DNA of 64,000 nucleotides. It comes from an uncultured Anaerolineae bacterium (lineage in GTDB: Bacteria > Chloroflexota > Anaerolineae > Aggregatilineales > Phototrophicaceae). The stretch lies in NCBI GenBank assembly GCA_938022205.1, contig CALIEB010000007.1, positions 62,001 to 126,000 on the forward strand, read 5' to 3'. Of this stretch, positions 1-64,000 are shown one piece after another (positions within the stretch are counted from its first letter, which is position 1; the number at the start of each line of letters is the position of its first letter). A program made the translations under genes and the position numbers. The notes beneath the pieces were generated by a model. That model had not been told where the DNA came from. It searched no databases and saw only the letters and a program-made list of their open reading frames with translations.

Positions 1-970
1 GCAGCGGCACAGCGGTGGGCATGGTAATCGGCATGCCAAAGCGTGCCAGCGTGCGCGCCATCTCGCCGTTGCCTGCCAGCGTGCGCACCGTTTGCGCGTT
101 GAGGTCGATGGCGCGAATGGCGTGGTTGTTGGTGTCTGCCACATAAAGCGTCTGTCCGTCCAGCGCGATGCCCTGTGGTTGGTTGAACTGTGCGCTGGCA
201 AAGTCGCCGTCACTGAAGCCGCGTGTGCCTGCGCCGATGACCGCTAGCACTTCATAGGTGTTTAAGTCCGCCACCACAATGCGATGGTGGTTGCTGTCGG
301 TGATGAAGAGGCGCGCGCGCGCCGCGTCCGCCAGCACCGCGCCCGGATAGAGCAGTGGCGTGCCCGGGTCACCCGCACCCTCCAACGCCAATGCCAACGG
401 CGTGCGGTCGATGTCGCCCAAGCCCAAGCTGTCGTAGTAGGCAATCATGCCGCCGATGTAGTCGTCCAGCACGCTAAAGGGGATTTCGCCCGCCTCGCGT
501 GCCACCAGCCGCCCGCGCGGGTCAATCACCGCCAGCGTGGGCCAGGCGTTGGCGCGATAGCTGCGCCAGACCAAAAAGTCTTTGTCGTTGACCACCGGGT
601 GATGCAGCTCATACCGCTGCACGATTTGGCGGATGTTCGCGCTTTCGCTCTCGTTGGCGAACTTGGCACTGTGAACGCCAATGACCACCAGCTCATCGGG
701 ATATTTCGCTTCAAGCTGGCGTAAGACGGGTATCATGTGGATGCAGTTGATGCAGCCGTACGTCCAAAAATCTAACAGCACCACCTTGCCTTTCAGCCCC
801 GTGAGGCTGAGAGGAGCTGGCACATTGAACCAATCTAGCCCGGCGGGAAAATCGGGCGCAACCACCGTTCCCTCGTAGCGTGCGTCTGCCTGATTGCTTT
901 GCCCTGTCGCCACAATCCCCAAAACCACCAAAGCCAACACCACTAGCGCGTAAGCCAAACGTCGCTTCAT
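1..970 (-). CDS. Thioredoxin-like (TlpA/DipZ-type) plus NHL-repeat protein, truncated at window edge
   Basis: Reverse frame from ATG at 968-970 reads MKRRLAYALVVLALVV...VPAPLSLTGLKGKVVLLDFWTYGCINCIHMIPVLRQLEAKYP (CxxC thioredoxin motif), then NHL-like repeats; continues off the left edge. Confidence 0.75.
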   Translation of the reverse strand, partial: MKRRLAYALVVLALVVLGIVATGQSNQADARYEGTVVAPDFPAGLDWFNVPAPLSLTGLKGKVVLLDFWTYGCINCIHMIPVLRQLEAKYPDELVVIGVHSAKFANESESANIRQIVQRYELHHPVVNDKDFLVWRSYRANAWPTLAVIDPRGRLVAREAGEIPFSVLDDYIGGMIAYYDSLGLGDIDRTPLALALEGAGDPGTPLLYPGAVLADAARARLFITDSNHHRIVVADLNTYEVLAVIGAGTRGFSDGDFASAQFNQPQGIALDGQTLYVADTNNHAIRAIDLNAQTVRTLAGNGEMARTLARFGMPITMPTAVPL

Positions 971-1064
971 CAATGCTCTCGCTCTCTTTAGCTGCTTGTC
1001 TTGGCTTAGTATAAGAGGCAAATCTAAAGAGAGTGTAACCTGCTTGTCGCGTGTATGACGCGCG

Positions 1065-1391
1065 CTATCCCTTATGGCTGGGGAACACGCGGAAGCGCAC
1101 GGCGGTGCGCTCGCTGCCCTCAATGTCGACCTCGATAAAATAGGGCTTGCACGCGATGTCAATCGCGTCGCGCTCAAGGTAGCCCTGCGCAATGGCAAGT
1201 GCCTTGACCGCCTGATTGACCGCGCCCGCGCCAATCGCTTGCACTTCAGCGTAGTCGTGCTGGCAGATGACCCCTGCAATTGCGCCCGCTACCGCCGTTG
1301 AGCGTGACTTGGCGGACACCTTGATAATGTCGGGATTGTCCCCGTCGAACTCAACAAACATATCTAAAGAGTCATCATGTAGGTCTGCCAT
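1065..1391 (-). CDS. SpoVS-family protein
   Basis: 108 aa; IKVSAKSRSTAVAGAIAGVI...AEVQAIGAGAVNQAVKALAIAQGYL is the SpoVS (stage V sporulation S) signature. Confidence 0.85.
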   Translation of the reverse strand: MADLHDDSLDMFVEFDGDNPDIIKVSAKSRSTAVAGAIAGVICQHDYAEVQAIGAGAVNQAVKALAIAQGYLERDAIDIACKPYFIEVDIEGSERTAVRFRVFPSHKG

Positions 1392-1476
1392 AAGATTAGT
1401 TCCTAAATGCGTAAACGTGAAACAAAGCGTAATTTACGCCTTAGTGTACACGCAAATTCGCATTCTGTCCAACATT

Positions 1477-2328
1477 TTAATCTAGCGGCTTGCGCTGTTC
1501 GCAATAGTGCTGGGTGCGGATGATGTGTGCGCCGACGTAGCGGCGCACCACGCGGGCGAACGGCAGCACGCAGGGAATGACCATGCTGCGATAGGGGTAG
1601 GCTTCCAGCTGGCGCGTGTAGGCGGTGAGGATGATGTGCCGCCACAGGTGTGGCACGCGCACTTCAGGGAACAAGTAGAATGCGGTGGCGCGCAGCAGGT
1701 CAGGCGCGAGGTGGTGCAGTGCCGCCCAACCCGCTAGCGTGCCGTTGACGCGCACGCCAATGCTGCCCTCTGTGAGCAGCTCAGGCTCGCTGCGCGGGTC
1801 AAGCGCGGGCGCGAACTCGCCTTCGCGTGCCGCTAACACCGCGAGGTCGGCGGCGGTGTGGTCATGCCAGGCAAAGAACGCAACGCCGGCGGGCAAAGGC
1901 GGCAAATAGACCTGCCGCAAGATGTCCGCAAGCGCGGCGAAGGGCGTTTCGATAAGCTCCAGGCTGATTGCAGGCGGCTGCCACCCGCAAGCTAGTAGCA
2001 CACGCTCTAGCGCGAGCTTAGGCGCGACATACTCGGCGTAGAGCAGCGTGTCGCCTTGCGCGCGAGCGACCGTCTCAAGCAGCTGTACGAGGCGTGTGCC
2101 TAAGCCCTTGCGGCGGTGCGCGGGTTGCACGAACAGCGAGAGCAGGCGCGTGTTGGCAAGACGCGGATGCACGCCTGCCACCAGCAGCCCGACCGGTTCG
2201 TTGCCAGCCAATGCCGCTAAGCACAAGGCTTCAGGCTGGCTGAGAAAGCCACCGTAGCCGCCAAATGTCAAGTGTTGGACGCGCGCTGTTTCTTGCGAAT
2301 GCAGCCTAACAAAGCTGTAATGCGTCAT
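1477..2328 (-). CDS. GNAT-family N-acetyltransferase
   Basis: 283 aa; acetyl-CoA binding motif LSLFVQPAHRRKGLGTRLVQLLE. Confidence 0.75.
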   Translation of the reverse strand: MTHYSFVRLHSQETARVQHLTFGGYGGFLSQPEALCLAALAGNEPVGLLVAGVHPRLANTRLLSLFVQPAHRRKGLGTRLVQLLETVARAQGDTLLYAEYVAPKLALERVLLACGWQPPAISLELIETPFAALADILRQVYLPPLPAGVAFFAWHDHTAADLAVLAAREGEFAPALDPRSEPELLTEGSIGVRVNGTLAGWAALHHLAPDLLRATAFYLFPEVRVPHLWRHIILTAYTRQLEAYPYRSMVIPCVLPFARVVRRYVGAHIIRTQHYCEQRKPLD

Positions 2329-2438
2329 TTTTTAGCCCTTCTTTTGCGTTGTATTTTTAAAACCATGCTACACTCAAATCAGTCGCAATGACCTTAATAC
2401 TTTGTAATTTTATCCAACACTTTCTAGGAGGAACGGTT

Positions 2439-2906
2439 ATGCTACGTGGAAAATGGCTGTTGTCATGGCTTGCGGTGGCGGCATATTTGCTAGCGAGCAA
2501 GCAACAAGCTGCCGCGCAAGACACAGGGGCTGCCAACAGCCCGAACGCGGCGGAGGACTTTAGCCCCTCGTTCCAAGCTGAAGCGGCATCATCATCACAA
2601 TTAGGTGCTGACACGCAGGCGGAGCTTTCTGATTTTGAGCTGATGCTTGTCAGCCGCCAAACGTTCCGCACAGGCAGCAAAAACACGCGCAACTACCACG
2701 TGCGCGTGTGCGAAATTTCCGAGTTCACTGGCGGCGGCTCGCTGCGCTGGTCGCTGCGTGCCAAAGCCTCGCACTGCGATTGCACGCGCTTTGAACTCAA
2801 GTACGGCACGCCTAATGACCGTGGCATCTCGTTGGTGGCGATGACCCCCGACGAGTTTGGCTACATTCAAGGCAGCTGCTCGCACAGCTACCAAATTTAC
2901 CGCTAA
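2439..2906 (+). CDS. Secreted protein of unknown function
   Basis: ORF with signal-like N-terminus MLRGKWLLSWLAVAAYLLASKQQAAAQ; AGGAGG-like RBS (ctaggagg) upstream of ATG 2439. Confidence 0.65.
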   Translation: MLRGKWLLSWLAVAAYLLASKQQAAAQDTGAANSPNAAEDFSPSFQAEAASSSQLGADTQAELSDFELMLVSRQTFRTGSKNTRNYHVRVCEISEFTGGGSLRWSLRAKASHCDCTRFELKYGTPNDRGISLVAMTPDEFGYIQGSCSHSYQIYR

Positions 2907-2936
2907 CAGCGCGTTAACGCTTGAAAGGTTTAGACG

Positions 2937-4364
2937 ATGAAGAGACAAACTTGGCATTGGCTTATGGTGATGGTATTGAGCGTGACGTTTGTACCTGTCG
3001 GCGCGCAGGATAACACGGGCGATTGTAGCCGTTTTGCGCTTAATCCCGACAGCGCGTGGAGCGACTTTAAGTCCGAGCTAGAAGAGGGCGGCATCCCGCT
3101 GGATTTGTGGGGCGGGATGGTCAATGGCGAAGGCGTGCAGCTTGAGGATTACGGCATCACGCCCGAAGAACTCAACGCCTTTTTTGAAGCCAAGCGCGAT
3201 AGCCTTGACAATTTGCTGGACAAAAACCCGCTGAAGCCTTACATCGACCGCGCTTTGAGCATCATGGGCAGCTATGGCTTGGGTGAAGGCGACATTGCGC
3301 CGCTTTTGGCGGTGCGCGATAACGTGAGCGCGTTGTTTGAGGCGTTGGGCGCACGTGGCTTAAGCGCAGACCGCGCCGACGCTTTCTTGAGCCAAATCGC
3401 CCCATTAGTGCGCGAAGCCAGCGACAAAGGACTGCTCAAATATGGTGCGGTCGGCGAGCTAGACGCGGAGCTGAAAAAGGTTAACGGCAGCCTTACGCCC
3501 GAATTTTTGCGCCAGTTCTGGGGCAATCTCGACGAATTTGCGCAGCTGATGCTTGCTAACGACGAAGACCCCGAAGCCGTTGCAGCGTTGATGGCGCGCC
3601 TGAACAACTTCAAAGAGAGCAGTAAGGTCACCGACCGCTTGCTACGCAACTTTGACATCGAGAGCGAAAAGGCGCGGCTCGAAAAGTACGGCGTGCCGTC
3701 CACCGCGCTCAAGGAGCTGGTTGGCGAAAATAAGACCCCCGACGACGTGGCGGGCTGCCTCGAGCAGATGGGGTTGGTGGACGCTGCGCTGCTCAAGGGC
3801 TTGTTTGGCGGCTTGGATGACTTGTCGCTGGACGATTTGAACGCTTTCTATGCCGACGAAATGGCGGAGTTTCTCGCGCTTAGCGGGCTGTCGCCAGACG
3901 ATTTGAGCGCGCTCTACAGCATGGACGAGGACGAGCTGCGCGCCTTTCTCGCCGAAAACTACGACAGCGCGTACGCGGATTGGCTGTTGAGCCGCCTGCT
4001 TGATGCTGATTTCTTCGCACTGGGCAAGCTCGGCGAGCTGGACGAAAACGTTGGCGCGCTGGCACTAGACAGCTTAGACGAGTTAGACGATAGCGATCTC
4101 AACGCGCTCTACGGCGATTTCTTTGCCGCACAGGCTCTATCTGAACTGGCGGATTTGGACGACGAGGCGTTTGCGGCATTGTTTAACGACCCTGAAGCGT
4201 TTGACGCTTGGTTTAACGACGCATTCGGTGACTTTTTCGCTGGTGACGACAATGGCGATGACAGCAACAGTGACCAAAGCGGCGGTGGTGACGACCAAAG
4301 CGGCGGTGGTGACGACCAAAGCGGCGGTGGTGACCAAAGCGGCGGTGGTGACGACGACGAATAG
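2937..4364 (+). CDS. Secreted acidic, repeat-rich protein of unknown function
   Basis: 475 aa, signal peptide MKRQTWHWLMVMVLSVTFVPVGAQ; D/L-rich helical repeats and C-terminal GGGDDQS tandem tail. Confidence 0.75.
   Translation: MKRQTWHWLMVMVLSVTFVPVGAQDNTGDCSRFALNPDSAWSDFKSELEEGGIPLDLWGGMVNGEGVQLEDYGITPEELNAFFEAKRDSLDNLLDKNPLKPYIDRALSIMGSYGLGEGDIAPLLAVRDNVSALFEALGARGLSADRADAFLSQIAPLVREASDKGLLKYGAVGELDAELKKVNGSLTPEFLRQFWGNLDEFAQLMLANDEDPEAVAALMARLNNFKESSKVTDRLLRNFDIESEKARLEKYGVPSTALKELVGENKTPDDVAGCLEQMGLVDAALLKGLFGGLDDLSLDDLNAFYADEMAEFLALSGLSPDDLSALYSMDEDELRAFLAENYDSAYADWLLSRLLDADFFALGKLGELDENVGALALDSLDELDDSDLNALYGDFFAAQALSELADLDDEAFAALFNDPEAFDAWFNDAFGDFFAGDDNGDDSNSDQSGGGDDQSGGGDDQSGGGDQSGGGDDDE
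4272..4353 (+). repeat. In-frame tandem repeat, 21-bp unit gaccaaagcggcggtggtgac (about 4 copies)
   Basis: Direct reading of the sequence; encodes (DQSGGGD)n. Confidence 0.9.
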
Positions 4365-4397
4365 CCCCGCGCTCGCTCATTAAAGACGGCAAAGACG

Positions 4398-4440
4398 GCG
4401 CGTCTGTGAACTAATTTGCCACAGGCGCGCTTTTGTTTTC
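4398..4440 (+). terminator. Rho-independent terminator
   Basis: 11-bp stem gcgcgtctgtg / cacaggcgcgc followed by ttttgtttt, just after stop codon at 4364. Confidence 0.75.
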
Positions 4441-4525
4441 CCCAAACAGCGCGATTTGCGTTACAATACAAGTACCTTGTGAAAATTTTCTTTTGCGTAA
4501 AAAAGCCTTTGCTAAGGGGGAAACT

Positions 4526-6103
4526 ATGGTGTTTGCATCGGATTGGTTGGCGTTCCACGCCGACCGCACGCCTGACAAGCTGGCGGCAATTGACCAAGCT
4601 ACTGGCAGACGGTTTACTTATGCCGAGCTTAACGAACGCACGACACGCCTCGCCACCTTCCTACGTGAGGCGTGGGACGTGCAAACAGGGGACCGCGTCG
4701 CTATTCTGGCGAAAAACTGTGTGGAATTCTTCGAGTTCCAGTTTGCTTGCGCCAAGCTGGGCGCGATGATGTTGCCGCTTAACTGGCGGCTCGCCGTGCC
4801 GGAGCTGCTGTTCATCCTCAACGATGCCGAAGCAAAAGGCATCGTCTACGACGCGGCATTTGCCGAACATATCCCCGCACTGCGTGACGGCAGCACGGCG
4901 AAGCTGCTGCTGCGGCTGGATTTTGGCGCGCCGCCTGTCGATGACAGCCTGGCTTACGAAGACGCGCTGGCGCGCTACGCGCCCAACGTCGTCATGTCAC
5001 CTGCCATTAGCCACAACACGCCCATGACCATCATGTACACTGCCGGCACAACCGGACTGCCCAAGGGCGTGCTGATTACGCACGGCATGACCTTCTGGAA
5101 CATGGTCAACATCACCACGCCTACCGGGTTGTCATACAACACGGTACACTACGCCGTGCTGCCGCTCTTCCATACCGGCGGGCTAAACCTCTACGCCAAT
5201 CCGGTCTTTCATCATGGCGGCACGAACATCATCGCCCGCGAGTATGACCCCGGGCTCACGCTCAAGACGCTGACCGACCCCGAGCTGGGCGTAACGCACT
5301 TCTTCGGCGTGCCAGCCATTTACTTGTTCTTGAGCCAGCACCCGGACTTTGAAAAAGCAGACCTCAGCCACATTCAATCATGGGGCTGCGGTGGCGCGCC
5401 TATGCCCGCCGCGCTGCTCAAGACCTATGCTGATAAGGGCTACATCGTTCAGCTGGGCTTTGGCATGACCGAAACCAGCCCAACCGTTTTTCTGATTGAC
5501 CGCCGCCGCGCGCTGGTCAAGCCCACTAGTGTCGGGCGACCGCTGTTGCACACCCGCGTGCGCGTCGTCGACGAAAATCGCCAAGATGTCCCTATCGGCG
5601 CAATCGGCGAGGTCATCGTCGGCGGCGAGAACATCACGCCCGGCTATTGGCGGCGTGACGAAGCCAACGCCAAAACCTTCTTCACCGACGAGTACGGCGT
5701 GCGTTGGGTTCACAGCGGCGACGCGGGCATCATGGATGACGACGGCTGCATCTACATCGTCGACCGCTACAAGGACATGTACATCAGCGGCGGCGAAAAC
5801 GTCTACCCCGCCGAAGTCGAGCAAGTGCTGTTCAACATCGAAGGCGTGGCCGATGTTGCCGTGATTGGCGTGCCGCATGAACGCTGGGGCGAAACGGGCA
5901 TGGCGATTGTTGTCAAGAAGCCCAACGCCGAGCTAACCGCTGAGCAAGTCATTGCGCATGCCCGTCAGCATCTCGCCAAGTTCAAAGTGCCGTCACACGT
6001 CGTGTTTGTCGAGAGCTTGCCGCGCAATGCCGCCGGCAAAGTTCTCAAGCGCACGCTGCGCGAACAGTACAGCGGCGAGCAAAGCCTGCTTAAGGACAAT
6101 TGA
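4526..6103 (+). CDS. AMP-dependent acyl-CoA synthetase/ligase
   Basis: YTAGTTGLPKGV and YKDMYISGGENVYPAEVE motifs; C-terminal PRNAAGKVLKRTLRE; RBS aaggggg before ATG 4526. Confidence 0.9.
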   Translation: MVFASDWLAFHADRTPDKLAAIDQATGRRFTYAELNERTTRLATFLREAWDVQTGDRVAILAKNCVEFFEFQFACAKLGAMMLPLNWRLAVPELLFILNDAEAKGIVYDAAFAEHIPALRDGSTAKLLLRLDFGAPPVDDSLAYEDALARYAPNVVMSPAISHNTPMTIMYTAGTTGLPKGVLITHGMTFWNMVNITTPTGLSYNTVHYAVLPLFHTGGLNLYANPVFHHGGTNIIAREYDPGLTLKTLTDPELGVTHFFGVPAIYLFLSQHPDFEKADLSHIQSWGCGGAPMPAALLKTYADKGYIVQLGFGMTETSPTVFLIDRRRALVKPTSVGRPLLHTRVRVVDENRQDVPIGAIGEVIVGGENITPGYWRRDEANAKTFFTDEYGVRWVHSGDAGIMDDDGCIYIVDRYKDMYISGGENVYPAEVEQVLFNIEGVADVAVIGVPHERWGETGMAIVVKKPNAELTAEQVIAHARQHLAKFKVPSHVVFVESLPRNAAGKVLKRTLREQYSGEQSLLKDN

Positions 6104-6238
6104 CCGCCGCACGAAGTCTCACGCGCGGGCGACTTATACTACCGAAGTCATCCGCGCGCTGCTTATAAGGCTGCAGACGCGCTCGTCCCTAAGGCAATCA
6201 GGTAGGGGCGAGCGCGGTGTGTTGATGCAGCGTAGCTC

Positions 6239-7312
6239 TTACATAAGCATTGGCGCAAGCGCGTTAAACAAATAGCCGGTGAAGATAAGCCCCGCCGCGA
6301 CAATCGCCACGAATGTCGCCAGCAGGCGCGGGGTTAGCACGCGGCGCAGGATAATCATTTCCGGCAGGCTCAACGCCACAACGGACATCATGAACGCCAG
6401 CACGGTCCCCAACGCCGCGCCCTTGCTCAGCAGCGCGCTGGCCACCGGGATGGCACCCGCTTCGCCCGAGTAAATCGGGATGCCAATGACGACCGCCAGC
6501 GGCACTGACCACCACGCCGCTTCCGCGCCCATGATGCCCGTCAGCGCGTCCTGCGGCACGAAGCCGTGAATGAGCGAGCCGATGCCTACGCCAATCAGGA
6601 TGTACAGCCAGACCTTGCGGATGATGTCGCGCGCGCCCTCTAGCCCGCGCCCGAAGCGTTCGCGCCACGTGATGCGCTCTTCGGCTGTGGTGACCTGACG
6701 CACGGGCTTGTTGCGCAGTGCCTGCACGTCTTCCACCAAATAGCGGTCGAGGTTCATGCGCCCAAGCACGATGCCGGCAATCACCCCCAGCGTGATGCCC
6801 GAGATAAGGTAGACCACTGCGACTTTCCAGCCGAACAACGCCCAGAGCATCGCAAACGCCACCTCATTCATGATGGGCGAGGTAATCAAGAACGAGAACG
6901 TGATGCCCAGCGGAATGCCCGCTTGGACGAAGCCCATAAAGAGCGGCACAGACGAGCAGGAACAGAAGGGCGTAAGCGCGCCGAAGCCCGCCGCGATGAG
7001 GTTACCCACGCCTTCGCCGCGCTTGGTGACAAGCTCACGCACTTTGTTCATCTGCACGAACGTTTGTAGTGTCGTGATGACGAAAATCATGCCAAAGAGC
7101 AGCAAAAAAATCTTCGGCACGTCGTACAGGAAGAAGCTGAGGGCTGCGCCAAGATGGGTTTCGGCGGAGATACCTAGCACATCGTAGGTCAGCCATTCGG
7201 CGATGCGCTGCACGTTGGCGAAAGCTAACACCCAGAGCAGCACGCCCAAGCCCGTGAGCGCGAACGCTTGTCGGTCGTGTGTAATTCGTGGAAGCGGCGA
7301 AGAGATGCGCAT
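6239..7312 (-). CDS. Permease (DUF318/ArsP-like)
   Basis: 357 aa multi-TM; FGALTPFCSCSSVPLFMGFVQAGIPLGITFSFLITSPIMNEVA signature. Confidence 0.85.
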   Translation of the reverse strand: MRISSPLPRITHDRQAFALTGLGVLLWVLAFANVQRIAEWLTYDVLGISAETHLGAALSFFLYDVPKIFLLLFGMIFVITTLQTFVQMNKVRELVTKRGEGVGNLIAAGFGALTPFCSCSSVPLFMGFVQAGIPLGITFSFLITSPIMNEVAFAMLWALFGWKVAVVYLISGITLGVIAGIVLGRMNLDRYLVEDVQALRNKPVRQVTTAEERITWRERFGRGLEGARDIIRKVWLYILIGVGIGSLIHGFVPQDALTGIMGAEAAWWSVPLAVVIGIPIYSGEAGAIPVASALLSKGAALGTVLAFMMSVVALSLPEMIILRRVLTPRLLATFVAIVAAGLIFTGYLFNALAPMLM

Positions 7313-7322
7313 GCTAGCCCCC

Positions 7323-7571
7323 TTATGACGCAGCGAACTGCTGCGCCCACTCGACGATTTGCGGGCGTTTGGGAATGCGTCCCGCTGAAACCAGCGTTTC
7401 GTTGATGACCAGACCCGGCGTAGCCATGACGTTGTAAGCGACGATGTCGGTATAGTCTGTGACCTTGACCACTTCGAACGGGATGTTCGTGTTCTCCAGC
7501 GCGGCGCGCACTTCTTGCTCTAGCCGTTTGCAGTTCGCACAGCCGCTGCCCAAGATTTTAATCGTTAACAT
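7323..7571 (-). CDS. Thioredoxin-family small redox protein (redox-active disulfide protein 2 type)
   Basis: 82 aa; MLTIKILGSGCANCKRLEQEV...VMATPGLVINETLVSAGRIP. Confidence 0.85.
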   Translation of the reverse strand: MLTIKILGSGCANCKRLEQEVRAALENTNIPFEVVKVTDYTDIVAYNVMATPGLVINETLVSAGRIPKRPQIVEWAQQFAAS

Positions 7572-7620
7572 GACAACTCCTTTTGCGGTTATCGCCGATA
7601 CATTGATGTTCTTCTATATA

Positions 7621-7646
7621 GACTAGCATCGATATAACGTCTAGTC
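7621..7646. promoter_or_regulatory. Candidate ArsR-type operator (inverted repeat)
   Basis: gactag-catcgatataacgt-ctagtc inverted repeat in the intergenic gap between the divergent permease operon and ArsR gene. Confidence 0.45.
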
Positions 7647-7799
7647 AAGGTGACATTTTGCTGATACAATAATGATGTATGGTCAAGTGTGCGGCTTACC
7701 GAACGCTTGGCGAGGGGCGTTCTCATACTTGCGCGCCCGACCTTGCCCTCTTAAAACGGTCGTTGGACGTGAGGGACACCAGCCAAAGGAGGTTGTGCC

Positions 7800-8159
7800 A
7801 TGCCCAATTTGCTCAAAGCACCGCCCGCAGAGCCGAGCTGCGCCGCCAACGCGCCACTGCGCCTTGACGAACAGCAGGCGCAAACGCTCGCCGCGCAGCT
7901 GAAAGCGATGAGCCACCCCGTGCGCTTGCGCATGCTCGACGTGATTAGTCAAGGTGGTGGCGACATTTGCGGCTGCGACATTGAGTGCCACTTCGCGCTC
8001 TCCCAGCCAACCATCTCACATCATCTCAAAGTGCTGCGCGATGTGGGGCTTATCCTTTCGGAGGCGCGCGGCGTGTGGGTGCATCATCAAATTAACCCCG
8101 CTGCGTTAGACACGCTGCAAGACTTGCTATCCTTGTTGCGCCCCGCCAAAACGGAGTAA
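7800..8159 (+). CDS. ArsR-family winged-helix regulator
   Basis: 119 aa; LKAMSHPVRLRMLDVISQ...DICGCDIECHFALSQPTISHHLKVLRDVGLI. Confidence 0.9.
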   Translation: MPNLLKAPPAEPSCAANAPLRLDEQQAQTLAAQLKAMSHPVRLRMLDVISQGGGDICGCDIECHFALSQPTISHHLKVLRDVGLILSEARGVWVHHQINPAALDTLQDLLSLLRPAKTE

Positions 8160-8163
8160 CGCC

Positions 8164-8562
8164 ATGCCGCACTACGCCTTTCGTTGCAAACAATGCCGCC
8201 ACGAGTTCAGCGCGTTCTACAAGAGCGTGCGCGACTACGCCGCCGCCACGCCGACCTGTCCGCGATGCGGCAGCGCGCAGCTAGCGCGCGTCATCGACCG
8301 TGTCGCTATCCAAGCCCCCACGCGCGACTTTACGCGCATGAACGCCAACGAGATGCTCAGCGTGTTCGAGAGCGGTGACAGTCGCCAAGTGGGGCAAATG
8401 TTTGAGCAGGTCAGCGGCACGCATCCCGCGCTTGCGGCGCAATACCACGAGGCAACCAAGCAGCTGCTGGCAGGCGAGAGCATGGACAAGGTCGAGAAGC
8501 GGCTGCAAGACCAGCAGCAAGACGCTGCGGCGGGCAAAAAACCCAAGAAAAAATCGCCTTAG
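8164..8562 (+). CDS. FmdB-family zinc-ribbon protein
   Basis: MPHYAFRCKQCRHEFSAFYKS...PTCPRCGSAQLARVI. Confidence 0.85.
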   Translation: MPHYAFRCKQCRHEFSAFYKSVRDYAAATPTCPRCGSAQLARVIDRVAIQAPTRDFTRMNANEMLSVFESGDSRQVGQMFEQVSGTHPALAAQYHEATKQLLAGESMDKVEKRLQDQQQDAAAGKKPKKKSP

Positions 8563-8615
8563 GGCGGCAACACAAACACGCCCTTTGCCTAAACAGTTTG
8601 GAGCTAGCGCACGCG

Positions 8616-8927
8616 ATGTTCAAATTTTTACAGGGATTGTTTGCTCCGCCGCCCAGCCGCGACCGTTACCTCACGTTCTACATCAAGCCCAAAGCCTGCC
8701 ACGAGGTACTTGAGGTGCGCGTCGACACCATGAACGAGCTTTCGCAGCAGGACGACGGCACGTACTACGTGCGCAAGCTGGCGCGCGGGGCGCGTTGTCC
8801 GTTTGTCGTTGAGCTTGAGCTGGTCTTCTCGCCCAAGCGTGCTTTGTTGCAAAAGACCCTTCAGAACGGCGAAGAGACCACGCGCGAAGCGTACGAAGCG
8901 TTTATTAGCGCGCAAAAAAAGGGTTAG
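8616..8927 (+). CDS. Conserved hypothetical protein
   Basis: ORF, 103 aa from ATG 8616; tightly packed with neighbours. Confidence 0.6.
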   Translation: MFKFLQGLFAPPPSRDRYLTFYIKPKACHEVLEVRVDTMNELSQQDDGTYYVRKLARGARCPFVVELELVFSPKRALLQKTLQNGEETTREAYEAFISAQKKG

Positions 8928-8931
8928 CGGC

Positions 8932-9576
8932 ATGTGGCACTTAGCGGGTGTGGCATATGACCCGGTGCCCATTGCCGCGTTTAGGCATGCGCACGCCTTG
9001 CCCAAGACGTTCGGCGTAGCCTACTTCCAGCCTAAAGACTTCACGGGGCTTGCCAGCATCGACGGCGCGGGAGCGCACCTGCAGCACCTGCGCAATGAGC
9101 TGCTGGGCGCGTTGCCCACCACGATAGCGCGTCCGCTGCTGCTGGCACAGTGTGAAGCACTGGCGCACGACTTTGCCCAGCGGCTGCAAAGCATCAACGT
9201 CCACATCGGGTTGCGCGAAAGCGAGCTGGGCTTTGCGGTGGCGGGCTTCAGCGATTTTTTACAGAGCTGGGCGTTTGCGCAGTGGCGGGCTTACGCGCAG
9301 CACCAACCGCCGCCCACCGCCGCGCAGGTCTACGCCCAGTGGCTGAGCCAAAGCGTGCGCCTCGAAGGCAGCGCGCACGCCTATGCGCACGCCAACGCAA
9401 CGTGGCAGGTGTGGGTTGTGCATGACTTGTACGGGCGGGCGGGCTTGCTGGTCGACACGGGCACGGCGCGCCACGCCGTTGCCGACCCCGTGTACAGCTG
9501 CCCCGCCAACGCCTTCATGCAAGGGCTGCTGTGCGCGCTGGCTGACGCGCTAGCGGCGCGATTGGACAGCGCATAA
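8932..9576 (+). CDS. Hypothetical protein
   Basis: ORF of about 214 aa from ATG 8932 (MWHLAGVAYDPVPIAAF); the longer 8803 start would overlap the upstream gene. Confidence 0.6.
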   Translation: MWHLAGVAYDPVPIAAFRHAHALPKTFGVAYFQPKDFTGLASIDGAGAHLQHLRNELLGALPTTIARPLLLAQCEALAHDFAQRLQSINVHIGLRESELGFAVAGFSDFLQSWAFAQWRAYAQHQPPPTAAQVYAQWLSQSVRLEGSAHAYAHANATWQVWVVHDLYGRAGLLVDTGTARHAVADPVYSCPANAFMQGLLCALADALAARLDSA

Positions 9577-9583
9577 AATAAGC

Positions 9584-9617
9584 AAACGCGCAACCTTAGG
9601 CGGTTTCGCGCGTTTTT
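9584..9617 (+). terminator. Probable Rho-independent terminator
   Basis: aaacgcgcaacc...ggtttcgcgcgttttt hairpin with T-run. Confidence 0.6.
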
Positions 9618-9647
9618 ATAAGAAGATGAACACACGAGGACGCATCC

Positions 9648-9872
9648 ATGCATGACGCGCACTATGACAAGTGGAATCAATTTGCGCCGTTGGGGCTGCT
9701 GCTTACCGGCTTAGGCTTAAGCATTATCGGCGATGCCACGCTCTCTAAGCACAAGGGCAAGGCATGGGTGCTTAAAGGCACGCTTGGCTTGATTGTCTTC
9801 AACGCAGGGCTGGCGATTTTTGGCGAAGCCGTCAAAGCGCGCGCGCTCTACGAAAAAGACCTTCACGATTAA
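9648..9872 (+). CDS. Small membrane protein
   Basis: 74 aa with two hydrophobic segments. Confidence 0.6.
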   Translation: MHDAHYDKWNQFAPLGLLLTGLGLSIIGDATLSKHKGKAWVLKGTLGLIVFNAGLAIFGEAVKARALYEKDLHD

Positions 9873-10606
9873 CCCACGCGCTTCTCGTCGGCGAGGGCGG
9901 TGAAACGCATGAACGCGCGCTCCTGCGGGGTCATGTCCACAGGATATTCGTCCTTGTCGTAGCTCTCTAAAATGCGGTAACCCTCTTTGATGTAACCGCG
10001 TATCGTGTGCAAGCTGATGCCCATCTCGTCAGCGGCAAGGTGCGCAGGCATCCCCTCAATGACACATAGCTGGATGGCTTGGCGCACCCGCTCGGTCATC
10101 TCGGGATAGTCGCGTCGCGGCGGCAGCACCTGCGCGCGATAAAGGCGGTGGTTGCGTGCGCTGCGCGCCAGCGGCTCGATGCGCGTCGTGATGAGAAACT
10201 CGTGCGTGATGGCGTAGCACACCGCCCACGTGAGCTGTTGACGCACGTCACCCTTGAGCAAGCACGCCCGCGCCCGCGCTTCGGCGGCGGCTTCGATGAC
10301 GCTGGCATCAAGCAGCTGCACGAGGCAGATGATGTGCGCGCGCGGCGCATGGCTTTGCAGCAGCTTAATCGTGTCTTGCACACCTGCCGCGCCGCCAAAG
10401 TGGTCGATGTCTAGCACGATGACATCGGGTAGCTCTGCCTGAGGTGTGCGCTGCAGCTGCTCTTTGAACGCTTGCCAATCGTCCGTATGGTACATTACCC
10501 GCGTGCGCCTGTCCCACGCCATGTAGCTGTTCAAGGCTTGCAGCGCGTAGACATCGCTGTCGTACAGCATCACTTTGAGGTTAAGCGAAAGGTAGTTTGT
10601 GGTCAT
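9869..10606 (-). CDS. Response-regulator-like protein with C-terminal HTH
   Basis: REC-like LPDVIVLDIDHF and HTH-like AADEMGISLHTIRGYIKEGYRILE. Confidence 0.65.
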   Translation of the reverse strand: MTTNYLSLNLKVMLYDSDVYALQALNSYMAWDRRTRVMYHTDDWQAFKEQLQRTPQAELPDVIVLDIDHFGGAAGVQDTIKLLQSHAPRAHIICLVQLLDASVIEAAAEARARACLLKGDVRQQLTWAVCYAITHEFLITTRIEPLARSARNHRLYRAQVLPPRRDYPEMTERVRQAIQLCVIEGMPAHLAADEMGISLHTIRGYIKEGYRILESYDKDEYPVDMTPQERAFMRFTALADEKRVG

Positions 10607-10887
10607 AAGCCCTGTTTACCGTGTTCAGCCCATGCTGCAAGTTTACGCGACAAACGACGCAAGCGCAACTTTGGGTTAGCCCCATCCCTAGCCCTTGCTT
10701 CCGAAGGAGAAGGCGCACGCCCCACTGTGTCCTAAGCTCTTCTTGCCCCGCGCAGCGGGTTAGGCATGGAGCGTAGTGCTTAGACCGCAATAACCCTCGC
10801 CCCACGCAAGTCTGCCACACAAAACCGCCCGCTTTGACTTATAATGATGGTGCCATAACCCGCCGCGCCGCCAGAGAAGGACACGCC

Positions 10888-12522
10888 ATGAACGCGCACG
10901 ACGCGCCCCATCACCCACGCGAAGTCACCCAACCTATGACAGGCAAACCGTCTGTCAGCGTCTACGACCCGCCGCCGCTGCCGCCCGCGCCACCGCGTGC
11001 TGCTGTGCCGACGCGCTTGCCGCAGCGGGCGCGTTTGCAGCCCTCGCGCCGCGTCTTTTGGCTGATAGGGGTGGGCGCGCTGCTGGGCATGCTGCTGCTG
11101 GCCGGCGTGGGCGTGCTGCTGCTAGCGGGCGCGCTAGGGCGCGGCGTGCTGCCTGCCGTCAGCATGGTGGGCGTGCGCTTGGGTGGCATGAGCCTTGACC
11201 AGGCGCAGGCTGTGCTGGCTAGACTTGCCCCTGAACTCACGCTGTCGGACGGCGAGCGCACGTGGCAAGTGCCGGCGCATGCGCTGGGCTTGCGTATCGA
11301 TGCCGCCGCCAGCGCGGCACGTGCCTACGCCGAAGGACGCACAGAGGGAGATTTGCTGCATGCGCTGCTTGGGCGCGTGACGCTTGCGCCCGTTGTGACG
11401 ATTGACATCGCCGCCGCCGAAGCCTATTTTCTTGCCGAACGTGACACGTTTCGCCGCGCGCCGCTGGACGCGGGGGTGGGCTTTGCCGACGGGCAAGCCT
11501 TCGCCACGCCCGCGCAAGACGGCGTGGAGCTTGACATTCAGGCGACGCTGGCGCGCGTGTTCGCCGACCCCACCGCCGTCTTAACCAGCGGCAGCCTCGC
11601 GCTGGTGACCGTGCCGCGCCCTCCCGCCGTGACAGACGCAAGCGCGGCACTCGCGCAGGCGCGTGCGCTGCTGGCAAGCCCGTTAGAGGTGCGCGTGTTT
11701 GACCCCGTCAGCGGCGCAGAGCAGCTTTGGACAGTGCCGCCCAGCCAATGGGGTAGCTGGTTGACTGCTGTCTCCGACACGACCAGCCCGTTTGGGCTGC
11801 GGCTGCAGCTGGACGAGGGCGTGCTGCGTGCCTACTTGCAAGCACAAGCGAACGCGGCATTCGACGCGACGCGCACGCTAGACGTTGATGCGGCGGTCGC
11901 TAGCGTGCAAGCGGCGTTGGCGACGGGCAACCCGCGCGGCGGTTTCGCGCAGGTCAAGCACTTGCCGCGCACGCATGTCGTCAAGGCGGGCGAGAGCATC
12001 ACGAGCATCGCGTGGGATTATGGCTTCCCATACCCTTATCTCCAGCAGGCAAACAACAACATCCAAAGCGTGTCGGTCGGGCAAACGCTGGTTATTCCGC
12101 CTGCTGACCTGTTCTTGACGCTGCCCGTTGTGCCTCACAAGCGCATTGTGGTCAGCATCTCACAGCAGCGCACCCGCGTCTATGAAAACAGGCAGCTTAT
12201 CCAAGACTGGTTGAGCAGCACGGGCATCGCCGACAGTCCGACGTGGACGGGCGTTTATCAGGTTATCTCGCGTGTTCCCAACGCCTACGCGGGCAATTGG
12301 AATCTCTACATGCCCTATTTTATCGGGGTCTATCGCCCTATCCCCAACGCCGAGTTCACCAACGGCTTTCACGGCTTTCCTACGCGCGGCGGCGGGCAAA
12401 TCTTGTGGGAGAACAGCTTGGGGCGGCGCGTGACCTACGGCTGCATCTTGCTGAGCAACAGCAACGCCAAATGGCTGTACGATTGGGCGGAAGAGGGTGT
12501 AGTCGTCGAAATCTTGCCCTAA
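10888..12522 (+). CDS. L,D-transpeptidase (YkuD) with TM anchor, VanW-type peptidoglycan-binding region and LysM domain
   Basis: THVVKAGESITSIAWDYGFPYPYLQQANN...VSVGQTLVIP (LysM); GFHGFP...GRRVTYGCILLSNSNAKWLYDW (YkuD). Confidence 0.85.
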   Translation: MNAHDAPHHPREVTQPMTGKPSVSVYDPPPLPPAPPRAAVPTRLPQRARLQPSRRVFWLIGVGALLGMLLLAGVGVLLLAGALGRGVLPAVSMVGVRLGGMSLDQAQAVLARLAPELTLSDGERTWQVPAHALGLRIDAAASAARAYAEGRTEGDLLHALLGRVTLAPVVTIDIAAAEAYFLAERDTFRRAPLDAGVGFADGQAFATPAQDGVELDIQATLARVFADPTAVLTSGSLALVTVPRPPAVTDASAALAQARALLASPLEVRVFDPVSGAEQLWTVPPSQWGSWLTAVSDTTSPFGLRLQLDEGVLRAYLQAQANAAFDATRTLDVDAAVASVQAALATGNPRGGFAQVKHLPRTHVVKAGESITSIAWDYGFPYPYLQQANNNIQSVSVGQTLVIPPADLFLTLPVVPHKRIVVSISQQRTRVYENRQLIQDWLSSTGIADSPTWTGVYQVISRVPNAYAGNWNLYMPYFIGVYRPIPNAEFTNGFHGFPTRGGGQILWENSLGRRVTYGCILLSNSNAKWLYDWAEEGVVVEILP

Positions 12523-12579
12523 AACGCAGACTAAGGCTATAATAACGAGAACATGACGCAAGCGTTGGGATTTTTGTAG

Positions 12580-13008
12580 ATGGGTGACCTTTTTATTGGT
12601 AAGAGGCGGCGGACGATTGAAGACAAGATTGTGGCGAACTTTCGCAAAGTCGACTTCACGCAAAAGCAGCACGCCTATTTAGAGCAAGAGTTGTTTTGGG
12701 ATTTCGTGTTTTCGTGGTACGAGCTAGCGCGCTATTACGAAGAGAGCGGCGACAACACGCTAGGCGCGCACATGCTCGAGCTTTTCGCGCAGTGCTGTGA
12801 CCGCTTTCGCCTTGCCGCCAGCGACGGGCGCATCAGCGAACGCCGCCGCGACAAAGCCGCCGACGCGCTTTACCAGCTGACGTACTACGTTAACCAGATT
12901 GCCACGCAGGTGCAGCGCAACGGCTTGGCACAGCAAGAGAGATACGGCACGGTAAGCTGGCGCGATGACCAACCTGACGAGGACAAGCCTCAGAAAAGTT
13001 CGAACTAG
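12580..13008 (+). CDS. Hypothetical protein
   Basis: 142 aa ORF immediately upstream of cdsA. Confidence 0.6.
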   Translation: MGDLFIGKRRRTIEDKIVANFRKVDFTQKQHAYLEQELFWDFVFSWYELARYYEESGDNTLGAHMLELFAQCCDRFRLAASDGRISERRRDKAADALYQLTYYVNQIATQVQRNGLAQQERYGTVSWRDDQPDEDKPQKSSN

Positions 13009-13011
13009 ACA

Positions 13012-13881
13012 ATGACCCCCTCGCCTACCCCCCAAGACGCAACTGACCAACAAGCCGCCAAAATCAACTTCACGCAGCGGCTGGTCACGGGCATCACGCT
13101 GCTGCCGATTGTGGTGCTTTTGACGTTTTGGGGCGGCGTGCCGACCTTTTTGCTGGCGGCATTGGTCGTGCTGGTGGGAACACTGGAATTCTACCACATG
13201 GAAAAACAGCGGCATGTGCAGGGCAACACGCTGCTGGGGCTGGCGACGGCGGCAGTGGTCTTGTGGGCATTCTATATACAAAACAGCGCGCTGCTGGTTG
13301 CCGCGCTGCTGGCGTGTGTCGTCATCACGTTTGTGCTGGAACAAGTGCGGCAGCGCAACCCGCGCGCCAGTGTGCTGCGCGTGCTGACCACGCTGTTCGG
13401 CGTGTTGTATATCGCCATCCCGTTCGGCTGCCTGCTGGTTATCCGCGCCATGTCGCCTGACGGCTTGCAGTGGCTTTACGTCGTGATGTTCGCCACGTGG
13501 GGAACGGATACTTTCGCTTACTTGGTGGGGCGTATGCTGGGCAAAACGCCGCTTGCGCCGCGCTTGTCGCCCAGCAAGACGCTTGAAGGGGCGATAGGCG
13601 GCATCATCGCCGGCGCGTGCTTGCCCGCGCTTATCCTCATCCAAATGTCCGCGCTCACGCCGAGCGCGGTGGTCGTGCTGCTGATTGCGCCCTTTGTGGC
13701 GGTGGGCGGCGACCTGCTAGAAAGCGCGCTCAAACGCTTCTTCAGCGTCAAAGACAGCGGCATTAAAGGCTTGAACCTGTTTCCGGGTCACGGCGGCGTG
13801 CTTGACCGCATCGACGCGCTGCTGTGGGTGAGCTTGTTTTTCTACGGCTATTTGGCATTGATGGGAAAGGTGGGCTTTTGA
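13012..13881 (+). CDS. cdsA: Phosphatidate cytidylyltransferase
   Basis: Multi-[19 protein letters not shown] and [39 protein letters not shown] signature. Confidence 0.93.
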
Positions 13882-14816
13882 TGCAGCGGCTGCGCGCCCT
13901 CACCGTGCCTCAACTTGCCGCCTTCAGCGTGCTGCTGTGGGTGGCGATGACCCTGTGGGTGCAGGATGCTCGTTTACTTTTGGGCGCGCTGCCCTATGTT
14001 GCGCTGCTGGTGCTGCTCGACACGTCGCAAGCGCAGTCCGCGCCTGACGCTGCGCCTGAACCGCCTGCTGTCGAGGTGACTGCGTTCGCGCCGCCAGCAG
14101 GCGAAGAGGCTGCGCCGGTGTCGTCTGCCGCTACGCTTAACGCCAACACGCTGTTCGACCTCCTGCAGCACTTGACGCTGGGCAACCAAGCCGTTGACGA
14201 GGTGTTAAGCCTGAGCGAGCGCAGCGAAGCGCAGCTGCGCCAGATGCTGCGTCACAATCAATTCGCGTTAGATGGCGCGGCGCAGGGGCAGGAAAGCCTC
14301 AGCAAGACCCGCGATAGCATGCAGATGCTGCGCGCGCAAATGGAGCGCATCGGCGCGACGGCACAGCGGCTGGCGGAGCTAACGCTGCGCATTGAGGGCA
14401 TTATCGCCAGCGTGAGCGAGATCGCCACCCAATCGAACTTGCTCGCGCTGAACGCCAGCATTGAAGCGGCGCGGGCGGGCGTAGGCGGGCGCGGCTTTGC
14501 GGTTGTTGCTGACGAGGTGCGCACGCTTGCCACCCAGTCCACCCAGTCCGCTGACCAAGTGCGCGTCATTCTTAGCGACGTGCAAAAAGCCATCCGCGAG
14601 GCATTGCTCGCCACGCAAGAGGGTTACCAAGAGGTTGACGCGGGTATCAAGCACGCACAGACGCTTGACACGCTGATACGCGAGGTAGCGCAAGCTATCT
14701 ACACGCTGCAGAATCAACTACAAGAGTTGGGGCAGCAGACGCGCCAGCAGAAACATTACACGGAAGAGGTACTTATTCACCTCAACCGTTTGCAGCGGGT
14801 GACGGAAAAACTTTAG
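13881..14816 (+). CDS. Methyl-accepting chemotaxis-type signalling protein (membrane-anchored, no sensor domain)
   Basis: [46 protein letters not shown] hairpin; two N-terminal TMs; ATG overlaps cdsA stop. Confidence 0.85.
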
Positions 14817-14820
14817 CCCG

Positions 14821-15144
14821 CTAGCGTTTGCCGACGGCAAGGTTGACGGCGAGCAGCACGACGATAGCACCTATCACACCCACGATAATGCCGCCGACGA
14901 GCGGGATGCTGACGAGCGTCCACAGCCGCAGCGAGTAGGCCAGGAAGTTGCCAACAATCGCGCCCAGCATGCCAATCGCTATGTTGCCGAACAAGCCGAA
15001 GCCGCGTCCGCGCGTGATTTGCCCCGCAAGATAGCCCGCTATGCCCCAAATCGCGATGGCAATCACCAGCTCCACCAGCGACCACGCGCTGCGAAACACG
15101 ACGAACGCGATAAACAGTAGCACCGCTAAACCAAGAATGTTCAT
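14821..15144 (-). CDS. GlsB/YeaQ/YmgE-family membrane protein
   Basis: GIAGYLAGQITRGRGFGLFGNIAIGMLGAIVGNFL. Confidence 0.75.
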   Translation of the reverse strand: MNILGLAVLLFIAFVVFRSAWSLVELVIAIAIWGIAGYLAGQITRGRGFGLFGNIAIGMLGAIVGNFLAYSLRLWTLVSIPLVGGIIVGVIGAIVVLLAVNLAVGKR

Positions 15145-15986
15145 GAGGGGTCTCCTATTGTTTCTGTGAGCTGCGCAAACGAGAGGGCGTGGTCATAGTA
15201 GACCTCCGCCGCTTCGGCGACGCTGCGCAGCGTTTGCGCGTTGAAAAAGGCGTTAACCAGCGCGCCGGCAATCGGCACGAAGCCCATCACCCAACGCGCC
15301 GGCACTTTAAGTGAGAGCTGTGCCGCTAGCTTGAACGCCAGCCGCGCCCCGATGCGCCGCTCGGGCAGTGTAATGCCCTCTGGGGGAACGTAGACGCTGG
15401 TGCGCGCTTGCGCGTGCTGCAACGCTTCTTCGAGTGCCTGCTTGCCCAAGCGATGCTTGTAGGCGCGCTGCGCCTTCTCGTCATGGGCGAAGCTGTCGAC
15501 GAGATGCATCAGCACGCGCGCCGTCTGGGCGGTGGGGTCTTCGCGTTGGCTCTGTGCCACCGCTTGCAAGGCGGCACTGCCTGCGGGCGTGAGTGCCTCG
15601 CGCAGCGCGTCCATTGTAAAGGCTTGCATGTCGAGCAAGCTGGCGTTGTATTGGTTGTCGTTCGCCCATACGGTTAGCACGCCACGCAAGTCCGAGCCGT
15701 AGAGTGTCTCGGTGACATGCGCGCCTTTCAGCGCGCCAATGCCCCAGCTAATCACTGCCATCTTGTGTAGCAGGTAGGAAATGCCTGCGGGGATGGTCAG
15801 CGCGTGCAGCCCGGGAATGGCCATCTCCACGCCGCCGACGAGGGCGGTTTTGGTCGTCTCTTGTGCCACCCAATCGGCGACAGTGCGCTGGTAGAGCGCG
15901 TTGCGCGTCGCTTCGAAGGTATCGCCGCCTAGCTCGTCGAAAGCGTACATCAGCGCGTCGGCAAGCTGCTGCTCTAATGATGCCAT
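15141..15986 (-). CDS. EcsC-family protein
   Basis: 281 aa from ATG at 15984-15986; VGGVEMAIPGLHALTIPAGISYLLHKMAVISWGIG and C-terminal PARWVMGFVPIAGALVNAFFNAQTLRSVAEAAEVYY. Confidence 0.65.
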   Translation of the reverse strand: MASLEQQLADALMYAFDELGGDTFEATRNALYQRTVADWVAQETTKTALVGGVEMAIPGLHALTIPAGISYLLHKMAVISWGIGALKGAHVTETLYGSDLRGVLTVWANDNQYNASLLDMQAFTMDALREALTPAGSAALQAVAQSQREDPTAQTARVLMHLVDSFAHDEKAQRAYKHRLGKQALEEALQHAQARTSVYVPPEGITLPERRIGARLAFKLAAQLSLKVPARWVMGFVPIAGALVNAFFNAQTLRSVAEAAEVYYDHALSFAQLTETIGDPS

Positions 15987-16244
15987 AGTCTCTGCTCCTT
16001 TGCTTTGTTGTCTATACGTAAGCAGCAGCTCACTTGTTGCAATCGTCCTAAATCGTTTAGTTTGATGGGTCTGTACGGACGCGGTTTGCGGTATAATCAA
16101 GGTGGTGTAGACCAGTATTGGATAACACCTATGCCTAAACGTCTAGGTTAGCCCAACCAGTAGCCGTTGACCTTGCACCTTCAGGCGCGTTGTTTGCGTA
16201 TTTTAGGTAAGGGTGCGCGCGATGTTGGAGATGGAGCAGAGCAA

Positions 16245-17720
16245 ATGAGGCAGCCAAACGAACGTGTTGGACAGTACATCATCCAAGAACAAATTGGCAA
16301 GGGGGGCATGGCGACGGTCTACAAGGCGTATCACGAACGCCTCGAGCGCGTTGTGGCGGTGAAGTTCATGCACGCTGCTTTCTTGCAAGATTCCGCCTTC
16401 TTACAACGGTTTGAACGCGAGGCGCGCATCGTCGCCAAGCTCGAGCATCCCAACATTATCCCCATCTATGACTTTGCTGATGTAGACGGCACGCCTTACT
16501 TGGTGATGAAATATATCGAAGGGCAGACGTTGAAGCAGCGCGCGCTCAAAACGGGCTTCACGCTCCACGAGACCGTGCAGACGATGACGCAAGTTGCCGC
16601 CGCGCTCGACTACGCGCACGCGCAGGGTGTGCTGCACCGCGACCTTAAGCCTTCTAACATCATGCTCGACAGCGACAACCGCCCGTACTTGATGGACTTT
16701 GGACTAGCGCGTATGGTGCAGGTGGGCGAAAGCACGATTAGCCACGACATGATGCTCGGCACGCCCTTCTACATTTCGCCCGAGCAGGCGCAAGGCGTGA
16801 AAGACCTCACGCCCGCCACCGATATTTACTCCTTTGCGGTGATTGTCTATGAGCTTATCACGGGTACAGTGCCGTTTCAGGCAGAAAGTGCCTATGGCAT
16901 TGTGCATGGGCATATCGCCAAAACGCCCACGCCGCCCAGCGAGCTGAACCCCAAGCTCAACGCGGCGGTGGATGCTGTGATGGCGAAGGCACTCGCCAAA
17001 GACCCCGCCGCGCGTTATCCAACCGCTTCCGCCTTTATGCAAGCGTTTCGTGAGGCGTTGGACGGCGCGCCAACCGCTGCCAGCAGCGAAGACTCGGTGG
17101 TGGCGCACAGCGGCGTACAGCCCGCCTCAACGCCGATTGTCTCGGTCGGGACAGACGAGGAGAAGCGCAAACGTAGCTATCAGCTGGAGAGTGAGTTTGA
17201 CCTGAAAAGCATCAGCTGGCGCGACGTAGGCGAGCGCATCAAGAGCGGCGTTTACATGATTGCCGAAGAAATTGAAGAGCGCATAGACAGCGAAATGTCT
17301 AAGCGCAAGGGCAGAAATCCCGAAGATCCTGAAGAGATTGTCCGTCGTCGCATTGCCAAGAAGCACAAAGAGCGCAGCGAGTTCATCACGCACTTAGGCA
17401 TCTATTTGTTGATTAACCTCATGCTTTGGGTGGCGTTTCGTGGGCAGTGGTGGCTGATTTTCACCACACTGGGCTGGGGTGTAGGCGTGTTCGGGCATTG
17501 GATGGAGTATTACAACAAATACGGCGCGGGCGCGGCTAAAATTGAAGAGGAAGTGCGAAATGAACTCTCGCAGATTTACGGGAACGCGCCTAAGATGAAG
17601 CGTGAGGCTGCTTTGCGCCTTGAAGACCTTGAAGGCGACACGTTGGGCGTGCGTATCAGCGAGGATGGTGAACTGACGGACAGCTTTGTCGACGAGGCAC
17701 GCCACAAGCACAGGAAGTAA
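16245..17720 (+). CDS. Serine/threonine protein kinase with C-terminal 2TM domain
   Basis: IGKGGMATVYKAYHERLERVVAVKFM, LHRDLKPSNIMLD, DFGLA; C-terminal HLGIYLLINLMLWVAFRGQWWLIFTTLGWGVGVFGHWMEYY. Confidence 0.93.
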   Translation: MRQPNERVGQYIIQEQIGKGGMATVYKAYHERLERVVAVKFMHAAFLQDSAFLQRFEREARIVAKLEHPNIIPIYDFADVDGTPYLVMKYIEGQTLKQRALKTGFTLHETVQTMTQVAAALDYAHAQGVLHRDLKPSNIMLDSDNRPYLMDFGLARMVQVGESTISHDMMLGTPFYISPEQAQGVKDLTPATDIYSFAVIVYELITGTVPFQAESAYGIVHGHIAKTPTPPSELNPKLNAAVDAVMAKALAKDPAARYPTASAFMQAFREALDGAPTAASSEDSVVAHSGVQPASTPIVSVGTDEEKRKRSYQLESEFDLKSISWRDVGERIKSGVYMIAEEIEERIDSEMSKRKGRNPEDPEEIVRRRIAKKHKERSEFITHLGIYLLINLMLWVAFRGQWWLIFTTLGWGVGVFGHWMEYYNKYGAGAAKIEEEVRNELSQIYGNAPKMKREAALRLEDLEGDTLGVRISEDGELTDSFVDEARHKHRK

Positions 17721-17726
17721 GCGAGG

Positions 17727-18083
17727 ATGAACAACGGCATATACGACGAGTACGACCTGCCAGAGGTTGACCTTGAGCGCGTGGTCGAGCGTGTGACGCT
17801 GCGCCACCAACGCAAGTATTGGTTTATCTTGCATTCGGTGATTTTTACGCTGGGCGTGCCGCTCTTTGCCCAGCTCACGCTGTTTTTGTTCTTGGTGTGG
17901 GTGGGCGTGTGGATGACGCATTTGGTCTGGATTTTTTACCACAGCACCTTAGAAGCCGCCATCGCCCAAGAGCTAGAACAGGAGCGGCAGCGCATCGCCA
18001 AAGCCAAGCGCGAGGCGCGCATTGCTTACGGCGAGCGATTGGGCGACGACGGCGAGTGGTTGGAATACGACCAGCGCGTTTAG
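17727..18083 (+). CDS. 2TM domain protein
   Basis: 118 aa; YWFILHSVIFTLGVPLFAQLTLFLFLVWVGVWMTHLVWIFYH. Confidence 0.7.
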   Translation: MNNGIYDEYDLPEVDLERVVERVTLRHQRKYWFILHSVIFTLGVPLFAQLTLFLFLVWVGVWMTHLVWIFYHSTLEAAIAQELEQERQRIAKAKREARIAYGERLGDDGEWLEYDQRV

Positions 18084-19156
18084 GCAGGCAGTGCCTGCGT
18101 CAGCACGCGCAAGAAGTTGCCGCCGCAAATGGCTGCCACGTCGTGCGCGCTGTAGCCGCGCTGGTCTAACGCTTCGGCAACTAGCGACAAGCTGGCGATG
18201 CTGTCCATCTCGTAGGGGATTTTCTCGCGCCCAAAGCCGCCGTCAAAGTCGGTGCCAATGCCCGCGTGGCGTGCGCTGCCCGTGAGCTGGCACACGGTGT
18301 CGATGGCATCGATGTAGCGGCTGAGCGGCGTGTTGGCGCGGTTAGCGGCGCGCTCGCGGTCGTCATGCAAGAAGGCGTTGAACGGCACGAGCCCGATGAC
18401 TCCGTCGCGTGCCGCCAGCTTCTTAATCATCTCGTCGCTGAGGTGGCGGTCGCTGTTGCGGAAGCGGCGCGGGTTGCTGTGGCTGGCGATAACTGCGCCC
18501 TCATAGCTGGCAATCGCCTCGTGGTAAGCCTCTTCTGCCATGTGCGACAAATCTAACACGGCGTTTCGCGCTGCCATCTCTTTGAGCAGCGCGCGCCCCA
18601 AATCGGTCAAGCCACCCGCGCCGCGTCCGTTGTAAATCGTGCCGCCGCTGTAGCGCGTCTCTGACCACGCCAAGCCAATTACGCGCACGCCCCGCGCCCA
18701 CCATGCCGCAAAGTCGCTGGGGTCAAGGATGGGGTCTGCGCCTTCCATGAGGATGACCATGCCCAACGTGCGCTCGGCGGGCGGCTTGTGCCATGTGGCG
18801 CGCACCGCGTCTAGCTCCGCCAGCGTGCGCACGGGCGCGATTTGCGGGTGATTGAACAGCGTCTCGTAGTAGCCAAGCTGGGCAAGGGCTTGGTCGTGCG
18901 CTTCCTGCGGCGTGGTGTAGATGATGTCGTTGGCGAACATCGCCGCAAAGGCCGGACAAGTGTAGAGCGTGGCGAAGACCAAGCCCACGCCTCCCGCCAG
19001 CGCGTCGGGCAGGCTAACGGTGGTCGTGCCGTCTTGCGCGGCGGTGGGCGAGCCAGCCTCGCGAGCGCGCTTGACGGCTACGCTTTCGCGAAAATCGCGC
19101 CCGTTGCCCAGATAGTTCCACGCGATGTCAAGGTGAGCATCCACAATAATCGGCAT
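18080..19156 (-). CDS. Membrane dipeptidase (peptidase M19)
   Basis: IIVDAHLDIAWN...ILMEGADPI...VLDLSHMAEEAY...IASHSNPRRF...GIGTDFDGG. Confidence 0.9.
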   Translation of the reverse strand: MPIIVDAHLDIAWNYLGNGRDFRESVAVKRAREAGSPTAAQDGTTTVSLPDALAGGVGLVFATLYTCPAFAAMFANDIIYTTPQEAHDQALAQLGYYETLFNHPQIAPVRTLAELDAVRATWHKPPAERTLGMVILMEGADPILDPSDFAAWWARGVRVIGLAWSETRYSGGTIYNGRGAGGLTDLGRALLKEMAARNAVLDLSHMAEEAYHEAIASYEGAVIASHSNPRRFRNSDRHLSDEMIKKLAARDGVIGLVPFNAFLHDDRERAANRANTPLSRYIDAIDTVCQLTGSARHAGIGTDFDGGFGREKIPYEMDSIASLSLVAEALDQRGYSAHDVAAICGGNFLRVLTQALPA

Positions 19157-19299
19157 GAGGGTTACTCCTTAGGATGTACCGATAAGAAGCCCACTTTAGC
19201 GTGCGCGACGACACACTGCAAGCCCGCAATAGTGACTTCCATCAGGTTTGATGCCCGCTATGGCGTAGAAGGTAGAGAATGGGGCAGCGGCGGCAAGGG

Positions 19300-20769
19300 C
19301 TATCCGATGAACCACTCACTGCCGCGCATCTCCATCGGCTGCGTGAAGATGAAAAACGCCAAGAGCATGAGCGCGAGCAGATACGCCGCCCAAATCGCCC
19401 ACGCCGCAAAGCTGCGCTGCCCAAACGCCTGCGCGGCGTTGCGTTGCGCCACCCACAGCGCGCCGACAAAGCCTGCCACTAAGCCCGCGCCTTGCAAAAG
19501 GGCAATCGCTTCTAGCGAGGGTGCGCTGTTCCACGTTGCCCAGTCGGCGCGCCCACCCAAAAATTCCTGCAGAATTGGCACGAACGACAGCGGTGCAATT
19601 AGCCAGTGAAACGTGTAATGCGCCCACCAAATGCCAAAGCCCATCGGCGCGAACGCCGGCGCGAACACTGCCGTGACCTCACGCAGGCTGGCGCGGGCGC
19701 GCGTGAGCTTGCGCGCTAGCCACGCCGCCGCTAACGTCGCGCCCAACGGCAGCAGCACCCCGCCCACGCCGAAAAGCAGCAGCAGGAACACCCACTCAGC
19801 GGCGATGCCTGTGGCGGCGGCGAAGTCGGCTTGTAGCGCGTAAACGGGCGGAATCATGCCAAAGGCATTGAGCAAGCCCAGCCACGTCAGCCCAATCACC
19901 ATTAGCGCAACGTCCCAACGCTTTGCCCACGCCCCCACGCGCAGCTCCGTCCCCAGCGGGCGTGTGAACAAGCTGGCGTTGGCGTGTGGACAGGCGCGCA
20001 CGCAGTCCAAGCACAGCGTGCAGTCGAGGTTGCTGGTCATTTGCGGCGCGTAAAGTAGTGTGCCGCAGCCAAGCGTGCCTTGCGGGCTGTGCGTCACTTG
20101 CACGGCGCGCGTCGCCGCGTTGCTGTTGGCGGCGCGCACGGGAATTTCGTCGAGGTGGATGCTGACCTGTGGGGCATACGCGCCGTTGACGCACTCTTTG
20201 CCCGTGCAAGCGGCGCAAACGGCAGGGTCTTTCACGCCGATTTGTGTGGGCGCGAGCGTGCTGTAGACAAAGTTAAACGTTCCCAGCGGACACACGTACT
20301 TGCAGAACGCAGACTCTGTGAAAAAGGCTTCCAGCGCGAACGCGGCCATGAAGTAGAAGACAATCACCCACGCCGTTAGCGCGGGACTTGCCCACATGTC
20401 TAACGCCTCGTAAAGCCAGAACAGCACGAGCAGCCCCGCCATCGCCAGCCACTTGCCGCGCAGAAAGGCGGGAAAGCGTCGTCCGCGCCAAGACAACCGC
20501 TTTGCCAGCGTGCGCGGCAGCGTGAACGGGCAGCCCATGCAGAAGACATTGCCTACCAGCAGCAGCGCAACGACAATTAGCCCGCGATAATGCACCCACG
20601 CGCCGACGGTGGCGAGGTTGCGCGAGGCTTCAGGTGGTCCCGTGAAGCCATCCCAAAGCATCGCTAGTGCCGCTAGCAGGAACAGCGTTTGCAAGGGCAG
20701 CCGCCCCCAGCGTCCGCGCAGCCAACGCAAGGCGGGCATCTCGAGCAGGTCAATGCGTTGTGAACTCAT
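19300..20769 (-). CDS. Polyferredoxin-like membrane protein (NapH/NosR-type 4Fe-4S)
   Basis: FCKYVCPLGTFNF and LDCTLCLDCVRACPHANA cluster motifs with multiple TMs. Confidence 0.8.
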   Translation of the reverse strand: MSSQRIDLLEMPALRWLRGRWGRLPLQTLFLLAALAMLWDGFTGPPEASRNLATVGAWVHYRGLIVVALLLVGNVFCMGCPFTLPRTLAKRLSWRGRRFPAFLRGKWLAMAGLLVLFWLYEALDMWASPALTAWVIVFYFMAAFALEAFFTESAFCKYVCPLGTFNFVYSTLAPTQIGVKDPAVCAACTGKECVNGAYAPQVSIHLDEIPVRAANSNAATRAVQVTHSPQGTLGCGTLLYAPQMTSNLDCTLCLDCVRACPHANASLFTRPLGTELRVGAWAKRWDVALMVIGLTWLGLLNAFGMIPPVYALQADFAAATGIAAEWVFLLLLFGVGGVLLPLGATLAAAWLARKLTRARASLREVTAVFAPAFAPMGFGIWWAHYTFHWLIAPLSFVPILQEFLGGRADWATWNSAPSLEAIALLQGAGLVAGFVGALWVAQRNAAQAFGQRSFAAWAIWAAYLLALMLLAFFIFTQPMEMRGSEWFIG

Positions 20770-20980
20770 ATAGCAGCCTCTCGCTAGGGTTGTTGGGCGC
20801 GCGTGCGATATGCTTCAGCGTGCCATCTTATCTCATTTTACGCCAAAACGTGCAGGCGTTTGTGACCATTGCGACCAACGGCTAACATCCCACTAGGGCG
20901 CGCGCTTTCGCCTAAAACCACCGAAAAGATGGTAGAATAGGGGGGATAAAAACAAGGCACAACCTAAGAAAGAGACCCCT

Positions 20981-21994
20981 ATGCTACAAGAAAACACCGC
21001 GTTTTTGTCGCCACTGGCTGAGTTTTTGTCGCGTCAAATCGGCGTGCCTGTGACAATTAGCGACCCTAAGCCGCTTTCGGGCGGCGCGTCGCGCGATACA
21101 TGGCTGTTTACCGCGCAGTATGGCGACACGCAAGAGAAGCTGGTGCTGCGCCGCGACTTGCCCACGCAAATGTTTGACGGTGCGCTCACCCGCGAGCAGG
21201 AGTTCTTGCTCATGCGCGCCGCCTACGAACACGGCGTGCAGTGCGCGCAGGTGCGCTATCTTTGCACGGACAACGCCGTGTTGGGCAGTCCGTTTTTCGT
21301 GATGGCGTACAAAGCGGGCGTGAGCATCGGCGTGAAGGTGGTGCAGTCGCCCGAACTAGCGCAAGCGCGCGCGCGCCTGCCTGAACAGCTGGCGCAGCAG
21401 CTAGCGACCATTCACGCGCTGCCGCTGGATGGGCTGGACTTTTTGCCGCGTCCGCCGCAAGGCGTGCAAGCCGCTCAAGACACTATCAACCAGATGTACC
21501 CCATTCTCGACGGGCTCGGCGTAAAAAGCCCCACGTGGGAGTGGTGCTTGCGCTGGGCGCAGCGACATCTGCCCGCGCCAATCGCCGATACCTTCGTACA
21601 TGGCGATTTTCGCGTCGGCAACCTGCTTGTGGACGAAAATGGCTTGTCGGCGGTGATTGATTGGGAGTTTGGGCATGTCGGCGACCCCGACGAGGAGCTG
21701 GGCTACATCTGCATGCGCGATTGGCGGTTTGGCAACGGCAAGGCGCATTTTGCCGGCATTGCCGACCGCGAGACCTTCCTCACGGCGTACGAACGCTACA
21801 GTGGGCGCAGCGTCGACCGCGCGCGTGTCGATTGGTGGGAGATTATGGGCAACATCCGCTGGGGCATCATCTGCATGAGCCAAGCCAACCGCCACTTAAG
21901 CGGACAAGAGCGCAGCGTTGAACTTGCTAGCTTGGGGCGGCGCAGCGCAGAAATGCAGCTCGAAGCCCTGCGGTTGATAGGGCGTTACGCTTAG
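20981..21994 (+). CDS. Phosphotransferase family protein (APH / ACAD10-11 N-terminal type)
   Basis: TFVHGDFRVGNLLVDENGLSAVIDWEFGHVGDPDEELGYI. Confidence 0.9.
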   Translation: MLQENTAFLSPLAEFLSRQIGVPVTISDPKPLSGGASRDTWLFTAQYGDTQEKLVLRRDLPTQMFDGALTREQEFLLMRAAYEHGVQCAQVRYLCTDNAVLGSPFFVMAYKAGVSIGVKVVQSPELAQARARLPEQLAQQLATIHALPLDGLDFLPRPPQGVQAAQDTINQMYPILDGLGVKSPTWEWCLRWAQRHLPAPIADTFVHGDFRVGNLLVDENGLSAVIDWEFGHVGDPDEELGYICMRDWRFGNGKAHFAGIADRETFLTAYERYSGRSVDRARVDWWEIMGNIRWGIICMSQANRHLSGQERSVELASLGRRSAEMQLEALRLIGRYA

Positions 21995-21999
21995 GGCGC

Positions 22000-22392
22000 G
22001 CCATAATTACAAAATCTCACGCTGAAAAATTTTAAGTGCTGGCAAAACCTGTCTTTATCGCTAGCCAACATCACGCTGTTGTTTGGCGCAAACAGCTCGG
22101 GCTATCGTGATGTGGTGACGGGACAAGACGACAAGCAAAGAATTCACCTTGAGCTTGCTTGGCGTTTGCGCAAGCCCGCTAACTTTGGTGCGGACTATGC
22201 CGCTTTAGCACATTATGATGATGCAAGTGTGTTGACAAACTGTCAGGTGAGGCAGCAGTGCCAGCAGAAACAGCGCGCTCCAAAGCGCAAGGGCATGCTT
22301 CTACGGGTATTTCTCGCGTGTCGGTCGCAAATCTTGACAATCCTCAATCAAAACAAACGCGGCTATGAGACAGCTTTACGAGTATACTAAAA
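22000..22392 (+). pseudogene. Degraded AAA-ATPase (DUF3696/OLD-like) remnant
   Basis: LTLKNFKCWQNLSLSLANITLLFGANSSG joined directly to YRDVVTGQDDKQRIHLELAWRLRKP; the GKS/T and following segment is missing; no good start codon. Confidence 0.65.
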
Positions 22393-22436
22393 GAGTGAAT
22401 AGAGCGGCGTAGATGACACAAAAAAGGGCGGTAGCC

Positions 22437-23246
22437 ATGCGCAAACTGTTTACCTTAACTCTTGTGCTTCTTCTCGGGGTCTTAGCGGCGTGCGGTGGCG
22501 AAGAGAGCGGCGGCACGACTAGCGACAGCGGCGATAACCCGTTGAGCGTCATTCAATGGTCTCGCGACCCGCTCTATGTCGTGTTTCGCGCGGACACGGT
22601 CGGCGGCGACCCTGACCCGCTGGTGACGGCATTGCGCGTGCCAGAATGCACAATTTATGGCGATGGGCGAGCGGTTTGGGTGACGCTAGCGCGCGACGGC
22701 AACTTCCACGTGCTGTTTGATTTTCTCGACGACGCAACCATCCAAGAGTTTATTAGCTGGCTGGCGATTGATCGCAAAATTTATAGCTACCAAGAGGGCT
22801 ACAAGAACGAGCTGCCGCAGCGCGTGACCCCCGTTTATCGCCAGCTTTACGTCAACGTGAGCGGGATGGCGCACGTTACGGACGATTTCGCAGGGTGGGA
22901 AGTGGACTATTATGAGAGCATCCTCGAACGCTGCAAGACGCTAAGCCGCACGCCGCGCCGCTTTCAGCCAGACGGCGCGTGGCTGCTGGCGGAGTTTGTC
23001 GAAGACACGCGCTTTGTGACCTACCCGATTGTTTACTGGGACGCGGAGGCTGCTGCGTTTAGCTTTAGCGGCATGGCGGTCGACGGCAGTCCGCAGTGGG
23101 TCGAGGGCAACGTCGTGCGCGTGCTGTGGCAATACTTGATAGAGACACCGGGCAACGTGCTGTTCGAAGACGTGTTTGGTCGCTATCGTGTGGCGATGCA
23201 GGTGCCGGGCGTGACGCTCAACGCGCCGCCCGCGCCCAATCAGTAG
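22437..23246 (+). CDS. Putative lipoprotein of unknown function
   Basis: MRKLFTLTLVLLLGVLAACGGEESGG lipobox. Confidence 0.75.
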   Translation: MRKLFTLTLVLLLGVLAACGGEESGGTTSDSGDNPLSVIQWSRDPLYVVFRADTVGGDPDPLVTALRVPECTIYGDGRAVWVTLARDGNFHVLFDFLDDATIQEFISWLAIDRKIYSYQEGYKNELPQRVTPVYRQLYVNVSGMAHVTDDFAGWEVDYYESILERCKTLSRTPRRFQPDGAWLLAEFVEDTRFVTYPIVYWDAEAAAFSFSGMAVDGSPQWVEGNVVRVLWQYLIETPGNVLFEDVFGRYRVAMQVPGVTLNAPPAPNQ

Positions 23247-23304
23247 ACAAAAGCGGCGTTTTGCGTTATGCTCAAACTGCCAATGGTTGTTGGAGAAGAA
23301 GCTC

Positions 23305-24066
23305 ATGCGCTACGAGAACCCTTATCGCACTTGGCAAGCGACGTTGTTTTTGGCGTTGATGTGGTTGGGGATGGTGGTCGTAATCATCCACAACGCGCGC
23401 ACGGCATGGTCTACGCCTGCTGCTGAAGCCGCGTTTACGCCGCGTGAGGTGCTGGTGTTCGTCTCGCAGGACAGCACGGTCTACACGATGGACAGCGGGC
23501 TGCAGACAGCGCACGTGCCGCTGGTACAGTGTCCTGCGCGTCAGCTGCACGTCTTGGCGGATGACGGTGCGCCCGCGTTCACGCTAACCGATGTCACGTG
23601 GCTAGATGACGAGCTGCTGGCGTTTCGCTTCTGGGCGGATAGACCCTACTACATCGTTAGCTCGAACTTAGGCGCGTCAATTCACGCGGTGCAAGCCCCC
23701 GAAAACCCCGCGCTACACATCGTGCTGGAGTGTCCTCCGCGCGCGCAGCAGCAGCACTTGTTGGCGTTCGTGTGGCTGGACGACATGCTCTACATGCACA
23801 ACGTGGGCGCAGGCAGCCTACAGCCTATCATGAGCGCGCCGCAAGCCTGCCGCGTGGCGTGGCAAACGCAGCAAGAGGCACGCAGCGTGGCGACATGGGA
23901 CATGGCGGTGCCGCTTGAAACGGGCGCGGGCATTTTGCCACCTGACAGTTTGGTGGCGTTTTCGCTAACCGTGACGGGTGAGCTAACGGTCGAAGTTCCC
24001 GCGTTCGATGGCTTAATCTTGCACTATGAGGACACCTCTTTGCGCCTGTGGTCGGACTGCCGCTAA
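23305..24066 (+). CDS. Single-TM exported protein of unknown function
   Basis: MRYENPYRTWQATLFLALMWLGMVVVIIHNA TM anchor; ORF collinear with neighbours. Confidence 0.65.
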   Translation: MRYENPYRTWQATLFLALMWLGMVVVIIHNARTAWSTPAAEAAFTPREVLVFVSQDSTVYTMDSGLQTAHVPLVQCPARQLHVLADDGAPAFTLTDVTWLDDELLAFRFWADRPYYIVSSNLGASIHAVQAPENPALHIVLECPPRAQQQHLLAFVWLDDMLYMHNVGAGSLQPIMSAPQACRVAWQTQQEARSVATWDMAVPLETGAGILPPDSLVAFSLTVTGELTVEVPAFDGLILHYEDTSLRLWSDCR

Positions 24067-24081
24067 CAGGCGAACAATTCG

Positions 24082-26109
24082 GTGCAAGCGCGGCGACTAC
24101 ACGGGTTGGTGAGCGCGCTGGCATTCGTGGCGAGTGTCGCGGGGCTGGGGCTGCTCTTTTGGGGCGGGTTCCTGATGCACCCGCTTTTTGCGTTTGAACA
24201 CGTTGAGGCAGGGCTGGGCTACGCGCTGCTGGGTGCGCTGCTCTTGGGCGTGGGGCTTTGGCGGATTGGCGTGTCGCCGTCGCTGCGTGTGCCGCCTATG
24301 CAAGAACGTGCGCCCCGTTGGAACGTGTTCTGGCTAGGCGTGGTCGCGCTGCTGGTGGTCGTTCACTACAACATCTTCCTGTTGCCTAGCCGTGCCGCCG
24401 CGCTTGACCAGCACGTGCAGGTGGTGCTGTTGCTAGGCGGCTGGGGTGCGTGTTGGTGGGCATTGCTCGGCGGTGGTTTGCCGCGCTTGCCGCGCTTGCG
24501 TCTGACGTGGCAAAGCGCGCTTTTCGTCTTGATTATGGCGTTTGCCGCGTGGGCGCGCCTCGTTGACCTCGAAGAGGGCATCCATCGCTTCGTCGATGAG
24601 GTACACTTCGCCAAAGCCGTTGGCGACCTGCTCTATTTTCCCGACGCGCCCATTTTGATGCCGCACGGCGGCGTAACCATGTTCACGTGGCTCTACCCCT
24701 ATGGGCAGCTGTGGACAACGCTGCTCACAGGCGGGGCAAGCCTGACCGGGCTGCGGCTGATGAGCGTGCTGCTGGGCTTGGCGCAAGTGGCGGGCGTGTA
24801 TGTCCTGCTGCGCTTGGGCTTCGACCGCATCACCGCGCTGGTGGGCATGGCGGTGTTGGCGAGCTTTCCGCCTCACTTGCATCTGAGCAGAATAGGGCTG
24901 AACAACATCGCCGACCCCACGTTTGCCGTGTGGGCGTTCATCTTCGCGCTGCTGGCATTGCGCCACAATCGCCAGCGCGACTACGTGCTAGCGGGCGCGT
25001 GCTTGGGCTTGACGCATTACTTTTATGAGGGTGGGCGTGCCTTTTACACGGTGTTCATGCTGCTGTGGCTGGGCTGGCTGTGGTTGACCAGCGCGCGGCG
25101 GCGCGTGCCTTATGGGCTTTGGTACGGCATCGCGGCGTTTGTCGTCACTGTGCTGCCCATGTACTACGTGTGGATAACCAACGAGGTGTCGCTTTTGCCG
25201 CGTGTGGACGCAACCGCACGCGACTTGTCCAGCGAAATTGCACAGGGTTCGCTGCGCATGCCTGTCGTGCAAGTGGTCTGGGAAGGCGTGCGCGCGCTCT
25301 TTCTCGCCTATGTCCACTTTCCGGACAACTCGTCGTTCTACCGCAGCGATACGGGCTACGTGCTGCCGCTGCTCGTGCCGTTCTTCTTGGTTGGGTTGGC
25401 GGCATGCGCGTGGCGGGCGCGCCGCGCCGGCGACAGCCTGCTGCTGTGGTGGGTGCTGGCAGTGCCTGTCGCCAATTACGCCATTGGCACCATGATTTTT
25501 GTCACGCGCTACGCGGTGGGCTTCGTGGCGGTGGCGGCGGTCGTGGCGGTGGGCATGGTGACGGTCACGCGCTTGCTGGGGCGACTGCGCTGGTTTGCGC
25601 CGTTGGCACAGCCGGTGCTGACGCTGTTGGTCGTAGCGGCGATGGTCGGGCAAGCGGACTACTACCTCAATTGGCACTTGCCCCAGTATTACCACCGCCA
25701 GTTCTATTACGAGTATGACCAGACGCGCGACGGTGTGCCGGTTAAAGACTATGACGACATGCTGTTTCGCGCGGTGAAGCTGCCGTCGCCAGTGGACGTG
25801 CATGTCATTGCGCGCGGCGTGCAGGGGCAAATCGGCTTCGGCGCGGTGCTGGCGTTTTACGGACGACATCGTCCAGAAGACTTGACGCTGACGTTTCTTT
25901 ATGTTGAGAACTTGAGCGAACGTTATCTCGCGCGTCTGCCGCGCACGCGCACCCAAGCGTTCTTCTTGGAGCCAGAAGATAACGCCTCGCTAGTGTTGTT
26001 GCGGCGGTTTTTTACGCTTTCCGCCCCGCAAGTCAGTCCGCACAACATCCCGCCCGAGCGGCAGCTGCTGCTTTACGTGGCGGACGTGCTAGACAACATC
26101 AACCGCTAA
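24082..26109 (+). CDS. GT39/PMT-like membrane glycosyltransferase
   Basis: 675 aa, many TMs, GIHRFVDEVHFAKAVGDLL (acidic loop 1) and YPYGQLWTTLLTGG; GTG start. Confidence 0.7.
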   Translation: MQARRLHGLVSALAFVASVAGLGLLFWGGFLMHPLFAFEHVEAGLGYALLGALLLGVGLWRIGVSPSLRVPPMQERAPRWNVFWLGVVALLVVVHYNIFLLPSRAAALDQHVQVVLLLGGWGACWWALLGGGLPRLPRLRLTWQSALFVLIMAFAAWARLVDLEEGIHRFVDEVHFAKAVGDLLYFPDAPILMPHGGVTMFTWLYPYGQLWTTLLTGGASLTGLRLMSVLLGLAQVAGVYVLLRLGFDRITALVGMAVLASFPPHLHLSRIGLNNIADPTFAVWAFIFALLALRHNRQRDYVLAGACLGLTHYFYEGGRAFYTVFMLLWLGWLWLTSARRRVPYGLWYGIAAFVVTVLPMYYVWITNEVSLLPRVDATARDLSSEIAQGSLRMPVVQVVWEGVRALFLAYVHFPDNSSFYRSDTGYVLPLLVPFFLVGLAACAWRARRAGDSLLLWWVLAVPVANYAIGTMIFVTRYAVGFVAVAAVVAVGMVTVTRLLGRLRWFAPLAQPVLTLLVVAAMVGQADYYLNWHLPQYYHRQFYYEYDQTRDGVPVKDYDDMLFRAVKLPSPVDVHVIARGVQGQIGFGAVLAFYGRHRPEDLTLTFLYVENLSERYLARLPRTRTQAFFLEPEDNASLVLLRRFFTLSAPQVSPHNIPPERQLLLYVADVLDNINR

Positions 26110-26115
26110 ATAAAA

Positions 26116-26144
26116 CAAGGCGTTTGGGTTGCCCAAACGCCTTG
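26116..26144 (-). terminator. Rho-independent terminator of the bc-complex operon
   Basis: Perfect 13-bp stem caaggcgtttggg-ttg-cccaaacgccttg; T-rich tract (ttttattta) follows on the minus strand. Confidence 0.8.
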
Positions 26145-26167
26145 CTGTGTGTGGCTTGTTGCTGCGC

Positions 26168-27472
26168 CTATTCGGAGTAGCTCTTGATATAGGCGATGAT
26201 GTTGGCGATGTCTTGTGCGCTCAATTGGTCGGGGTAAGTTACCGGCATCACGCCCGAAGCGTAACCGTCGACAATGTAGGCATTGGGCATGAGAATGCTT
26301 TCGATGAGATAGCGTTCCGCGTCGTAGCCGGCGAACTGTGGCAGGGCAAGGCGCACGTTGTTCACGGTCTCCCAAGTCGTTTCCGTGTTGGGAGCTTGCA
26401 CGCCGCCAAGATGGCAGCTGGAGCAGCCCAAGCGCGTGCCGACCAGCGTGCGGCTGTCGCCGTTGTAAATCGCCTTGCCTACTTCCGCGTCGCCCGTCAG
26501 CATCATGACCGCCTCGTAAGCGGCGTTCACGTCACTACCAATCGTTTGTGGACGGTCGCCGCCCGCGCTTACCAGTGCCGCGTCGGCTTTGAGCTTCATG
26601 AACTGGTTGACGGCATACAAGTCTTCTAGCGTCCAGTTGTCGCCCTTGTCCCAGTTGAGGATGTAGTTGACGATGTCTTCGACTTGGTCAGGACGCAGCG
26701 GACCGCCGCCCAACTGCGACCATGACACCATCAGCGTGCCGCCCCATGCGTCTTGCGAGCCCGGGCGACCGTGAATGAGCGTCGTGCGCAAGAAGCCCGC
26801 GAGGTCGCCCGCCCAATCCGCTTGCCGCAGGCGGTCAGCGTCGCGGATGAGGTACTCGGTCAATGCCAAGCCGCCTTGTGCCATGCGCGCCTCGAGCTGG
26901 GGCAGGTAGCCTTTGTCGACGGCGGGCATCAGCTTGTCTAACAGTGCGGCGCGCTGCTCGTAAAGCGGCGCGAGCTGCTCGTCAATGGCGGCGATTTGCG
27001 CGGGCAAGCTGCCCTCTACGTCAGGGTTGAGCGTCGCGTCGATTTCGCGGATGCGCGCGGCGATCTCTGTTAAGCGTTCGGGGGAGGGGTTTTGCGTTGT
27101 TTCGGTGATGAGAGCCTCGCGCTCGCGGTTGGCATCGGCAATGCGCGAGTTGATTTCCGACTGCGTGCGTTCAAGGCGCGCGATGGCAACGTTCACGCTG
27201 GCGAGAAAGTCGTGACCGAATAACTGCGGGTTGTTCAGACCGGGCGCACGTTCGGCAATTCCCAAGCCGTTCGCGCCGTGACACGTCGAGCAATTGGCGG
27301 CAAAAAGCTCCGCGCCGCGCTCAATTGAACGCCCGAGATGCTGCCGCTCAAACGCCGCCATGCGAGCGGGTTCATTGATGGCAACCCAACCAATAAGCAC
27401 CATGATAGCAACGAACATCGTGATGCCGAGTGAAATACGCCCTTCAATGCTTTCAATAATCAGACGATTCAT
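26168..27472 (-). CDS. Membrane-anchored diheme cytochrome c (bc-complex)
   Basis: CSTCHG and CSSCHL heme motifs; N-terminal TM; downstream of cytochrome b. Confidence 0.88.
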   Translation of the reverse strand: MNRLIIESIEGRISLGITMFVAIMVLIGWVAINEPARMAAFERQHLGRSIERGAELFAANCSTCHGANGLGIAERAPGLNNPQLFGHDFLASVNVAIARLERTQSEINSRIADANREREALITETTQNPSPERLTEIAARIREIDATLNPDVEGSLPAQIAAIDEQLAPLYEQRAALLDKLMPAVDKGYLPQLEARMAQGGLALTEYLIRDADRLRQADWAGDLAGFLRTTLIHGRPGSQDAWGGTLMVSWSQLGGGPLRPDQVEDIVNYILNWDKGDNWTLEDLYAVNQFMKLKADAALVSAGGDRPQTIGSDVNAAYEAVMMLTGDAEVGKAIYNGDSRTLVGTRLGCSSCHLGGVQAPNTETTWETVNNVRLALPQFAGYDAERYLIESILMPNAYIVDGYASGVMPVTYPDQLSAQDIANIIAYIKSYSE

Positions 27473-27566
27473 GTTCGCACATTTCCCTGTTTGGTGAAGT
27501 GATTCTCGCGTCCAGCGGGGGTATCACCGTTTAGCGATGCCCCCGCTGCTAACAACCGTTCTTGGC

Positions 27567-29381
27567 TTAGTCGAAGTACGCCGAGTCTCTGTGTAGATAG
27601 AAGTGCTTGGCATCGATGCGGCGCAAGATGGTGGGATTGCCGTCCTGGTCGAGAACCGGCTGACCCATCGTATCCAGCACGTACAGGAAGATGGGTTCGC
27701 CGTTCGCGTCACGCTGCACCTTGCCGTTGACCACTTCGACACCGTCCCAGCTAATTACGAGGTCGATACGGCGTAAGTTAGGCTGGTCCTCGGTGATGAC
27801 AATCGCGCCCCAGGCGTTGGGCAGCTCTTCGCCGTACTTTTTAAGGTCGTGCGCCAGCATCTCGAGCAGGTGCTTGAGCTGCGGTGCGTCGTCTGGCACG
27901 GGACGGAAGTTGCTAGGCAGCGCGACAAGGTGGTCGCGCGAGACCAGCACGTTGCGCATTTGCGCAAGCTCACCGTTTTCGTTGATGCGGCTTTGGAACG
28001 CGCTAATCGTGCTGCGCGCGTCCGCCGCGCCGATTTGTGCGGTGGTGTACATGCCCGGCACGGCTTGCTCAAACGGTATTGTGCGGGCAGGACCGACGTG
28101 GCTGTGCGCTGGCTCCATCGTCAGCTTGTGCAGGATTTCGATTTCGGCGGAGGTTGCCACCGCGAACTCTGGCAAGCCCATGTAGCTCAACACGGTGGTG
28201 AAGCTGACCAGCAGCATTGCCAACGTCAGGGAGATGCGGCGATGTGCGTAGCGGCGGCTCTTGGTCACGTCAAGATAGGGCATGACGGCTAGCACGCCGA
28301 TGAGCAGCGTCGGGAAGGCGATGCCCCAGAAGAACTTGTCCCCCAGCTTAAGCGCGCCCTGAATCCACAAGAAGTACCACGGGGCGGTTGTGCCGAGCGG
28401 GGTGTTCTGCGGGTCAGCGTGGTTTTCCAGCGGCGCGTGATAGAACCAGATGCACAGCACGACCAAGATGAACGTGGTCACGCTCATCCAAAGGATTTCG
28501 TTGGTCATGATGTCGGGGATGAAGTAGACGCGCTTGTCCAGCGGCACGCGCTTGGCGGTGTCTTCGCCGATGTTCTCGAGGCGCGGCGGCAAGCTGTGAC
28601 CGTGAATAATCACCTTGTAGTAGTGAACGCCGGTGAAGACGAACAGCAGCAAGGGCAGCAGCAGCACGTGCGCCAGATAGAAGCGCAGCAAGCCGTTCGC
28701 GCCCAGCTCAGGCGCGCCGCGCACCAGCAGGTTGACCTGTTCGCCGATGAGGGGGGTGGCTTCTGCCATCGACGCGCCAATCGTCACCGCCCAGAGTGAC
28801 AATTGGTCCCAAGGCAGCAGGTAGCCTGTGAAGCTGAGCAAGCCGGTGATCACTAGCAGCAGCACGCCGGTGAACCAAGTGAACTGGCGCGGTTTTTTGT
28901 AGCTGCCGGTGATCCACGTTCGCATCATGTGCATGGCGACAATCAGCACCATTGCCTCTGCGCCGAGACGGTGCAGGTCGCGCACGAACTGCCCCAGCGG
29001 CACGTTGCTGAGAATGTTGAGCATGTTGCCGTAGGCGATTTCGGGCGAGGGCGTGTACCACAACATCAGCAGCAAGCCCGTAATCGTTTCGAACACGACG
29101 AAGTAGGTGGACAGCCAGCCCAAGCGGAAGGTGGGATAAACGCCGGTCATGTCCTTGTGGAAATAGCCGGGGCGCATGTGCAGCCAGAAGCTGTCGGCGT
29201 GGGGGCGCAAGCGTGGGTCAGGCTTGCGCATCTGGTCGCCGCGCAGCGCGGCGCGGATGTCGCCGATGTTCATGCCTGCCGTAATGCGCTCAACGGTTTC
29301 GTCGATGCCCTCGAAAATGGCTTTCTTCAAGCCTTTTTCGCGCACATCGTCTAAAAAGGACGGAAAGGGTAGGATAGACAT
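27567..29381 (-). CDS. Cytochrome b (b6/petD fused) with C-terminal extension
   Basis: Cyt b TM helices, LHRLGAEAMVLIVAMHMMRTW, SFTGYLLPWDQLSLWAVTIG, PWYFLWIQGALKLGDKFFWG. Confidence 0.93.
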   Translation of the reverse strand: MSILPFPSFLDDVREKGLKKAIFEGIDETVERITAGMNIGDIRAALRGDQMRKPDPRLRPHADSFWLHMRPGYFHKDMTGVYPTFRLGWLSTYFVVFETITGLLLMLWYTPSPEIAYGNMLNILSNVPLGQFVRDLHRLGAEAMVLIVAMHMMRTWITGSYKKPRQFTWFTGVLLLVITGLLSFTGYLLPWDQLSLWAVTIGASMAEATPLIGEQVNLLVRGAPELGANGLLRFYLAHVLLLPLLLFVFTGVHYYKVIIHGHSLPPRLENIGEDTAKRVPLDKRVYFIPDIMTNEILWMSVTTFILVVLCIWFYHAPLENHADPQNTPLGTTAPWYFLWIQGALKLGDKFFWGIAFPTLLIGVLAVMPYLDVTKSRRYAHRRISLTLAMLLVSFTTVLSYMGLPEFAVATSAEIEILHKLTMEPAHSHVGPARTIPFEQAVPGMYTTAQIGAADARSTISAFQSRINENGELAQMRNVLVSRDHLVALPSNFRPVPDDAPQLKHLLEMLAHDLKKYGEELPNAWGAIVITEDQPNLRRIDLVISWDGVEVVNGKVQRDANGEPIFLYVLDTMGQPVLDQDGNPTILRRIDAKHFYLHRDSAYFD

Positions 29382-29419
29382 ACGCGCTAGGTTCTCCTCA
29401 TGCTAACAATAAAACGCCA

Positions 29420-30031
29420 TCAATGCACAGGACCGAGAATTCTGCGCCCTGTGTTTATACGAATGCTCGCCACCGTCTTGTTGGGGTCAAGCGCGACGGG
29501 TCCGCCGGTGCTGTCTGTCTCCGCCACTGTGCCGTCGTTGTAGGTCACGCGCAGCACAAAGCGGTCGAGCGCACGTGGCGCGGGTCCTTCAATCCAGCTG
29601 CCATCGCCATTGAATTTGGAGCCATGACAGGGACACTCGAAGCGGTCGTTGGTCGCCACCCACTTCGGCAGGCAGCCCAAGTGCGTGCAAACGCCGTACA
29701 GCGCGAGGATGCCGTTTTCGGTGTTGCTGACGTGAAAACGCCCGGTGGCGACGGTCTTGGGCTGTTCGTTGACGGCGGGCAAATCGGCAATGTCAAACGG
29801 GAACTCGCCGCCGAACTCGCCCTCTTTGAAGCGTGGGAAAGCAAACCAAATCAAGCCCGCGCCCACCTGTCCGAGCAGCAAGGCGATTGACGCGCCCCAA
29901 ATGTAATACAAAAATTCCCGACGTGACGGCGGGGGAACAGTGACACCTTCACCGCTAGCGGCACTGGTGGCAGGCTTGGCGACGCTTGTTCTAACTTCAA
30001 GTTCGCCCTTGCTTGGATTTGCGGTTGCCAT
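29420..30031 (-). CDS. Rieske Fe-S protein
   Basis: CTHLGC ... CPCHGS cluster-binding motifs, TM anchor; ATG at 30029-30031. Confidence 0.93.
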   Translation of the reverse strand: MATANPSKGELEVRTSVAKPATSAASGEGVTVPPPSRREFLYYIWGASIALLLGQVGAGLIWFAFPRFKEGEFGGEFPFDIADLPAVNEQPKTVATGRFHVSNTENGILALYGVCTHLGCLPKWVATNDRFECPCHGSKFNGDGSWIEGPAPRALDRFVLRVTYNDGTVAETDSTGGPVALDPNKTVASIRINTGRRILGPVH

Positions 30032-30287
30032 AATCTCCTTGCTTCCTCCAAACACAATGGGGTTGTTTTGTTAAAAATGCGCCTTAAACCACTTCAGACG
30101 CGCTTAGGACACGCTCTTTAGGTCTTGCATGATAGTAAATGCGAAAAATGTCACAATCATGACGACATAACTATAACACAGCTTGCCCACCCTGTCAAAA
30201 TAAAATGTGACCATCGGCAGACAAAAAGAGCATACCCCACCATGTGTAGCGCGTGGTGGGGTTGCTTGGTGTGGGGACGGGACGTTG

Positions 30288-32249
30288 CTATGCGCTGGTT
30301 TGGGCGCGGCGGCGTGCCAGCTCGGGCAGGAGTAGCAGCTGCACCAAGCCGTTGGTGACGACAATCACCGTGCTGCCCTCATGTCCCAGCACGCCCAAAG
30401 GCAGCGGCAGCGACACGACGAACACGCTGATAATCAGCAGAACAATCACGGCAATGGAGAAGCTGATGTTCTGCCAGACCACGCGCCGCGCCAGCCGCGC
30501 CAGCTTAATTGTGTCGACGATGCGCTCGAGCTTGTCGCTCATCAACACGACATCGGCGGTTTCCATTGCCACGTCGGTGCCGGCACCGCCCATCGCTAGC
30601 CCGACACTAGCGGTCGCCAGTGCGGGCGCGTCGTTCACGCCGTCGCCCACCATCGCCACCACGCCGCGCTCGTCCATCAGCTGCTTCAGCACGGTCACTT
30701 TGTCTTCAGGCATGAGCTGGGCATGGACGCGCTGAATGCCCAGCTCTTGGGCGATGTGGTGCGCCACTTGGGCGTTGTCGCCGGTGAACATGGCGGTCGC
30801 AATGCCCATATCGTGCAGCTGGCGGACAACAGCACGCGCTTGCGGGCGTACTTGGTCGGCGACTGCCAGCGCACCCAGCCACACGCCCTCGCGCAGCACG
30901 CCGATCAGCGTCTTGCCTTGCGCCTCTAGCGCGCTGATTTGTGCTTGTAGCGGCGCGGGCGGCGGTGTAATGGCGGCCAGATGTGTCATGCTGCCGACTT
31001 CAACGCGCGCGCCTGCTAGCGTGGCGACCAAGCCGCGCCCGACCAACGCCTCAAACGCGCTAACTTCTGTGAGTGGCAAACCGCGCGCTTGCGCCGCCTG
31101 CACAACCGCGCGCGCGATAGGATGCTCGGAGCGCGCCTCGACCGATGCTGCTACACCTAGCAGCTCCGCCTCGTCAACGTCGTGCGGCAAAATGTCGGTT
31201 ACGTCGGGCTTGCCTTGTGTCAACGTGCCAGTTTTGTCAAAGGCAACCGCGTTCACCCGCGCTAGCTCCTCAAGATACGCGCCGCCTTTGAGCAGCACGC
31301 CCATGCGCGCGCCCGACGCAATCGCGCTGATGAACGAGGCCGGCACGCTAATCACCAGCGCGCACGGCGATGCCACCGTCATCAAGACCATCGCGCGGTA
31401 GAAGTTGCTGGCAAATGCCACGTCGAAGAGCAGCGGCGGAATGACGATGATGAGTCCCACCGCCGCGATGATGAAGGTCGCGTAAGCCTGCTCAAAGCGG
31501 TCGAGGAAACGCTCGGTTGGGGCTTGGCTTTCTTGCGCCTCTTCGACCATTTGGATAACCCGCGCTAGCGTGGTTTCCGACGCGCTCTTGGTGGCGCGGA
31601 TGTCGAGCAGCCCCTGCTTGTTCAGGGTGCCGGCGTAGACGATATCGCCCACGCCTTTGTCGACGGGCAGGCTCTCGCCGGTGATGGGGGACTCATCGAC
31701 CGACGATTGCCCGCTGATGACCACGCCGTCCACCGCAATGCGCTCGGCGGGCTGAATGAGGACGATGTCGCCCACGCGAATGTCGTTGAGCTTGAGCGTG
31801 ACAATCTTGCCATCACGGCGGACTTGTGCTGTTTCGGGATAGAGCTTGAACAGACTTTTGATGGCTTGGCGGCTGCGCCCGATAGCGTAGTCTTGCAGCA
31901 CGTTGCTCAGCGAGAACAAGAACAACAGCAGCGCGCCCTCATGCCATTGGTCGATGACCGCCGCGCCGAGTGCCGCCAAAATCATCAGCATGTCTACGTC
32001 CAGCTTGCGCTCTTTGAAGAGCGACACCAGCGCGTTGCGTGCGCCAAAAAAGCCGCCCGCCGCGTAGCTGATGAGGTTAAACGCCAGCGTAAGCGTCGCG
32101 TTTGCGCCTAGCTGTTGGCTCGCCCAGCTGGCAAGCATCGCTAGCGCGGTGATGACGACGAAGCGCGGCGCAAGCCATTCTTCCTCAAGGTAGAACAGGC
32201 GTGGCGTGGCTGGCGTTTGGTTGGCGAGCGTGGTGTTGACTGCGGTCAT
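30288..32249 (-). CDS. P1B-type heavy-metal ATPase (SPC/HEG type, P1B-4-like)
   Basis: DKTGTLTQG, SPITGESLPVDK, GDGVNDAPAL; SPCALV in the TM metal site and GHEGSTVIVVTN; no N-terminal HMA domain. Confidence 0.92.
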   Translation of the reverse strand: MTAVNTTLANQTPATPRLFYLEEEWLAPRFVVITALAMLASWASQQLGANATLTLAFNLISYAAGGFFGARNALVSLFKERKLDVDMLMILAALGAAVIDQWHEGALLLFLFSLSNVLQDYAIGRSRQAIKSLFKLYPETAQVRRDGKIVTLKLNDIRVGDIVLIQPAERIAVDGVVISGQSSVDESPITGESLPVDKGVGDIVYAGTLNKQGLLDIRATKSASETTLARVIQMVEEAQESQAPTERFLDRFEQAYATFIIAAVGLIIVIPPLLFDVAFASNFYRAMVLMTVASPCALVISVPASFISAIASGARMGVLLKGGAYLEELARVNAVAFDKTGTLTQGKPDVTDILPHDVDEAELLGVAASVEARSEHPIARAVVQAAQARGLPLTEVSAFEALVGRGLVATLAGARVEVGSMTHLAAITPPPAPLQAQISALEAQGKTLIGVLREGVWLGALAVADQVRPQARAVVRQLHDMGIATAMFTGDNAQVAHHIAQELGIQRVHAQLMPEDKVTVLKQLMDERGVVAMVGDGVNDAPALATASVGLAMGGAGTDVAMETADVVLMSDKLERIVDTIKLARLARRVVWQNISFSIAVIVLLIISVFVVSLPLPLGVLGHEGSTVIVVTNGLVQLLLLPELARRRAQTSA

Positions 32250-32417
32250 CGCAAGACCTCCTTTAGGTAGATAGATGACGTATTTGCTATGTTAATTAGG
32301 CGTTGCGATAGGCATTAAATTTACTTGTATCATGCTGTTACTTTTCATTTTAATCGCCGTTAAAACAAAACGCAAGCGGTATAATAAGACCAACGCTTAA
32401 AAACTCGTGAGGCTTTT

Positions 32418-33581
32418 ATGAGCGCAAACGAACGCTTTTATCAGGACTTGCCCAGCGTCACTAGCATCAACGCCATCACCGACCCCACCATTTACCACGA
32501 CATGCCCGCTGACTGGCTTATCGTCATCACGGACGTGCAAGGGTCGACGCAAGCCATCGAAGCGGGCAAGTACAAAGAGGTCAACGGCATTGCTGCCGCC
32601 AACATTTGCGCGCTGCTGAATAACTTGCCGCGCGACGTTGACCTACCCTTTGTCTTCGGCGGCGACGGTGCGACCATTGTTATCCCGCCCGATGTTGTGC
32701 CGCAAGCGCGCGCCTCGCTCATCGCCACGCAGCGGCTCGCCCGCGAGCAGTTCGGGCTGACGCTACGCATTGGCATGGTGCCGATTGCCGACGTGCTAGC
32801 CGAAGGCTACCGCGTGCGCGTTGCCAAGCTCAAATACAGCGACAACTTTTATCAGGCGGTGTTCACGGGGGGCGGGCTGGCGTGTGCTGAAAAGCTCATC
32901 AAGGCGGCAGATACGGCGGCGCGCTATGCTGTCCAAGACGATGGCGCGGACTACGCGGCGGATTTCAGCGGCTACGAGTGCCGTTGGAATGAAATCCCCA
33001 GCCAGTATGACGAGACGGTAAGCCTGTTAGTGCAGGCAATGGGGCGCGATGAGGCGGACAACCGCCGCATCTATGCTGAGGTGCTGCAAGCTATTGAGAA
33101 CATTTATGGCAACGAAGCGGCGCGTAACCCTTTAGCGATTGAGCGCATGCGTCCCTCGCTTAACGTCGCCGATTACAGCGTTGAAACGCGCATCCGCAGC
33201 CGCAGCGCACGCTTGGGCGACCGCTTGCGCTTGATGTTGTGGAGCGTCGGCGGCTGGCTGCTGTGGGCGTATAAGGACAAGATTTGGGAACGCTACAAGC
33301 GCGTCGTTGTCGAAGCGACCGACCGCGAGAAGTTCGACGACATGCTGCGCATGATTATCGCAGGGACAGTCGCACAGCGCGACGCGCTCACACAAGCGTT
33401 AGAAGCCAAACGCCAGCGTGGTGAGCTGGTCTATGGCATTCACACGGCAAAGCACGCGCTGATGACCTGCCTTGTGTTTGACCGCTTCGGCAAGCAAGTC
33501 CACTTTGTCGACGGCGCAAACGGCGGCTACGCGCTGGCAGCCCGCCAGCTTAAGGCGCAGCTAAAAGGTAAGGCCGGCTAG
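32418..33581 (+). CDS. DUF3095-family protein
   Basis: 387 aa; WLIVITDVQGSTQAIEAGKYKEVN...PFVFGGDGATIVIPP...FTGGGLACAEKLIK. Confidence 0.8.
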   Translation: MSANERFYQDLPSVTSINAITDPTIYHDMPADWLIVITDVQGSTQAIEAGKYKEVNGIAAANICALLNNLPRDVDLPFVFGGDGATIVIPPDVVPQARASLIATQRLAREQFGLTLRIGMVPIADVLAEGYRVRVAKLKYSDNFYQAVFTGGGLACAEKLIKAADTAARYAVQDDGADYAADFSGYECRWNEIPSQYDETVSLLVQAMGRDEADNRRIYAEVLQAIENIYGNEAARNPLAIERMRPSLNVADYSVETRIRSRSARLGDRLRLMLWSVGGWLLWAYKDKIWERYKRVVVEATDREKFDDMLRMIIAGTVAQRDALTQALEAKRQRGELVYGIHTAKHALMTCLVFDRFGKQVHFVDGANGGYALAARQLKAQLKGKAG

Positions 33582-33982
33582 CCCTCCGCGCGCAGTGTCG
33601 CCAAGTATTTCGGGTTGGCGACTTCTAGCTGTGCCTCCGTCGTCTGCACTAAGTAAGCGTACAGCGCGGGGTCATCGTCGTGCGCGCCGCTGCGAATGGC
33701 TTCGCACAGCGCAGCGGTGCGGGTCTTGAGCGCGTCCGCCAGCTGGCGCGGGTCTTCGGGCAGCGGCTGCGCGCCTTGCAGCGCGTCCAAGCCTTGCCAA
33801 GCGGCGCGCAGGTGGTCGTCGCGCAGCAGCAGCTCGCGCTCGACAATGCGCAGCACGTTCACCGCCACCAACGTTTGAAAGTAGAGCTTGTGGTTGGTGG
33901 CTTTTGCCAGTGGCACCAGCTGCCCCTCAACGTGTTCGCGCGCGGCGGTCAGCAGCTCGATGATGTCGGGTCGGTCGTACAT
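33578..33982 (-). CDS. Hypothetical protein
   Basis: 134 aa ORF, stop overlaps the convergent DUF3095 gene. Confidence 0.5.
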   Translation of the reverse strand: MYDRPDIIELLTAAREHVEGQLVPLAKATNHKLYFQTLVAVNVLRIVERELLLRDDHLRAAWQGLDALQGAQPLPEDPRQLADALKTRTAALCEAIRSGAHDDDPALYAYLVQTTEAQLEVANPKYLATLRAEG

Positions 33983-33998
33983 AGGGCTGCCCTTCTGG

Positions 33999-34202
33999 CT
34001 ACTCGCCCGGCTTTAAGCGTCCGTATAGCTTTTGCCAACGCTCACGCGCCGAGGCGTGGCTCTCTAGTTTGCTTCTGCCGCTGCTGCTATCCCACAAGTA
34101 CATCATCGTAATCGTGCGGCGGTTGCAAGAAATACAGCGCTCGCCTTGAGAGGGGCGTTGCTCGCGGTTACAGTGTCCACAAAAATAAATGTCTTCGTTC
34201 AT
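33999..34202 (-). CDS. Small zinc-ribbon protein
   Basis: YFCGHCNREQ...ERCISCNRRTITMMYLW (two CxxC). Confidence 0.6.
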   Translation of the reverse strand: MNEDIYFCGHCNREQRPSQGERCISCNRRTITMMYLWDSSSGRSKLESHASARERWQKLYGRLKPGE

Positions 34203-34245
34203 GGGTAACACTCCTTTATTATTGTCTTAAAAGAAAGCCTGCTTG

Positions 34246-35142
34246 TTAAGTCGCCATGCGCGCCAGCACCAGCGCGCCGACCATGCCGGCGTTGTCGCCC
34301 AGCGCGGGCGTGACGACATAGCCCGCCCAATCGTCGAGCCGGGGGTGCTGCACGTAGCCGTTGAGCAGCGTGCGCGCCGCTTCGTGGACGCGCGGCAGCA
34401 GCGTTGGCTGGTTGAGCATGACCCCGCCACCAAGAATGACCCGCTCGGGCGCGAGGATGCAAATCATGGCGACAATGAACTGCCCTATGTAGAACGCTTC
34501 GACTTCCCACGCCAGCTCCCAGTTCGGGTTATTTGGTGTAAAGCCATCCCAGCCCCACCGGCGTTTGACCGCTTCGCCGCTTGCCATGCCCTCTAAGCAC
34601 AGCTCGTGATAAGGACACACGCCCTTGAAGCCTGTCGTCGCGTCGTGGGGGTGGGGCTTGACGCTGATATGCCCCATTTCGCTGTGGGTGAAGCCGTGCA
34701 GCATGCGCCCGCCTAAAATGGCACCTGCGCCGATGCCCGTACCAATCGTGGCGTACACGAGGCTTTGCAGCCCCTTGCCCGCGCCAAAGTGCCACTCGCC
34801 CAGTGCCGCGCCGTTTACGTCGGTGTCCAGCCGTATCGGCAGGTTGGGTAAGCTGGCGCGCAGCGTCGGCAGCAGCGGAAAGCCTGCCCAGCCGCGCTTG
34901 GGCGTGGTCGTGATGCAGCCGCTCTCGAGGTCGACCGGACCAAACGTCCCCACGCCAAGCCCCGCTAACGCTTCGGGTGCGGCGGCAAAGAAGCGCGCCG
35001 CCTCTTGTATGGTGGCGTGCGGGTCGTCGCTGGTGCGGAACTCGTAGCGATTTTGCCCGTCAACCAGCGGGTCGGTTGGGGCGTGCGCCCACGCACACAC
35101 GATGTTTGTCCCGCCTAGTTCCATCCCCCCGTAGAGTGCCAT
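34246..35142 (-). CDS. ROK-family sugar kinase/regulator
   Basis: GGMELGGTNIVCA; VYATIGTGIGAGAILGGRMLHG; EMGHISV; CPYHELCLEGMASG. Confidence 0.9.
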   Translation of the reverse strand: MALYGGMELGGTNIVCAWAHAPTDPLVDGQNRYEFRTSDDPHATIQEAARFFAAAPEALAGLGVGTFGPVDLESGCITTTPKRGWAGFPLLPTLRASLPNLPIRLDTDVNGAALGEWHFGAGKGLQSLVYATIGTGIGAGAILGGRMLHGFTHSEMGHISVKPHPHDATTGFKGVCPYHELCLEGMASGEAVKRRWGWDGFTPNNPNWELAWEVEAFYIGQFIVAMICILAPERVILGGGVMLNQPTLLPRVHEAARTLLNGYVQHPRLDDWAGYVVTPALGDNAGMVGALVLARMAT

Positions 35143-35172
35143 AAGGCTGCCTTTCTTGTGATAGCGCGCAAG

Positions 35173-35574
35173 CTAGCCGCGTCTTTTCGCCAGCTGCTTG
35201 ACGTTGCCCAGACAACACGTGCCTTGTGGGTTGCGCCAATTGCACGCGCATTGGTCAGCTTGGATGCCCGCCTCAATGTCCGCGACCACCGCCGCGCCTT
35301 CGCGCCGCACGTCCGCCACCGTATGCCCAAAGCAGTAGCAAATCGGGGTCGTGTCGTCGGCTTCTTTTTGGTAGATAGGCACGCGCACTTGCGCTTTGTC
35401 GAAGGTTTGCGCGCCGTCTTGCGTGAAGTACGCCACGTCACAAGTCGCGGTGGCGCAGAAGGCATAAGGCATGGCGCGCAGCTGGCGCAAGCTCACCGCC
35501 AGTAGTGCTTTGAGGGTGGCGGTGTCGACATTACGCCCCACACCGCCGCACACGGGGCAAGTTGTGCTAGCCAT
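35173..35574 (-). CDS. CopZ N-terminal-like Zn/2Fe-2S protein (stand-alone)
   Basis: TCPVCGGVGR...YAFCATATCDVAYF...ICYCFGHTVADV...CACNWRNPQGTCCLGNV. Confidence 0.75.
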   Translation of the reverse strand: MASTTCPVCGGVGRNVDTATLKALLAVSLRQLRAMPYAFCATATCDVAYFTQDGAQTFDKAQVRVPIYQKEADDTTPICYCFGHTVADVRREGAAVVADIEAGIQADQCACNWRNPQGTCCLGNVKQLAKRRG

Positions 35575-35750
35575 AAGCTCTCCTTCGAACGCGCGTTGAT
35601 GCCTCAAGTATAGTAGCTCTGCCGTTTGCCCGCAAGCAAGGCTTTAAGCGAGCCTTGTCGTGTGCGCCCCTTGCGCTGTGTGCCATGCTCTTTGACAATA
35701 GGCAGTATCACGCTTACTTACTTGATGATTATACACGCAAAGGATACTCA

Positions 35751-37448
35751 ATGCTCTCTGACCTTGCCATTGCTCAAGCGGCGTGCCTGCTGCCCATCCA
35801 CGACATTGCCGCCAAAATGGGGCTTAGTGCCGACGATTACGACCTCTATGGCAGCCCCTACATCGCCAAGCTGCGGCTCTCGCTGTTGGAACGCCCCGCG
35901 CCCGCTCGCACCGCCAAGTACGTCGACATCACCGCTATCACGCCCACGCCGCTAGGGGAGGGCAAATCCACCACGCTGGTTGGCTTGGGGCAAGCGATGC
36001 AGCACATCGGCAAGCGCAGCATCGTCACCATTCGCCAACCCTCGATGGGTCCCACCTTCGGCATTAAGGGCGGCGCAGCGGGCGGCGGCTACGCGCAGGT
36101 CGTGCCAATGGAGCCATTCAACCTGCATCTCACGGGTGACATTCACGCCGTTGCCGCCGCCAACAACTTGCTAGCCGCCATGCTCGACAACAAGCTCATG
36201 CGCGGCAACCCACTCAACATCGATCCCTATAGCATTACGTGGAAGCGCGTGGTGGACATGAACGACCGCGCCTTGCGCAACATCGTCGTTGGCTTAGGCG
36301 GCAAGGACGACGGTGTGCCGCGCCAAACGGGCTTTGACATCGCCGTCGCCAGCGAGGTCATGGCAATTCTCGCGCTGGCGACCTCGCTGCAAGACCTGCG
36401 CGCACGGCTTGGGCGCATTGTCGTGGGCTTCACCTACGACAAGCAACCTGTCACTGCCGAGCAGCTGGGCGCAGCGGGCGCAATGGCGGTCTTGCTGCAA
36501 GAAGCGATGCGTCCCACGCTCATGCAGACGCTGGAGAACACGCCCGTCTTGGTACATGCGGGTCCCTTTGCCAACATCGCGCACGGCAATAGCAGCGTGA
36601 TTGCTGACCTTATCGCTGTGCGTTATGCCGATTATGTGCTGACAGAGTCGGGCTTTGGCGCGGACATCGGCGCGGAGAAATTCTTCAACATTAAGTGCCG
36701 CGTGAGCGGTCTCAAACCGGACGCGGCGGTGCTAGTCGTCACGGTACGCGCCCTCAAGGTACACAGCGGCAAGTATCGCGTTGTGGCGGGCAAGCCACTG
36801 CCCACCGAGCTGACGCAGCCCAACGTGGCGGATGTTGAGGCAGGCGCGAGCAACCTTGTGCGCCACATCGCCAACTTGAAGAAGCAGGGCGTTACGCCTG
36901 TCGTTGCCATTAACGCTTTTGCCGATGACCACCCCGACGAACACGCCGCTATCCGCCGTATCGCCGCTGAAGCGGGCGCGCTGGGAACGGCGGTGTGTCG
37001 TCACCATGCCGAAGGCGGCAGGGGTGCGTTGGAACTCGCCGAGCTGGTCGTGCAAGCGTGCGAACAGCCTAACGCTTTCCGCTTTCTCTACGCGCTTGAG
37101 CAGCCGATTAAGGACAAAATCAGCGTCATTGCCCGTGAGATTTACGGCGCGGATGGCGTGAGCTACGAGCCGCTCGCCGAACGGCAGCTGCGCGACTATG
37201 AGCAGAGCGGCTACGGCAATTTGCCCATTTGCGTGGCGAAAACGCACCTCAGCTTTAGCCATGACCCCAACTTAAAGGGTGCGCCCAGTGGTTTCACGCT
37301 GCCCATTCGTGAGGTGCGCGCCAGCGTCGGCGCGGGCTTTATCTATCCGATTGCCGGCGATGTGCGCACCATGCCGGGTTTGCCGTCGCACCCGGCTGCC
37401 GAAGCGGTCGACCTCGCCGAAGACGGCAGCGTCGTCGGCTTGTTCTGA
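35751..37448 (+). CDS. fhs: Formate-tetrahydrofolate ligase
   Basis: YVDITAITPTPLGEGKSTTLVGLGQ; RQPSMGPTFGIKGGAAGGGYAQV; ESGFGADIGAEKFFNIKC. Confidence 0.95.
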   Translation: MLSDLAIAQAACLLPIHDIAAKMGLSADDYDLYGSPYIAKLRLSLLERPAPARTAKYVDITAITPTPLGEGKSTTLVGLGQAMQHIGKRSIVTIRQPSMGPTFGIKGGAAGGGYAQVVPMEPFNLHLTGDIHAVAAANNLLAAMLDNKLMRGNPLNIDPYSITWKRVVDMNDRALRNIVVGLGGKDDGVPRQTGFDIAVASEVMAILALATSLQDLRARLGRIVVGFTYDKQPVTAEQLGAAGAMAVLLQEAMRPTLMQTLENTPVLVHAGPFANIAHGNSSVIADLIAVRYADYVLTESGFGADIGAEKFFNIKCRVSGLKPDAAVLVVTVRALKVHSGKYRVVAGKPLPTELTQPNVADVEAGASNLVRHIANLKKQGVTPVVAINAFADDHPDEHAAIRRIAAEAGALGTAVCRHHAEGGRGALELAELVVQACEQPNAFRFLYALEQPIKDKISVIAREIYGADGVSYEPLAERQLRDYEQSGYGNLPICVAKTHLSFSHDPNLKGAPSGFTLPIREVRASVGAGFIYPIAGDVRTMPGLPSHPAAEAVDLAEDGSVVGLF

Positions 37449-37465
37449 TGCTATACTAAAGCAAG
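37386..37465 (+). repeat. 80-bp direct repeat, copy 1 (3' end of fhs plus downstream promoter-like sequence)
   Basis: Identical to 38165-38244 (tcgcacccggctgccgaagcgg...tgatgctatactaaagcaag). Confidence 0.97.
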
Positions 37466-37484
37466 ACAATTATGGAGAAACAGG

Positions 37485-37712
37485 ATGGTGACCTTGCATG
37501 ATGTGTTAGCATATGCTAAGCAACTGTCGGTTATAGAGCGTAAGGAGCTTATCAAGTTTTTGTTGGACAGTATCGACACAGAAGCGCAGGACACAGAAGA
37601 ACAAGAAGAGGAGAGCATCTTGTTTTTTGCAGGTGTGGCGCGGCACTTGACCGACAGTGAAGACCCGCAGGTTGCCATAAACCGCTTGCGCGATGAGTGG
37701 CACAACCCATGA
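37485..37712 (+). CDS. Putative antitoxin of a PIN toxin-antitoxin pair
   Basis: 75 aa; LHDVLAYAKQLSVIERKELIKFLLDSI N-terminus typical of addiction-module antitoxins; stop overlaps downstream PIN start (ATGA). Confidence 0.7.
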   Translation: MVTLHDVLAYAKQLSVIERKELIKFLLDSIDTEAQDTEEQEEESILFFAGVARHLTDSEDPQVAINRLRDEWHNP

Positions 37713-38152
37713 ATGCCGATGACCTGACAGCAGTAAAACGGCTCTATGTCGACACAGCACCGTTTATTTACTTTACCGAAGCGCGGCAGGGTTATGGCGA
37801 AAAGATGTACGAGATTATAAACATTGCCGTCGTAAACCGCATTCAACTGGTGACTGCTGCGATAACACTAACTGAAGTTCTTGTAAAGCCGCTACAAAAC
37901 AACGACGCGGCACTTGTTGAACAATACCGTCGCTTGTTTTATCGGACCAAAAATCTGTTGGTTGTCCCAATAACTGCTGCTATAAGCGAATCCGCTGCGC
38001 GTCTAAGAGCGCGTTATGCCCTCAGAACGCCTGATGCGCTTCATGCTGCTTCAGCAATACAAACACAGTGTGATGCGTTGTTAGCCAATGACAGTGTCTT
38101 TCAACGTTTGCAAGAACTTCTCATCATTCTGTTAGATGATTGGAATGCTTAG
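37709..38152 (+). CDS. PIN-domain protein (VapC-like toxin)
   Basis: RLYVDTAPFIYFTEA...TLTEVLVKPL...YALRTPDALHAASAI...ALLANDSVFQRL. Confidence 0.85.
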   Translation: MNADDLTAVKRLYVDTAPFIYFTEARQGYGEKMYEIINIAVVNRIQLVTAAITLTEVLVKPLQNNDAALVEQYRRLFYRTKNLLVVPITAAISESAARLRARYALRTPDALHAASAIQTQCDALLANDSVFQRLQELLIILLDDWNA

Positions 38153-38164
38153 TTGGTCGAAGCA

Positions 38165-38244
38165 TCGCACCCGGCTGCCGAAGCGGTCGACCTCGCCGAA
38201 GACGGCAGCGTCGTCGGCTTGTTCTGATGCTATACTAAAGCAAG
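38165..38244 (+). repeat. 80-bp direct repeat, copy 2
   Basis: Identical to 37386-37465 by direct reading. Confidence 0.97.
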
Positions 38245-38268
38245 CAACCGACGAAAGGAGGTGCGGCG

Positions 38269-39471
38269 ATGCTCGTTAAAGACCACGTGCTAGTCATCGG
38301 CGCGGGACCCGCCGGTATCGCCAGCGCGGTCGCGCTTAAGCGTGCGGGCATCCCCTATGAAGTGGTTGACCGCGCCAACACCGTTGCGGCAACTTGGGAT
38401 AGCCTCTATCCGTCGCTGCGGCTGAACACGACGCGCTTTTTTTCGCACCAAGTAGGCGCACGCTTCCCCTTGTGGTACGGCATTTTCCCGACGGGCAAGC
38501 AGTATCATGCCTACTTGCTGCGCTATGTCGCCAAGCACAAGCTCAACATTCGACTGGGCGTGACGGTCTACGACGTTGCGCCGGAAGGTGACAGCTGGCG
38601 CGTCCACACGTCGGAGGGCGTGTTTGCCTATCCAGCCGTCATCAGCGCGACAGGCATTTTTGGCAGCCCGGTCATGCCCGACATCGACGGTATGGCGGCA
38701 TTTAGCGGGCGTGTCTTCCACGCTCATGACTTTCGCCATCCGCACCAAGTGACCGGGCAGCGCGTGCTAGTGGTCGGCACGGGACCCAGCGGCGTGGACA
38801 TTGCCGTTGCCAGCGCGGACACCGCCGCCGCCGTCTACTTGGGCGTGCGCAGTGGCGTGAGCTTACAGCGGCGTTATCCCTACGGGTTGCCCAAGCACGC
38901 TTGGCTCATGCTGTTTGAGCGGCTGCCGCGCGCGTGGTGCAATCGTCTCATGCGCCTGACGACGCTAGGCTATCCGGAGGCGGCGCGCTATGGCTTGACC
39001 CCGCCACAAGGCAAGGAGGCACTTACCGCCTATCAAGGGCGTGAGCTGCTCGACGCGGTCAAGGCGGGGCGCGTGCAGCCTGTCGCCGCGCCTGTGCGCT
39101 TTTGCGAGCGCAGCGTGCTGCTGGCGGACGGGCGCGAGCTGGCGGTTGACACGGTCATCATGGCGACAGGCTACCGTCCCGTGCTGCACGATTACCTCAA
39201 AATCCCCATGCAGTACAGCGCGAGCGCGTGGGAAAGCCCCGCTGCGTGCGATTGGGAAATCGGCGCGAACGGGCAGCGCGGCTTTCCGATGCTTGACCGC
39301 AGCCAGCACCCCAACGGGCGCGAAGTGTTGGGCTATCGCGGGCTGTATCTCGTCGGTGTGCATTACAAGGGCAAGGGCGCAATGTACAACTTTAACGTCG
39401 AAGCGCGCATCGCCGCCGAGCAAATCGCAGCACAGCTGGCGGCTAGGGCTGATAAATCAGCGTCACGTTGA
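38269..39471 (+). CDS. Flavin-containing monooxygenase-like NAD(P)/FAD oxidoreductase
   Basis: VLVIGAGPAGIASAVALKRAGIPYEVVDR; second dinucleotide site VLVVGTGPSGVDIAV; FHAHDFRHP; IMATGYRP. Confidence 0.88.
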   Translation: MLVKDHVLVIGAGPAGIASAVALKRAGIPYEVVDRANTVAATWDSLYPSLRLNTTRFFSHQVGARFPLWYGIFPTGKQYHAYLLRYVAKHKLNIRLGVTVYDVAPEGDSWRVHTSEGVFAYPAVISATGIFGSPVMPDIDGMAAFSGRVFHAHDFRHPHQVTGQRVLVVGTGPSGVDIAVASADTAAAVYLGVRSGVSLQRRYPYGLPKHAWLMLFERLPRAWCNRLMRLTTLGYPEAARYGLTPPQGKEALTAYQGRELLDAVKAGRVQPVAAPVRFCERSVLLADGRELAVDTVIMATGYRPVLHDYLKIPMQYSASAWESPAACDWEIGANGQRGFPMLDRSQHPNGREVLGYRGLYLVGVHYKGKGAMYNFNVEARIAAEQIAAQLAARADKSASR

Positions 39472-40213
39472 CGTTCTCGACCGCAACGAGACGGTAGCCT
39501 GCGCGGCGCAGGCGGCGCAGAATTGCTAGTGGCTTGAAGAAGAGCGTCACGCCCAAGATGCTGTAGACGTTGTTAGGTTGGTCGAACTCAATGCACAACA
39601 CTTTTGGGCGAATGTCGGTGGCTAGCATGGCATCTAACACAGCGTATTCTGCACCCTCAATGTCCATTTTGAGCAAGTCAAGGCGTGTGTGTCCTAACTC
39701 GCGCATGAGCGATGTCAGCGAGCGGCACGGTACAAGTACGTAGTCGCGCGCTTGCCCACGCAAGCCCGCTAGCACACTGTGCGAGACATGTGCTTTGTTG
39801 ACGGGGCTGTAAAACTTAAGCGTAGTGTCCTCTGACCACAATCCGTAAGGTAGGACGTGATAGGCAGGATGCTCGCGCTGGACGCTCTCGGCATAGGTGA
39901 TAGCGCGTGGGGTTGGGTCGATGCCGTACACATGGCATCCTTTAATTTGCAGCAGCGCGATGTCAAAGCTGGCATCTTCGCCAACGCCTACGCAGTAGCA
40001 CACTGACGTTTTGCTCAGCAAGTCGAGCGGTACAATCCAGCCGCCGTAATCTGTGCCAAGCCGTGTAAGTGGCAAGGGGCTTGCTTCGCGCAAGGCGTTC
40101 ATGCGTGCCACCAGCCAAGCCATGCGCTTTTTCGCTAATTTGTCGCGCCAGCGCGCCAGCGCGCGCCGCCATGTCAGCGGGATAAACTTTTTCAAAGAAG
40201 CTATACTTGCCAT
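39443..40213 (-). CDS. FkbM-family methyltransferase
   Basis: SVCYCVGVGEDASFDIALLQIKGCHVYGIDPTPRA; LDLLKMDIEGAEYAVLDAML. Confidence 0.8.
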   Translation of the reverse strand: MASIASLKKFIPLTWRRALARWRDKLAKKRMAWLVARMNALREASPLPLTRLGTDYGGWIVPLDLLSKTSVCYCVGVGEDASFDIALLQIKGCHVYGIDPTPRAITYAESVQREHPAYHVLPYGLWSEDTTLKFYSPVNKAHVSHSVLAGLRGQARDYVLVPCRSLTSLMRELGHTRLDLLKMDIEGAEYAVLDAMLATDIRPKVLCIEFDQPNNVYSILGVTLFFKPLAILRRLRRAGYRLVAVENVNVTLIYQP

Positions 40214-40335
40214 ACGTTATTTGCCTTGTTTGGTCTTGGTCATGCGCCCATTGTAACACAACGTCCCCTATAACATCATCCCGCGTCGGACTACAATAGG
40301 GCGGTGAGTTCGACACGCTGGGAGCAAGGGCAAGC

Positions 40336-41091
40336 ATGACAGACAAGAAAACGATGGTGGTCACACCCACCTATAACGAAAAAGAGAACTTGGCGCGCTT
40401 CGTGGCGGCGTTGTTTGCTTTAGAAATTTCGCACTTGCAGGTGCTGGTGGTGGACGACAACTCGCCTGACGGCACGGGGCAGCTGGCGGAAGAGCTGCGC
40501 GCCCAATACGACGAGCGCGTGCATGTGCTGCATCGCACGCACAAGCAGGGCTTGGGACCGGCGTATTTGGCGGGCTTCGCGCGCGCGATTGCGCTCGGCG
40601 CGGATTACATCGTCCAGATGGACGCGGACTTTAGCCACCAGCCGCACTACTTACACACCATGCTTGAGCTTATTCCCAATTATGACCTTGTGTTGGGGTC
40701 GCGTTTTATGAAAGGCGGCGGCGTTGACCACACGTGGAGCGTCTACCGCAAGCTGCTCTCGCTATGGGCGAACCGCATTTACACGCCCGCTATTCTGCGC
40801 TTGCCCGTCTACGATGCTACCGGCGGCTTTAAGATGTGGCGGCGCGAGACGCTGCAGGGCATGGGGCTGCAGCGCATTCAGTCTAACGGCTACGTGTTTC
40901 AAGTGGAGATGACCTACGTCGCGTATAAGCTGGGCTATCGCATCGGCGAATTCCCCATTTACTTCCCCGACCGCCAAGAAGGCACGAGCAAGATGAGCAG
41001 CAAGGTGGCGTTAGAGGCAGCTGCTCGCGTCTGGCAAATTTTGGCGCGCCACCGTCACCTTACGCCCGCCGACCGTCAAGTCTCACAGTAG
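40336..41091 (+). CDS. Polyprenol monophosphomannose synthase (GT2)
   Basis: VVTPTYNEKENLARF; VVDDNSPDGTGQLAEEL; QMDADFSHQPHYL; GSRFMKGGGVDHTW. Confidence 0.92.
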   Translation: MTDKKTMVVTPTYNEKENLARFVAALFALEISHLQVLVVDDNSPDGTGQLAEELRAQYDERVHVLHRTHKQGLGPAYLAGFARAIALGADYIVQMDADFSHQPHYLHTMLELIPNYDLVLGSRFMKGGGVDHTWSVYRKLLSLWANRIYTPAILRLPVYDATGGFKMWRRETLQGMGLQRIQSNGYVFQVEMTYVAYKLGYRIGEFPIYFPDRQEGTSKMSSKVALEAAARVWQILARHRHLTPADRQVSQ

Positions 41092-41109
41092 CTTGTGCCG
41101 CCCTTTGTG

Positions 41110-41811
41110 TTAGTAGCTGCGCCACCACACGCCCGTACACTCGGGCAAGATGGTCAGCTGCTCGCGCTCGACGCGCGCCGCTAGCTCTTCGCCGAAGAAG
41201 AAGCGCGTTAGCTCGGCGGCTTCCGCCGCGCTCTCAAACTGGTAGTCGGTGCGTATCCACGTGTGTTGAAAGCCATGTTCCGCCTGCCACCACGCATAGA
41301 GTTCGGCAAGACCGGGCGTGGGCGGTTGAGGCTGCTTGCTGCCTGTGCCGAGCGTTTCGAACAAGATGGCGGTGCCACCGCGCTTGAGGACGCGCTGCAT
41401 TTCGCCGAGCATGCGCGCCACGTCCTCGCGCCAGCGGTGGGGTGACCAACCTACCGCATGCCCAAAGCTCCAGCCCTCTAGCACAACATCGGCACAGCCT
41501 GTGGCAACGGGCATAGCGCGGTTGTCGCCCACGCCTAGCTGCCAATTGGTCAAGCCACTTTCCTCCAGAACGACACGCGCCTGTGCTAACATGGCAGGCG
41601 CAAGGTCAAACGCCGCCACGCGCCGCGCCAACAACGCCAAGAGGCGCGTCATGCGTCCGGTGCCTGCGCCGAACTCGACGACGTGCGCGCCCGCCAGCGG
41701 CACAAGCTCCTGCAGCGTGGCGAGCAGATTGCCGCGCATGTCTTCACGGCTGACAAGGCGGTCGTAGTCGTGGGCGCGCTGGGCGTAGATTGTTTGAAAA
41801 GGGTCGGGCAT
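41110..41811 (-). CDS. SAM-dependent methyltransferase
   Basis: GAHVVEFGAGTGRMTRLLALLARRVAAFDLAPAML. Confidence 0.85.
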   Translation of the reverse strand: MPDPFQTIYAQRAHDYDRLVSREDMRGNLLATLQELVPLAGAHVVEFGAGTGRMTRLLALLARRVAAFDLAPAMLAQARVVLEESGLTNWQLGVGDNRAMPVATGCADVVLEGWSFGHAVGWSPHRWREDVARMLGEMQRVLKRGGTAILFETLGTGSKQPQPPTPGLAELYAWWQAEHGFQHTWIRTDYQFESAAEAAELTRFFFGEELAARVEREQLTILPECTGVWWRSY

Positions 41812-41826
41812 TCGCGCTCCTCTCGC

Positions 41827-43638
41827 TTAAGCGTTGAGCATGGTACGCGCGTTCTCAATATAACTCAAGGACTGATGCCTGAAATAGGTATTGTAGAGTT
41901 CGGCATAATGCCCACCTTGCGCCATCAGCGCGTCATGGTTGCCCTCTTCGATGATGTTGCCGTCTTTTAGCACGATGATGCGGTCAGCACTGCGCACCGT
42001 TGAGAGACGGTGGGCAATCAAAATCGAAGTGGACTGCCGGAGCAGCAGGTCGATTGCCTCTTGAATTTGCACTTCGGTGAAGGGGTCGACACTGGCAGTA
42101 GCCTCATCTAAGATGAAGATAGCGGGCTTTTGTACCATCACGCGCAGCAGGCTCACCAGCTGCCGCTGCCCCATGCTGAGGCGTGCGCCGCGCTCACCCA
42201 CGTCGCTGTGCAGCCCGTTGGGCAGCGTCTCTAGCCATTCGCCGCCGCCGATGCTGTGTGCCAACGCCTCAATTTCCTCGTCGCTGGCTTCAGGGCGCGC
42301 GTAGCGAATGTTCTGCAAAATCGTGCCGCTGAACAAAAAGGGCTGCTGCGGCACTAAACCTAAGCGGCTGCGGTAGCTCTCGAGGTCAAGCGTGCGAATG
42401 TCGCGCCCGTCAATCAGGATGTCACCGTCTTGAAACTCGTAAAAGCGCGCCACTAGCTTGGCAATCGTGCTTTTGCCGCTGCCAGTATGCCCGACAAACG
42501 CCACGTTCTCGCCCTCGCGGATGTGTAGGTTGAAGTGCTTTAGCACGGGCTGCCCGTCGTTGTAAGCAAACGTCACGTCTTTGAACGTGATTGCTGCTTG
42601 TGCCACGTCAGGGAAAGGCTGCTGTTCGCGCTGAATTACCGTGTTTTCCGCGTCAATGAGGGCAAACACGCGCTCCGCCGCGCTTAAGCCCGCTTGCAGC
42701 TGGCTCCAAAACGACGCTAGGTTAATCACCGGGAAGAAGAAGCGGTCAACCGCCTGAATGAACAAGAACCATGCGCCTGCCGTAATCACGCCCTCTAGCA
42801 CCATCTGCGCGCCGACATAGACGACCACGCCAATCGAAATGCCAATCAGACCGTTCATGACGGGGAAGATGAGCGCAAAGACAAACCCGCGCCACAGGTT
42901 AATGCGGTAGGACTGCGTGTTGATGGCGACAAACTCGTCGTAAATCATCGCCTCACGGCGGAAGTTCTTCGCCACGCTGATGCCCGTCACGCTCTCTTGG
43001 ATGTTGTCGTTGACCACCGCCATCGCCCGCGAACCTTGCCGCGTGGCGCGGCGCGCCAGTACACGGAAAAAACTCGCTGCCGCCAAGAACAGCGGCATCG
43101 TCGCCATCAACACCACTGTCAGCGTGAGCGAACGCTCGACCAACGCCACCAAAATCACCACGACCGAGATGAGCTGTGCCACCACGTCGCTGGTGAAGAG
43201 CATAACATCGGCGAACTCTTGCGTGTCGCCTGTGATGCGGCTGACGATTTTTCCCGTCTTGTTGGTGTCGTAAAACGCAAGGTCACGGTGCAACGCGGCA
43301 TCAAACGCATCTTTGCGCATCTGAGCGACGAGCTGCCCGATGACGCGCCCCAACAGCAACCGCCGCCAATAGTTCATGTAGTATTCCAAAACGCCCGTGA
43401 TGAACAGCGCGCCAATCAGCAGCACGAGCAGGTTGTCAGCGGTCTCCAGCGCGTCCACGCCCAGTGCAATGACAATCGTGCGCAGCGATGACACGAACGA
43501 CAGCACGGTAAAGCCCACTACCACGCCAATGAGTTCGCGCTTATAGCGGCGGAAATAGTCCCAAATGCGCCGCAAGAGACGGTCGTCGCCGTAAGTGCGG
43601 TCATATTTGTCGCGTTCAAGGTTGCCGAAGAAACTCAT
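41827..43638 (-). CDS. ABC exporter half-transporter (permease-ATPase), canonical Walker B / variant signature
   Basis: GHTGSGKSTIAKL, RLSMGQRQLVSLLR, AIFILDEATASVD. Confidence 0.93.
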   Translation of the reverse strand: MSFFGNLERDKYDRTYGDDRLLRRIWDYFRRYKRELIGVVVGFTVLSFVSSLRTIVIALGVDALETADNLLVLLIGALFITGVLEYYMNYWRRLLLGRVIGQLVAQMRKDAFDAALHRDLAFYDTNKTGKIVSRITGDTQEFADVMLFTSDVVAQLISVVVILVALVERSLTLTVVLMATMPLFLAAASFFRVLARRATRQGSRAMAVVNDNIQESVTGISVAKNFRREAMIYDEFVAINTQSYRINLWRGFVFALIFPVMNGLIGISIGVVVYVGAQMVLEGVITAGAWFLFIQAVDRFFFPVINLASFWSQLQAGLSAAERVFALIDAENTVIQREQQPFPDVAQAAITFKDVTFAYNDGQPVLKHFNLHIREGENVAFVGHTGSGKSTIAKLVARFYEFQDGDILIDGRDIRTLDLESYRSRLGLVPQQPFLFSGTILQNIRYARPEASDEEIEALAHSIGGGEWLETLPNGLHSDVGERGARLSMGQRQLVSLLRVMVQKPAIFILDEATASVDPFTEVQIQEAIDLLLRQSTSILIAHRLSTVRSADRIIVLKDGNIIEEGNHDALMAQGGHYAELYNTYFRHQSLSYIENARTMLNA

Positions 43639-43652
43639 TGCTTTCTCTCCCG

Positions 43653-45431
43653 CTAGCCTTCACTGCGCACGGGGTCTTCGTAGCGCGCAAAAATGCGGCG
43701 GTAGACCTCGCTGGTCTGTAAAAGCTGGTCATGTGTGCCTTGCGCCACCACCTCGCCTTGCTTCAGCACGACGATGCGGTCAGCCCAGCGGATTTGGCTG
43801 AGGCGGTGGGTGATGAGCAGGGTCGTGCGCCCCTTTGCTGCCGTCCAAATGGCTTTTTGGATGCGGTCTTCGGTCGCGCTGTCGATAGCACTCGTACTGT
43901 CGTCTAACACCAAGATGGGCGGGTCGCTCTCAAAGGCGCGCGCAATTGCCAGCCGCTGCTTTTGCCCGCCGCTAAGCGTCATGCCGCGCTGTCCGACCAT
44001 TGTGTTGTAGCCGTCGGGAAAACTCATGATAAAGTCGTGGGCTTGTGCTTTCTTGGCGGCTTCTTCCACGTCCTCTTGGCGATAGCTTTCTACGCCAAAA
44101 GCGATATTTTGCGTGATGGTGCGGCTGAACAAGAAGATGTCTTGCTCGATGACGCTGATTTGCGAGCGCAACGCTTCTAAGTTCCAATCGCGCACGTCGA
44201 TGCCGTCGACCAGCACGCGCCCCGCTGTTACGTCGTAGGTGCGGTTGAGCAGCTTGGTGAGCGTGGTCTTGCCCGCGCCCGTTTGCCCGACAATCGCCAG
44301 CGTTTGCCCGGCTTGCACGCTGAACGAGACGTTTTTTAGCACGAGATTGGCGGCATCATAACCGAACGACACGTTCGCAAAGGTGATGTCGCCACGCAGC
44401 TTGCCGCTGTAGCCTTGTTCGTTGCGGTCAAGGTCGGTCTCGGTGTTGATGATGGTGAGGATGCGCTGCGCGCTGGCGATGCCCGAGGCAATGCGCGACA
44501 GCGCGAACAACGACGAAAACACCGGAAAGCCAAACAGCGCGATTTGCCCCATGTAGTTGACGATGTCGCCGCCGCTGATAAGCCCTTGCTGGAACAGCAA
44601 CACGCAGTGCAAGAAGCCTGCGCCGAAGGCAATCCCCAGCCACAAGTACGCCAGATAGCGCGCCTCAATCTCGCTTTGGCGGATGTAGTGCTGCGCCCAC
44701 TCGTCGACTAGGCTGCCAAAGTATGCGCTCTCTTGGCGTTCGCGCGCCGCACCCTTGACGACTTGCAAGCCCTCCAACGCCTCCGCCAGCCGCGAGTTAA
44801 CCTTACTAAAGCTCTGGCGCACGCGCTGCGCCACCGGGTGCAGCGTGCGCACGTAGTGGTACTGCGTCCACACGTAGAGGATGACAAACAGCAGCGGCAC
44901 GAGCAGCAACTCCAAGCGAATCAACGGGATGACCATCAGCGGAATGAGCAGGAAAAAGCTCGAGCCAATGACCAAGTTAAAGCCGGGGTTCATCATCAAG
45001 TTCATCTCGCGCACGTCGTTGGTGACACGCGCCATGATGTCGCCCACTGGCTGCCTGTCGTGAAAGGTCATGCTTTTGCCGAGCAAGCTAGCGTAAAGCT
45101 CGTCGCGCACGTCGCGCTCGATGCGCTGTGCGAAGACTTCCGAGCCGAAGTTGCGCATGAGCTGCAAGACGGCGCGCGCGCCCTGTGAGAGCAAAATCAG
45201 CAGGACAATCTGCCAGACGAACGCCATCGTGTCGGGGTCAGGATTAACGAGGCGGTCGTAGACCAAGCCGGTGAAGTAGGGTACGGCTGATGCCAGCGCA
45301 GCGTTGCTAAACGCCCCCAGCAGCTGGACGAACAACACGAGCTTTTGCCGCCACACGTGTGACCAAATGTAGCGGGCGGGCGAGCGATAGTCGCTCTGGT
45401 AAGACTTTGTGACCACGAACTCGGAGGACAT
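43653..45431 (-). CDS. ABC exporter half-transporter (permease-ATPase), variant Walker B / canonical signature
   Basis: GQTGAGKTTLTKL, LSGGQKQRLAIARAF, PILVLDDSTSAID. Confidence 0.93.
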   Translation of the reverse strand: MSSEFVVTKSYQSDYRSPARYIWSHVWRQKLVLFVQLLGAFSNAALASAVPYFTGLVYDRLVNPDPDTMAFVWQIVLLILLSQGARAVLQLMRNFGSEVFAQRIERDVRDELYASLLGKSMTFHDRQPVGDIMARVTNDVREMNLMMNPGFNLVIGSSFFLLIPLMVIPLIRLELLLVPLLFVILYVWTQYHYVRTLHPVAQRVRQSFSKVNSRLAEALEGLQVVKGAARERQESAYFGSLVDEWAQHYIRQSEIEARYLAYLWLGIAFGAGFLHCVLLFQQGLISGGDIVNYMGQIALFGFPVFSSLFALSRIASGIASAQRILTIINTETDLDRNEQGYSGKLRGDITFANVSFGYDAANLVLKNVSFSVQAGQTLAIVGQTGAGKTTLTKLLNRTYDVTAGRVLVDGIDVRDWNLEALRSQISVIEQDIFLFSRTITQNIAFGVESYRQEDVEEAAKKAQAHDFIMSFPDGYNTMVGQRGMTLSGGQKQRLAIARAFESDPPILVLDDSTSAIDSATEDRIQKAIWTAAKGRTTLLITHRLSQIRWADRIVVLKQGEVVAQGTHDQLLQTSEVYRRIFARYEDPVRSEG

Positions 45432-45524
45432 GGCATACCATTCTTGAGAATAACCAATCCGACATGGTCTATCTTACAAAAAGAACATGCGACCAAATAA
45501 GACCAATGCTTGCGCTTTTGCGCA

Positions 45525-47924
45525 TTAGTCGTTTGTTATCATAATCTGCTCAGGTAACAAGGCGATTGTGCCATCTAGCACTGCGTCGCCGCTGACAGGG
45601 TAGCGCACGAGTGTGCCGTCGACATAGCGATAGGCAAGCACGCCAATGCGATAGCTGCCGCTGGGGGTGTTGCGGGGGATGTAGAAGGCGCGGCGGTCGC
45701 GCACGCGCTCGCCCGCTTGCCACGTAAAAGTTGGCGCGAAGCCCATGACGGGCGGCGTGTCCGCCCACTGCGCGACGACCGCGTTGTCGCCTTCGCGCAG
45801 CAAGAAGCCGGTGATGATGATATTGTCCTCTGTTGGCACGTCCAGCCGCCATTCCAACGCGACGGGCAAGAAGCCGCCCGGGCGGGCGCGCGTGCCGCCT
45901 GCTAGCGTCGCACCTTCCAGCCGCAGCGCGTCGCCGAAGCGCGCCCCTATCGCCAGCTCGGGGTATGTCCATGCCAGCGCGAGCGGCTGCTCCTCGAGAT
46001 AGAACTGCACGAGGCGCACGGTAGGGTCATCGCTGGCGTGCTCACGCACAAAGTAGTAGCGTTCCGCCAAGTATCGCTCGATTGGGCGCACCGCCCACGC
46101 CAAGAACGCGCTGTTGTCCGCCAGCAGCCAAACGTTGTCGTGGTGCGTTGCCAGCGTGCTGAGGGCTAGCACGCTGACGTGGTCGAGCAGGTCAACGCTG
46201 TTGCGCGAGCGCACGCGCGCGAGGTCTTTCGCGCTGACGTTTTCGCCGCGCTGCCGTGCGAAGATGATGGGGCGCAGGGTTGTGCTGCGCAGGTTGTTCA
46301 TGATGAAGCCTTCGTAGCTGCGGGTAGCCAGCAGCAACACAGACGCGCCGCTGTCGTCAGCCTCTAGTGTCGCCAGCGCGTCCCACAGCGCGGGCTTTTC
46401 GCCCTGATAGAGCGGGTCTTGGGTGCGCAGCGCACGCAGCCCAAGCGCGTTGTTGCCCGCCAAGAGCAGCCCCAAGACCAGCAGCGCGCCAACGGCGTAG
46501 CGCACGCGCTGCCCACGCCAAAGCCACCACGCGCCCGCGCTTGCGGCGGCGAACGCCAGCAGCGCGTTGACCGCTGCCCACGCCGGCAGGTCAGCGCGAA
46601 ACCACGCCATGTTCACGCCGAGCGCGCCCCACGATTGTGGTAGCAGCACCCAACGCAGATAGACGATGTTGTTCAAGCCGTGCGTCCATTCTGACAGCCC
46701 GCGCGCTTTGGCAGGCATTAGCTTGGCGTATTCGCTCCAGAAAGACACCACGCCCACCCACTGAATCCACACGCTGTAGAGCAGCAGCGGCGCGAGCAGC
46801 AGCCACGCGCGGCGTATGCGCAGCAACGGCAGCACGCCCAGCAGCAGCATTGGCACGGTAGGCACGAGGAAGCGCGGGGGCCAAGAGTAGCCGCCCAACC
46901 AATGCATGCCGGTGGCGTAAGCGTGTCCGAAGGCATACGCCCAGACTGCCGCCGCCGCGCCCCAGACCACGCGCCGTTCGCCGCGCCGCCACAGCAGCAC
47001 CAAGCCGACGATGCCTGCCAGCAAGATGGGCGAGCTGCCCCAGACGCTGCCGCCGACGCTAAAGAGGTAGGTGTGCAGGGCGGTTTGTGTGTACGCGAGC
47101 GTGTTGAGGCGCGTGCGCAGCGCGTCGGGCAGCAGGGCGGGCAGCTGTGCCGCGAAGCCTTCTTGGTAGGCGACCAAAACGGCTAACCCCAGCAGCACCA
47201 GCAGCGCGAGGTCACCCAAGCGGCGCACGGCACGCCGACGCAAGAGCGCGTCGGGCAAGAGCAGCGCGCCCGCTAGCGGCAGGCCGAACCCCGCCGAGCT
47301 TTTGCTTAGGGTGGCGGCAAATGCGGCGACACCCAACAGCAGCCCCCACAGCGCGCCGCGTCGCCAGCCCACTTGCCGCCAGCGCAGTGCCGCCAACGCC
47401 GCCAGCAGCAGAAACGCCGTCACCAGCGGCTCGCGAAAGAGGGTGCGACTGTAAAGCCACACGATGGTGGCAAAGGCTAGCAGCAGCCCGCCCACGAACG
47501 CCGCGCGCGCTTCGTAGCCTAGCAGCACCGCTAGCCAGAAGAACGTGCCGACCGCCGCCGTTGTCACCAGCGCGTTAAAAAACCACAGCACGTGCATTTG
47601 CCCAAACGGCAGCCGTTCTGCGAGGCGAAACAGCCACGACAGCAGCCACGCCGCAAAACGCTCTTCGTTGGGCAAGTCGAAGATGGGGTAGGCGCGGTCG
47701 CTGGGGTATTCGTAGGTGACGTTGAGCCAGAAGGTCTCGTCGCGTCCCCAATCGCCGAAGCGCACCAAGCTGGTGGCGGTGTCGGCAAGGCGATGCTCGT
47801 CGGTGCTGTCGAAGCGTCCGCTGTAGCTAGCGGCGTAGCCCGCCAAGACTGCCAAGCACAAAAAGAGGCACGCCATCCAGCGGCGTGCCGTCCAGACAGG
47901 CGACGCAATCACGGGCGGGATCAT
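45525..47924 (-). CDS. Large polytopic glycosyltransferase-like membrane protein
   Basis: 799 aa, about a dozen hydrophobic segments then soluble C-terminal domain; GRFDSTDEHRLADTATSL loop. Confidence 0.65.
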   Translation of the reverse strand: MIPPVIASPVWTARRWMACLFLCLAVLAGYAASYSGRFDSTDEHRLADTATSLVRFGDWGRDETFWLNVTYEYPSDRAYPIFDLPNEERFAAWLLSWLFRLAERLPFGQMHVLWFFNALVTTAAVGTFFWLAVLLGYEARAAFVGGLLLAFATIVWLYSRTLFREPLVTAFLLLAALAALRWRQVGWRRGALWGLLLGVAAFAATLSKSSAGFGLPLAGALLLPDALLRRRAVRRLGDLALLVLLGLAVLVAYQEGFAAQLPALLPDALRTRLNTLAYTQTALHTYLFSVGGSVWGSSPILLAGIVGLVLLWRRGERRVVWGAAAAVWAYAFGHAYATGMHWLGGYSWPPRFLVPTVPMLLLGVLPLLRIRRAWLLLAPLLLYSVWIQWVGVVSFWSEYAKLMPAKARGLSEWTHGLNNIVYLRWVLLPQSWGALGVNMAWFRADLPAWAAVNALLAFAAASAGAWWLWRGQRVRYAVGALLVLGLLLAGNNALGLRALRTQDPLYQGEKPALWDALATLEADDSGASVLLLATRSYEGFIMNNLRSTTLRPIIFARQRGENVSAKDLARVRSRNSVDLLDHVSVLALSTLATHHDNVWLLADNSAFLAWAVRPIERYLAERYYFVREHASDDPTVRLVQFYLEEQPLALAWTYPELAIGARFGDALRLEGATLAGGTRARPGGFLPVALEWRLDVPTEDNIIITGFLLREGDNAVVAQWADTPPVMGFAPTFTWQAGERVRDRRAFYIPRNTPSGSYRIGVLAYRYVDGTLVRYPVSGDAVLDGTIALLPEQIMITND

Positions 47925-48469
47925 GCGGCGGAGGGGTTACCTGACAGTCGCCCGATGAAAGCGAGTAGAGACTTGATGAGCTTTTGCGTGGGCGTGAGCT
48001 TGTCGCCGATGAGTTCATAGGCAACTTGCAGGGTCGCCACTGCCTTGAAGACTTGCAGGCTGCGCAATTGCATGTTGCCGATAGCCAGCAGCGTGCGTGC
48101 GTATAGCTCGTTCTCTTGCAGGTCGCGGAAGGTGTCGGCTGCTTTGCGATAGGCTTGGTATGCCTTGTCCTTGTCGTTGAGCGCGGCGTAGACCCCGCCC
48201 ATGTTGCCCAGCACTTGCGCGACGCGGCGCGCGTCGGCGCGCTCTTCGAACGTGCGCAGGGCTTCTTGCATGAGTTCGAGTGCCTGTTGGTTTTCGCCCA
48301 ACGCGCGGTGTACCAAGCCGATGTTGACCTTCATTTCGGCGGCCATGTCGAGTTGTTGGTCTGCTGCGTAAGCCTCTTTGGCTTGCTGGAAGGCGCGCGC
48401 GGCGGCTTCGTAGTCGTGTTCTTCGAAGAGCTTAATGCCTTGTGCTTGTAGCTCGGCTGCACTGCTCAT
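47921..48469 (-). CDS. TPR-repeat protein
   Basis: HDYEAAARAFQQAKEAYAADQQLDMAAEMKVNIGLVHRALGENQQALELMQEALRTFEE repeats; overlaps next gene by 4 bp. Confidence 0.8.
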   Translation of the reverse strand: MSSAAELQAQGIKLFEEHDYEAAARAFQQAKEAYAADQQLDMAAEMKVNIGLVHRALGENQQALELMQEALRTFEERADARRVAQVLGNMGGVYAALNDKDKAYQAYRKAADTFRDLQENELYARTLLAIGNMQLRSLQVFKAVATLQVAYELIGDKLTPTQKLIKSLLAFIGRLSGNPSAA

Positions 48470-48487
48470 AGCGTGTCATTCCCCCTC

Positions 48488-49237
48488 TTACATGGATATT
48501 TCTAGCAAGCCCTCCGCCACTTTGCGCAACTGGTCGGCGGGCATGTGACCGAACATCATGGCAATCTTGATAAAACCTAAGTTAAGCGGATTGGCGGCGA
48601 ACGCGCGAATGTCGTCGTCAAGCTCGGTGAAGTGCTTGAATTGTTCGCGCAGCTTGAGCAGCTCGCCCACGTAGCCGCTGGTTTCGACAAAGTAGCTCAT
48701 GTTGCGCTTGACGATGCTAGACAGCACGACCAGCTCGTGCATGGGGATGGGCTGCTCACCTAGCTCATACTGGGCGAGCAGGGCTTCGTCAAGGTTGGCT
48801 TGCTGTGCCACGTCGGCGCGGCTCAAGCCCAGCGTCTCGCGGGCGTTTTGCAGCAGCGCGCCGATCATGCGGTGGCGCAGTGCCATGTATTCGCCCTGCG
48901 TGTGCAGCCTTTTTGTCGGGTCGTGATTAAGCGTGTCCATGCCCCAAAAGTGGCTGATGGGCACGTCGAGATAGAACGCCAACAGCTCGAGCTGGGCGAG
49001 GTCGGGCGTGCTGTCGCCCACTTCCCACGCTTCGATTTGTTCGGGCGTGGTGTTGAGCAAGCGTGCGCAGTCCTCTTGGGTGCGGGCGGCACTGATGCGC
49101 GCGTCACGTATCAACAGCCCCAAGATGCGCGCGCGCAGGCGGTAGGATTCGGCGTAATCATAAGGCTTGTCCTCTTGTGCGGGAGTTGCCGCCTGTCGTG
49201 CCTGCTTCAAGCGTGCGGCAATGTCGCCAAAACTCAT
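48488..49237 (-). CDS. Double XRE-type HTH protein
   Basis: Two HTH modules: IRDARISAARTQEDCARLLNTTPEQIEAWEVGDSTP and LQNARETLGLSRADVAQQANLDEALLAQYELGEQPIP. Confidence 0.8.
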   Translation of the reverse strand: MSFGDIAARLKQARQAATPAQEDKPYDYAESYRLRARILGLLIRDARISAARTQEDCARLLNTTPEQIEAWEVGDSTPDLAQLELLAFYLDVPISHFWGMDTLNHDPTKRLHTQGEYMALRHRMIGALLQNARETLGLSRADVAQQANLDEALLAQYELGEQPIPMHELVVLSSIVKRNMSYFVETSGYVGELLKLREQFKHFTELDDDIRAFAANPLNLGFIKIAMMFGHMPADQLRKVAEGLLEISM

Positions 49238-49424
49238 GGCTGTTTGTCCTTTCGTCCTTGCTCTTTTGGTCATTATAGACTTAGGTGTGGCTTGTGGCAA
49301 CTGAAAAGAACGGGGTTTTGCTGAGGGCGATGGTCTTCTGAGCGCGAGTGCCTTGCTCTTGTCCTAGTGTTGTCCAACAGCACTCTGTACTTTTGCGCGG
49401 TTTCGTGCTAGGATAGCTGTGTCG

Positions 49425-49497
49425 CGGGGTGTAGCACAGCTGGCAGCGCGCCAAGTTTGGGACTTGGAGGTCATCGGTTCAAATCCGGTCACCCCGA
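49425..49497 (+). tRNA. tRNA-Pro (TGG)
   Basis: Acceptor cggggtg/caccccg, anticodon arm ccaag-tttggga-cttgg, T arm ccggttcaaatccgg-like. Confidence 0.9.
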
Positions 49498-49502
49498 CTG
49501 AC

Positions 49503-49573
49503 GCGGGTATGGTGTAGTGGTAGCACACGACCCTTCCAAGGTCTTAGGGCGAGTTCGAGTCTCGCTACCCGCT
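49503..49573 (+). tRNA. tRNA-Gly (TCC)
   Basis: Acceptor gcgggta/tacccgc, anticodon loop cttccaa, T arm gcgag-ttcgagt-ctcgc. Confidence 0.9.
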
Positions 49574-49592
49574 TTGCGCACGCTTTTTGTGC

Positions 49593-49664
49593 GGGTCTGT
49601 AGCTCAACGGCAGAGCAGGCGGCTCATAACCGCTAGGTTCTAGGTTCGAATCCTAGCTGACCCA
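49593..49664 (+). tRNA. tRNA with CAT anticodon (Met or Ile2)
   Basis: Acceptor gggtctg/ctgaccc (one T-T mismatch), anticodon loop ctcataa, T arm ctagg-ttcgaat-cctag. Confidence 0.88.
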
Positions 49665-49675
49665 TGCCTCACCTT

Positions 49676-49708
49676 AGCCCTCTCCATAGCCAACGGAGAG
49701 GGCTTTTT
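49676..49708 (+). terminator. Rho-independent terminator after tRNA cluster
   Basis: agccctctcc...ggagagggct followed by ttttt. Confidence 0.8.
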
Positions 49709-49753
49709 GTGCTTGTCTTAGCGGAAGCAGTGTGGGCGTAGGGAGGATAAAGC

Positions 49754-52537
49754 TCACCCGCCCAGCAGCTCGTCGGGGGTAGGGGTGGGGCGGTCGCCCA
49801 GCAGGTAGGCTAGGGCACGCCGCGCGTCATCCAGCACGCCCGCCGCGTCGCAAATCTCTCGCCCGCGCTGATAGTCCTGCTGTGCCAGCGGCAGCGCGTC
49901 CGCATCGCCTAGCAAGGACAAGCCCGCCCGCGCCAGCCCGCGCACGTAGTACGCCTCATAATTCTGCTCGGTTTGCTCGAGCAAGGTATCGGCATGGGCA
50001 ATGGCGGCTTGGAAGGCTTGGCGCGCTTCGTCGGGCGCGGCGTGGCGCAGTGCTAGCACGCCGTGCCAGCAGCAGGCTGCGTGGCGGTTTTCCGCCACGT
50101 CGTGCGCTTGCGCCGCGCGGATGACGACGAGGGCTTCTTCCCCCTTGCCTGCATACGCCAACGCCTGTGCCAAATACGTTCCGCTGTAGCTCATCCCGCG
50201 CGGTGATTGCACCTCTTCGGCGATGTGCAGCGCGTCGCGCAGGTGCTGTAGTGCCTCTTCGTGGCGACCCAAGCGCGACAACGCAACCCCCAGATTGCCG
50301 AGATTGATGCCCTCGTTGCTGCGGTTTTTGGTCTCGCGGCTGATGGCAAGAGCCTGCTCGCAGTACGCGATGGCCCGCGCCACTTGCCCTAAGTCTTTGT
50401 ACGCAACCCCCAGATTGCCGAGATTGATGCCCTCGCTGCGGCGGTTTTTGGTCTCGCGGATGATGGCAAGAGCCTGCTCGTAGTACTCGATGGCCCGCGC
50501 CACTTGCCCTAAGCGGCGGTACGCAATGCCCAGATTGCCCGCGCTGATGCTCGCCAGCTGGTTGTCGCGCAGCTTGCCCTGCAGCCGCTCGTGCAGGGCG
50601 CGCACGCGGTCGGCGTAGCCCCACAGCAGCAGGTAATCGAAATCAATGTCTCTCAAGATGTCGGCGGCGGTGTCGTAGTCGCCCAGCGCGCAGCGATGCT
50701 CGAACTCCTCCAGCTGCGGCTGCAGGTCGTCCAGCGTCTTCCACGCCGCCTTTGGCTTGCGCTGTTCCCGATGATAGCGCGCCATGCGCGCGTGCAACAC
50801 ATAGCGCGTGAACGGTGGTGTGTCTGCATCTGCATCGCCAGAGCGGTCAGGCAAGTCTGCAGAACTGCCCGCAGGCAGGCGCGACAGGAGGTCGTCGCGG
50901 TCGTAGGGGTGAAGGCTGTAGGTGCGCGCCGCGCGGTTGAAGGACAGGAAGCAGCTCGACACCAGCCGCTCGAGCAGCTTGGGCAGCAGCGTCACGTCGA
51001 GGTAGGGCGCGAGCAGGTATTCGAGCATGGGCTGGGTAGCCGCTTGTCCTGCCACGGCGGCCCCCTGCAGCACCATGACGAAGGCAGGCGGCAGGCTATC
51101 GATGACGCGGCGCACGATGTTGGCGACAACTTCCCCCTTGAACAGCTCAGGGTCGAGCAGGTCATCCAGCGTGCGCGTCGCGCCGCCCCGCAAGTAGCCG
51201 ACCAACGCCTCCAGCGCGCGCGGCACGTAATCCACGCGCTGCCCCCACGCCAGCAGCGGCGCGTCGTCGGGCGGCAGCGCGCCGTCTTGGTCTAGCTGGC
51301 GCATGAAGGCGACGGCTTCGGCGGGCGGCAGCCCTTGCTCCAGCCGAACGCGCGTCTCGTGAGCCTTGAGCAGGTTATCGTATGGCACGTCGTAGCGGCT
51401 GGTGACGACCAGCGTCACGTCGCTCCCTTGTCGCTCCAGCAGGGCTTCGATGAAGGCGCGCAGGCTCTCGTCTTTGAGCATGTGCGTGGTCTCGTCTTGC
51501 AGCGTCTCAAGGTTGTCGAGCAGCATGACGTAGTGGCGCGTCCCGACGGCTGCCAACAGCGCGTTGACCTTCTGTTTGACGGGCAGGGCGGGGTCTTTGA
51601 GGGCGGCACCCAGCCTCTCGTCGTCGGGCAAGAAGCGCAGGAAAGCCTCCAGCACAGTGTCTAGCCCGAAGCCTGCCGTTTCGTCGACTTTGAAGTAGGC
51701 GATGCCGCCGTAATCCCCGTCGCGGGCGAAGTCGCCCAGTGCCTTGCACGCCAGTGCCGTCTTGCCGACACCGCCGCGCCCGTAGATGCTGACCAGCGGC
51801 TTGCGCGCCTTGAGGGCGTTGGCGATGTGTGCTTGCTCTTGCGCGCGGTCGTGGAACGCCCCGTCGTCGAAGACTTTGGGCGGCTTGCCAAGCACGCGCG
51901 GAATCTCACGCAGCGACGGCGTAGGCGGCAGCGCGCCCGCCCGCAGCGCGCTCGTCTCGGCGGCACGCACCTGCGCCGGCGTGGGCTTAATCAACGCTTC
52001 GCGCGCCAGCTTAGCAACTTCTAAATCCCGTGCCGCCTTGCTCAGCTCTAGGGCGGCTTCTAAGGCGAACTGCTCAAGGTTGTCAAAGAATTTGACGACG
52101 TGCTTTTGGCAAAGCTCTTCCTTGAAGCGTTTAAGCCGTTCCGCGTTGTCGCCTGTCTCAACATCCATCATCTTCCACGCCGCGTTGTCTCCGACGACGA
52201 ACAGCAGCAGCGGCAGCCCGCGCTCCACCGCCCAGCGATATTCCCACTCGGTGATGCTCGTCACGCCGTCGCCCGCGTGGCGGCTGCCATCCTGCTTGGT
52301 GTAAACCACGCTGGCGGGCGGCGCGTAGCCGTAGCGGTAGGCGTACACGCCGACGAACAGGTTAGCCCCACACAGCGCGTCGTAGCAAACTTGCAGGGCG
52401 TTATTGGCACTGGCGTTGAAGTGTTCCATCGCCAAAGGGTGCATGCCAGCTTTCATGATGAGTTTAATAAGCTGCTCGCGGTATGGTTCAAGGTCGCGCG
52501 AGGTGGAGCTTGTGAACACGTTGAAGTAATCTGCCAT
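49754..52537 (-). CDS. DUF4062 - STAND (NB-ARC-like) NTPase - TPR protein
   Basis: N-terminal FNVFTSSTSRDLEPYREQLIKLIMKAGMHPLAMEHF...VGVYAYRYGY (DUF4062); VSIYGRGGVGKTALACKAL (Walker A), YVMLLDNLE (Walker B), C-terminal TPRs. Confidence 0.88.
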   Translation of the reverse strand: MADYFNVFTSSTSRDLEPYREQLIKLIMKAGMHPLAMEHFNASANNALQVCYDALCGANLFVGVYAYRYGYAPPASVVYTKQDGSRHAGDGVTSITEWEYRWAVERGLPLLLFVVGDNAAWKMMDVETGDNAERLKRFKEELCQKHVVKFFDNLEQFALEAALELSKAARDLEVAKLAREALIKPTPAQVRAAETSALRAGALPPTPSLREIPRVLGKPPKVFDDGAFHDRAQEQAHIANALKARKPLVSIYGRGGVGKTALACKALGDFARDGDYGGIAYFKVDETAGFGLDTVLEAFLRFLPDDERLGAALKDPALPVKQKVNALLAAVGTRHYVMLLDNLETLQDETTHMLKDESLRAFIEALLERQGSDVTLVVTSRYDVPYDNLLKAHETRVRLEQGLPPAEAVAFMRQLDQDGALPPDDAPLLAWGQRVDYVPRALEALVGYLRGGATRTLDDLLDPELFKGEVVANIVRRVIDSLPPAFVMVLQGAAVAGQAATQPMLEYLLAPYLDVTLLPKLLERLVSSCFLSFNRAARTYSLHPYDRDDLLSRLPAGSSADLPDRSGDADADTPPFTRYVLHARMARYHREQRKPKAAWKTLDDLQPQLEEFEHRCALGDYDTAADILRDIDFDYLLLWGYADRVRALHERLQGKLRDNQLASISAGNLGIAYRRLGQVARAIEYYEQALAIIRETKNRRSEGINLGNLGVAYKDLGQVARAIAYCEQALAISRETKNRSNEGINLGNLGVALSRLGRHEEALQHLRDALHIAEEVQSPRGMSYSGTYLAQALAYAGKGEEALVVIRAAQAHDVAENRHAACCWHGVLALRHAAPDEARQAFQAAIAHADTLLEQTEQNYEAYYVRGLARAGLSLLGDADALPLAQQDYQRGREICDAAGVLDDARRALAYLLGDRPTPTPDELLGG
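50281..50520 (-). repeat. Two tandem 120-bp repeats inside the STAND gene (TPR units)
   Basis: 50281-50400 and 50401-50520 align without gaps with about 10 mismatches by eye. Confidence 0.93.
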
Positions 52538-52757
52538 CTTATCCTCTTTCGCTGTCGCCACATCTCACGCTATTATAGCAACTTTCCAAGCCGTTTGGCA
52601 AAATGCGCTGCGCGCTCAATCAAGTTTGGACACAGCAGGCGCGTGGTCATCAGCGCGCGGTGTCGGCAGGCACTGGCACGAGAAATCACGACAGGGGACT
52701 ACAATAAACGCAGCATTTGCCGTAAAATGTCACATATAACCAACAAGGACGTGCGGC

Positions 52758-53258
52758 TTGCCGATTTTACGCGAGAGTGAACTAGACATCATGAGCCATA
52801 GCCCCGAGCAAACGCAGCGGCTGGGCGCGCGGCTGGGCGCGCTCTTGCAAGCGGGCGACGTGATTTGCTTGACCGGCGACATGGGCGCGGGCAAAACGGT
52901 CTTCTCTAGCGGCATTGGCAAGGGCTGGCAAGCGCAAACGCCCCTCACCAGCCCAACCTTCAACCTTGTGCATCAGCACCGCCGCGCCCAAGACAACGTC
53001 ATCCTCTATCACCTCGATTGCTATCGCCTTGAGAGCGCGCAAGATGCCTACAGCATCGGGCTTGACGACATCCTCGACGGGCGGGGCGTGGTCATCTTAG
53101 AGTGGGCAGAGCGCATCCTCGACCTTTTGCCCAAAGAACACCTGTGGATTGAGCTAAAAGTGCGCGACGAAACGCGCCGTAACCTCGTGCTGGAAGCGTT
53201 CGGCAAACGCTACGAAACGCTGCTGGAGAATTTCCGCACGCAAGCCTTTGGAGTGTGA
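52758..53258 (+). CDS. tsaE: tRNA threonylcarbamoyladenosine biosynthesis ATPase
   Basis: DVICLTGDMGAGKTVFSSGIGKGW...TSPTFNLVHQHR...YHLDCYRLES; exact start (TTG 52758 or ATG 52791) uncertain. Confidence 0.92.
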   Translation: MPILRESELDIMSHSPEQTQRLGARLGALLQAGDVICLTGDMGAGKTVFSSGIGKGWQAQTPLTSPTFNLVHQHRRAQDNVILYHLDCYRLESAQDAYSIGLDDILDGRGVVILEWAERILDLLPKEHLWIELKVRDETRRNLVLEAFGKRYETLLENFRTQAFGV

Positions 53259-53261
53259 ACG

Positions 53262-53939
53262 ATGCTGCTGGCTATCGACACGGCGACACGCTTGATGAGC
53301 GTGGCGATTTACGACGGCGCAGGCGACACGCTGCTCGCCGAACAACTGGTGCAAGCAGGCAACCAGCACAACACGCTGCTCGCGCCCACCGTGCAGCACT
53401 TGCTCGACGTGTGCGGCGTGACCACAACCCAGCTGAGCGCGGTGGCGGTGGCGATGGGACCCGGCTCCTACACCGGCTTGCGCATCGGCGTGGCGTTCGC
53501 CAAAGGCGTTGCCAGCGCAAGGCGCGCGCCGCTGATTGGCGTGAACACGTTGGACATTCTGGCGGTCGGGCAGCCGGTCTATCCACGCAGCAACCTGCTG
53601 GCGGTCATTCACGCCGGGCGCGGGCGCGTCATTGCCGCCACCTATCAACCGAAAAAAGGCAGCTGGGTGGCGCAAGGCGACGCGACCATCAGCGATTGGC
53701 AAACGCTGCTGGCTGGCATCAGCGCGCCAACGGTCATCACCGGCGACATTGACGCGGAAGGGCGCGCCGCTGTCGCCGCCGCCGCGAACGCGCATGTCAC
53801 GCTGGCGAACGCTTCGGTGCGCGCGCGCCGCGCCGGCATCTTGGCGGAAGAAGCGTGGCGCAGGCTGCAAGCCGGTAGCCCCGCCGACTTTGACCCCACT
53901 AAGCTGCTGCCCATTTACGTGCAGTCAACCGCCCTATGA
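53262..53939 (+). CDS. tsaB: tRNA threonylcarbamoyladenosine biosynthesis protein TsaB
   Basis: MLLAIDTATRLMSVAIYD...VAVAMGPGSYTGLRIGVAFAKG. Confidence 0.93.
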   Translation: MLLAIDTATRLMSVAIYDGAGDTLLAEQLVQAGNQHNTLLAPTVQHLLDVCGVTTTQLSAVAVAMGPGSYTGLRIGVAFAKGVASARRAPLIGVNTLDILAVGQPVYPRSNLLAVIHAGRGRVIAATYQPKKGSWVAQGDATISDWQTLLAGISAPTVITGDIDAEGRAAVAAAANAHVTLANASVRARRAGILAEEAWRRLQAGSPADFDPTKLLPIYVQSTAL

Positions 53940-54541
53940 TACAGCTACGTTACATGACCGCCGCCGACGTGCCGCAGGTCGTGGCGATTGACCGCGCTTC
54001 CTTCAGCGATGCCTGGTCGGCACACGCTTACTTGTACGAGGTCAACGAGTCGCGCGTGAGCTACATGCTGGTGGTGACGATGCCCGTTGAACCTGACGTG
54101 CCGCCGACACTGCTCGACCGCTTGCTGGGGCGCGCGCCTGCCGCTGCGCCGCCGCAAGTGGTGGCCTACGGCGGGCTATGGCACATCGCCGAAGAGGCAC
54201 ACATCAGCACCATCGCCACCCATCCGCAGTGGCGCGGGCGCAAGCTGGGCGAGCTGGCGTTGGTGGCGATGCTGCAAAAGTCGTGGCTGCGCGGCGCGGA
54301 TTACGTCGTGCTAGAAGTGCGCGTGTCCAATCACGTGGCGCAAGCTCTCTACACCAAGCACGGCTTTGAGGTTTTTGACCGCCGCAAGGGCTATTACCGC
54401 GACGGCGAAGACGCTTTTGACATGCGTTTGCTGCGCACTGAGGACAGCCTGCGCGCCACTCAAGCCGCCTACGATGCCCTGTGCGCCCAGCTTGTCTTTG
54501 AGGACGCTTACACGCTCGCGCCGCACCCACGTTTAGGCTAG
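53936..54541 (+). CDS. rimI: Ribosomal-protein-alanine N-acetyltransferase
   Basis: Directly follows tsaB; AHISTIATHPQWRGRKLGELAL, VLEVRVSNHVAQALYTKHGFE. Confidence 0.88.
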   Translation: MIQLRYMTAADVPQVVAIDRASFSDAWSAHAYLYEVNESRVSYMLVVTMPVEPDVPPTLLDRLLGRAPAAAPPQVVAYGGLWHIAEEAHISTIATHPQWRGRKLGELALVAMLQKSWLRGADYVVLEVRVSNHVAQALYTKHGFEVFDRRKGYYRDGEDAFDMRLLRTEDSLRATQAAYDALCAQLVFEDAYTLAPHPRLG

Positions 54542-54606
54542 CGCATTGCGCCGTTTGTCGCTACACTGATAGGCGGTTTAACCCACGTATCAAGCGAGAG
54601 AGACGC

Positions 54607-55020
54607 ATGAGTACCAGTTCACGCACTTGGTTTTACTCGAAACCCGAGCCCCGCCCGTATTACATCGAAGAGCGCGTCAATCACACGCTCTGGAAACATC
54701 GCGTGCAAGGCTTGTTCATGAGCTGCACCCAAGCAGAGAACCCCATCCGCATGGAAGGCACGTGGAAAGGCATGCCGGTGCTGTTTGAGTGGGAGCCGGG
54801 CAGCTACTTCATTTTGCGCATGGGCGAAGAGAACAAGCAGTTCATCGGGGTCATTCGCCAGATATTGTTAGGCTTAAAGCCCGCCTTCGCCTATCAGGAC
54901 GTGGATGGGCTGTACGTGGTGGAATGGCACACCGACCAAAGCGAAAAGCGTTGGAAGGACATTCAAGGCAACCCGCAGTATCAAGGACTGCGCCGCCTGA
55001 GCAAGCCGCAAACCGCCTAA
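54607..55020 (+). CDS. Conserved hypothetical protein
   Basis: 137 aa ORF with ATG and upstream gagagag. Confidence 0.6.
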   Translation: MSTSSRTWFYSKPEPRPYYIEERVNHTLWKHRVQGLFMSCTQAENPIRMEGTWKGMPVLFEWEPGSYFILRMGEENKQFIGVIRQILLGLKPAFAYQDVDGLYVVEWHTDQSEKRWKDIQGNPQYQGLRRLSKPQTA

Positions 55021-55082
55021 GCCTTGCCGCCATGCGACAGGCAAACAGCGCGAGCCGCCGCGTGCGTTCGCGCCGTTGCCCC

Positions 55083-55505
55083 TTAGTGCGACGGCGCGGG
55101 CAGCTCCCGCGAGCGAATAAACGCCTCGATAACGACAAACAGCAGCAGCAAAAAGCCCGCCAGCGGCGCGCTGAGCAGGCGCGGAATTTGCAACCACGCT
55201 AGCAGCACGACGTACAGCCCCACCCATACGCTTTGCCGCACAATCACGCCCACCGGCGGCACCTCGCGCTCAAGCGGCGTAAAGCGCACGTTGATAAAGC
55301 GCACAATCGGCAGGGCGGTGCCGCTGACCGCCACCTGCAGCAGCAAGAAAAACAGCCACAGCTCACCGCCGATGCGCGGCAAGCTCGTCGTCACCAGTGC
55401 GTATAAGCCGCCCCAGCCTAACGCCATCAAGAGCAAGCTGCCAACCAACAGCCCCGCGTGGTCGGGCGGCGTGTCGGAAGTGGCATGCGAGGGCGGCGGG
55501 GTCAT
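55083..55505 (-). CDS. Hypothetical membrane protein
   Basis: 140 aa with four hydrophobic stretches. Confidence 0.6.
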   Translation of the reverse strand: MTPPPSHATSDTPPDHAGLLVGSLLLMALGWGGLYALVTTSLPRIGGELWLFFLLLQVAVSGTALPIVRFINVRFTPLEREVPPVGVIVRQSVWVGLYVVLLAWLQIPRLLSAPLAGFLLLLFVVIEAFIRSRELPAPSH

Positions 55506-55624
55506 GGCTTACCGCTCACGAGGGACCGCCGCTGGCAAGCATGCGGTGGTTGACGCTGCGCATGACTAAGAAGGACTAGAAGGAGACTTCTCATCAAGTT
55601 AGCCTTTCACGTCGTTGCCATGCC

Positions 55625-56734
55625 TTACTTTGACGAGGCCGGCTTGTGTTGCATCTCGGCGTTGCGATAGGGCAAAAAGGCTTGCACCCAGTCCTTATCG
55701 TACTCGCGGATGTATTTTTCCGCGCGCTCGACAAGGTCGCGGTTGCCGACAAAGATGGGCGTGCGCTGGTGCAGGCTGTGCGGGCGCACGTTGAGAATGT
55801 CGCCGATGCCGTCACTGGCATAGCCGCCGGCTTGCTCGGCAATGAACGCCAACGCTTGCGCTTCATAGAGCAGACGAATCTTGCCGTAGGGCTTTTTGGG
55901 GTCTTGCATCGTGCCGGGGTAAAGGAACACGCCGCCCTTGAGCAAGTTGCGGTGGAAGTCACTCACCATCGAGCCGATGTAACGATGCCCCAGCGGCTCA
56001 TGCCCTTCGCCCTCAATGCCTTGCAGCCACTTCACGTAGCGGCGCACGCCTGCCGTCCAAAACTTCTCGTTGCCCTGATTGACGCTGTAGTATTTGGGTG
56101 TGTCGGGAATGCGAATGTTGGGGTGGCTGAGGATGAACTCACCGATGGCGGGGTCTAACGTAAAGCCAAACACGCCGCGCCCGGTGGTGTAGACCATCAT
56201 CGTGCTGCTGCCGTAAATGACGTAGCCTGCCGCCAGCAGCCGCCGCCCCTCTTGCAGCACGTCCTCAAGCGTGCCGCGTTCGCCGCGCGTGAACTTGCGG
56301 TGAATCGAGAAAATCGTGCCAATCGAGACGTTGACATCGATGTTCGATGAACCGTCAAGCGGGTCGTAAATCAGCACGTAGTTGCCGGTGTCGTAGTGCG
56401 GCGGAATGTCGATAAGCTCTTCGTGTTCCTCGCTGACCATCGCACAAACCCGCCCGGTGTGGTCGTTCATGCGGAAGATAACTTCGTCTGCGAACACGTC
56501 GAGCTTTTGCTGGCGGTCACCTGTAGGGTTGCTTGCGTCGACCGCGCCTAAGATGTTCGCCAGCCCAGCACGGGTGGTCTCGCGGGCAATCAGCTTGGCG
56601 GATAGTGCCATATCCTGCAGCATTTCAGTAAATTTGCCGGTGGCACTTGGGTATAATTTTTGCTGTTCTTGAATATGACGTTCTATTGTGATGAGTTTTT
56701 TATCAAATTTTTTTTCGGTTAGTGGGTCAGTCAT
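55625..56734 (-). CDS. fbp: Fructose-1,6-bisphosphatase class I
   Basis: [51 protein letters not shown]. Confidence 0.95.
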
Positions 56735-56765
56735 AGCAGTTTACCTTGTGTGTGATTGGTTGTGT

Positions 56766-57326
56766 TCATGCCTGTGCGAAGAGGGTACGGACAGCCAGCT
56801 CAAAGTTGGGCAGCAGGTCACCGCCACGCAAGATGCCCGTTTCGTCGAGTTCAGTCACGTCGCTATGAGGCGTGTAGACCTCGACTTGGCGGGTTTGCGG
56901 GAAGACAAGCCAGACAAGTGCCACGCCGGCGGCAAGGTAGCGTTCTGCCTTTTGGCGCAAGGCGCGCTTGCTGTCGCTAGGAGAGAGGATTTCGACTGCC
57001 AAGTCGGGCGGGACGGGGGCTTCGCGCTCGGGCGGGGTGGGCAGGCGTTCCTTGCAGATGTAGGCGACATCGGGAATGAGAACGGTGTGGTCATCAAGCC
57101 GATAGCCACCTTGCTCACCCGTAACATAGCCCAGCGGATGCTGCATCAAATAGGTGTTCAGGTAGGTGATGAGCCATGAAGCAATCAGCGAAGGGACAAA
57201 GCTGGGCATGCGTTTCTCCACAAGCTCCCCGTCGACTAGCTCAAGGCGGCGGTCGGCGTTTTCGGGCAGCGCGCAAAGAGCGGCATAGTCGGCGAGGCTG
57301 AGGCGGGTCTGGTCGGGGCTGGACAT
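56766..57326 (-). CDS. Uma2-family (PD-(D/E)XK-like) endonuclease domain protein
   Basis: RLELVDGELVEK...LDDHTVLIPDVAYICKER...PPDLAVEILSPSD; start at ATG 57326. Confidence 0.85.
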   Translation of the reverse strand: MSSPDQTRLSLADYAALCALPENADRRLELVDGELVEKRMPSFVPSLIASWLITYLNTYLMQHPLGYVTGEQGGYRLDDHTVLIPDVAYICKERLPTPPEREAPVPPDLAVEILSPSDSKRALRQKAERYLAAGVALVWLVFPQTRQVEVYTPHSDVTELDETGILRGGDLLPNFELAVRTLFAQA

Positions 57327-57420
57327 GGCGGCTTGCTCCTCACAACGTGCTTGCCCTAAGTATACCGTAACTTCAAGCAAAACGAGCGAAAACTTTGCGC
57401 GTGCCCGTTGCGCGTCGTGA

Positions 57421-59154
57421 TTAGAGGGAATGCGCGCGCCTTGCCACATCCGCAATCGCGTTGAGTTTGGCGTGAACTTCGGGCGCGATTTGGTTCGGCG
57501 GCACAAACTCCACTAGCGTGTGGTAGCTGCCTTTGTGCAGTAGAAGCGGCGTGCCTAGCTTCTTGTGATACAATTTGAGCAGCGGCTCAATGAACTCGTT
57601 GCTGGCTTTGAGTTGAGAAGACCCTAGCGCAGGCTTGCCTAAGGTCTCTAAAGACTGTACGACTTCTTCAATGCACGCGCGCATCAGCTCGGCGCGTTGG
57701 ACATAGGCTTGCTCGCCAAACATGTCGCGTGTGCCGTCTGCACCAATCGTTTGAATATCTTGTGTGGCGTAGGCAATAAAGACATCCTCAAAACAGAAGT
57801 AATTCTCAATTTCGCGCTGTTCCCACATCATTTCGACAAGCTCGCCCTCTGTGTGAAGGTGTTGGTCTAAGCGGTCGAAAAGGGCAATACCAATCAAGCG
57901 TGGGGTAGCTTCTTTGAGCGCGTGAAAGTGGCTGCGCGCGTCACTAGGGCGGTTGTTGCCGAGATATTTGACAAAAGGGCGCGCTAGTGCTGCTTGCGCA
58001 GCTTGGTTGTTGCTTATGCGCGCAAACGCCTGAAGGATGGCTAGATCGGTCGCGCCCTCCAAATACAGCACCCAGCCCGTTTGTTCAGCTTGGTAGTACT
58101 GGTCGAAACCTATTGAGGTGAGAGCTTTTTTTACAGGGTCAGCCTTCATTAGCACATGTGGCTTGCCGACAAAGGCAATGACGCTGTCTCTTTGCGCGGC
58201 TTCGTCAAGCACAATCTCCGAATGACTGGCTAGAATAAGCTGCGAGTTTTGTTTTTTGGTCAACTCTGACAAAAGCTGATACGTTTGCCTTTGTCGCAGG
58301 ATTTCGAGATGCGTATCGGGTTCGTCTAAAAGCAGCGTGGTGTGAGGATTCGTGCGCAAATACGCCAGCAGCAGCAGCGTTTGCTGCATGCCGCTGCCGG
58401 CTGAGGCGATGTTGAGTTCAATGTTGTCTTGGGTGACGTAAGACATGGTGATTTCGCCGCGCTCGCTCACGTAATTGGGCGGCTTTAGCCGTATGCCGAA
58501 CAGCACGCGTAGCTCTTGCACCAGCGCATCCCAGCTTGCCTTGTCGCTATCGTAAAGGTGATAGCAAAGGTTGCGCAGCACTTCGGCGGTTCTACCCTCG
58601 CCAATCAGCACGTGAATGCGCCCCAAGTCAATGCGCGGCTCGACAGCGGCTAAGCCCGACATAGGCGGCAAGAAGGCAACGCGCGTGTCGATTGCTTCCG
58701 GCGGGATGCTTGGTAAGCTATCGCTGCCTAGCTTAAGGGGTCGGCAGTAAAGCGATTCGGTGTTGGCGTAGTCGAACTCCATGCCTGCTTGCCACAGCTT
58801 ATCGTGCTGAACACCCTCGACGATGATTTTAATGCGGATATTTTGCGTTTTGGGCTTGTTTCCAGCGCGCTGAACGTCGCGCGTGCGCAAGTTACGCCAC
58901 AAAAGATTAGCGTTCGGCACGGGCATAGCGATGAGATCCTTGCGGTTAATTGTCACGCCGATGCGCTCTTTCGCTTTGGAAGCACTGCGCCGCTTTTGCG
59001 CCCACGTCTGAACGCCAATATGCCACAGCGCGAGAGCTTGCAAAGCGGTCGTTTTGCCCGAGTTGTTCGCCCCAACAAATGCCACAGTTTGCCCGAGCGG
59101 GATGTCTATCTCGTCAAACTGTTTCAGCTGCTGAATGATAAGCCTTGTCAGCAT
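57421..59154 (-). CDS. AAA ATPase (OLD/AAA_21-like) with C-terminal TOPRIM-like region
   Basis: TVAFVGANNSGKTTALQAL; SAGSGMQQTLLLLAYLRTNPHTTLLLDEPDTHLEILRQ; C-terminal WVLYLEGATDLAILQAF...GIALFDRLDQ. Confidence 0.8.
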   Translation of the reverse strand: MLTRLIIQQLKQFDEIDIPLGQTVAFVGANNSGKTTALQALALWHIGVQTWAQKRRSASKAKERIGVTINRKDLIAMPVPNANLLWRNLRTRDVQRAGNKPKTQNIRIKIIVEGVQHDKLWQAGMEFDYANTESLYCRPLKLGSDSLPSIPPEAIDTRVAFLPPMSGLAAVEPRIDLGRIHVLIGEGRTAEVLRNLCYHLYDSDKASWDALVQELRVLFGIRLKPPNYVSERGEITMSYVTQDNIELNIASAGSGMQQTLLLLAYLRTNPHTTLLLDEPDTHLEILRQRQTYQLLSELTKKQNSQLILASHSEIVLDEAAQRDSVIAFVGKPHVLMKADPVKKALTSIGFDQYYQAEQTGWVLYLEGATDLAILQAFARISNNQAAQAALARPFVKYLGNNRPSDARSHFHALKEATPRLIGIALFDRLDQHLHTEGELVEMMWEQREIENYFCFEDVFIAYATQDIQTIGADGTRDMFGEQAYVQRAELMRACIEEVVQSLETLGKPALGSSQLKASNEFIEPLLKLYHKKLGTPLLLHKGSYHTLVEFVPPNQIAPEVHAKLNAIADVARRAHSL

Positions 59155-59224
59155 GGCTTAGGCTCTCTTTCGCGAGATTGTGGGCATGCCCACCAATAGG
59201 TTCGTTGGTCATGCCCCTATCGTC

Positions 59225-62200
59225 TTACCCTAAAATCTGGGCGGTGCGGTCAATTGCGCCCACGCTGTAGTACTTCGCGTCCTCGTGGTGGGCGAAGATA
59301 GCGGCGGTGCTTTGCTCTGGCACGAGCTGGTAGGAATCGGTCAGCGTGATGCCGATTTGCTCGGCGATTTGCGGCATTAAGCTCCAAACAATCGCGTGGT
59401 CGCTTAGCTCGGGACAGGCGGGATAGCCCCAGCTGTAGCGTTTGCCCTGCTGCGCGCCCAAACCCAGCTTTTGGCGCACAAGATAGGTCATGTAGTTGGC
59501 GGTGGCTTCCGCCGCTTGTACCGCTAGCCCGTGAAAGAAATACGCCTCGCTGTAGTTGTCGGCGGACTGTAGCTTCTCGAACGTTTCCGTCGCCACCTCG
59601 CCGACGGTGACAGCCTGCAGCACGCACACGTCCACGCCGCGTCCACCCAGCGGCTCGTAGTAATCGCTGATGCACAGGAACTCACCTTCGGGCTGGCGTG
59701 GGAAGGTGAAGCGCGCCGCCTCGACGGTTTCGCCCGTCTTGGCGTAGCGTTCCGCGTCCCAGATAATCAGGTCATCGCCGTCGCTGTTGGCGGGGAAGTA
59801 GCCGTAGACTGCCTGCGGCTTGAGCGTGCCATCGCGCAGAGCTTCGCGGGTCATGCGCGCGAGGCGTGCCTCAAACTCGGCTTCGAGCTGCTCCCACTCC
59901 GCGCCCTGCTTGTTCTTCGCGCCCCAAGACAAGCGGAACAGCTCGGGCTTGTGCAAGTGCTGCAGCACGACTTGTAAGGGCATCTCGCGCACGACTTGCA
60001 CGCCCCAAAACGGCGGCGTGGGCAGCTTGGCAGCGGGCTTAACGGTCTTTTGCGCGAGCAACGCCCGCGAGACGCGGCTCTTGCGCGGGGTCTTGCCCAT
60101 CTCGGCGTAGCCCTCTTCTTTAATCTGCTGCAAGAAAGCGTCGCGCTGGTTGCTCATCAGCTTGTCCATAACTTCCAAGCCTTCAAAGGCATCTTGACAA
60201 TAGAACACGCCCGCTTCATAAGGCTCGCCGTTGTCCTCCAAAAAGAGAATGCGCCGCCCGAACTTGCGGTTAATCGCCGCGCCGCCCACCAACACCGGAA
60301 AATTGAGGTTGCGTCGCGCCAGCTCGTTGACCACCAGCGGCATTTGCTTGGACGTGCTGACCAGTAGCGCGGAAAGCCCAATCGCGTCAGCGTTTAGCTC
60401 CACCGCCTTCTCGATGATGGTGTTGGCTGGCACTTGCTTGCCTAAGTCGTGGACGGTGTAGCCGTTGTTGCTGAGGATGGTCTTGACGAGGTTCTTGCCG
60501 ATGTCGTGAACGTCGCCGTAGACCGTCGCTAGCACCACCGTGCCTTTGGTCGCGCCCTCCACTTTGTCCATGTACTTTTCCACGTGCGCTACGCTGCGCT
60601 TCATCACTTCGGCGGACTGTAGCACGAACGGCAAAATCAGCTCGCCCGCGCCGAACTTGTCGCCGACTTCTTTCATAGCAGGCAGCAGCACGTTGTTCAG
60701 CACACTGACCGCGTCCTGCCGCGTTAGGCAGTCGTCAATCAGGGCTTCAACCCCTTCTTTCTTGCGGTGGACAATCTGCCAGTGCAGCGCGGCTTCGGCG
60801 GTCATGTCGGCGGTCGGGTCTTCTTCCTGCTTGCCGACGCTGACCGCGTTTTGTTCGAAGTATTGGATGAAGCGTGGCAGCGCGTCCTCGTCGCTGTTGA
60901 AGATGAGGTCGTTGGCGAGCTTGCGCTGCTCTTCAGGAATTTCAGCGTAGGGCGTGATGTGCGCGGGGTTGACAATCGCCATATCTAACCCCGCTTGCAC
61001 GCAGTGGTAGAGAAACACGCTGTTCAACACGCCGCGCGCGCCTTCGCCCACACCAAATGACACGTTGCTGATGCCCAACGCCGTCAGCACGCCGGGGATG
61101 TTCTGCTTAATCAGACGAATGCCCTCAATCGTCTCGATGGCATCCTCACGCAGCTCGGCTTGCCCGGTCGTCAGCGGGAACGTCAGCGCGTCGAAAATCA
61201 AGTCTTGCGGGTTCATGCCGTACTCGTTGACGGCAATGTCAGTGATGCGCTTGGCGATGGCGAACTTCTTCTCGCGGGTGTGTGCCATGCCCTCTTCGTC
61301 GATCGTCATGCTCAAGACTGCCGCGCCGTGCTTCTTGGCGATGGGCAAGATGCGGTCGATGCGCTCGCGTCCGTTCTCAAGGTTGTTGCCGTTGACGATT
61401 GCCTTGCCCGGGTAGATGGCAAGCGCGGCTTCGGCAACTTCCGGCTCGGTCGTGTCAATCACCAGCGGAATTTCAATCGCCATGCTCAAGCGTTTGACCA
61501 GCTCTTGCATCTGTTGCTTTTCGTCAGTGCGCTCGGTCAACGCCACGCACACGTCCAGCAGGTGTGCGCCGCTGTTGACCTGCTCAACAGCGATTTGCAC
61601 GATGCTGTCGTAATCTTCCGCCAGCAGCAGGCGTTTGACCTTGCGGCTGCCCTGCGAGTTGACGCGCTCGCCAATCAGCGTAGGACCGGGGTTTTGCACC
61701 AGCGGCATGGCTTTCATGCCGCTAGAGGCGATAGGCTCGCGCGTAACCGCGCGCGGCTTGCTGGGTTGGCGTGTCGCCTTGCCGCTCAGCAGGTCGGCGT
61801 GCGGGTGACCATGCACCTTCTCGTAGAGCTTGGCGAGGTGTTCGGGGCGCGTGCCGCAGCAGCCGCCGACCACGCTCACGCCCCAGCGCGTGAACTCCGC
61901 CACCATCTCGCTGAAGGGGTCGGGCTCCATCGGGTAGACCGCCTCGCCGTCCACGTTAATCGGCAAGCCGGCGTTGGGCAGCACGCTAATCGGGAAAGGA
62001 CAGTTCTCCACCAAGTATTGGATGGGCGCGCGCATGTATTCCGGTCCCGTCGAGCAGTTCATGCCAAACACATCGATGCCGAGCGGCTCGAGCGTCGCCA
62101 GCGCGCTGGCAATGTCCGTGCCGAAGAGCATGCGACCCGTCACGTCGAGCGTGATTTGTGCTTGAATTGGCACGCGCACGTTGGCATCGGCGAAGTAGCG

Positions 62201-62782
62201 GTGGATGCCGCGAATGGCTGCCTTGACCTCTAAGATGTCTTGGCTGGTCTCAATCAGCAGCACGTCTACGCCGCCCTCGACCAAGCCCTGCGCTTGTTCA
62301 TAGAACACGTCGGCAAGTTCATCAAACGTGATGTTGCTCAAGTCGGGGTCGTTGCCGCTGGGCAGCTTGCCGCTGGGTCCAATGCTGCCCGCTACCATGC
62401 GCGGAATGCCCGTCATCTGTTCGTATTTGTCGCACGCGGCACGCGCCACCCGTGCCGCCGCGCGGTTAATCTCTAGCACGCGGTCTTGCAAGCCGTACTC
62501 CGCCAGCGTCAAGCGATTGGAGCGAAAAGTATTTGTCTCAACAACCTCGCTGCCGACGGCAAGAAACGACTCGTGAATGGCTTGAATGACATCGGGTCGG
62601 GTGATGACCAAATAGTCATTGCAGCCGTCGAGATGCTCGCCGCCGAAATCTTGCGCGCTGAGGCGATAGCGTTGGATGCTCGTTCCCATCGCGCCGTCGA
62701 ACAGCACGATATGGTCAGCAATTGCGTCGAGATAGCGGCGATTGGTATAGGGGCGTTGCCGTGCGTCTTGAATCCCATCCAT
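59225..62782 (-). CDS. metH: Cobalamin-dependent methionine synthase
   Basis: 1185 aa; VVGGCCGTRPEH, PTLIGERVNSQGSRKVK, TVYGDVHDIGKNLVKTIL (B12 DxHxxG), C-terminal activation domain. Confidence 0.95.
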   Translation of the reverse strand: MDGIQDARQRPYTNRRYLDAIADHIVLFDGAMGTSIQRYRLSAQDFGGEHLDGCNDYLVITRPDVIQAIHESFLAVGSEVVETNTFRSNRLTLAEYGLQDRVLEINRAAARVARAACDKYEQMTGIPRMVAGSIGPSGKLPSGNDPDLSNITFDELADVFYEQAQGLVEGGVDVLLIETSQDILEVKAAIRGIHRYFADANVRVPIQAQITLDVTGRMLFGTDIASALATLEPLGIDVFGMNCSTGPEYMRAPIQYLVENCPFPISVLPNAGLPINVDGEAVYPMEPDPFSEMVAEFTRWGVSVVGGCCGTRPEHLAKLYEKVHGHPHADLLSGKATRQPSKPRAVTREPIASSGMKAMPLVQNPGPTLIGERVNSQGSRKVKRLLLAEDYDSIVQIAVEQVNSGAHLLDVCVALTERTDEKQQMQELVKRLSMAIEIPLVIDTTEPEVAEAALAIYPGKAIVNGNNLENGRERIDRILPIAKKHGAAVLSMTIDEEGMAHTREKKFAIAKRITDIAVNEYGMNPQDLIFDALTFPLTTGQAELREDAIETIEGIRLIKQNIPGVLTALGISNVSFGVGEGARGVLNSVFLYHCVQAGLDMAIVNPAHITPYAEIPEEQRKLANDLIFNSDEDALPRFIQYFEQNAVSVGKQEEDPTADMTAEAALHWQIVHRKKEGVEALIDDCLTRQDAVSVLNNVLLPAMKEVGDKFGAGELILPFVLQSAEVMKRSVAHVEKYMDKVEGATKGTVVLATVYGDVHDIGKNLVKTILSNNGYTVHDLGKQVPANTIIEKAVELNADAIGLSALLVSTSKQMPLVVNELARRNLNFPVLVGGAAINRKFGRRILFLEDNGEPYEAGVFYCQDAFEGLEVMDKLMSNQRDAFLQQIKEEGYAEMGKTPRKSRVSRALLAQKTVKPAAKLPTPPFWGVQVVREMPLQVVLQHLHKPELFRLSWGAKNKQGAEWEQLEAEFEARLARMTREALRDGTLKPQAVYGYFPANSDGDDLIIWDAERYAKTGETVEAARFTFPRQPEGEFLCISDYYEPLGGRGVDVCVLQAVTVGEVATETFEKLQSADNYSEAYFFHGLAVQAAEATANYMTYLVRQKLGLGAQQGKRYSWGYPACPELSDHAIVWSLMPQIAEQIGITLTDSYQLVPEQSTAAIFAHHEDAKYYSVGAIDRTAQILG

Positions 62783-62984
62783 GAGGGTATCCGTTACTCC
62801 GTTCCATCGTCTGACAGTAAAGCATTAAAAATGATTATACTTACAAAAAATGGCGCACTGTTAGGGCGTTTTTGCGCGCTTGCCTCAAGACGCAGCCAAA
62901 TAGACCATGCTCTCCACGTATCCTAGTATAATGCGTTATCATACGAGTAGCACATTAGTCGCAATATTTAAGAAAGGCAGGCGT

Positions 62985-63437
62985 ATGGAGACGGTGGCGA
63001 TTACGCCCATCGGCACGGTGCATAACGACGTGCAAGATGCCACAGAGCAAGCGTGGCACAAGATTACGTCGGAAATTCACGTCAAGCCAGAGCTGGCGGC
63101 GGGGTTGCGTGGGTTGGAAGATTGGTCGCACGTGGTGATTTTGTATGTCATGCACCAGCAAGCTCCGTTTGACGCGGCGCAGCACTTGGTTTGTCGCCCA
63201 CGCGAGCGCGACGACCTGCCCGAAGTGGGCATCTTTGCCCAGCGAGCGCGCCATCGTCCTAACCAAATCGGTCTTACGGCAGTGAAGCTGCTGAGTGTTG
63301 CGGGCAACGTGGTCACGGTGCGCGGGCTGGACGCGCTGAACGGCACGCCTGTGTTGGACATCAAGCCCTACGCGCCTATTTACGACGGCGTAAGCGACCC
63401 GCGCGTGCCAAGCTGGTTTATCGCGTCCAATTTTTAA
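62985..63437 (+). CDS. TrmO/YaeB-family tRNA methyltransferase
   Basis: PIGTVHNDV...GLRGLEDWSHVVILYVMHQ...VGIFAQRARHRPNQIGLTAVKLLSV...LDIKPYAPIYD. Confidence 0.88.
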   Translation: METVAITPIGTVHNDVQDATEQAWHKITSEIHVKPELAAGLRGLEDWSHVVILYVMHQQAPFDAAQHLVCRPRERDDLPEVGIFAQRARHRPNQIGLTAVKLLSVAGNVVTVRGLDALNGTPVLDIKPYAPIYDGVSDPRVPSWFIASNF

Positions 63438-63447
63438 GCGGGGGACT

Positions 63448-64000
63448 ATGACAACGCGCAGCGTGGCGGTGCTGATTTTCGACGAGGTTGAAGTGCTGGA
63501 CTTTGCCGGACCTTTTGAAGTGTTCGGTGTGTGTGGGCGTTGGGACAACACGCCCTACTTTCACGTTTACACAGTGTCGTTAGACGGCGGGATAGTGGCA
63601 GCGCGCAACGGGCTGCGCGTGGCGGCGGCTTACAGCGTGGCGACCATGCCCAAGCCCGACATCTTCGTAGTACCAGGCGGTTACGGCGTGCGCGCGCTGC
63701 TGGGCAATCCCCAGCTGCAAGCGGTCATTCGCCAACAGCACGCTGCCGCCGAGCAGCTGCTCTCGGTCTGTACTGGCGCGTGGTTGCTGGCGGACGCAGG
63801 CGTACTGGCGGGGCTGCGCGCCACCACGTATCACACTGGCTTTGACCGCCTGCAAGAGCTAGAGCCGACGCTAACGCTCGTCAAGGGCGAGCGGTGGGTG
63901 GACAACGGCAAGGTCGTCACGTCGGCAGGTGTGTCGGCGGGCATTGACATGGCACTCCACGTCGTCGCCAAGCTCTTGGGTAAGCAGATTGCCGACAAAA
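63448..64000 (+). CDS. DJ-1/PfpI-type (GATase1-like) protein, truncated at window edge
   Basis: SVAVLIFDEVEVLDFAGPFEVFGV...DIFVVPGGYGVRALL...LLSVCTGAWLLADAGVLAGLRATTY. Confidence 0.88.
   Translation, partial: MTTRSVAVLIFDEVEVLDFAGPFEVFGVCGRWDNTPYFHVYTVSLDGGIVAARNGLRVAAAYSVATMPKPDIFVVPGGYGVRALLGNPQLQAVIRQQHAAAEQLLSVCTGAWLLADAGVLAGLRATTYHTGFDRLQELEPTLTLVKGERWVDNGKVVTSAGVSAGIDMALHVVAKLLGKQIADK

Follow-up and report, generated by a model that had tools for sequence, protein, structure and literature searches.

A short PIN-type toxin-antitoxin (TA) pair stands behind fhs, the gene for formate--tetrahydrofolate ligase, between two identical copies of an 80-bp sequence that contains the end of that gene. 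We are inclined to think that the pair is foreign and was inserted after fhs by one-sided homology, that the 80-bp tail of the gene was duplicated in the process, and that the ancestral order was fhs, the repeat (R) and then the monooxygenase-like gene that now follows the second copy. The features of the locus are as follows, with positions counted in the window, by which we mean the whole 64,000-nucleotide stretch of DNA that was analyzed:

35751-37448, plus strand: fhs, formate--tetrahydrofolate ligase, the intact target gene whose 3' end is duplicated (PF01268, E 2.6e-253)
37386-37465, plus strand: R1, the proximal copy, made up of the last 63 bp of fhs (stop TGA at 37446-37448) and 17 bp of intergenic DNA
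37449-37457, plus strand: extended -10-like box TGCTATACT in R1, ~27-30 bp before the antitoxin start
37466-38164, no strand: unique AT-rich insert of 699 bp, 46.8% GC
37485-37712, plus strand: antitoxin, 75 aa, its N-terminus weakly similar to TIGR02574 (addiction-module component), under the model cut-off
37709-38152, plus strand: PIN-domain toxin, 147 aa (PF01850, E 1e-15; alignment and frame check)
38165-38244, plus strand: R2, the distal copy, an exact repeat that begins 12 bp past the PIN stop
38228-38236, plus strand: the TGCTATACT box again, within R2, 32 bp upstream of the monooxygenase start
38269-39471, plus strand: flavin-dependent monooxygenase-like gene, 3' of R2 (PF13738/PF00743)

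The initial annotation had described perfect 80-bp direct repeats here, and the two copies do match without a single mismatch at those coordinates, 779 bp apart from start to start. The sequence occurs in these two copies only across the whole 3.02-Mb assembly, and because exact 60-mers are common to only 16 kilobase-bin pairs in 2.54 Mb, an 80-bp repeat arising by chance is excluded. The first copy had also been said to encode the last residues of Fhs and the stop codon. This is borne out by the Fhs proteins of relatives, which align as far as the same C-terminal residue, so that R1 is the native end of the gene. (For the start of fhs we took the ATG at 35751 since the domain begins there; the listed ORF opens at 35655.) The DNA between the copies, originally characterized as about 699 bp of AT-richer sequence, has the GC content given above against ~62-64% in fhs and the monooxygenase gene, and the GC3 of the two TA genes is 0.59 and 0.41 (0.41 for PIN) compared with 0.75-0.76 in the flanking genes. 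The same annotation was right that the insert holds antitoxin and PIN genes only and that neither integrase nor transposase accompanies them: the ORF list and a profile search reveal just the two TA ORFs in the insert, and no recombinase lies nearby. Two other repeats were observed in the window, a tandem pair of 120-bp units, 92% alike, at 50281-50520, and GACCAAAGCGGCGGTGGTGAC as short in-frame repeats at 4272-4373.

The inserted genes look like an intact PIN TA module, given the PIN domain, the retention of the acidic positions of the PIN family in the toxin (by alignment), and the homologous antitoxin-PIN pairs found as adjacent genes elsewhere in the family and order. Another 10 genomes from the family or order encode antitoxin homologs, mostly next to PIN genes. 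The start codon of the PIN gene overlaps the antitoxin stop (ATGA). In gene order (antitoxin first), overlap, PIN family and acidic residues the pair resembles type II PIN (VapC-like) systems; it differs from them in its antitoxin, which matches no Pfam family and reaches TIGR02574 only below cut-off. PIN relatives were sought in phages and viral contigs and none were found, four homologs on cyanobacterial plasmids have no flanking repeats, and a search of solved structures by sequence gave no match.

Homologous TA loci have a TATAAT-like box 23-34 bp 5' of the antitoxin start, and the box in R1, at a distance seen in these pairs, is a probable -10 box. Thus, the final 17 bp of the repeat may be derived from the TA unit, as its promoter, the other 63 bp being fhs coding sequence. 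The monooxygenase gene, however, also has such a box, 32 bp upstream in R2, and the antitoxin and this gene may each owe a promoter box to one of the two copies. Since a two-hexamer consensus promoter scan of the fhs-TA locus found nothing, the promoter reading draws on position and motif.

The layout at fhs recurs in the same genome (G000). In a direct-repeat search that covered 2.54 Mb (84%) of the 3.02-Mb genome, only two further low-GC inserts bracketed by a gene end emerged besides repeat genes and tandem paralogs:

Contig C15 (locus L109), 3733-3860 and 5257-5384: 128-bp exact repeat, equal to the 3' end of an SGNH-hydrolase gene
Contig C1 (locus L160), 487985-488041 and 489627-489684: the terminal 57 bp of a sulfatase gene, decayed, with 84% identity over ~58 bp

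The C15 insert (1396 bp, GC 0.47) holds one gene, again of SGNH type, with 7 bp between its stop and the far copy of the repeat. A conserved kinase gene in convergent orientation has its stop codon in that copy, and because alignments with kinase orthologs from the whole family extend to the final residue, this copy marks the ancestral junction and places the insert on the near side. Such a geometry matches what insertion with target duplication would predict and supports it. No relative checked for an empty site has the SGNH gene conserved in place. The C1 insert (1.6 kb, GC 0.49) carries a gene for 486 aa that matched no Pfam family. Neither the sequence nor the length of the repeat is shared among the three cases, and the target genes are unrelated. 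Three other low-GC stretches with repeats (C2 at 110 kb, C1 at 180 kb and C1 at 84 kb) were rejected as tandem paralogs, and several long exact repeats at C7 156919-160976 (L204), all with the same spacing of 2979 bp, probably reflect a recent tandem gene duplication.

A search for other TA cassettes whose flanks duplicate the 3' end of the upstream gene, as suggested in the initial annotation, was extended to ~30 further homologous PIN loci with their flanks. A similar arrangement was found at 2 of them, although these recurrence counts are small and L055 is the best match to the query:

L055 (genome G015), 1152-1311 and 1951-2110: PIN pair after the exonuclease III gene (xth), with a ~160-bp duplicate of its end 3 bp past the PIN stop
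L076 (genome G326), 580-955 and 2486-2930: PIN pair with a diverged copy of the 5' portion of a hen1-like gene on either side (a name taken from reading the translation)

By the same measure, none of 141 intervals in other loci of the relatives scored >= 40, and 3 of 1500 random intervals of G000 did so. The L055 repeat comprises the xth tail, a terminator-like stem, a promoter box and the antitoxin start (~35 bp of the antitoxin gene), and its copies differ by a silent change and a V to I substitution, with the stem kept. They look like two functional alleles and not like one duplicated sequence. The part of the antitoxin in the second copy and these differences together suggest either recombination between two alleles or a duplication followed by a deletion. 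A tandem duplication of the whole TA pair at G015 was rejected, as the repeat is limited to the xth tail, the promoter and the antitoxin start. At three loci with same-direction inserts (window 38152-38165; L109 3860-3868; L055 1947-1951) the far copy starts 3-12 bp past the stop of the last inserted gene.

How might the arrangement have come about? An incoming piece of DNA, arriving by transformation or conjugation, would have carried a stretch identical to the fhs end together with the TA genes, and would have integrated by homology on one side only. The piece could have recircularized and then entered by a single crossover, or one of its ends could have been joined illegitimately at the start of the 80-bp tract of the recipient. 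fhs would thereby retain a complete 3' end, with the displaced end left on the far side, and neither neighbor would be broken because the -10-like box in each copy could serve the antitoxin and the monooxygenase gene, respectively. Recombination between R1 and R2 could later delete the TA pair cleanly, and antitoxin addiction would select against such deletants. The ancestral order with a single copy of the repeat is one that we infer, because a comparison of the fhs and monooxygenase loci of relatives found no shared adjacency and hence no single-copy empty site: the nearest relative, of the same genus, has an fhs only ~71% identical, with fhs and the monooxygenase gene on different contigs, and the monooxygenase homolog in that genus (67% identical) does not adjoin fhs. 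Exact empty-site and junction patterns were also sought in viral contigs and none were found. In favor of insertion are the exact repeat, the low GC of the insert with the low GC3 of the PIN gene, the two further occurrences of the layout in 2.54 Mb and its presence at other PIN loci. The genome also encodes a ComEC homolog, which is not in itself proof of competence. Against the one-sided route, it needs a donor that already carried the TA pair next to fhs.

In what we regard as the second, considerably less probable explanation, the TA pair already stood beside fhs; a 779-bp unit (fhs tail, promoter and TA) would have undergone tandem duplication, or template switching would have copied part of it, and the second TA would then have been deleted down to its promoter, which would now drive the monooxygenase gene. 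The -10 box of the repeat, positioned like those of the homologous TA pairs, speaks for such a history, as the box in those loci belongs to the TA unit and the repeat at fhs may therefore contain TA sequence; so do the ~35 bp of antitoxin gene within the second copy at G015. Tandem duplication and deletion would fit the fhs and G015 loci about as well as insertion does. It calls for two steps, however, one of them a tidy deletion, and it poorly explains C15, where a neighboring gene has its native end at the distal copy. Insertion by one-sided homology is in our judgment the likeliest origin and duplication with deletion the next; neither is proven.

Other origins have less in their favor. The initial annotation likened the layout to an att-type insertion that regenerates the 3' end of its target, and the part of this idea that stands is foreign insertion of the TA pair with regeneration of the fhs end, still the best reading. 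The version that involves a recombinase is not supported, as none lies nearby and the repeats and genes of the three cases are unrelated. It is very improbable that R1 and R2 are attL and attR of a decayed integrative element that targeted fhs through a tyrosine recombinase and lost everything except the TA pair: targeting of a 3' end with regeneration of the gene does resemble att sites, and the genome encodes three tyrosine recombinases, but none of the three is on the fhs contig, the other inserts sit at unrelated genes between repeats that share neither sequence nor length with the one at fhs, and the repeated fhs end was found downstream at 0 of the 29 fhs loci tested in relatives. An integron gene cassette was rejected, the fold of the repeat being not unusual (z -1.5) and the boundary, on reading the sequence, showing no GTTRRRY core. 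We think it very improbable that a staggered break ~80 nt wide was filled in while a foreign fragment was end-joined, which would be a true target-site duplication. Such breaks would account for exact repeats whose length varies from one unrelated gene to another, and two of the three cases in this genome are of that kind, yet Ku was not found in the genome and the allele-like copies at G015 do not look like one duplicated sequence. Least probable of all is an assembly artefact, whether a strain mixture or a k-mer overlap joined twice. The assembly is a draft of 42 contigs and some residual doubt stays; an assembly fault is nevertheless an unlikely source of the repeat. In three instances two contigs overlap at their ends by exactly 141 bp (k = 141), so k exceeds both 80 and 128 and both copies of the shorter 80-bp repeat should be spanned by assembly words. 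Neither does the repeat length equal that overlap, the lengths differ among the cases, the C1 copies are no longer identical, and at C15 a real gene has its stop in the far copy. No gap runs of N occur in the genome stretches examined, one contig having been left out.

What would be new here, if it holds up, is that the layout recurs, both at several gene ends of a single genome and beside related TA pairs. As a speculation that we hold only tentatively, short AT-rich cassettes in this bacterial lineage, PIN TA pairs among them, may repeatedly enter at the 3' ends of unrelated genes through a single shared mechanism that needs no transposase and leaves 60-160 bp of the tail as a second copy, preserving the host gene and able to hand a promoter to the next gene. 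If true, this might be how solitary chromosomal TA modules enter in general, and it bears on how such modules reach chromosomes without a mobile element; TA modules could then enter in the manner of restriction-modification systems, with repeats that make the insertions cleanly reversible. This genome offers both an apparently fresh event, with identical copies, and an older, decaying example. The signature to look for in closed genomes is an AT-rich module beyond which the tail of the preceding gene appears a second time.

Precedents for the proposed route exist. In E. coli, when incoming DNA was homologous only to the 3' end of lacZ, part of the lacZ end was present twice in 56 of the 60 clones analyzed, the duplication measuring 109-950 bp in the sequenced clones, an outcome explained by recircularization and single crossover (PMC3240628). 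For the displaced 3' ends in T6SS immunity arrays of Vibrio, homology-facilitated illegitimate recombination has been proposed (PMC5361080). As at fhs, an insert is followed by the displaced end of a resident gene, and the length of the duplication varies. Those are laboratory or effector-immunity cases, in contrast to the fhs locus with its two identical tracts, from which, being identical, the route cannot be read off.

The arrangement as a whole is best read as an instance of insertion with long target duplication, a transposase-free mode of entry that has been described before but seldom catalogued. The initial annotation knew of no standard insertion class of this kind, yet one was described in 2000 for restriction-modification genes of Helicobacter pylori (Nobusato et al. 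2000, as cited in PMC3874152, PMC3031569 and PMC1643837), and according to a review some restriction-modification systems can insert with target duplications that are long and variable, around 100 bp (PMC3874152). The long bracketing repeats of variable length that define the class are found here too (80 bp exact, 128 bp and about 58 bp). The H. pylori insertions share with ours an addiction-type pair, the lack of a transposase and direct repeats of variable length, around 100 bp, which are host DNA there and, at least in the 63 bp of fhs coding sequence, here; they differ in that the cargo here is a PIN TA pair and not a restriction-modification system, the host is unrelated, the repeat consists of a gene 3' end plus a promoter-like box, and no empty-site genome was found among the relatives compared. 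Nor is a TA cassette with such flanks without precedent, for a TA module between identical 152-bp direct repeats has been published from Microcystis aeruginosa PCC 7806 (PMC7935541). With these restriction-modification and TA precedents, the fhs locus is not a new class. The Microcystis module is likewise a chromosomal type II TA pair that follows a gene and is flanked by identical long direct repeats; unlike the fhs pair it is ParE/ParD-like, and its repeat contains an inverted repeat, starts 14 bp past the upstream stop and lies 120-147 bp from the TA genes.
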